NCBI GenBank assembly: GCA_018660305.1
Contig: JABJKO010000091.1
Span: 1 to 24,196, forward strand
From: Rhodospirillaceae bacterium
GTDB lineage: Bacteria; Pseudomonadota; Alphaproteobacteria; MPNO01; UBA2964
Direction: 5' to 3'
Length of the DNA: 24,196 nucleotides
In this document: piece by piece, positions 1 through 24,196 of the stretch
How positions within the stretch are numbered: position 1 is the first letter of the stretch
Layout: every line of letters starts with the position of its first letter
Position numbers and translations under genes: made by a program
Notes under the pieces: model-generated
Databases searched by the model: none
The model's input: the letters and a program-made list of their open reading frames with translations, nothing else
What the model was told of the DNA's origin: nothing

Positions 1-1127
1 ATGGCGCCGCCCCAATCGGTCATGGAGTAGGGAATATTGACGTCCTGCACGATTCCCGGCTGCATGCGCTCGCAGAGCTCATAGATGGCCGCCTCGCGGA
101 TGGTGGTGTCGATATTGTGCTCGTCCATGGTGTGGACGCCGAGCGCGAAGATGATCGGCTTGGATTCCGGCGCTCGCGTTGTCACCGCTGTGCAATGGAA
201 GGTGGGCGCCTTATAGGCCTTACCCATATAGCCCGACCATTCGGGATGGAAATGATGCCGCCCCTGCTGGCCGGATTCTTCCGACTCCGCGGTCTCGAAG
301 CGGCGGTCACGCGGGTTCACATAGCCTTCCAGAACCACCTCGGCATCGGCCAGAGCCAGCGCATCCACAGTACGCGCCTTGACCATGCGCACCGGCGAGC
401 CCTGCAGGGCGCCTGCCACCGCGATCTCGTCGCAGCCTTCCGGCAGGATCACGTAATCGAACCCGGCGCCGGCCAGCATGGTGCAGCTCGGCGGCACGCC
501 GAAGCAGATGGTGATGGGCACCGGTTGGTCGGACTTGTAATAACGGCTGACCACCTGCCACATGTGAGAGCCGGGAGAGATCTGGAAGGTGCCCACATCG
601 CCCCAGCGGAAATTCATCCGGTTGTAACCCAGGTCGGTACCGCCCTGGAAATGGTCGCCGGTGATACAGCGGATACCGGATCCGACCGTCAGTTCCGGCT
701 CGTACTCGGTGTGGCGGACCGGCACGATATAATCGTTCACGTCGTTGGGCTTTTCGATCACCACTTCCTGGACCGGCGCGTCCTTCTGGTCGATCACCAC
801 ATGCGGGATGGGATTGCGCAGCGCGTCGGCCGTCATCCGCGTGCGGGTCGCGTTGTCGGGCCAGCCGAACATCTTGTTGATGACGGTCTGGTCGCTCAGC
901 AGATTGGTGACCACACGGTTATTGGGCTTGCCCTTCACGTTGTTGAACAGGATCGGGCATCCGCCATCGAATTTTTTCTGCAGCGAAATAATTTCGAGAT
1001 CCGGGTCCACCTCCTTGTCGGTGACCACCAGATCGCCCTGTTCTTCGAGCCATTCCAGCGTGCCGCGCAGATCAAGAAGTTTTTTTGAAGGGGCGCCGGG
1101 GGCGGCGTCTTTACGTGCCGTGCTCAT
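1..1127 (-). CDS. UbiD-family prenyl-FMN-dependent decarboxylase (partial, C-terminus beyond window)
   Basis: About 375 residues are visible; the gene runs off the left edge with no stop. The start at 1127 is preceded by a GAGG box 7 nt upstream. UbiD enzymes decarboxylate (or carboxylate) aromatic or alpha,beta-unsaturated acids using prenylated FMN made by UbiX. Seen here: an N-terminal DLRGTLEWLEEQGDL segment like the UbiD opening (about residues 19-33), a YNRMNFR segment (168-174) at the cofactor-binding strand, and an AEVVLEG segment with glutamates at about 263 and 268. Together these match the family's Arg-Glu-Glu triad. A HPEWSGYMGKAYKAP stretch lies near 294-308. The substrate cannot be assigned: many paralogues act on phenolic acids. 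It is divergent from the hydrolase at 1260, with 132 bp between the starts that must hold both promoters. No ubiX is in view. The family call is secure; the specificity is not. Confidence 0.9.
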   Translation of the reverse strand, partial: MSTARKDAAPGAPSKKLLDLRGTLEWLEEQGDLVVTDKEVDPDLEIISLQKKFDGGCPILFNNVKGKPNNRVVTNLLSDQTVINKMFGWPDNATRTRMTADALRNPIPHVVIDQKDAPVQEVVIEKPNDVNDYIVPVRHTEYEPELTVGSGIRCITGDHFQGGTDLGYNRMNFRWGDVGTFQISPGSHMWQVVSRYYKSDQPVPITICFGVPPSCTMLAGAGFDYVILPEGCDEIAVAGALQGSPVRMVKARTVDALALADAEVVLEGYVNPRDRRFETAESEESGQQGRHHFHPEWSGYMGKAYKAPTFHCTAVTTRAPESKPIIFALGVHTMDEHNIDTTIREAAIYELCERMQPGIVQDVNIPYSMTDWGGA

Positions 1128-1259
1128 CACAATTCCTCAAGTTACAGATATTTCACATTGTCTAAGCGAACGGCCCGCCGCGCGCAAGTCGGCTCACTGG
1201 ACAGGCGCCAGAGGGTCCGGTATGTGGAGGATAAATATTTCGTGGCGTAGGAGGAAGCG

Positions 1260-2048
1260 GTGAAAGCACAGGTAAACGGCATATCGATCAACTACGAGGT
1301 CTCTGGAACGGAGGGAAAGCCGTGGATCACCTTCGCCCATGCGCTGTGCAATAATTTGACTCTGTGGGACGATCAGGAAGCGCTGCTCAGGGATGATTAC
1401 CGCATCCTGCGTTACGACCACCGCGGTCTCGGTCAGTCTGATGCGCCGGAAGGCCCCTATACGTTCCCCATGCTCCTCGCCGATGCCATCGGGCTGATGG
1501 ATCATGTGGGGGTGGACAAGACCCATTGGTGCGGGCTCTCCATCGGCGGCATGATGGGCTACGGCATGGCTCAGGAACACGGTGACCGGCTGTTGAGCCT
1601 GATCGCCTGCGATTCGCGCCCTGATGCACCACCGGACTATCAGGATTATTTCCAGCACCGTATCGATGTGGCCGCCGAGGAAGGCATGGAGGGTCTGGTG
1701 GAATCCACCATATCTCGCTGGTTCACACCGGAATCGGTGGAAGCCAATATCCCGGTCCTTGATAAGGTCCGCGCCATGATCCGCGGTACCGATCAGACCG
1801 GCCATGCGGGCTGCTGCCAGGCGCTGAAGACCCTCGCCTTTGGGTCGCGCCTTGGCGAGATCCGGGTGCCGACCCTGATTATGGGCGGGTCCAAGGACAA
1901 AGGCGCGCCGCCGGAGGCCCTGAGCGATGCCGCCGACGCCATTCCCGGCGCCAAACACGTGATGATCCCCGAGGCCGGGCATATTTCGAACCTGGAAAAC
2001 CCGACCGATTTCAACGCGGCCCTGAAAGCGTTTCTCGACGGGCTATAG
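1260..2048 (+). CDS. alpha/beta hydrolase, 3-oxoadipate enol-lactonase (PcaD)-like
   Basis: 262 residues, a normal length for this single-domain hydrolase family. The GTG start is chosen because a strong GGAGG (TAGGAGGAAGCG) lies directly upstream. The nucleophile elbow GLSIGG places the serine at residue 94. The likely acid is Asp213 in GGSKDKGAP and the base His241 in PEAGHISNLENP. The YDHRGLGQSDAPEGPY segment (52-67) closely resembles 3-oxoadipate enol-lactonases of the protocatechuate branch, but the same look is shared by other C-C and ester hydrolases. No other pca gene is in the window, so the lactonase function is tentative. It is cytoplasmic, with no signal peptide. The divergent UbiD decarboxylase suggests that both act on aromatic or dicarboxylic acid intermediates; this is inference. 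Confidence 0.82.
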   Translation: MKAQVNGISINYEVSGTEGKPWITFAHALCNNLTLWDDQEALLRDDYRILRYDHRGLGQSDAPEGPYTFPMLLADAIGLMDHVGVDKTHWCGLSIGGMMGYGMAQEHGDRLLSLIACDSRPDAPPDYQDYFQHRIDVAAEEGMEGLVESTISRWFTPESVEANIPVLDKVRAMIRGTDQTGHAGCCQALKTLAFGSRLGEIRVPTLIMGGSKDKGAPPEALSDAADAIPGAKHVMIPEAGHISNLENPTDFNAALKAFLDGL

Positions 2049-2065
2049 CTCGAACACATAACTCT

Positions 2066-2159
2066 CGTCATGCCCGGACCCAAGTGCGCTTCACGCCCAT
2101 GGCCGGGCATCCAGAAGACAATTCGAGACTGGATTGCCGGGTCACGCCCGGCAATGACG
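2066..2159. repeat. dispersed palindromic intergenic repeat, copy 1
   Basis: The element is flanked by inverted CGTCAT and ATGACG ends and contains two hairpins: ATGCCCGG with CCGGGCAT, and ATTGCCGGG with CCCGGCAAT. A short CCAG/CTGG stem lies between them. It has the same modular order as the copy at 12949-13024 but in reverse orientation. It shares an exact 31-nt stretch (2075-2105) with the copy at 15075-15177. It resembles the small intergenic palindromic repeats common in alphaproteobacterial genomes. Confidence 0.8.
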
Positions 2160-2182
2160 CGGAGTGGGAGGCGCTGTTTCGA

Positions 2183-2950
2183 ATGGAGACCGACTTCCTC
2201 GGCGTTCCCGACATGGACGCGCTGGTCTTCTGCCTGCTTGCGATAGCGTCGTTCTGTACGGCGCTGTTCGGTATGATCACCGGTGCCGGCGGCGGGCCCA
2301 TCCTGCTGGCGCTGATGGCCATGGTGCTGCCGCCGGCGATCCTGATTCCGGTTCATACGGTGGTTCAGCTTGGGGTCGGTTCCAGCCGGGTTGTCCTGCT
2401 GCGCAGTTTTATCCTGTGGCCCACCATGGTGCCCTTTATCGCCGGCAGTATCGTCGGCGCTGCCGCCGGGGCACCGATTTTTGTCAGCCTGCCGGGTGCG
2501 GCGCTTCAGGCCATCGTCGGTGCATTCATTCTGCTGATCGCCTGGATGCCCGAATTTGGCCGTGTGGGGCCCGAAAAAGGCCGCTTCGCGTTCCTCGGCC
2601 TCATCGCCACCTTCCTTGGCATGTTCGTCAGCTCCACCGGATCCATGATCGCGCCGTTTGTTGCCAGTATTAGCCCCGAACGGCGGCACTATGCCGCCAC
2701 CACCTCGATCCTGATGGCCATGACGCACATCATAAAGCTTGTGACCTTCGGGCTGATGGGGTTTGCCATCGGCGCGTATCTTCCGCTGATGGGCGCCATG
2801 GTAGGGACCGCCTTTCTCGGCAATTTGGTGGGCAGACGCGTCCTTGTGCGCATGCCCGAGCATGTCTTCCGCATTCTCCTGAAGACGCTTCTGACGATCC
2901 TCGCGCTTCGTCTTCTCTGGGTCGCGGCACGGGATGGCGGGGTTTTTTGA
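2183..2950 (+). CDS. TauE/SafE family membrane protein (putative anion/sulfonate permease)
   Basis: 255 residues from the ATG at 2183, rich in hydrophobic helices: about seven or eight predicted membrane segments starting with ALVFCLLAIASFCTALFGMI near residue 13. The GAGGGPILLALMAMVLPP motif after the first helix and the similarly placed STGSMIAPFVASI motif in the second half are typical of the two pseudo-symmetric halves of TauE/SafE (DUF81) proteins. These are inner-membrane proteins proposed to move sulfonates, sulfite or organic anions; the true substrate is unknown. The frame stays open upstream to 2084, but that part lies inside the palindromic repeat and is unlikely to be coding. The ATG at 2213 is an alternative start, and no strong Shine-Dalgarno decides between them. 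The C-terminus ends in a short basic and aromatic tail. Confidence 0.85.
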   Translation: METDFLGVPDMDALVFCLLAIASFCTALFGMITGAGGGPILLALMAMVLPPAILIPVHTVVQLGVGSSRVVLLRSFILWPTMVPFIAGSIVGAAAGAPIFVSLPGAALQAIVGAFILLIAWMPEFGRVGPEKGRFAFLGLIATFLGMFVSSTGSMIAPFVASISPERRHYAATTSILMAMTHIIKLVTFGLMGFAIGAYLPLMGAMVGTAFLGNLVGRRVLVRMPEHVFRILLKTLLTILALRLLWVAARDGGVF

Positions 2951-3131
2951 GAGAAACCCGGGGATATCCGCGCCGGAAACCCTGTCCAATCAGCCAAAAT
3001 CAGCCTCCCAGCATACCCCTCGGTCCGAGTTTTTATGGGCTAAGAGCCTTTATTGGCTAATGCAGGGTTAACAACCCTTTCAGAAATAAAGAGTAGGAAA
3101 CATGGGCAGGTAAAACGCGAGGCGATTTCAA

Positions 3132-3395
3132 GTGATCCATTTCCGCTCAGCCATGCTCGGCTTACTTTTCTCTTTGTTTGCCGGCTCCATGGGCTTCGCT
3201 GGACAGCCGATTGGCATCGGTGCAAAAGCTCTGCTTCAGGCGAGCATGCAGAAGCACATCGACGAGAAGGAGGCCAATGTTGACTATTATTTGGCCCCAC
3301 GCGCCAATTCGTTCTTCGTATTTCGAGCGCTGGTGGATGAACGCAAGCCACTTGAGCGGTTGATGAAGGCCGCAAAAGTGTCGCGCATAGACTGA
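3132..3395 (+). CDS. small putative exported protein, unknown function
   Basis: 87 codons. The GTG start has GAGG 9 nt upstream; an in-frame ATG at 3153 would give a shorter form beginning directly at the hydrophobic stretch. The N-terminus has a signal-peptide-like segment (LGLLFSLFAGSMGFA, then G) followed by a charged region, with predicted cleavage near residues 23-24. The rest (QASMQKHIDEKEANVDYYLA and onward) shows no family I recognise. It ends 29 nt before the sensor kinase and on the same strand, so it may be co-transcribed and could be an accessory or ligand-related protein of that kinase. Lower GC content than the flanking metabolic genes matches the kinase. The evidence is position, start signal and signal-like N-terminus only, so it could be a chance frame. 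Confidence 0.45.
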   Translation: MIHFRSAMLGLLFSLFAGSMGFAGQPIGIGAKALLQASMQKHIDEKEANVDYYLAPRANSFFVFRALVDERKPLERLMKAAKVSRID

Positions 3396-3424
3396 TTGTG
3401 TGACGTCGTAAGCGCATCGAAGCC

Positions 3425-6400
3425 ATGTCAACCGATCTCCCTAGGGCTTCGTCCGTTCGCCCACGATTATTCCAAAGCTTATCCGCGAAGTTTCTACTCG
3501 TCCTAATTCCCGTATTCCTATTGATCTCGTTTATCGGGATGGTTTTCCTTGGCCAATTCGACCGCCGCGACGATGGCGACTCTTTAGCGACCCGCATAGG
3601 AAACCAGGCGGCCGGCGTTGCAGGGGCTATTGCCCGCCACGATGGGCAAAATCACCCGGCGCTTGCCCAGGATCTTATGGCGTCTCTGGCGTCCGATCGC
3701 GCCGTGACGTGCGTTGAGTACCGCGACACCCGGACAGATCGTCTTCTGGCTGCGATACCGCCCCGTATCGGATGCCAAAACAATGTCACCGGGCATCGCC
3801 TGGCGCTCCCCGTCGATGAAAGGGGAACCCATACTCTGCTTACTGTCTTTAGCGATGCAGAAATTGCCGCAAATGTGCAAGCGCGTCGCACGCTGGATTT
3901 GGTCCTCATCGCATTTGCATTCATTATTGCCACGATGTCCGCGCTGATCAGTTTCCGCTTAATCGTGGGCCGCCCGTTAAAACGACTGTACGCTTCCATA
4001 AAGCGGATATCCGATACCGGCGAACGCGTTCCGGTCAACGCGTCAGTCGGCGATGAATTAGGTCGGATTATCGCCGCATTTAACGAAATGCTCGAACGTG
4101 AGTCTCAGAGAGAGCAGCGTCTCGATGCGGCCAATTCCGAAATTACGGCGTTAAACCGTACTCTCGAAGACCGCGTGCGGGTACGCTCCGATGAATTGCA
4201 CGACAGCGAGCAACGCCTTCGGCATCTGATTGAGAGCTTTAGCTCCGGCATCTATATCCACGCCAAGTTCAAGCCGATCTACGCCAATCAAACGCTGCTC
4301 CGTATGTTTGGTTTCGACGGGCAGGATGATTTTCTTGCTATCGAGTCGACGGAAGTTTTGCTGGCGCCGGAGGAAAGGGACCGCATCTGGGGTTATCACC
4401 AGGCGCGTCTACGGGGCGATCCCGCGCCTACGGATTATGACTTTCTCGCACTCAAGAAAAACGGCGATAGATTTTACGTCAACAACAGATCGTTTGTCGT
4501 CGATTGGGACGGACAGGAAGCTGTCTGCACGACGCTTTTTGATGTAACGGAACGGCGGGAAACGGAGACCTCTCTGATAGAGCAGCAGCATCTGATGAGT
4601 TCCCTGCTGGAGAGGACCCAGGAAGGGTTCTGGTTTATCGACCTGGAGGGAAATACAACAGATGTGAACCCCGCCATGTGCAGGATTCTGGATCGTTCGA
4701 GGGAGGACATCGTCGGCAAAAATATTTTTGAATTTGTCGATGAGGAAAACGAGAAAATCTTTCACGATCAGATTGCGCGGCGGAAGAAGGGCCTCACCGG
4801 CGCGTATGAGATCAGTTTACAGCGGCCGGATGGCTCCAACCTTCCTTGTCTCAACAATGCGACGCCTCTTTTCAGGTCAGATGGCGAACGTAGTGGCTCG
4901 GTCGGGATGTGGACTGATATCTCCGAGATCAAGAGTACCCAACGCAGCCTGGAGCAGGAAAAGGAACGGGCGCAGGCGGCGAGTATTGCAAAATCCGAAT
5001 TCCTCGCAATCGTCAGCCATGAACTCAGGACCCCCATGAATGGTGTTCTCGGCATGGCCGGGCTTTTGCTGAGATCAGACCTGTCGGAAGAACAACGGCA
5101 CCGCATCGAAGTCATTAAGCAGTCAGGCGAGTCCCTGCTGGGTCTGCTCAACGACATTCTCGATATATCGAAAATCGAATCCGGCCATGTCGAGATCGAA
5201 ATCTCCCACTTCGACTTACGCGAAATGATGGAGGGTGTCGCGGCGCTCCTGCAATCGCGCGCTGAGCAGAAGGGGGTGGCTTACAGCACCCATATCGAAG
5301 CGGATGTGCCGGATATACTGGTGGGTGACCTGGCGCGGACCCAACAAATCCTGATCAACATTATCGGCAATGCGATCAAATTCACCGAGGCCGGCAGCAT
5401 TCGAGTATCCGTATCACAGGCGGCCATCGATCAAACCACCTCCGTCATCCGGTTTGAGGTTGCCGACACCGGGCCTGGCATCGGCGCGCCGGCCCAGAAT
5501 AAAATCTTTGAGAAATTCACGCAGGCTGATGCGTCGACCACCCGGCGTTTCGGCGGCACGGGGCTGGGCCTCGCCATCTCTCGGGAACTGGTCCAGTTGA
5601 TGGGGGGCGACATCGGGCTGGACAGTACTCCCGGTAAAGGATCGACTTTCTGGTTTACCGCCCCGTGCGAAATTGGCGATCGGAAAATCATCGCCGACGG
5701 ACCGGTGGCCGATGTTTCGGCGGATACCCGCGCCCTGCAGAATGGCCCGTATCTGCGTATCCTGGTGGCCGAAGACAACGCCGTGAATCAGGAGATTGCC
5801 CGGGATACGCTGGAGGCTGCCGGTCACGCTGTTGACATCGTCGCGAACGGTCTGGAAGCCGTCGGCGCGGTGCAGAGTTTCCCCTACGACATCGTGCTCA
5901 TGGATGTGCACATGCCTGAAATGGATGGGCCAACCGCAACCGGAAAAATTCGGGCCCTTCCCGGCGACATATCCGGTATTCCGATCATCGCCCTCACTGC
6001 AGACGCCATGGTCGGAGACAGGGAAAAGTTTCTGGCCGCCGGAATGAACGACTATGTGGCCAAGCCCTTTGATTTGCAGCAACTGCTCTCGAGTATAGCG
6101 CACTGCATGGGACAAACATTGCCGTATGATGAACCCGCGCCATCCGTCCATGCAGGTCGGGGCAGTGACGCTCCGGCCGATACCGGCCTGAGTCTAACAA
6201 CAATCGATCCCTTTATCGTCGGCCGCCCCGATCTATGGAAAAGGATTGTCGCGATCTATCTCAAAGATACGCCTACGAGCCTCGACGCGCTGGAACAGGC
6301 CCTGAGTGATGGCGATCCCGTGGCGATCCATCTGGCGGCCCATACCATAAAATCGGCCAGTGCCAACATAGGCGCGGTACGGCTTTCGAATTTGTGCCGA

Positions 6401-6544
6401 CAGCTTGAGGCAGCCGCCGGCGAGGCAAGGCTCGATACGGCAGCGGCGCTGATTACAGAAATACTTAGTGAATTTGACGTTGTTTCCGCCGCGCTCCTCG
6501 ATGATGGCACGGGCGAGGCTTTGGCTGAAAGATCCACCGCATGA
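3425..6544 (+). CDS. hybrid sensor histidine kinase (HAMP-PAS-PAS-HisKA-HATPase-REC-Hpt)
   Basis: 1039 residues. Two membrane helices (about 22-43 and 157-180) bracket a roughly 110-residue periplasmic sensor region with two cysteines (96 and 117). A HAMP linker (181-235), a coiled region and two PAS domains (about 262-378 and 386-505) follow. The HisKA phospho-acceptor is His532 in SHELRTPMNG. The ATPase N, G1 and G2 boxes are NIIGNAIKF, DTGPGIG and GTGLGLAIS. A receiver domain (about 777-895) has Asp827 in DIVLMDVHMPEMDG and Lys880. A C-terminal Hpt domain has His973 in HTIKSASANIG. It therefore has a full phosphorelay chain in one protein. It overlaps the next gene by 4 nt (ATGA), which suggests translational coupling. 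No strong Shine-Dalgarno precedes the ATG. The signal sensed is unknown. The name ArcB/BarA-like would describe the architecture only. Confidence 0.93.
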   Translation: MSTDLPRASSVRPRLFQSLSAKFLLVLIPVFLLISFIGMVFLGQFDRRDDGDSLATRIGNQAAGVAGAIARHDGQNHPALAQDLMASLASDRAVTCVEYRDTRTDRLLAAIPPRIGCQNNVTGHRLALPVDERGTHTLLTVFSDAEIAANVQARRTLDLVLIAFAFIIATMSALISFRLIVGRPLKRLYASIKRISDTGERVPVNASVGDELGRIIAAFNEMLERESQREQRLDAANSEITALNRTLEDRVRVRSDELHDSEQRLRHLIESFSSGIYIHAKFKPIYANQTLLRMFGFDGQDDFLAIESTEVLLAPEERDRIWGYHQARLRGDPAPTDYDFLALKKNGDRFYVNNRSFVVDWDGQEAVCTTLFDVTERRETETSLIEQQHLMSSLLERTQEGFWFIDLEGNTTDVNPAMCRILDRSREDIVGKNIFEFVDEENEKIFHDQIARRKKGLTGAYEISLQRPDGSNLPCLNNATPLFRSDGERSGSVGMWTDISEIKSTQRSLEQEKERAQAASIAKSEFLAIVSHELRTPMNGVLGMAGLLLRSDLSEEQRHRIEVIKQSGESLLGLLNDILDISKIESGHVEIEISHFDLREMMEGVAALLQSRAEQKGVAYSTHIEADVPDILVGDLARTQQILINIIGNAIKFTEAGSIRVSVSQAAIDQTTSVIRFEVADTGPGIGAPAQNKIFEKFTQADASTTRRFGGTGLGLAISRELVQLMGGDIGLDSTPGKGSTFWFTAPCEIGDRKIIADGPVADVSADTRALQNGPYLRILVAEDNAVNQEIARDTLEAAGHAVDIVANGLEAVGAVQSFPYDIVLMDVHMPEMDGPTATGKIRALPGDISGIPIIALTADAMVGDREKFLAAGMNDYVAKPFDLQQLLSSIAHCMGQTLPYDEPAPSVHAGRGSDAPADTGLSLTTIDPFIVGRPDLWKRIVAIYLKDTPTSLDALEQALSDGDPVAIHLAAHTIKSASANIGAVRLSNLCRQLEAAAGEARLDTAAALITEILSEFDVVSAALLDDGTGEALAERSTA

Positions 6545-7743
6545 CTGACGACCCCACAGAGACTCTCGATAAATTTTCCGGTGCCCTCGTTCTAGTGGTC
6601 GATGACGAGGGAACCCAGAGATTGCTGACCCGGGATACTCTGGAGCAGGACGGCTTCCGTGTTGAGGAGGCGCCGAGTGGCGAAATCGGCCTTGAACGGA
6701 TACGCGAATTACGCCCCGACCTGGTACTGCTCGATGTGATGATGCCGGGAATTGACGGCTTCGAGGTTTGCCGCCAGTTGCGCGCCGACCTGGAGATTTG
6801 CCACACACCGGTCATTATCATCAGCGGCCGGGAGGATACCGAAGACATCAACAAGGGTTTCGCCGTCGGTGCGACGGATTTCCTGACCAAGCCGGTCATC
6901 TGGAATTTGCTGCCCAGCCGGGTACGGTTCGTCCTCAGGACAAAGAGGCTTGAGCAGGATTTGCGTGCGGCGACGGAGGTGGCGGAAAGAGCCAGCGAGG
7001 CGAAATCCGCCCTTCTGGCGACCATGGGCCACGAGCTGAGGACTCCCCTGAACGCGATTATCGGCTTTTCCGACATGATGCGGCAATCGGCATGCGGCCC
7101 TCTTGGGTCGCCCCAATATGAAGAGTTTGTGGGCCATATGTACGATTCCGGCATGCGGCTTTCAAACGCCATCAATGCCATCCTTGAAATCGTCAGTTGC
7201 GAGGCGGGAACAATAGAGCTCGATCAACAGGAAATTGGCGTGGCCGGTCTGGTCGAATCGGTCGTGGCCCGCCTTGAGTCGGACGCCTCAGATCGCGGTA
7301 TCCGGATTGTAAACGACATTGTCGACACTGGTGTCTGCATCGATGGCGATGAGGCGCGCCTGCGGGACGCGCTTTACAATCTGGTGTCCAATGCCGTCAA
7401 ATTTACCGAGACGGGTGGTACTGTAACGGTCACGGCGACGCTCTCGGAAAGCGGCGAATTGGTCCTTGCCATCGCCGATACCGGTATCGGAATAACGGCC
7501 GAAGACCTGCCCCGGGTAATGAAACCCTTCGAGCAGGCCGACAGCAGTCTCAGCCGCCAGTATGAGGGGCTTGGGCTGGGCATACCGCTGGCAATAGCCG
7601 TGGCCCAGATGCATGGTGGCAATATCGATTATGAAAGTGACCTAGGGCGCGGCACCACCGTCCGAACTACTCTCCCTGCCCAGCGTATCACAATTTCCGA
7701 CGGCACCGTGCCAGCCCGCCGCGCCCAGCAAAACACCGGCTGA
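6541..7743 (+). CDS. response regulator-histidine kinase fusion (REC-HisKA-HATPase)
   Basis: 400 residues, soluble. The N-terminal receiver domain (about 15-135) has the acidic pair DD at 21-22, phospho-acceptor Asp65 in LVLLDVMMPG and Lys117 in LTKP. The kinase domain follows: His164 in MGHELRTPLNAIIGFS, the N box LYNLVSNAVKF (278-288), the G1 box DTGIGI and the G2 box GLGLGIPLA. The HisKA region with CGPLGSPQY resembles the alphaproteobacterial PleC/DivJ-type kinases, though the usual DILDMSKIEAG segment is changed to AILEIVSCEAG. Its start overlaps the upstream hybrid kinase stop (ATGA), so the two are probably made together. Asp65 is a natural recipient of phosphate from the upstream Hpt His973. 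There is no DNA-binding output domain, so the final effector must lie elsewhere. Confidence 0.92.
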   Translation: MTDDPTETLDKFSGALVLVVDDEGTQRLLTRDTLEQDGFRVEEAPSGEIGLERIRELRPDLVLLDVMMPGIDGFEVCRQLRADLEICHTPVIIISGREDTEDINKGFAVGATDFLTKPVIWNLLPSRVRFVLRTKRLEQDLRAATEVAERASEAKSALLATMGHELRTPLNAIIGFSDMMRQSACGPLGSPQYEEFVGHMYDSGMRLSNAINAILEIVSCEAGTIELDQQEIGVAGLVESVVARLESDASDRGIRIVNDIVDTGVCIDGDEARLRDALYNLVSNAVKFTETGGTVTVTATLSESGELVLAIADTGIGITAEDLPRVMKPFEQADSSLSRQYEGLGLGIPLAIAVAQMHGGNIDYESDLGRGTTVRTTLPAQRITISDGTVPARRAQQNTG

Positions 7744-7783
7744 AATTTTCGTCGACACCGGAATGTTTGCCGGATCGCCGCGG

Positions 7784-8308
7784 TCAGGCCGGGACTTTGT
7801 CGCGCGCTGGCTTCTTTGTCTTTTTCCTGGCTTTGGTTTTAGGCTTCAGCGTCTTGTCGCCCTTGCGCGCCGCGGCCTGATATTCCGCCATGGAGTCGCG
7901 GAACATGGCGTCGCGTTCGGGGAAGAAGCCCAGCTCCACATTGATACCATTGGGATCCTTGAGGAACACCTGGACCATCTTGGTGTCGAGATAGAGCCGG
8001 TCGGGATTGGCCTGGTAGGAAACGCCCATCTTGTCCATTCTGGCGATGGTTCCCTCCAGATCATGCCCGAAGAAGGCCACGTGATCGAGCCGGTTGCCCG
8101 CATCGAGGGTCTGATCCGGTCCGTCGCCGTTGCGCAGCGACAGATGGACAATGGGGTGGTCGGAACCGGGCACAAAAAGCCAATACCCGATGTTGCCGAA
8201 ATCCGGCCGTGCGCCGACATAGAGCCCAAGCACCCGTTCATAGAAATCGCGGGTTTCCTCGAGCTTGTCGGTCTGGATATTGATGTGATGCAGGCAGCTG
8301 ATGGTCAT
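7784..8308 (-). CDS. VOC/glyoxalase superfamily protein with lysine-rich tail
   Basis: 174 residues. The paired beta-alpha-beta-beta-beta modules of the vicinal-oxygen-chelate fold are recognisable. LHHINIQT with His8 opens the first module, LDHVAFFG with His76 opens the second, and Glu125 in DPNGINVELGF closes it, giving the expected metal ligands. Family members include glyoxalase I, fosfomycin resistance proteins and extradiol dioxygenases; the length and single pair of modules argue against an extradiol dioxygenase. The last 25 or so residues are unusually basic (KPKTKARKKTKKPARDK), a low-complexity tail outside the fold. AAAGGGAATAAG precedes the ATG. It converges with the kinase gene, 40 bp away. 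The substrate is unknown. Confidence 0.85.
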   Translation of the reverse strand: MTISCLHHINIQTDKLEETRDFYERVLGLYVGARPDFGNIGYWLFVPGSDHPIVHLSLRNGDGPDQTLDAGNRLDHVAFFGHDLEGTIARMDKMGVSYQANPDRLYLDTKMVQVFLKDPNGINVELGFFPERDAMFRDSMAEYQAAARKGDKTLKPKTKARKKTKKPARDKVPA

Positions 8309-8461
8309 CTTATTCCCTTTCCGCGACCAGATCCCATTGCATCCGGCGGCATCTCTAGTGGATAGACATGGGCTCTAATCTACCATCAGGAGACGGTCCC
8401 CGTCAGCTTGGAAAATGTCTGGTCTTTGGATACAGTAGGATGAATCTGTAAGGGCCCCTAT

Positions 8462-9313
8462 GTGATGGAAATCAATGAACTGACACCAGGCTTTGGCGCG
8501 GAGATCATCGGAATTGATGTGACCGACAATCTGACCGGTGAGGCGTTTGCCGAGATCCAGCAGACCTTTCTGACCTATCAGGTCATTGTGCTCCGGAATC
8601 AGAACCTCTCTCCTGAAGCGCAGAAGGAATTCAGCCGCCGGTTTGGTGAGCTCGAATTCCACATATCTAGCAGCAATAAGCACGCGGACCATCCCGAACT
8701 GCTGATCCTGTCCAACCGGAAAGTGGACGGCAAATGGGTTGGCGCTACCGCAGCCGGCGATGCCTGGCATACCGACACCCATTACACGGAGCGGCCCGCC
8801 AAATGCACCATGCTGCATTCACTGGAAGTGCCGGAAGAGGGCGGCGAGACCGGGTTCATCAATACCTATGCCGCCTATGACGCCCTGCCCGAGGCGACGC
8901 GGGAGCGGATCGCCGATTTGCGCGGTATCAATTCATGGAACCGTCTGAAAAACCCGAGGGTCAAAGTCCCCGAACAGCATGGCGATGGCAAAAATATTTA
9001 CGATAATGGCCATCCCGACGTGATCCATCCTATCGTGCGCACCCATCCGGAAACCGGCCGCAAGGCGCTCTATGTGTCGCCGCGCCACACCCTGTTTGTC
9101 GAGGGCATGGACGAAGGTGAGTCAGAGGAGTTGCTGCAGGAACTGTTCGCCGTGCTGCAGCGGCCGGAGTTTCTCTACCAGCACAAATGGGAGTTGGGCG
9201 ACGTGGTCATGTGGGACAATCGCTGTACGCTGCACAGGGGCATGGGCAATATCAAGCCGCCCGGCATCCGCCATCTCCACCGCACCATGATGGTGGGCAG
9301 TATCCCGGTCTGA
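8462..9313 (+). CDS. TauD/TfdA-family Fe(II)/2-oxoglutarate-dependent dioxygenase
   Basis: About 283 residues, the usual length for TauD, TfdA and related oxygenases. The facial triad is His103 and Asp105 (AWHTDTHYTERP) with His258 (CTLHRG). The 2-oxoglutarate-binding arginine is Arg270 or Arg274 near the C-terminus (GIRHLHRTMM). The protein couples 2-oxoglutarate decarboxylation to hydroxylation of a small acid or sulfonate, which often leads to C-S or ether cleavage. The substrate is not predictable here. The start is a GTG-ATG pair (8462 or 8465) with AAGGG just upstream; either codon could be used. It is the same family as the minus-strand gene at 9928-10800 but clearly divergent in sequence, so it is not a recent duplicate. 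Confidence 0.9.
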   Translation: MMEINELTPGFGAEIIGIDVTDNLTGEAFAEIQQTFLTYQVIVLRNQNLSPEAQKEFSRRFGELEFHISSSNKHADHPELLILSNRKVDGKWVGATAAGDAWHTDTHYTERPAKCTMLHSLEVPEEGGETGFINTYAAYDALPEATRERIADLRGINSWNRLKNPRVKVPEQHGDGKNIYDNGHPDVIHPIVRTHPETGRKALYVSPRHTLFVEGMDEGESEELLQELFAVLQRPEFLYQHKWELGDVVMWDNRCTLHRGMGNIKPPGIRHLHRTMMVGSIPV

Positions 9314-9356
9314 CGGTCAATCTGCCGCGTTCATTCAGGGTGCTGTGATTTAGCCC

Positions 9357-9908
9357 ATGGCCGAAGACGTTTATCTCATCCGGCACGGTCAATCGACCTT
9401 CAACATACACTTCGAAGCAACCGGTATTGATCCCCTGCATTTCGATGCGCCTCTGTCGGCTCTCGGAATGAAACAGGTGGCTGAATTGCGCGCCCAAGTG
9501 GCGGAATTGAATGTCGATCTCGTAGTGACTTCGCCACTCACACGCGCCTTGGAGACGGCGGTGGGGCTGTTTGGTGGCGAGACCGTACCCATCGTGGTGT
9601 CGAGCCTTCATAGGGAAAGGCTGGGCAATAGTTGCGACGTGGGCAGGGCGCCCGAGATCCTATCGGCGGCGTTTCCCGCATTGAACTTTGATCATCTGGA
9701 CGATGTTTGGTGGCACGATGGAGAGAAGGATGATCGAGGCGTTCCCGTCGAGCCGGACCCCATTTTTTTGAACCGGGTGACCGCGTTTTCACGATGGGTC
9801 GTCTCACGTCCGGAACGGACAGTCGCCATTGTCGGGCACGGAACGTTCATCCATCGCCTGACCGGGCGGCATCTGGAGAACTGCGAAATCATGGAATGGG
9901 CACCCTAG
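9357..9908 (+). CDS. histidine phosphatase superfamily protein (phosphoglycerate-mutase-like)
   Basis: 183 residues. LIRHGQSTFN near the N-terminus gives the phospho-histidine His10 with Arg9. Arg63 (SPLTRALETA), Glu87 (RERLG) and His161 (VGHGTF) complete the usual pocket. These proteins remove or transfer phosphate from small metabolites or proteins. The family includes cofactor-dependent phosphoglycerate mutase and broad phosphatases such as SixA and CobC. The sequence lacks the longer insert of true mutases, so a phosphatase role is more likely. It lies 43 bp downstream of a dioxygenase gene on the same strand and converges with another. The Shine-Dalgarno is weak. The substrate is unknown. 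Confidence 0.88.
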   Translation: MAEDVYLIRHGQSTFNIHFEATGIDPLHFDAPLSALGMKQVAELRAQVAELNVDLVVTSPLTRALETAVGLFGGETVPIVVSSLHRERLGNSCDVGRAPEILSAAFPALNFDHLDDVWWHDGEKDDRGVPVEPDPIFLNRVTAFSRWVVSRPERTVAIVGHGTFIHRLTGRHLENCEIMEWAP

Positions 9909-9927
9909 ACGCGGGAACCCGGTTTGA

Positions 9928-10800
9928 TCACCTATCGTCGGGCGCGTCGGGCTCCGACACCGTGTAGCGTCGCAGCATGCGTTCTTCCTCGGCCGGGAAG
10001 TCGGTGCGGGCGTGGTTGAGACAGCGGTTGTCCCACACCACCAGATCGTCCGGATTCCATGAATGGGCATAGACGAATTCCGGCTTTTCCGCGTGATCGA
10101 ACAGATCCAGCAACAGCGCTTCGCCCTCCGCCGACTCCATGTCCACGATCCGGCGGGTCATCAATCGGCTTAGATAGAGGGATTTGCGCCCGGTTGCCGG
10201 ATGGGTCCTGACGAGATCATGCTCGGCCCTTGGCAGGCCGGCATCATCATCGTCGGTGAAATTCCGCTCCTGTGCATCGTAGTCGTAGACGAACTGGGTT
10301 TTGAGCCCCGCAATCCGGTCTTTCATGGAGGGGGAGAGCGCGTCATAGGCGGCATGGAGATTGGCAAACAGGGTATCGCCACCCTTTGAGGGAATCTTGA
10401 TGCCGTAGAGCGTCGTCGCCCGATACGGGCTGTCGCGGTGCGCGCCATCGGAATGGAACTGCATTTCGCCATCGGGCAACACGCCGATGGGCTTGCCATT
10501 CTCCAGAACGTTGCTGACATACATCACGCCGCGATTGCCGGTGCGGGTCTTGCCCTGTTTCTTGGCGCCACGAACGGCGCCGTCGCCCTTGCCGAAAAGA
10601 TTGGCGAAACGAAGCTGGTCATCGGCGCTGATTTCCTGACCCGGGAAGCACAGGAAAGAATATTTATGAAACGCGTCGATCATGGCCTCTGCGGTGCGGT
10701 CGTCCACCGGCTTGCTGAGGTCAATGCCGCGCACCGATGCGCCGAGCACAGGGGAAAGGGGTTCGATTTCCAGGGTCAAAGTATCTGTGGTCAGTGTCAT
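9928..10800 (-). CDS. TauD/TfdA-family Fe(II)/2-oxoglutarate-dependent dioxygenase
   Basis: 290 residues. MQFHSDGAHRD gives His116 and Asp118 of the iron triad and CLNHARTDF gives His263. Arg274 or Arg278 (EEERMLRRYTV) would bind the 2-oxoglutarate carboxylate. The N-terminal part (IEPLSPVLGASVRGIDL) is characteristic of the TauD/TfdA family. GAGGGATAAG precedes the ATG. The gene follows the thiol-dioxygenase-like cupin at 10813-11349 by only 12 bp on the same strand, so the two are very likely one operon that makes two mononuclear iron oxygenases. The substrate is unknown; an organosulfur or carboxylated ether compound is a reasonable guess from neighbours only. Confidence 0.9.
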   Translation of the reverse strand: MTLTTDTLTLEIEPLSPVLGASVRGIDLSKPVDDRTAEAMIDAFHKYSFLCFPGQEISADDQLRFANLFGKGDGAVRGAKKQGKTRTGNRGVMYVSNVLENGKPIGVLPDGEMQFHSDGAHRDSPYRATTLYGIKIPSKGGDTLFANLHAAYDALSPSMKDRIAGLKTQFVYDYDAQERNFTDDDDAGLPRAEHDLVRTHPATGRKSLYLSRLMTRRIVDMESAEGEALLLDLFDHAEKPEFVYAHSWNPDDLVVWDNRCLNHARTDFPAEEERMLRRYTVSEPDAPDDR

Positions 10801-10812
10801 CTTATCCCTCGT

Positions 10813-11349
10813 CTATTGCAGCCTGCTGCCGACATTCACGGCTTTTTTGCCGAGGTCAAATCGGTTGGTCGGGATGGCGTCCAGATCGGTGCCTGTAACC
10901 CGCACGAACTTAGCGCCATCGGGGAAATGGATGGAATGGATGTCGCCGATCTCGAATTTACCGGCGTCGCCGGGGTTGAGACGAAACGTGTCTGCTTCGT
11001 CCAGATCCGCGAATCCTTCCTTCGACCCATCATCCTTGCGATTCCACAGCGTCATATCGGTCCATTCCGCCGCCTGGCCATAGACCGCCCAGGATCTTCC
11101 GTGATCGTGCGGCGGGCCCTTCTTGCCGCCCTCATAAATGTGGACCAGCACGTTAAAGTCAGTGTCTTTATCCTTGTAGACGGTGCGGATACCCGGCTGG
11201 GCGTCCGGTCCGCATTCGGCAGCGAGAAACGCCTCATCCTTGAGCAGGTTTTCGAGATTCTGGCGGACCTTGTCGTGCCCATCCGGTCCCGGGTCTGATT
11301 TCAGGGCATCCCGGCAATCGGCGCAGAACTGATCGAACGAATAGGCCAT
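10813..11349 (-). CDS. cysteine dioxygenase type I-like cupin (thiol dioxygenase family)
   Basis: 178 residues with the double-stranded beta-helix pattern of the CDO_I family. The first cupin motif is GPPHDHGRSWAVYGQ, with His81 and His83. The second motif contains GDIHSIHFP, with His138 (or His141) as the third ligand. Three histidines and no glutamate ligand is the thiol-dioxygenase arrangement: these enzymes oxidise cysteine, 3-mercaptopropionate or similar thiols to sulfinates with Fe(II) and O2. A good AAGGAG precedes the ATG. The first gene of a two-gene operon with a TauD-type dioxygenase, it is divergent from the aldehyde dehydrogenase at 11505. The exact thiol cannot be told; other predicted metal-dependent enzymes of this fold have unknown substrates. 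Confidence 0.8.
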   Translation of the reverse strand: MAYSFDQFCADCRDALKSDPGPDGHDKVRQNLENLLKDEAFLAAECGPDAQPGIRTVYKDKDTDFNVLVHIYEGGKKGPPHDHGRSWAVYGQAAEWTDMTLWNRKDDGSKEGFADLDEADTFRLNPGDAGKFEIGDIHSIHFPDGAKFVRVTGTDLDAIPTNRFDLGKKAVNVGSRLQ

Positions 11350-11360
11350 ATTGCGGCTCC

Positions 11361-11389
11361 TTGTTTGGCAAAATTTCTGACCGGATAAT
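11361..11389 (+). promoter_or_regulatory. possible sigma-70-type promoter for the aldehyde dehydrogenase
   Basis: TTGTTT and GATAAT are separated by 17 bp in the 155-bp divergent region, pointing toward 11505. The -10 match is good and the -35 match is only 3 of 6. The implied leader would be about 110 nt. This is pattern matching only. Confidence 0.25.
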
Positions 11390-11504
11390 ACCGTTCCCCA
11401 CAGTCAAACAAAAGGGATTGGTTGTCGCAGGCTGGCCTACCCCCCGGCCTACCCCTGGCGCGTCCCTAATGCTATGAAATTCCCTGAAACACTGGAGGAA
11501 GACG

Positions 11505-12932
11505 ATGTTTATCAATGGCGAGTGGTGCGACGCGGCCGGCGGCGGGACCTTCGAGGTCACCAATCCGGCAAATGGCGACAAAATCACGGATGTTCCCGAT
11601 GGCGGGCAGGCCGACGCGGCACGGGCCATACAGGCGGCCCATGACGCCTTTGCCGGGTGGTCCGCCATGACCGCCTATGACCGCTCGCGCATTCTCTATA
11701 AGGCGTGGGAACTGATGAGCGCGCGACAGGCCGATATCGCCAAGATCATGACCCAGGAGCAGGGCAAACCGCTGCGCGCCGCCATGAACGAGGTGCGCTA
11801 TGGCGCCGACTTCCTGCTGTGGTATGCGGAAGAGGCCAAGCGCGCCTATGGCGAGACCATTCCCGCGCCGCGGGCCGATCAACGGTTTATCGTCCTCCAC
11901 CAGCCGGTGGGCGTGGTGGCCGCCGTGACGCCGTGGAACTATCCGGCGTCCATGATTACCCGCAAGGTCGCGCCGGCGCTGGCCGCCGGCTGCACCATTG
12001 TGCTCAAGCCCGCCGAGGCGACACCGCTCTGCGCCATCGAAATCTTCAAGGTGCTGGCGGAGGCCGGTGTGCCGGAAGGGGTCGCCAATCTGGTAACCGC
12101 GCTCGATCCGGCGCCCATCGGCGAGGAATTCGTCACCAATCCTCTCGTCCGCAAAATTACTTTCACCGGCTCCACCGAAACCGGCAAGCTGCTGGCGCGG
12201 GGTGCCGCCGACCAGATGAAGCGGGTGTCGCTGGAACTGGGCGGTCACGCGCCGTTCCTGGTGCTCAAGGATGCCGACCCGGTGTTCGCCGCCAAGGGCG
12301 CGGTGCTGGTCAAATATCTCAATACCGGCCAGGCCTGCATCTGTCCTAACCGGCTGTTCGTCCATAAGTCCGGCGTCGAGGCCTTCACCGCGGAGTTTGT
12401 GGCCCGCGTGACCCGCATGCGGGCCGGCAACGGTCTTGAGGACGGCATTTCCATCGGTCCTCTGGTGAATGAGGCGGCTATTGAAAAAGTCGAACGCCAG
12501 GTGGCCGATGCCACATCCAAGGGCGCGGAGCTTCTATGCGGCGGTCACCGGCTGATGGAAGACGGGCTCGACCGCGGGCATTTCTATGCGCCAACCGTGC
12601 TCGCCAATGTGACGCCGGACATGCTGATCTATCGCGAGGAAACCTTCGGGCCGGTGGCACCCATCATTCCGTTCGATGACGATGACGATATCCTCGCCAT
12701 GGCCAACGACACCCATTACGGGCTCGCCGCCTACATCTATACCCAGAACCTGTCCGCCGCCATGCGCACGTTCGAGGGGTTGCGGTTCGGCATTGTCGGG
12801 ATCAACGACATCAATCCGACAGGCGCCGCCGCACCGTTCGGGGGCATGAAGGAATCCGGATTAGGCCGCGAAGGCGGCCACGAGGGCCTCGGCGAATATC
12901 TCGAAACCAAGCTCGGCGGATTTTCGGTTTAG
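11505..12932 (+). CDS. gabD: NAD(P)-dependent succinate-semialdehyde dehydrogenase-type aldehyde dehydrogenase
   Basis: 475 residues, a full-length aldehyde dehydrogenase. Catalytic Cys278 lies in NTGQACICPNR, the general base Glu244 in LELGGHAPF, the oxyanion Asn145 in TPWNYP and the cofactor-binding Lys168 in VLKPAEATP. The GQACICPNR form and ELGGHAPFLV stretch are those of the GabD-type succinate-semialdehyde dehydrogenases that feed succinate into the TCA cycle. Related enzymes use glutarate or malonate semialdehyde, so the substrate remains provisional. GGAGG lies 6 nt upstream of the ATG. The extra Cys280 two residues after the nucleophile may form a redox-sensitive pair, as described for GabD proteins. 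No GABA transaminase is nearby; the partners here are dioxygenases and 2-oxoacid dehydrogenase E1 subunits. Confidence 0.87.
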   Translation: MFINGEWCDAAGGGTFEVTNPANGDKITDVPDGGQADAARAIQAAHDAFAGWSAMTAYDRSRILYKAWELMSARQADIAKIMTQEQGKPLRAAMNEVRYGADFLLWYAEEAKRAYGETIPAPRADQRFIVLHQPVGVVAAVTPWNYPASMITRKVAPALAAGCTIVLKPAEATPLCAIEIFKVLAEAGVPEGVANLVTALDPAPIGEEFVTNPLVRKITFTGSTETGKLLARGAADQMKRVSLELGGHAPFLVLKDADPVFAAKGAVLVKYLNTGQACICPNRLFVHKSGVEAFTAEFVARVTRMRAGNGLEDGISIGPLVNEAAIEKVERQVADATSKGAELLCGGHRLMEDGLDRGHFYAPTVLANVTPDMLIYREETFGPVAPIIPFDDDDDILAMANDTHYGLAAYIYTQNLSAAMRTFEGLRFGIVGINDINPTGAAAPFGGMKESGLGREGGHEGLGEYLETKLGGFSV

Positions 12933-12948
12933 GCTCTTTTTTCAATAT

Positions 12949-13024
12949 CGTCATTGCCGGGCGTGACCCGGCAATCCAGAATGTTCCAAAATCTGGATGC
13001 CCGGGTCTTCGCCCGGGCATGACG
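12949..13024. repeat. dispersed palindromic intergenic repeat, copy 2
   Basis: Three successive stems are visible: ATTGCCGGG with CCCGGCAAT, CCAGA with TCTGG, and ATGCCCGGG with CCCGGGCAT. The ends are CGTCAT and ATGACG. The element fills the gap between the aldehyde dehydrogenase stop and the E1 alpha start. It is in the opposite orientation to the copy at 2066-2159. As three GC-rich hairpins it could also attenuate transcription or stabilise the mRNA end. Confidence 0.8.
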
Positions 13025-13045
13025 GGAAGAATGAGGGAGGCTGCC

Positions 13046-14074
13046 ATGTCTGATTCCAATCGCTCGCTCGATATTTTTGAAAAAATGATCGCGATCCGCC
13101 GGTTCGAGGAAGAGGTGTTCAACCTTCATGAGGCGGGAGAATTCGGCGGGCACTATCATCTCTATATCGGTCAGGAGGCCACCGGCGCGGCGGTCATGGC
13201 GTCGCTGGGCGCCGAGGACCGGATTTTCACCACCCATCGCAATCACGGTCATATGATCGCCCGCGGTGCCGATGCGGGCGCGGCCATGGCGGAAATTTTA
13301 GGAAAATCCACCGGACTCAATGGCGGGCGCGGCGGGACCTTTCATCTGTCGGACCCGTCCCTTGGCATGCCCCATACCTCAGCGCTGGTGGGCGGGGCGG
13401 TGCCGCTGGCCGCCGGTGGGGCGTTCGCCGCGAAACTCAAGAAAACCGGCGGTGTCGGGGTCTCCATGTTCGGCGATGGCTGCTTCGAGGAGGGCGTGGT
13501 CTATGAGACCCTCAACCTGGCCCGGCTGTGGCATCTGCCGGCGATATTCGTTTGTGAAAACAACACGCCGGGCGCCGTCCTCAAATCAGAGGGCGGCAAC
13601 AATACGTCAAACCTGCCCGAGGGTCGGGTGATCTCGACGCCGCTGGCGCTGGGTATTGAAAGCCATGAGGTGGACGGCGGTGATGCGCTGCTGGTCGATG
13701 AGCTCTTCAGCAAGTGTGTCGCCCGCGTCCGGGAAACCAGCGAGCCCATCTTCATCGAAGCCCTGACCGAACGCTGGCCGGGCAACCATTATTCATTCCC
13801 ATCTATGGTCACCGGTATCACCGATGTGGCCATGATCTGGGATGACAGCCTGATCGGCGGCGATCAGGCGGAATGGCACAAGACCCATGATCCGCTCCTG
13901 CGGTTTGGCCGGGTCATGCTGGCCAAGGGGGCGGCGACGCGGGACCAGATCACCGACATCGATAATGAAGCGACAGACCGAATGGCAAAGGCGAAGGATT
14001 TCGCCCTTTCGTCGCCGCTGCCGGACGTCGATACCATCCCGGATTATGTTCTGGCGCGGGCAGGGGGGAATTGA
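13046..14074 (+). CDS. thiamine-diphosphate 2-oxoacid dehydrogenase E1 component, alpha subunit
   Basis: 342 residues from the ATG at 13046, chosen because AGGGAGG precedes it; the open frame to 13019 lies in the repeat. The thiamine-diphosphate and magnesium motif starts GDGCFEEGVV (143-152) and ends CENN (170-173). HRNHGHMIARG (64-74) and GRGGTFHLSD (94-103) are conserved in pyruvate, acetoin and branched-chain E1 alpha subunits. It forms a heterotetramer with the beta subunit encoded 2 nt downstream. It decarboxylates a 2-oxoacid or acyloin and passes the acyl group to a lipoylated E2. No E2 or E3 gene is adjacent, so it may borrow these from another complex. Substrate specificity (pyruvate, acetoin or other) cannot be read from sequence alone. 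Confidence 0.88.
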   Translation: MSDSNRSLDIFEKMIAIRRFEEEVFNLHEAGEFGGHYHLYIGQEATGAAVMASLGAEDRIFTTHRNHGHMIARGADAGAAMAEILGKSTGLNGGRGGTFHLSDPSLGMPHTSALVGGAVPLAAGGAFAAKLKKTGGVGVSMFGDGCFEEGVVYETLNLARLWHLPAIFVCENNTPGAVLKSEGGNNTSNLPEGRVISTPLALGIESHEVDGGDALLVDELFSKCVARVRETSEPIFIEALTERWPGNHYSFPSMVTGITDVAMIWDDSLIGGDQAEWHKTHDPLLRFGRVMLAKGAATRDQITDIDNEATDRMAKAKDFALSSPLPDVDTIPDYVLARAGGN

Positions 14075-14076
14075 TC

Positions 14077-15048
14077 ATGCGGACCATCACCTACGCCGAA
14101 GCCCTGGTCGAAGCCATCGCCGAATGCATGACCGAAGACGACAATGTGGCCCTGATCTGGGCGTCGATCATGGGGGTTGGCGGCAACAACGAACATGTTG
14201 AGCGCATCAAGACTGAGTTTGCCGACCGCATTTTTCATCCGCCCATCTCCGAAGCCGGTATCTGCGCCATCGCCACCGGGGCGGCCATGGACGGGGTGCG
14301 CACCATCGTGCCCATGGGGACGGCGAGCTTCATGTTCCGCGCCTGGGATCAGATTATCCACGAGGCGGGCTCGGCCCATTACATGTCCAACGGGCGCGTG
14401 AAAGCGCCGGTGGTGTTTCACGTGGTCCATGGGCTGCGCGGCGGCGGGTCGGTACAGCACAGCCAGAGCCCGCAATCCATGCTGTGGAATGCGCCGGGTA
14501 TCGAGATCGCCCTGCCGTCCTGTCCGGCTGACGCAAAAGGCCTGATGCGCACCGCCATCAAGAGCGACAATCCCACGGTCTTTATCGATCACCAGCGGCT
14601 CAACAGAACCAGTGGTGAGGTGCCCGACGGCATCCATGACGTCCCGTTCGGGGTCGCCGATATCAAGCGCGCCGGGGGAGATGTCACCATCGTCGCCACG
14701 TCACTGCAGGTAAACCAGGCTCTGGAGGCCGCCGACGTGCTGGCGGGCGAAGGGATCGAGGCGGAGATTGTCGATCTGCGCTCGCTGGTGCCGCTGGATG
14801 AGGACGCGGTGCTTAAATCGTTGGCCAAGACCGGACGTCTTGTTGTGGCCGACGAAGCGCCGCCGCGCTGTTCCATCGCGTCGGAGATCATCGCACTGGC
14901 GGCGGAGAAGGGCATGGATCTCCTGAAAGCCCCACCGCAACGTGTCAACCGGCCGCCGGTTCACGTGTCGGTCAGCAAGCCGCTGGAAGACCACCTCATG
15001 CCCGGCCCCAAACGCATCGCCGAGGCGGTAAGAACGGTGTGCGGTTAG
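14077..15048 (+). CDS. thiamine-diphosphate 2-oxoacid dehydrogenase E1 component, beta subunit
   Basis: 323 residues. The ATG at 14077 starts 2 nt after the alpha-subunit stop; a G-run ribosome site overlaps the end of the alpha gene. A TTG at 14071 is a less likely start. Features: PISEAG with Glu59, which activates the thiamine-diphosphate aminopyrimidine; HSQSPQSMLWNAPG (128-141); and the C-terminal transketolase domain DLRSLVPLDEDAVLKSLAKTGRLVV. The C-terminal part binds the E2 peripheral domain in known complexes. The N-terminal segment before Glu59 (IWASIMGVGGNNEHVERIK) differs from pyruvate dehydrogenases and looks closer to acetoin or other specialised E1 enzymes. It forms an obligate pair with the upstream gene. 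A palindromic repeat follows. Confidence 0.88.
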   Translation: MRTITYAEALVEAIAECMTEDDNVALIWASIMGVGGNNEHVERIKTEFADRIFHPPISEAGICAIATGAAMDGVRTIVPMGTASFMFRAWDQIIHEAGSAHYMSNGRVKAPVVFHVVHGLRGGGSVQHSQSPQSMLWNAPGIEIALPSCPADAKGLMRTAIKSDNPTVFIDHQRLNRTSGEVPDGIHDVPFGVADIKRAGGDVTIVATSLQVNQALEAADVLAGEGIEAEIVDLRSLVPLDEDAVLKSLAKTGRLVVADEAPPRCSIASEIIALAAEKGMDLLKAPPQRVNRPPVHVSVSKPLEDHLMPGPKRIAEAVRTVCG

Positions 15049-15074
15049 GCGTGTTGCGCGGCTTTTTCCCAGTT

Positions 15075-15177
15075 CGTCATCCTCGGACCCAAGTGCGCTT
15101 CACGCCCATGGCCGAGGATCTTTCCCTCGATGAGGCTCACTCGCTGGGAGACCCTCGGATCAAGTCCGAGGGTGACG
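15075..15177. repeat. dispersed palindromic intergenic repeat, copy 3 (variant)
   Basis: The outer stem is changed from GCCCGG to CCTCGG: ATCCTCGG pairs with CCGAGGAT, and CCCTCGGA pairs with TCCGAGGG. The central 31 nt (15084-15114) are identical to copy 1. The element runs from CGTCAT to GTGACG. Its stems have therefore changed in a compensatory way while the loop stayed the same. Confidence 0.75.
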
Positions 15178-15204
15178 GTGTGTTGTTGGGGTGCGCTTTG
15201 TCAG

Positions 15205-15999
15205 TTAGGCCGCCTTTAGGACCGCTTCCACCTCGGGCCAGCTTTTGGCGCCGTTGGTGCGGAAATCGTTGGTCAGGCTTTCCGGCATATATTCGTCGAT
15301 GGCCGGGTGGAAGCTGGGGCGCGCTTTCATGTGCTCGAACCAGTCCATGACCCGCGGACGCTGCGGCGGCCACGGCGCCAGCATGTTTAAAACGTCAAGC
15401 CGATTGACGTAGGGAATGACGGCGATATCAGCGAGCGAGAAACGATCACCGGCGAGCCATTCATTGTCGGCCAGGGTCGTGTCCATATCCTGGAGCAGCT
15501 TGTCGAACGTCTTGACCGCTTTCACGACCTCGGGTCCGTCGAATCCAAGCGTCAGCCATTCCCGTTTGCGGCGTTCCAGATCCGGATTGGGGGTCTTGGA
15601 CAGATATTCCTCCACCCCTTCAGGGCCCAGCCGGTTGATGGTGTGGCGGTGCGAGGTGGTAAAGGTGAGGACCGCACACATGGCGTGAACGTATTCGTCG
15701 ATGAACTTGGTCCAGTACCGCATGCGGACCTTGCCGGCGGGTGAGGCCGGTTTGAGCGGCGTCTCGGGAAATTTCTCGTCGAGATATTCGCAGATCAAGG
15801 TGGATTCGCGAATGACTTCGCCGTCGTCCACCAGGGTCGGCACAACGCCCTTGGGGTTGAGCTTGAGGTATTCCGGATCGAACTGTTCGCCCACCAGAAT
15901 ATCCAGGTAATGACCCTTCCACTCGATGTTTTTTTCCGCCAGCACCATACGCACTTTCGCGGCGCAGACCGACGACCCGTGGTGATAAAGCTCCAGCAT
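15205..15999 (-). CDS. glutathione S-transferase family protein
   Basis: 264 residues. An N-terminal thioredoxin-like domain begins LYHHGSSVCAAKVRMVLAEK, with Ser9, Ser10 and Cys12 in the catalytic loop. The cis-proline is in KGVVPTL (Pro54) and the gamma-glutamyl site is ES at 65-66. An all-alpha C-terminal domain has the GDRFSLADIAVIPY N-capping box. The length is slightly above the usual 200-230 residues because of a long loop and C-terminal extension. It follows the MDR-type reductase at 16010 by 10 bp on the same strand, with GGAG before its ATG, so they are probably co-transcribed. It probably conjugates glutathione or reduces an electrophile or disulfide; the substrate is unknown. Confidence 0.88.
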   Translation of the reverse strand: MLELYHHGSSVCAAKVRMVLAEKNIEWKGHYLDILVGEQFDPEYLKLNPKGVVPTLVDDGEVIRESTLICEYLDEKFPETPLKPASPAGKVRMRYWTKFIDEYVHAMCAVLTFTTSHRHTINRLGPEGVEEYLSKTPNPDLERRKREWLTLGFDGPEVVKAVKTFDKLLQDMDTTLADNEWLAGDRFSLADIAVIPYVNRLDVLNMLAPWPPQRPRVMDWFEHMKARPSFHPAIDEYMPESLTNDFRTNGAKSWPEVEAVLKAA

Positions 16000-16009
16000 T
16001 CGAACTCTC

Positions 16010-17014
16010 CTAATCCATTACCAGCGCGACACGCCCGATTGACTGCCGGTTGACGACCATTGCCATGGCTTCCTTGAACTGGTCCAGCGGGAAGGTGGCG
16101 CACACATGGGGCCGGATGCTACCCGCCTCGGCCCACTCATAAAACCGATCCATGATCGCACGGACGCGGTCTTCCATTTCATAGCGGAGATCGTTGGGGC
16201 TCCAGCCGTAATATGTCCCCATATTCAGCCCGCAGATTGTGATGTTTTTTAGCAGGACGATGTTGGCGGGGATCTGCGCGGCGCGGCCAGCGGTGAACCC
16301 AACCGGGGCAATGCGGCCTTCGAATGCGATGCAGCGCAGCGACTGATCGAACACGTCGCCCCCCACGGGATCGAGAATGGCGTTGGCGCCGCGTCCGTCG
16401 GTGAGCTCGTTGACCTCATCGCGGAAATCGCCATCGGAAACGTCGATCACATGGTCCGCGCCATGCTCCAGAGCCGCGGCACGTTTTTTCTCGGTACTGG
16501 CGGCGGCAATGACGGTGGCGCCGAGGATCTTGCCGATCTCCACTCCCGCCAGACGCAGCGCACCCGCCGCGCCATGGACCAGCAATGTCTCACCCTTCTG
16601 GACATTGAGCAGATGCGGCCAGGTCAGCGCCGCGCAGGCGGTGGCGTAGGAATTGAAATTGGTGGCTTCGGCAAAGCCGAGGCTGTCCGGGATCGGATAG
16701 GTATTCACTTCCCAGGCGATGGCTTCCTCGGCATACGCGCCCCAGTCCAGCGCGGCACAGACCCGGTCACCCGGCTGGAAGCGGGTGACGTCGGCGCCGA
16801 TCTCGATGATTTCACCGGCGCATTCAGTGCCCGGGGTGAAGGGGAGGGTTGGCTTGCGCTGATACTTGCCTGCAACCACCAAATTGACCGAGAAGCTGAC
16901 ACCGGCCGCGCCCACCTTGAGACGGATTTGCCTGGGCTCCAGCGGTGGCCGTGGAATGTCCTCGACGGTCAGCTTGTCGAACTCGGTGTATTCGGTGACC
17001 CACAGGCCGCGCAT
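16010..17014 (-). CDS. zinc-free medium-chain dehydrogenase/quinone oxidoreductase-like protein
   Basis: 334 residues. A GroES-like N-terminal domain (FTPGTECAGEIIEIG, 59-73) is followed by a Rossmann domain (LLVHGAAGALRLAGVEIGK, 144-162). No structural or catalytic zinc cysteine cluster is present, which points to the NADPH:quinone reductase/enoyl reductase branch. The nucleotide-binding loop is unusual: where AAGGVG is normal, the sequence reads AAGALR. NADPH specificity may still be conferred elsewhere. It ends 10 bp before the GST gene on the same strand and lies downstream of an acyl-CoA synthetase, so the three could form one minus-strand unit, though a partial repeat sits at 17037-17056. 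Acyl-CoA or quinone substrates are both possible. Confidence 0.86.
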   Translation of the reverse strand: MRGLWVTEYTEFDKLTVEDIPRPPLEPRQIRLKVGAAGVSFSVNLVVAGKYQRKPTLPFTPGTECAGEIIEIGADVTRFQPGDRVCAALDWGAYAEEAIAWEVNTYPIPDSLGFAEATNFNSYATACAALTWPHLLNVQKGETLLVHGAAGALRLAGVEIGKILGATVIAAASTEKKRAAALEHGADHVIDVSDGDFRDEVNELTDGRGANAILDPVGGDVFDQSLRCIAFEGRIAPVGFTAGRAAQIPANIVLLKNITICGLNMGTYYGWSPNDLRYEMEDRVRAIMDRFYEWAEAGSIRPHVCATFPLDQFKEAMAMVVNRQSIGRVALVMD

Positions 17015-17036
17015 GAGATATTGCCCTAAACTCTTT

Positions 17037-17056
17037 CGTCACGCCCGGCAATGACG
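17037..17056. repeat. partial palindromic intergenic repeat
   Basis: A 20-nt remnant of the repeat family, CGTCACGCCCGGCAATGACG, corresponds to one end module of copy 1. It sits in the 59-bp gap between the acyl-CoA synthetase stop and the MDR reductase start, and may be an insertion that separates the two. Confidence 0.6.
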
Positions 17057-17073
17057 AGAATAATTAGACATGG

Positions 17074-18669
17074 TCACGCCGGCGCGTGCTGCTCCTGCCA
17101 GAGGGTCTGCAGATCCGGGCGGCGCACCTTGCCGCGGTCGTTCTTGGGCAGGCCGTCGATGAAGTGGAACTGCTTGGGCACGCGGAAGTCAGGCATGTTG
17201 TCGGCGCAGTGTTTGTGAATCTCGTCCTCGCTGAGAGACGCGCCGTCGCGCACCACCACATAGGCAACGATTTCCTCGCCATAGATGCTGTCGGGGACGC
17301 CCACGGCGGCGGCTTCATAGACGCTGGGATGGCGCATCAACACATTGTCCACCTCGACCGGTGAAATATTGACCCCGCCACGGATAATCAGATCCTTCAG
17401 CCGTCCGGTCACGGTGATAAAACCCTCGTCATCCATGACCGCCAGATCACCGAGACGGACGCGGTTGCCATAAAGGTCTTCCCACACGCCTTCGGCTGTC
17501 ATGGACGCCTTGGCGCATTGCGGGCCGCCGAGGGTAACCTCGCCTTCCTCGCCCTGCGGCACGGCATTGCCGTCCTCGTCCACCAGCAGGAATTCCTGAT
17601 GCTTGGCGGGCGGGCCGACAGTGCCGTATTTCTTGGCGTAGTGGCGGTTGCCGCATACCCAGCCGCCTTCCGAACAGCCGAAGAACTGCAGCAGATTGAT
17701 GCCATAGGTCTCCTCGAACTGCTTCCAGCGCTCCGGTGTCAGGGGCGCGGTGGAGGAGCTCATCAGCCGTAGGCTGGGCACGTCCTTGCCGGTGACCCCG
17801 GTGGGCCGGTCGAGCAGCATGTTGATGACTGTCGGTATGCCGGCGGAGAAGGTGATCTCGTATTTCTTGATCCACTCGAAGAACTGGCTGTGGGAAAATT
17901 TACGTGCCAGATGCAGCGTGCAGCCGGTTTCAAGCCACGGCATCAGCGAGAGCCCCTGCGGCGAATTCCAGCCGAAGGACCGGAATTCCAGGGTGCGGTC
18001 ATCCTCGGTGAGGCCAATCTGGTCGAGGGTCGAGAGACCGAACGACCAGTGGGCCAGATGGTCGATCAGGAAATTCTTCGGCTTGTCGGTGGTGCCCGAG
18101 GTGCAGAAGATGGTGGCATCATCGGTCTCGATGTAATCGCGGTCGCATTCCGGCTCGGCGGCAACAGCGGCGATCTGCTGGAACAGCTCGTCACTGGTCG
18201 CGTCGGCAGCCAGATCCGCCGACCAGTCGGTGAACTTGACACTGTCGATGCCCACGCCATGGGTCATCTTGTTGACGTCGAGATCGGCATCGTAGAGCGC
18301 CAGCTTGCAATCGAGATGGGACAGAATTTCCGCCACATATTCGATATTCATTTCCACATTGGTCGGGCAGCACACCGCGCCGGCGCGCCAGATCCCCATC
18401 CACAGGATCAGCTTCTCCAGCCGTTCCTCGGTCAGCAGCGCGATACGGTCGCCCTTCTGGATGCCGCGCGCCACCAGCCAGTTGGCTATCCGGTTGGCGG
18501 CCTCGTGCAATTGGCCGAAGGTGATGCTTTTGTCCTGGGTGACATCCACCAGCGCGATCTTGTCGGGATCCCGTTCCTTGTATTTCGCGAACAGAGTCCG
18601 GACCGATTCAAAGGGGACCGCGTAATCGTGCTCGGCCCCGGGGGGCGTGCCGCCGGCTTTGGGCGCCAT
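17074..18669 (-). CDS. AMP-forming acyl-CoA synthetase/ligase (ANL superfamily)
   Basis: 531 residues from the ATG at 18669, preceded by AGGAGAACTCC; the open frame continues to 18726 without a better start signal. It activates a carboxylic acid to an acyl-adenylate and then a CoA thioester. ANL motifs in order: the P-loop CTSGTTDKPKN (189-199), FFGCSEGG (329-336), the ribose-binding aspartate in LGDLA (Asp408), the hinge GRLKDLIIRGGVNISPVEVD (422-441), and the catalytic lysine in RGKVRRPDL (Lys514). The P-loop has Asp where Gly is usual (SGTTGKPK). The family includes benzoate-, cinnamate- and medium-chain-acid ligases; the pocket does not let me choose. It is the first gene of the minus-strand block and divergent from the SnoaL-selenoprotein pair. 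Confidence 0.9.
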   Translation of the reverse strand: MAPKAGGTPPGAEHDYAVPFESVRTLFAKYKERDPDKIALVDVTQDKSITFGQLHEAANRIANWLVARGIQKGDRIALLTEERLEKLILWMGIWRAGAVCCPTNVEMNIEYVAEILSHLDCKLALYDADLDVNKMTHGVGIDSVKFTDWSADLAADATSDELFQQIAAVAAEPECDRDYIETDDATIFCTSGTTDKPKNFLIDHLAHWSFGLSTLDQIGLTEDDRTLEFRSFGWNSPQGLSLMPWLETGCTLHLARKFSHSQFFEWIKKYEITFSAGIPTVINMLLDRPTGVTGKDVPSLRLMSSSTAPLTPERWKQFEETYGINLLQFFGCSEGGWVCGNRHYAKKYGTVGPPAKHQEFLLVDEDGNAVPQGEEGEVTLGGPQCAKASMTAEGVWEDLYGNRVRLGDLAVMDDEGFITVTGRLKDLIIRGGVNISPVEVDNVLMRHPSVYEAAAVGVPDSIYGEEIVAYVVVRDGASLSEDEIHKHCADNMPDFRVPKQFHFIDGLPKNDRGKVRRPDLQTLWQEQHAPA

Positions 18670-18744
18670 GGAGTTCTCCTGATTTTGTGTTGCGCGGATT
18701 TTGTGTCGAGGACCCGTGAGCGTCAAGGGTGACGAAGCGGAGGA

Positions 18745-18766
18745 GGGGCTTGACCCGGCAATCCAG
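18745..18766. repeat. partial palindromic intergenic repeat
   Basis: The segment containing CTTGACCCGGCAATCCAG matches the end module of the dispersed repeats (compare 12962-12979). It lies in the 116-bp divergent region between the acyl-CoA synthetase and the SnoaL-like gene and leaves little room for promoters. Confidence 0.5.
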
Positions 18767-18785
18767 TTAGGTCGACCATGCGCTC

Positions 18786-19220
18786 ATGTCAGAGTCTGAT
18801 GAAGCCCGTGCCGCGCTGGAAAAGCTGGTGGTTAATTTCACCGAAGCCTTCAACCGCGAGGACATCGACGAGGTCATGTCCTATTTCGCCGAGGGTGCCC
18901 TCTATGACGAGCTCAACGACGTTCGCCATGTGGGCGCCGACGCCATCCGCGCCGCCTTTATTCCGCAATTTTCAGGCAAATACGGCCGCATGCGATTTCA
19001 TACGGAGGATTTGTTTCTCGATGTGGAGGCCGGCAAGGCGTTGATCCGCTGGGTTCTTACCATGGAGGAAGACACGCGGCAGGGCGCCTATCGCGGGCTC
19101 GATATCCTGCATTTCGAGAACGGCAAGCTGGTGGAAAAGCACACCTACTGCAAAGCCAAAATTCCCTTCATTCACAAGAAGGCGGACATGGAGCAGGAAG
19201 GCAAATGGCCCCTACCATGA
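18786..19220 (+). CDS. SnoaL-like/NTF2-like small protein
   Basis: 144 residues with the compact cone-fold pattern: an opening helix with FTEAFNREDIDEVMSYFAEGALYDE, then strands ending in RGLDILHFENGKLVEKHTYC (about 103-122). Members of this superfamily include ketosteroid isomerase, SnoaL cyclases, lumazine-like hydrolases and many non-enzymatic binding proteins, so function is unassigned. The last 16 nt overlap the start of the AhpD-like gene at 19205, which suggests translational coupling and a shared job with the predicted selenoprotein. The Shine-Dalgarno is weak. Another ATG at 18778 is in a different frame. Confidence 0.8.
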   Translation: MSESDEARAALEKLVVNFTEAFNREDIDEVMSYFAEGALYDELNDVRHVGADAIRAAFIPQFSGKYGRMRFHTEDLFLDVEAGKALIRWVLTMEEDTRQGAYRGLDILHFENGKLVEKHTYCKAKIPFIHKKADMEQEGKWPLP

Positions 19221-20332
19221 ATATCTCCTACGACCAGGCGCCTTATGACGTCCGCCAGGACATCGCCCATACCCACTGCAATACCTGGGATCACATCGCC
19301 GCGCCGGGCACCTGGCTGAGCGGGGAGCGCCGGGTCGCCATCGCCGCGGAGACCCGCCATGCCGCCGGCTGTGCGTTGTGTCAGGAACGGAAAGCGGCCC
19401 TGTCGCCCTATGCGGTCAAGGGAGACCACGACGATCTGGGTGATCTGCCGGATGCCGTCATTGAGATGATCCACCGCATCGTGACCGATCCGGGGCGTAT
19501 CACCCAGAGTTGGGTCGACGGCCTGATCGCCGGTGGCATTGCTGAGCCCGATTACGTGGAGATGGTCGGTGTGATCGTTCACACCATGTGTGTTGATGGA
19601 TTCACAGACACCCTGGGCATGCCGCGTCATGCGTTGCCTGACCCCAAGAAGGGCGAACCGACGCGTATTTTGCCGTCCGGCGCCGAGACGGACACCGCCT
19701 GGCTGCCCACCATCCCGCCGGAAAATGCCGATGAGACATTGCTGGCCATCTACCCGCAGAATGTGGGGGATTCACCCAATGCGCCCCACGTGCGCCGCGC
19801 CATGAGCCTGGTGCCGTCGGAAGCGGTCAGTTTTTTCAAACTCAACGACGTGCAGTATTTGCCGCCGGAAGCCATGTGGAATGTGGAGGTCAATCCGCGC
19901 TCCATTTCCAAGAGCCAGGTGGAGCTGACCGCCAGCCGGGTGTCGTCCCTCAACGGGTGCTTTTACTGAACCGCCAGCCATTCCGACAGGCTCCGGGTGA
20001 GCTTGCAAAGCAACAGCGACATGGACCTGCGCATCGTGACCGGCGCGGCCGATGAGGTGGATATCGAACACGGCGCCCTGTTCGCCCGTTTTGCCGAGGC
20101 CGCCATAACGGGCACGGTTACCCAACTGGCGGCGGTGCGGGAGGCGCTCTACCGGGAGCTTGGGAGTGACGCGGTGGTCGACGCCGCGGGCGTCGTCGCG
20201 CTGTTCAACGCCATCAACCGGGTGGCCGATGCTATCGGCATCCAGTTTGAGGACTCCAAGCTGGAGCGCACCGCCGATCTGCGCGACCATTTGGCTCTGG
20301 ACGACATGCAGACCGCCCGACTGCCGGAATGA
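19205..20332 (+). CDS. predicted selenoprotein: tandem AhpD/carboxymuconolactone-decarboxylase-like protein, Sec at residue 255 (TGA 19967-19969)
   Basis: 375 residues if the in-frame TGA at 19967-19969 is read as selenocysteine; 254 if it is a stop. There are two AhpD-like halves. The first (about 38-145) has CALC at 56-59. The second (about 230-370) has the full relay E240-C252-x-x-U255-x-x-x-H259, matching the AhpD Glu/Cys-x-x-Cys/His spacing. The sequence reads LTASRVSSLNGCFY, TGA, TASHSDRL, and later ALFNAINRVADAIGI, a typical C-terminal helix of the family. The frame is uninterrupted to TGA at 20330. A SECIS-like hairpin follows the internal TGA. AGGAAG lies 4 nt before the ATG and the start overlaps the SnoaL-like gene. 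Likely role: reduction of a peroxide or disulfide with a selenenyl-sulfide intermediate. The physiological substrate is unknown. The alternative is a nonsense mutation from a Cys codon. Confidence 0.85.
19967..20005 (+). promoter_or_regulatory. candidate bacterial SECIS element following the in-frame TGA
   Basis: CAGGCTC at 19987-19993 pairs with GAGCTTG at 19999-20005, giving seven pairs including one G-U. The five-base loop CGGGT (19994-19998) has G at its second position. The loop starts 24 nt after the TGA. Bacterial SECIS elements lie inside the coding region just after the UGA and have a short helix with a G-bearing loop about 16-37 nt away, which is met here. The pairing was done by eye; competing short helices exist (AGCC 19976-19979 with GGCT 19989-19992). 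Confidence 0.7.
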
Positions 20333-20362
20333 CGGTCGGTATAGCGGTGGCGCGTCACCTGG

Positions 20363-21235
20363 TCAGTCGGCCGCCTGCAGCTTGTCCTGGGTCTTGGTGT
20401 CGAAGTCCGACGCATCGTGGCGTTCGTGTAGTTGCATATCCAGGTCGCCGCGATGCTTGTTGACCATGCGGCCGCGTTTTACCGTCTCACGGGCATCGAT
20501 CTCCTTGGTCCAGCGCATGGCGTTGGTATAGATCTCCGCATCGAGGAATTCCGCCGCGTCGTACTGGCGGTTCAGCAGCGCCCCGCCATACCAGGGCCAG
20601 ATGGCCATGTCGGCGATGGTGTATTCGTCGCCGCACATATAACGGTTATCGGCCAGGTGCCGGTCAAGCACGTCGAGCTGACGCTTGGTCTCCATGGTAA
20701 AGCGGTCGATGGCGTATTCGATTTTCACCGGCGCGTAATGATAAAAATGGCCAAATCCGCCGCCGAGATAGGGCGCGCTGCCCATTTGCCAGAACAGCCA
20801 GCTTAGGCATTCGGCCCGGTCGGCCGGATCAGATGGCAGAAACTCCCCGAATTTCTCCGCGAGATAGAGCAGGATGGCGCCGGACTCAAAGACCCGCGTG
20901 GGTTTCGGCGTGCTGTAATCCATCAGGGCGGGGATCTTGGAGTTGGGATTCACCCCGACGAAGCCGCTGCCGAACTGATCGCTATCGCCGATCCTGATGA
21001 TCCAGGCGTCGTACTCGGCGCCGGTGATGCCCTTTGCCAGCAATTCCTCCAGCAGGATCGTGACCTTCACGCCGTTGGGTGTCCCCAGCGAATAGAGCTG
21101 CAGCGGGTGCTCGCCCACCGGCAGTTCCTTGTGATGGGTCGGCCCGGCGATGGGACGGTTGGTCGTCGCGAAAGGCCCACCGGTTTCCGATTCCGGTTTC
21201 CAGACCTTGGGTGGCGTGTAGGATGTACCTGTCAT
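20363..21235 (-). CDS. yghU: YghU-type glutathione S-transferase (nu class, disulfide reductase)
   Basis: 290 residues, the usual YghU length. Near-identical stretches to what I know of Escherichia coli YghU include HPLQLYSLGTPNG (43-55), GFGHFYHYAPVKIEYAI, GDEYTIADMAIWPW and LHERHDASDF near the C-terminus. Thr52 and Asn54 replace the usual Tyr, Ser or Cys of other GSTs and hold two glutathione molecules in YghU; ES at 117-118 belongs to the glutathione site. The family shows disulfide-bond reductase and organic-peroxide activity. The start is set at the ATG at 21235 (MTGTSYTPPKVW), which matches the family N-terminus; the open frame continues upstream without support. It is convergent with the predicted selenoprotein and only 30 bp from it. 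A second, unrelated GST is at 15205. Confidence 0.93.
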   Translation of the reverse strand: MTGTSYTPPKVWKPESETGGPFATTNRPIAGPTHHKELPVGEHPLQLYSLGTPNGVKVTILLEELLAKGITGAEYDAWIIRIGDSDQFGSGFVGVNPNSKIPALMDYSTPKPTRVFESGAILLYLAEKFGEFLPSDPADRAECLSWLFWQMGSAPYLGGGFGHFYHYAPVKIEYAIDRFTMETKRQLDVLDRHLADNRYMCGDEYTIADMAIWPWYGGALLNRQYDAAEFLDAEIYTNAMRWTKEIDARETVKRGRMVNKHRGDLDMQLHERHDASDFDTKTQDKLQAAD

Positions 21236-21712
21236 GTCGCGTGAACTCCATTCTGTTGCAATCCTGCCGTGGTGGATCACCCCGGCTGTTCCCGATCCAA
21301 TCGGTGGGCTAATTCGCCAAGGCCATATGGCGCAATGAGTTTACCCATAAATGAGTTTACCCATATAGGACCCTGTAGCGCCATTGGAAGGCCGATGAAC
21401 CGACTGATTGCAGGCGCAGTCGGTACCGAAAACTTTGCGTGATCAATTTGCCGGAAGCGTATCGTTAGGAGGTCCGTCGGAGAAGCTCTGGGTCATCCCG
21501 GGCACGGGGAAGTTAGTTATCCCGTTTGATGCCGCCGCAGATCCGAAATAAGTCAGAAGCTGTAGCGGCGAACACAGGTTTCTATGTCTGCTTCACCACC
21601 AAAAGCGGGCGTGACGATCACAGAATTCACGAATACTTGAGGAATATTCAAAATTATGTGACCATCTTCCCTACAATAAACGAAAATATACCAACGATAG
21701 AGCGCTTAAAAA
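21236..21712. other. 477-bp intergenic region
   Basis: Divergent spacer between the YghU-type GST and the TPR protein, becoming AT-rich toward 21640-21712. The only structure I see is the 16-bp tandem repeat listed separately. An open frame at 21526-21789 has no ribosome site and no family resemblance and is not called. No tRNA or clear terminator was recognised. Promoters for both neighbours must lie here. Confidence 0.7.
21334..21365. repeat. perfect 16-bp tandem direct repeat
   Basis: AATGAGTTTACCCATA occurs twice with no spacer (21334-21349 and 21350-21365), about 100 bp upstream of the yghU-like start. It could be a duplicated operator or a slippage product. Confidence 0.75.
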
Positions 21713-23233
21713 ATGAGCGGCACCGGGGGGCAGATGTCGATCGGAAAGAGCAGCCGCTCTGTGGTTGCCAATGCCAAGGTACTGGATAATGCCGTCGCCC
21801 TTCATCAAGGCGGCTCGCATGACGAGGCGCTCGAACTCTATCGCGACATACTGACGACCGATCCCACGAATTCTGTCGCTTTGGTGTATGGCGGTGTCGC
21901 TTTGCTGGAAACCGGTCAGGTCGTCGAAGCGATCTCGCAGCTCGAGGCAGCCGTTGAATTACATCCGAACATGGCGGATATCCACGGGTATTTGGCCAAT
22001 GCGCTGCAGTTAGCCAACCGACCCGAAGCGGCCGAGCGGCATTATCACAGGGCCACGGACCTCGAACCCGGTGACCCGACACTGCACGGTAATTTCGGGG
22101 CTTTTCTCATGAAGCAGGATCGGTTGCAGGAGGCCATGGAGCGATTTTATCGTGCCATCATCCTGAAGCCGAATTACGGCCCGGCCTTCAACAATCTTTG
22201 CGAATGCTTGCGCCGCCAAGGGAAGACCATTGAAGCGGTTGAAGCCGGTGAACAGGCCATCAACATTGATCCCGAGAGCGCGGAAGCCCACGAAAATCTT
22301 GGCGGCGCCCTGATCGAAGCACAACGGGTCGAGGATGCTATCGCAGCCTACAGACGGGCGGTGGAGATCGGGTCTAACCCCATCGATGCCCTCAACAATT
22401 TGTCAATTGCCCTGATCATCGGCCGTCAGCTTGACGACGCACTCACCATCACCGGCAGGTGTCTCGATTCCGACGCCGGAAATATCCAGGCAATAGCAAC
22501 CCAGTCGATTGCGCTGCAGGAGTTGGGTGATAGTGATGGGGTGGAGGCACTCCTCGATTACAATCTGCTAACGCGGGAAACCACGATCGATGTGCCGTCG
22601 GGCTACGAGACACTTGCTGATTTTAACGAGGCCCTCGCCGATCACGTCCGCACCCACCCAACCCTGGTGGAAGCTCCTGACGGAAATGCGACCCGTGCCG
22701 GAATGCATAGTGGCGATCTCTTAGCCGAACCCGCAGGGCCGTTTCGTGCGTTCGAAGCCGTCATTCGGGATGAGGTTTCTGCCTATTTGAAATCCATCCC
22801 GCAGGGCGTCAATCATCCGTTTTTTGCAAAATATCCAGCACAATATGCGCTCGATGTTTGGGGCATTGTCCTGACGGGAGAGGGCCATCAAATCCCCCAT
22901 ATACACCCAAGCGGCTGGCTCAGTGGCTGCTATTACCCTAAGGTCCCGCCAGACATCACACCAGATGATCCGGGGTGTCGTGGCTGGTTCGAATTCGGTA
23001 GACCGCAGCCGCTCTATGACGCACAAGCCACACCGAATGTGCGGGAGATCTGTCCGCGCGAGAGCCTGTTGCTGCTATTTCCGTCCTTCATCTTTCACCG
23101 CACTATCCCGTCGGAAACGACAGAAGAGCGTATCAGTATCGCGTTCGACGTCCGACCAATTGGATACTGCTCTAGCGGATCAATTACGACGTTCGCTTCC
23201 GGCGGGAAAGAGGACCCAATTCGTCAGGGGTAA
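21713..23233 (+). CDS. TPR-repeat protein with C-terminal 2OG-Fe(II)-oxygenase-like domain
   Basis: 506 residues. The N-terminal half (about 17-285) consists of roughly seven to eight tetratricopeptide repeats, for example NSVALVYGGVALLETGQVVEAI and PAFNNLCECLRRQGKTIEAVEAG. The C-terminal domain (about 340-485) resembles the putative 2OG-Fe(II) oxygenase family found after TPRs in marine bacteria and phages: HQIPHIHPSGWLSGCYYPKVP (392-412), GWFEFGRPQ and LFPSFIFHRTIPSETTEERISIAFDV. The presumed iron ligands are His396 and/or His398 and His462, with Arg473 for the cosubstrate. The HxH arrangement differs from classical HxD. It may hydroxylate a protein or peptide bound by the TPRs; this is inference. 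The ATG at 21713 is the longest form; the ATG at 21734, with GGGGGG just upstream, may be the true start. Confidence 0.85.
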   Translation: MSGTGGQMSIGKSSRSVVANAKVLDNAVALHQGGSHDEALELYRDILTTDPTNSVALVYGGVALLETGQVVEAISQLEAAVELHPNMADIHGYLANALQLANRPEAAERHYHRATDLEPGDPTLHGNFGAFLMKQDRLQEAMERFYRAIILKPNYGPAFNNLCECLRRQGKTIEAVEAGEQAINIDPESAEAHENLGGALIEAQRVEDAIAAYRRAVEIGSNPIDALNNLSIALIIGRQLDDALTITGRCLDSDAGNIQAIATQSIALQELGDSDGVEALLDYNLLTRETTIDVPSGYETLADFNEALADHVRTHPTLVEAPDGNATRAGMHSGDLLAEPAGPFRAFEAVIRDEVSAYLKSIPQGVNHPFFAKYPAQYALDVWGIVLTGEGHQIPHIHPSGWLSGCYYPKVPPDITPDDPGCRGWFEFGRPQPLYDAQATPNVREICPRESLLLLFPSFIFHRTIPSETTEERISIAFDVRPIGYCSSGSITTFASGGKEDPIRQG

Positions 23234-23375
23234 GGTGCGGTGCCTTCTGTCTCGCTGAATATGCGGATTTTTACAGTGCCGAAATTAAGTCCGGCGGTTC
23301 TGTAAGATTGTCGATGAGCACATCGGTGCCCAGGGCCCCCACCGGCCCAGGGAATAGCAATTGCGTGAATTCCGC

Positions 23376-24050
23376 CTAGTCATAATTATAAGCCGGGAAC
23401 CAATCGGCCGGCCGGCCGTCGAGCGTCACGTCGAAAATGCTCCATAACGGCCAGTTCCGGTCGCGTTGGCGGGAAATTTGATCGTCGTCCCGGCGTGCAT
23501 AAAACATCTCGAACGCCCAGCTATGGAAGATGCCATCGTTCGTTTTGCGGAAAGCATGCAGCATCATCAGCTGACGTCCGTCTTCGTCCTCCGCCTTGTA
23601 GTCGGTATTGTAGGTGGTTTGGCCGGACGACAGGAAGTTCAGGTTCGACCAGTTCCGCGCCTTGGCCCAGGCTTTCAGGTCCGCCGCCGGCGCCTTCGCG
23701 GCAACCGCGACGTTATAGTATTGCTGGATATGGAGGACGGCGCCATTCAGGCTGTCCATAAAGGACGTGCAGACCGGACAGGCATCGCCGCCGGGCTGCC
23801 ACATGAAGTTGTAAATGAATAGATCGGGGCTTTTGTCCGTAAACAGGTCGGAAAGCTTTGTGTCTTCACCCGAAAAATTCTGGAACACATAATCCTCGTT
23901 GACCGCGCCGCCCAAGGGGAGCGCGCGCCGCATGGCCGAGACTTTGTCCGCCTGACGGCGAAGCTCCATTTCCTCGGCGAGCAAGGCATCCCGTGCCACC
24001 CGGTAATCCGCGGTTTCGTTGGGAAATGTGTGATTATGAAATTGCCCCAT
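23376..24050 (-). CDS. DUF899 family thioredoxin-like protein
   Basis: 224 residues from the ATG at 24050, preceded by GGGAGGGAACAGCT; the frame continues to 24146 but without a start signal. The sequence shows the DUF899 pattern: LRRQADKVSAMRRALPLGG, then FIYNFMWQPGGDACPVCTSFMDSLNGAV with a CPVC pair (about residues 106-109), and a C-terminal WPLWSIFDVTLDGRPADWFPAYNYD region. DUF899 proteins have a thioredoxin-like fold with no proven function; a disulfide or peroxide role is plausible from the CxxC. It converges with the TPR-oxygenase gene. It is the last gene before the contig end. Confidence 0.9.
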   Translation of the reverse strand: MGQFHNHTFPNETADYRVARDALLAEEMELRRQADKVSAMRRALPLGGAVNEDYVFQNFSGEDTKLSDLFTDKSPDLFIYNFMWQPGGDACPVCTSFMDSLNGAVLHIQQYYNVAVAAKAPAADLKAWAKARNWSNLNFLSSGQTTYNTDYKAEDEDGRQLMMLHAFRKTNDGIFHSWAFEMFYARRDDDQISRQRDRNWPLWSIFDVTLDGRPADWFPAYNYD

Positions 24051-24171
24051 AGCTGTTCCCTCCCAAAGGCATGATTGGGAAGAAGTGTAGAGTTGGCGGT
24101 TAGGTGAGTCCATCGAGCGGGAATCGCTCGAATTCCTACTGTGCATGGGGTTGTTTTCGAAGTTTTGACTA

Positions 24172-24196
24172 CCCCCCCCCCCCCCCCCCCCCCCCC
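24172..24196. other. homopolymer C run at the window end, probably sequencing/assembly artefact
   Basis: 25 consecutive C residues terminate the window. Natural genomes of this type rarely carry such a run, and this pattern (poly-G on the other strand) is typical of no-signal calls in two-colour sequencing at contig ends. Sequence just inside it (24051-24171) appears normal but holds no gene. Confidence 0.8.

What the first reader, a model, noticed from the sequence alone, without database searches (positions are those of the whole stretch)
19205..20332. Predicted selenoprotein: AhpD-like enzyme with in-frame TGA at the second catalytic cysteine (CxxU)
The frame from 19205 reads LTASRVSSLNGCFY, then TGA, then TASHSDRL, and continues open to 20332 with a family-typical helix (ALFNAINRVADAIGI). 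The TGA replaces the resolving/active cysteine of the AhpD Glu...Cys-x-x-Cys-x-x-x-His relay: E240, C252, position 255, H259 are all at the right spacing. A random stop would rarely fall at exactly the catalytic codon with both flanks conserved. From memory, Sec-containing members of the AhpD-like superfamily have been reported in marine metagenomic data, so the principle is known. This tandem-domain form coupled to a SnoaL-like gene may be undescribed. Standard gene callers would split it into a truncated enzyme and a hypothetical GTG-started gene.
Basis: partly seen in the sequence, partly recalled or inferred. Interest (0 to 1): 0.93.

Follow-up and report, generated by a model that had tools for sequence, protein, structure and literature searches.

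The report
Sestrin-shaped bacterial selenoprotein peroxidase
This gene carries a stop codon inside its active-site motif that is likely read as the rare amino acid selenocysteine, which makes it a new member of an already catalogued bacterial selenoprotein family whose predicted fold joins two AhpD peroxidase units in one chain, as in the animal stress protein Sestrin.

Summary
In detail: an in-frame TGA (19967-19969) sits at the second redox position of an AhpD-type E...CxxC...H site in a 375-residue frame. The selenocysteine reading is strongly supported. The joined protein scores 438 bits against NCBIfam NF041238, "alkylhydroperoxidase-related (seleno)protein" (cut-off 175). In 385 genomes of a relative's class, 48 of 48 listed copies carry one in-frame TGA; 27 of 27 genomes with the gene have SelB, against 27 of 358 without it. 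The bases after the TGA form a hairpin that fits the published bacterial SECIS constraints, covaries among relatives and constrains synonymous codons; the frame beyond the TGA is under purifying selection.

It is not undescribed: a 2026 review lists NF041238 as "hypothetical protein 1" (CXXU) of the 2005 Sargasso Sea selenoproteome. The SnoaL neighbour was not found beside other copies. What my literature searches did not show is the architecture: both lobes are AhpD-like, the best full-length structural match is human Sestrin2, and the N-lobe keeps a CxxC without the Glu/His relay.

No host genome is held, so sel genes in this organism, Sec insertion and activity are untested. Verdict: new member of a known kind.

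The parts
19205..20332 (+). NF041238-family gene read through TGA 19967-19969 (375 aa with Sec at 255); alternative start 19217
   Evidence: NCBIfam NF041238 438 bits vs cut-off 175, residues 16-369 to profile 1-356/357
19967..19969 (+). in-frame TGA, likely selenocysteine codon (U255), second residue of the CxxU redox pair
   Evidence: TGA at this column in 55 of 55 sites examined; 48 of 48 family rows have one in-frame TGA
19987..20005 (+). bSECIS-like hairpin: 7 bp CAGGCUC/GAGCUUG, 5-nt loop CGGGU, 24 nt after the TGA
   Evidence: fits the four constraints quoted in PMC13188914; -7.8 kcal/mol alone; covariation in 52 distinct rows; but not the minimum-energy fold of the 44-80 nt window pieces
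19922..19924 (+). codon of relay Glu (E240)
   Evidence: E in 55 of 55 sites; spacing as PA0269 Glu36 (passages)
19958..19960 (+). codon of C252, partner of U255
   Evidence: C in 55 of 55 sites
19979..19981 (+). codon of relay His (H259)
   Evidence: H in 55 of 55 sites
19370..19381 (+). N-lobe CxxC (Cys codons 19370-19372 and 19379-19381), relay Glu and His absent
   Evidence: invariant in the 51 rows of A2; C..C found in 50 of 55 loci, with no E at -12 and no H at the His place in those 50
19217..19729 (+). N-terminal AhpD-like lobe (171 aa modelled alone)
18786..19220 (+). SnoaL_2-domain gene directly upstream, overlapping the start; neighbour, not a demonstrated part
   Evidence: PF12680 1e-13; not found beside other copies

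Best explanation
The gene at 19205-20332 belongs to the selenoprotein family NF041238, and its in-frame TGA is likely decoded as selenocysteine, giving a predicted two-lobed AhpD-type peroxidase that would reduce organic hydroperoxides with its Sec255/Cys252 pair. Steps: (1) shown by sequence: TGA at the catalytic column with a conserved hairpin 24 nt downstream; (2) inferred from relatives: SelB with Sec-tRNA(Sec) reads that TGA with the hairpin as SECIS; (3) inferred from AhpD: Glu240, Tyr254, His259 and a water activate the selenol, which attacks the peroxide, and Cys252 closes a selenenylsulfide; (4) untested: an outside thiol donor (or the N-lobe CxxC) reduces it again. The two lobes pack as in Sestrin2 by predicted structure; only the C-lobe keeps the relay.
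Against: No genome is held for the window, so its own sel genes are not shown. Window-piece folds of 44, 54 and 80 nt do not choose the hairpin and are no more stable than shuffles (z -0.50, 0.13, 0.50); the isolated-hairpin constraints are met by 6-7% of random positions and by only 26 of 55 family sites; the window's loop is CGGGU where 48 of 52 distinct rows begin CGT or AGT... as counted, 3 of 55 sites have CGG at codon +9. Outermost pair is unpaired in 31 of 52 rows, and two of five covariation measures do not exceed shuffles. One homologue has Arg at the column (P0122). Genomes and loci are related, so the counts are not independent. Peroxidase activity, substrate and reductant rest on analogy.
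Confidence: 0.9

Rival explanations
1. A Sec-containing protein, but not a peroxidase: the family works as a thiol-disulfide or selenol oxidoreductase (or on another electrophile) in aromatic or acyl-CoA catabolism.
Against: All five AhpD relay positions are kept (E240, C252, Y254, U255, H259; and passages); neighbours differ from copy to copy.
Confidence: 0.3
2. The TGA is a true stop: the gene is a truncated pseudogene or makes only the 254-aa N-terminal product.
For: TGA is an ordinary stop for 11 of 20 complete gene ends listed in the window; the window's SECIS hairpin is not the minimum-energy fold.
Against: 48 of 48 TGA rows; frame after TGA under the same selection as before it; SelB association 27 of 27; hairpin covariation and codon bias. 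The 254-aa product would lack the partner of C252 and the relay His.
Confidence: 0.03
3. Sequencing error or TGA read as another residue (Trp, or Cys by an altered code).
For: Cys and Arg occur at the column in one full-length homologue each (P0031, P0122); the window's end carries a 25-base poly-C run that looks like an artefact.
Against: The TGA recurs in unrelated assemblies (55 of 55 sites); TGA is a normal stop for other genes in the window; relatives have the Sec machinery.
Confidence: 0.02

Closest known systems
NF041238 AhpD_rel_CFYUT (NCBIfam equivalog, 'alkylhydroperoxidase-related (seleno)protein'); 'hypothetical protein 1' of the Sargasso Sea selenoproteome
   Same: Full-length match, CxxU motif, in-frame TGA, SECIS-like hairpin
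   Different: Nothing that takes it out of the family; window loop is CGGGU instead of the usual CGUGN
Sestrin2 (SESN2) and bacterial fused AhpD dimers (YciW, Corynebacterium ureicelerivorans and Comamonas aquatica proteins described in PMC11429811, passages)
   Different: Active relay is in the C-lobe (Sestrin: N-terminal Sesn-A, single Cys125); Sec instead of Cys; N-lobe has CxxC, whereas the Corynebacterium and Comamonas proteins are said to lack N-lobe cysteines; Sestrin is not among the PDB sequences found by profile search
AhpD of M. tuberculosis / PA0269 / peroxidase-related enzymes (TIGR01926)
   Same: E-x11-C-x-Y-C/U-x3-H relay; TIGR01926 59 bits (below its cut-off 81.8); 6k40 profile E 2e-15
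   Different: Single-lobe chains with Cys, no Sec; two-lobed here
Other CxxU AhpD-like selenoproteins (AhpD-like 1 COG2128, AhpD-like 2 / CMD pfam02627, NF041047, YciW-related NF053654)
   Same: Sec at the second position of the CxxC motif (NF053654 hit is only E 0.34)
   Different: Different families by the library's cut-offs

Membership tests
NF041238 AhpD-related (seleno)protein | Profile score over the curated cut-off across the model | tested here: met
   438 bits vs 175; profile 1-356 of 357
NF041238 AhpD-related (seleno)protein | CxxU motif with in-frame TGA | tested here: met
   CFYU, TGA 19967-19969
Bacterial selenoprotein | SECIS-like hairpin after the TGA (3-9 nt loop, 4-16 bp, G in first two loop positions, 16-37 nt spacing, MFE <= -7.5) | tested here: met
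   19987-20005: 5 nt, 7 bp, G second, 24 nt, -7.8 kcal/mol; competing folds in longer pieces
Bacterial selenoprotein | selA, selB, selC, selD in the same genome | not testable with these tools
   No genome held for the window; present in relatives
Bacterial selenoprotein | Sec found in the protein (mass spectrometry or 75Se) | not testable with these tools
   bench work
AhpD alkylhydroperoxidase | Five-residue proton relay E, C, H/Y, C, H in the helical hairpin | tested here: met
AhpD alkylhydroperoxidase | Hydroperoxide reduction activity | not testable with these tools
   bench work
AhpD proper (TIGR00777 ahpD) | Score over curated cut-off | tested here: not met
   22.4 bits vs 191.95
Sestrin | Two AhpD-like lobes in one chain | tested here: met
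Sestrin | Sesn-C hinge with DDYDY GATOR2-binding motif | not tested
   Not searched for; the protein is placed as 'shaped like', not as a Sestrin

The most novel reading that the evidence does not exclude
NF041238 is a bacterial, selenium-using counterpart of the Sestrin architecture: a fused AhpD pair in which the C-lobe's peroxidatic residue is selenocysteine in nearly every copy, and the N-lobe, stripped of its Glu/His relay, has been kept as a second CxxC dithiol that resolves or regenerates the C-lobe selenenylsulfide within the same molecule. The copies lying beside selB, selC or selD would make it a core, Sec-dependent peroxide or selenium-stress enzyme of these alphaproteobacteria.
Probability: 0.25. 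Interest if true: 0.6.

Novelty: new member of a known kind. Interest (0 to 1): 0.35.

Why it matters
It shows that the split annotation of this family is nearly complete in public databases (186 of 188 listed homologues stop at the Sec codon), so the C-terminal catalytic half is lost from most records. The architecture is the more useful part: it offers a bacterial two-lobed AhpD protein with Sestrin-like packing, whose Sec dependence makes the question of what the second lobe does directly testable by mutating the N-lobe CxxC.

Tried and rejected
Pfam gave no family for the joined protein at E 0.001. Rfam at gathering thresholds found nothing in the window; this is not a test for a bSECIS. 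Thermodynamic stability as proof of the SECIS was rejected: z-scores near 0. RNAalifold on 54 sequences of 51 nt gave only a short consensus stem at -1.0 kcal/mol. The Rfam tRNA-Sec gathering score does not discriminate here (225 of 385 genomes pass), so I used the gap between 66.1 and 54.9 bits, chosen after seeing the list. The SnoaL-coupled idea was dropped: no tblastn hit at 1e-5 in any of 64 fetched loci, and none of 10 neighbours scanned was SnoaL; relatives closer than L001 (70-90% identity, P0003-P0014) could not be checked because their contigs were not available. No match in PLSDB plasmids by tblastn. Sequence-level kinship to Sestrin was not found: Sestrin is not among 39 PDB sequences with E <= 10 for the family profile, and Foldseek gives it only E 0.046. 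I could not measure the distance between the two redox pairs, as coordinates are not given.

Literature on novelty: searches (listings) and passages of PMC13188914, PMC1088965, PMC2398784, PMC3141380, PMC11429811, PMC4674687 and PMC9312934. No whole paper was read.

Full report
Observation. The window encodes, on the plus strand, a frame from ATG 19205 to TGA 20332 interrupted once, by TGA 19967-19969. The residues around the interruption are E240, C252, [255], H259, the spacing of the AhpD relay; PA0269 of Pseudomonas aeruginosa has Glu36, Cys48, Tyr50, Cys51, His55 (PMC3141380, passages), so Tyr254 fits too. Ordinary calling splits the gene.

Family. The joined protein matches NCBIfam NF041238 'AhpD_rel_CFYUT, alkylhydroperoxidase-related (seleno)protein' at 438 bits (cut-off 175) over profile positions 1-356 of 357. 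A 2026 review lists NF041238 as 'AhpD-related protein (hypothetical protein 1, Sargasso Sea metagenome)', CxxU, one Sec (PMC13188914, passages); the 2005 paper describes hypothetical protein 1 with four sequences and a CXXU motif (PMC1088965, passages). The finding is thus a new member of a known selenoprotein family.

Homologues. Two searches (120 listed of 164 and of 433 hits) gave 188 distinct proteins, one of them (P0002) the window's own. Of these, 186 end one residue before the Sec column (185 by the script's pattern plus P0169), as expected if callers stop at the TGA; P0031 (361 aa) has Cys and P0122 (356 aa) has Arg there. In genomes, NF041238 was found at E <= 1e-30 in 27 of 385 genomes of the class of G001 (the genome holding L001, an alphaproteobacterial MAG), 48 rows, each with exactly one internal TGA, and in 22 of 27 genomes of the order, 50 rows: 48 with a TGA (one of these also a TAA), two partial matches without. 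Fifty-four loci and the window were read at the nucleotide level: TGA at the column in 55 of 55 (L054 and L056 gave no site).

Machinery. SelB (TIGR00475) exceeds its cut-off in 54 of 385 genomes: 27 of the 27 with the gene and 27 of the 358 without (Fisher p 8e-27). A strong tRNA-Sec match (66 bits or more) is present in 26 of 27 against 29 of 358; G367 lacks one. These p-values ignore kinship. SelA and SelD are over cut-off in 6 of 6 genomes tried. The window's own genome is not held.

SECIS. The bases 19987-20005 can form a 7-bp hairpin with loop CGGGU, 24 nt after the TGA, -7.8 kcal/mol alone. This satisfies the model quoted in PMC13188914 (passages): loop 3-9 nt, stem 4-16 bp, G in the first two loop positions, spacing 16-37 nt, energy -7.5 or lower. 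By chance 99 of 1500 plus-strand and 88 of 1500 minus-strand positions also satisfy it, and only 26 of 55 family sites do. The comparative evidence is stronger: on 52 distinct rows, 86.8% of cells pair (shuffles 81.4 +/- 1.1; slid versions at most 49.2%), covariation 0.200 (0.116 +/- 0.014; slid at most 0.126), 16 cells changed on both sides (6.4 +/- 2.1), each reached by 0 of 500 shuffles; the number of pairs with two-sided change (3) and of further pair types (11) are not unusual (158 and 166 of 500), slid versions reach similar counts of two-sided changes, and the outermost pair is open in 31 of 52 rows. Codon choice shows constraint at the RNA level: Leu at +8 is CTC in 54 of 54, Arg at +9 CGT in 51 of 54, Ala at +10 GCG in 42 of 42, against 24%, 11% and 41% elsewhere in the same genes. 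The window itself has CGG at +9, shared by 3 of 55 sites. Against it, longer window pieces fold otherwise, with z-scores of -0.50, 0.13 and 0.50.

Selection. Nei-Gojobori estimates for window vs L002 are dN 0.23, dS 1.31 before the TGA and dN 0.33, dS 1.51 after it; the ten other pairs tested also show dN well below dS on both sides, though dS is saturated in several.

Context. The SnoaL_2 gene 18786-19220 overlaps the start, but no similar gene was found in 64 fetched loci. Neighbours vary: SelD-like (AIRS) ORFs beside L018, L019, L033, L034, SelB beside L020, catabolic genes beside others.

Mechanism. Shown: TGA, hairpin, conserved relay residues. Inferred from relatives: Sec insertion. Inferred from AhpD and Sestrin (passages): peroxide reduction with a selenenylsulfide between U255 and C252. 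That the second cysteine of AhpD is the attacking one is recalled, not from a call. Substrate and electron donor are unknown; the N-lobe dithiol as donor is a proposal.

Noticed in passing
G008:C741, G228:C550, G124:C19, G092:C73, G186:C80, G280:C50, G358:C22: In 7 of the 27 genomes with the family, one copy lies within about 2.4 kb of the tRNA-Sec gene; SelD-like ORFs adjoin L018, L019, L033, L034 and a SelB ORF adjoins L020.
   Followed up: partly
G387-G391: These five genomes each give 5 or 6 NF041238 matches (in G387 two of six are halves of one place), an unusual expansion of one selenoprotein family.
   Followed up: no
P0122: A full-length homologue with Arg at the Sec column (NDCFYRTSAH), possibly a loss of Sec or an inactive form; it keeps the N-lobe CxxC.
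   Followed up: no
window 20363-21238 (-): A glutathione-dependent disulfide-bond oxidoreductase (NF008731, 511.6 bits, cut-off 325) converges on the selenoprotein gene; a 71% identical protein lies near the copy in L064. Its stop also has a 196-codon antisense read-through.
   Followed up: partly
L039, L043; L046-L052: Some copies follow a ring-hydroxylating dioxygenase beta subunit (Pfam checked for L043) or an amidohydrolase (checked for L050), hinting at catabolic roles for some paralogues.
   Followed up: partly
window 24172-24196: The contig ends in 25 consecutive C, probably a sequencing or assembly artefact.
   Followed up: no
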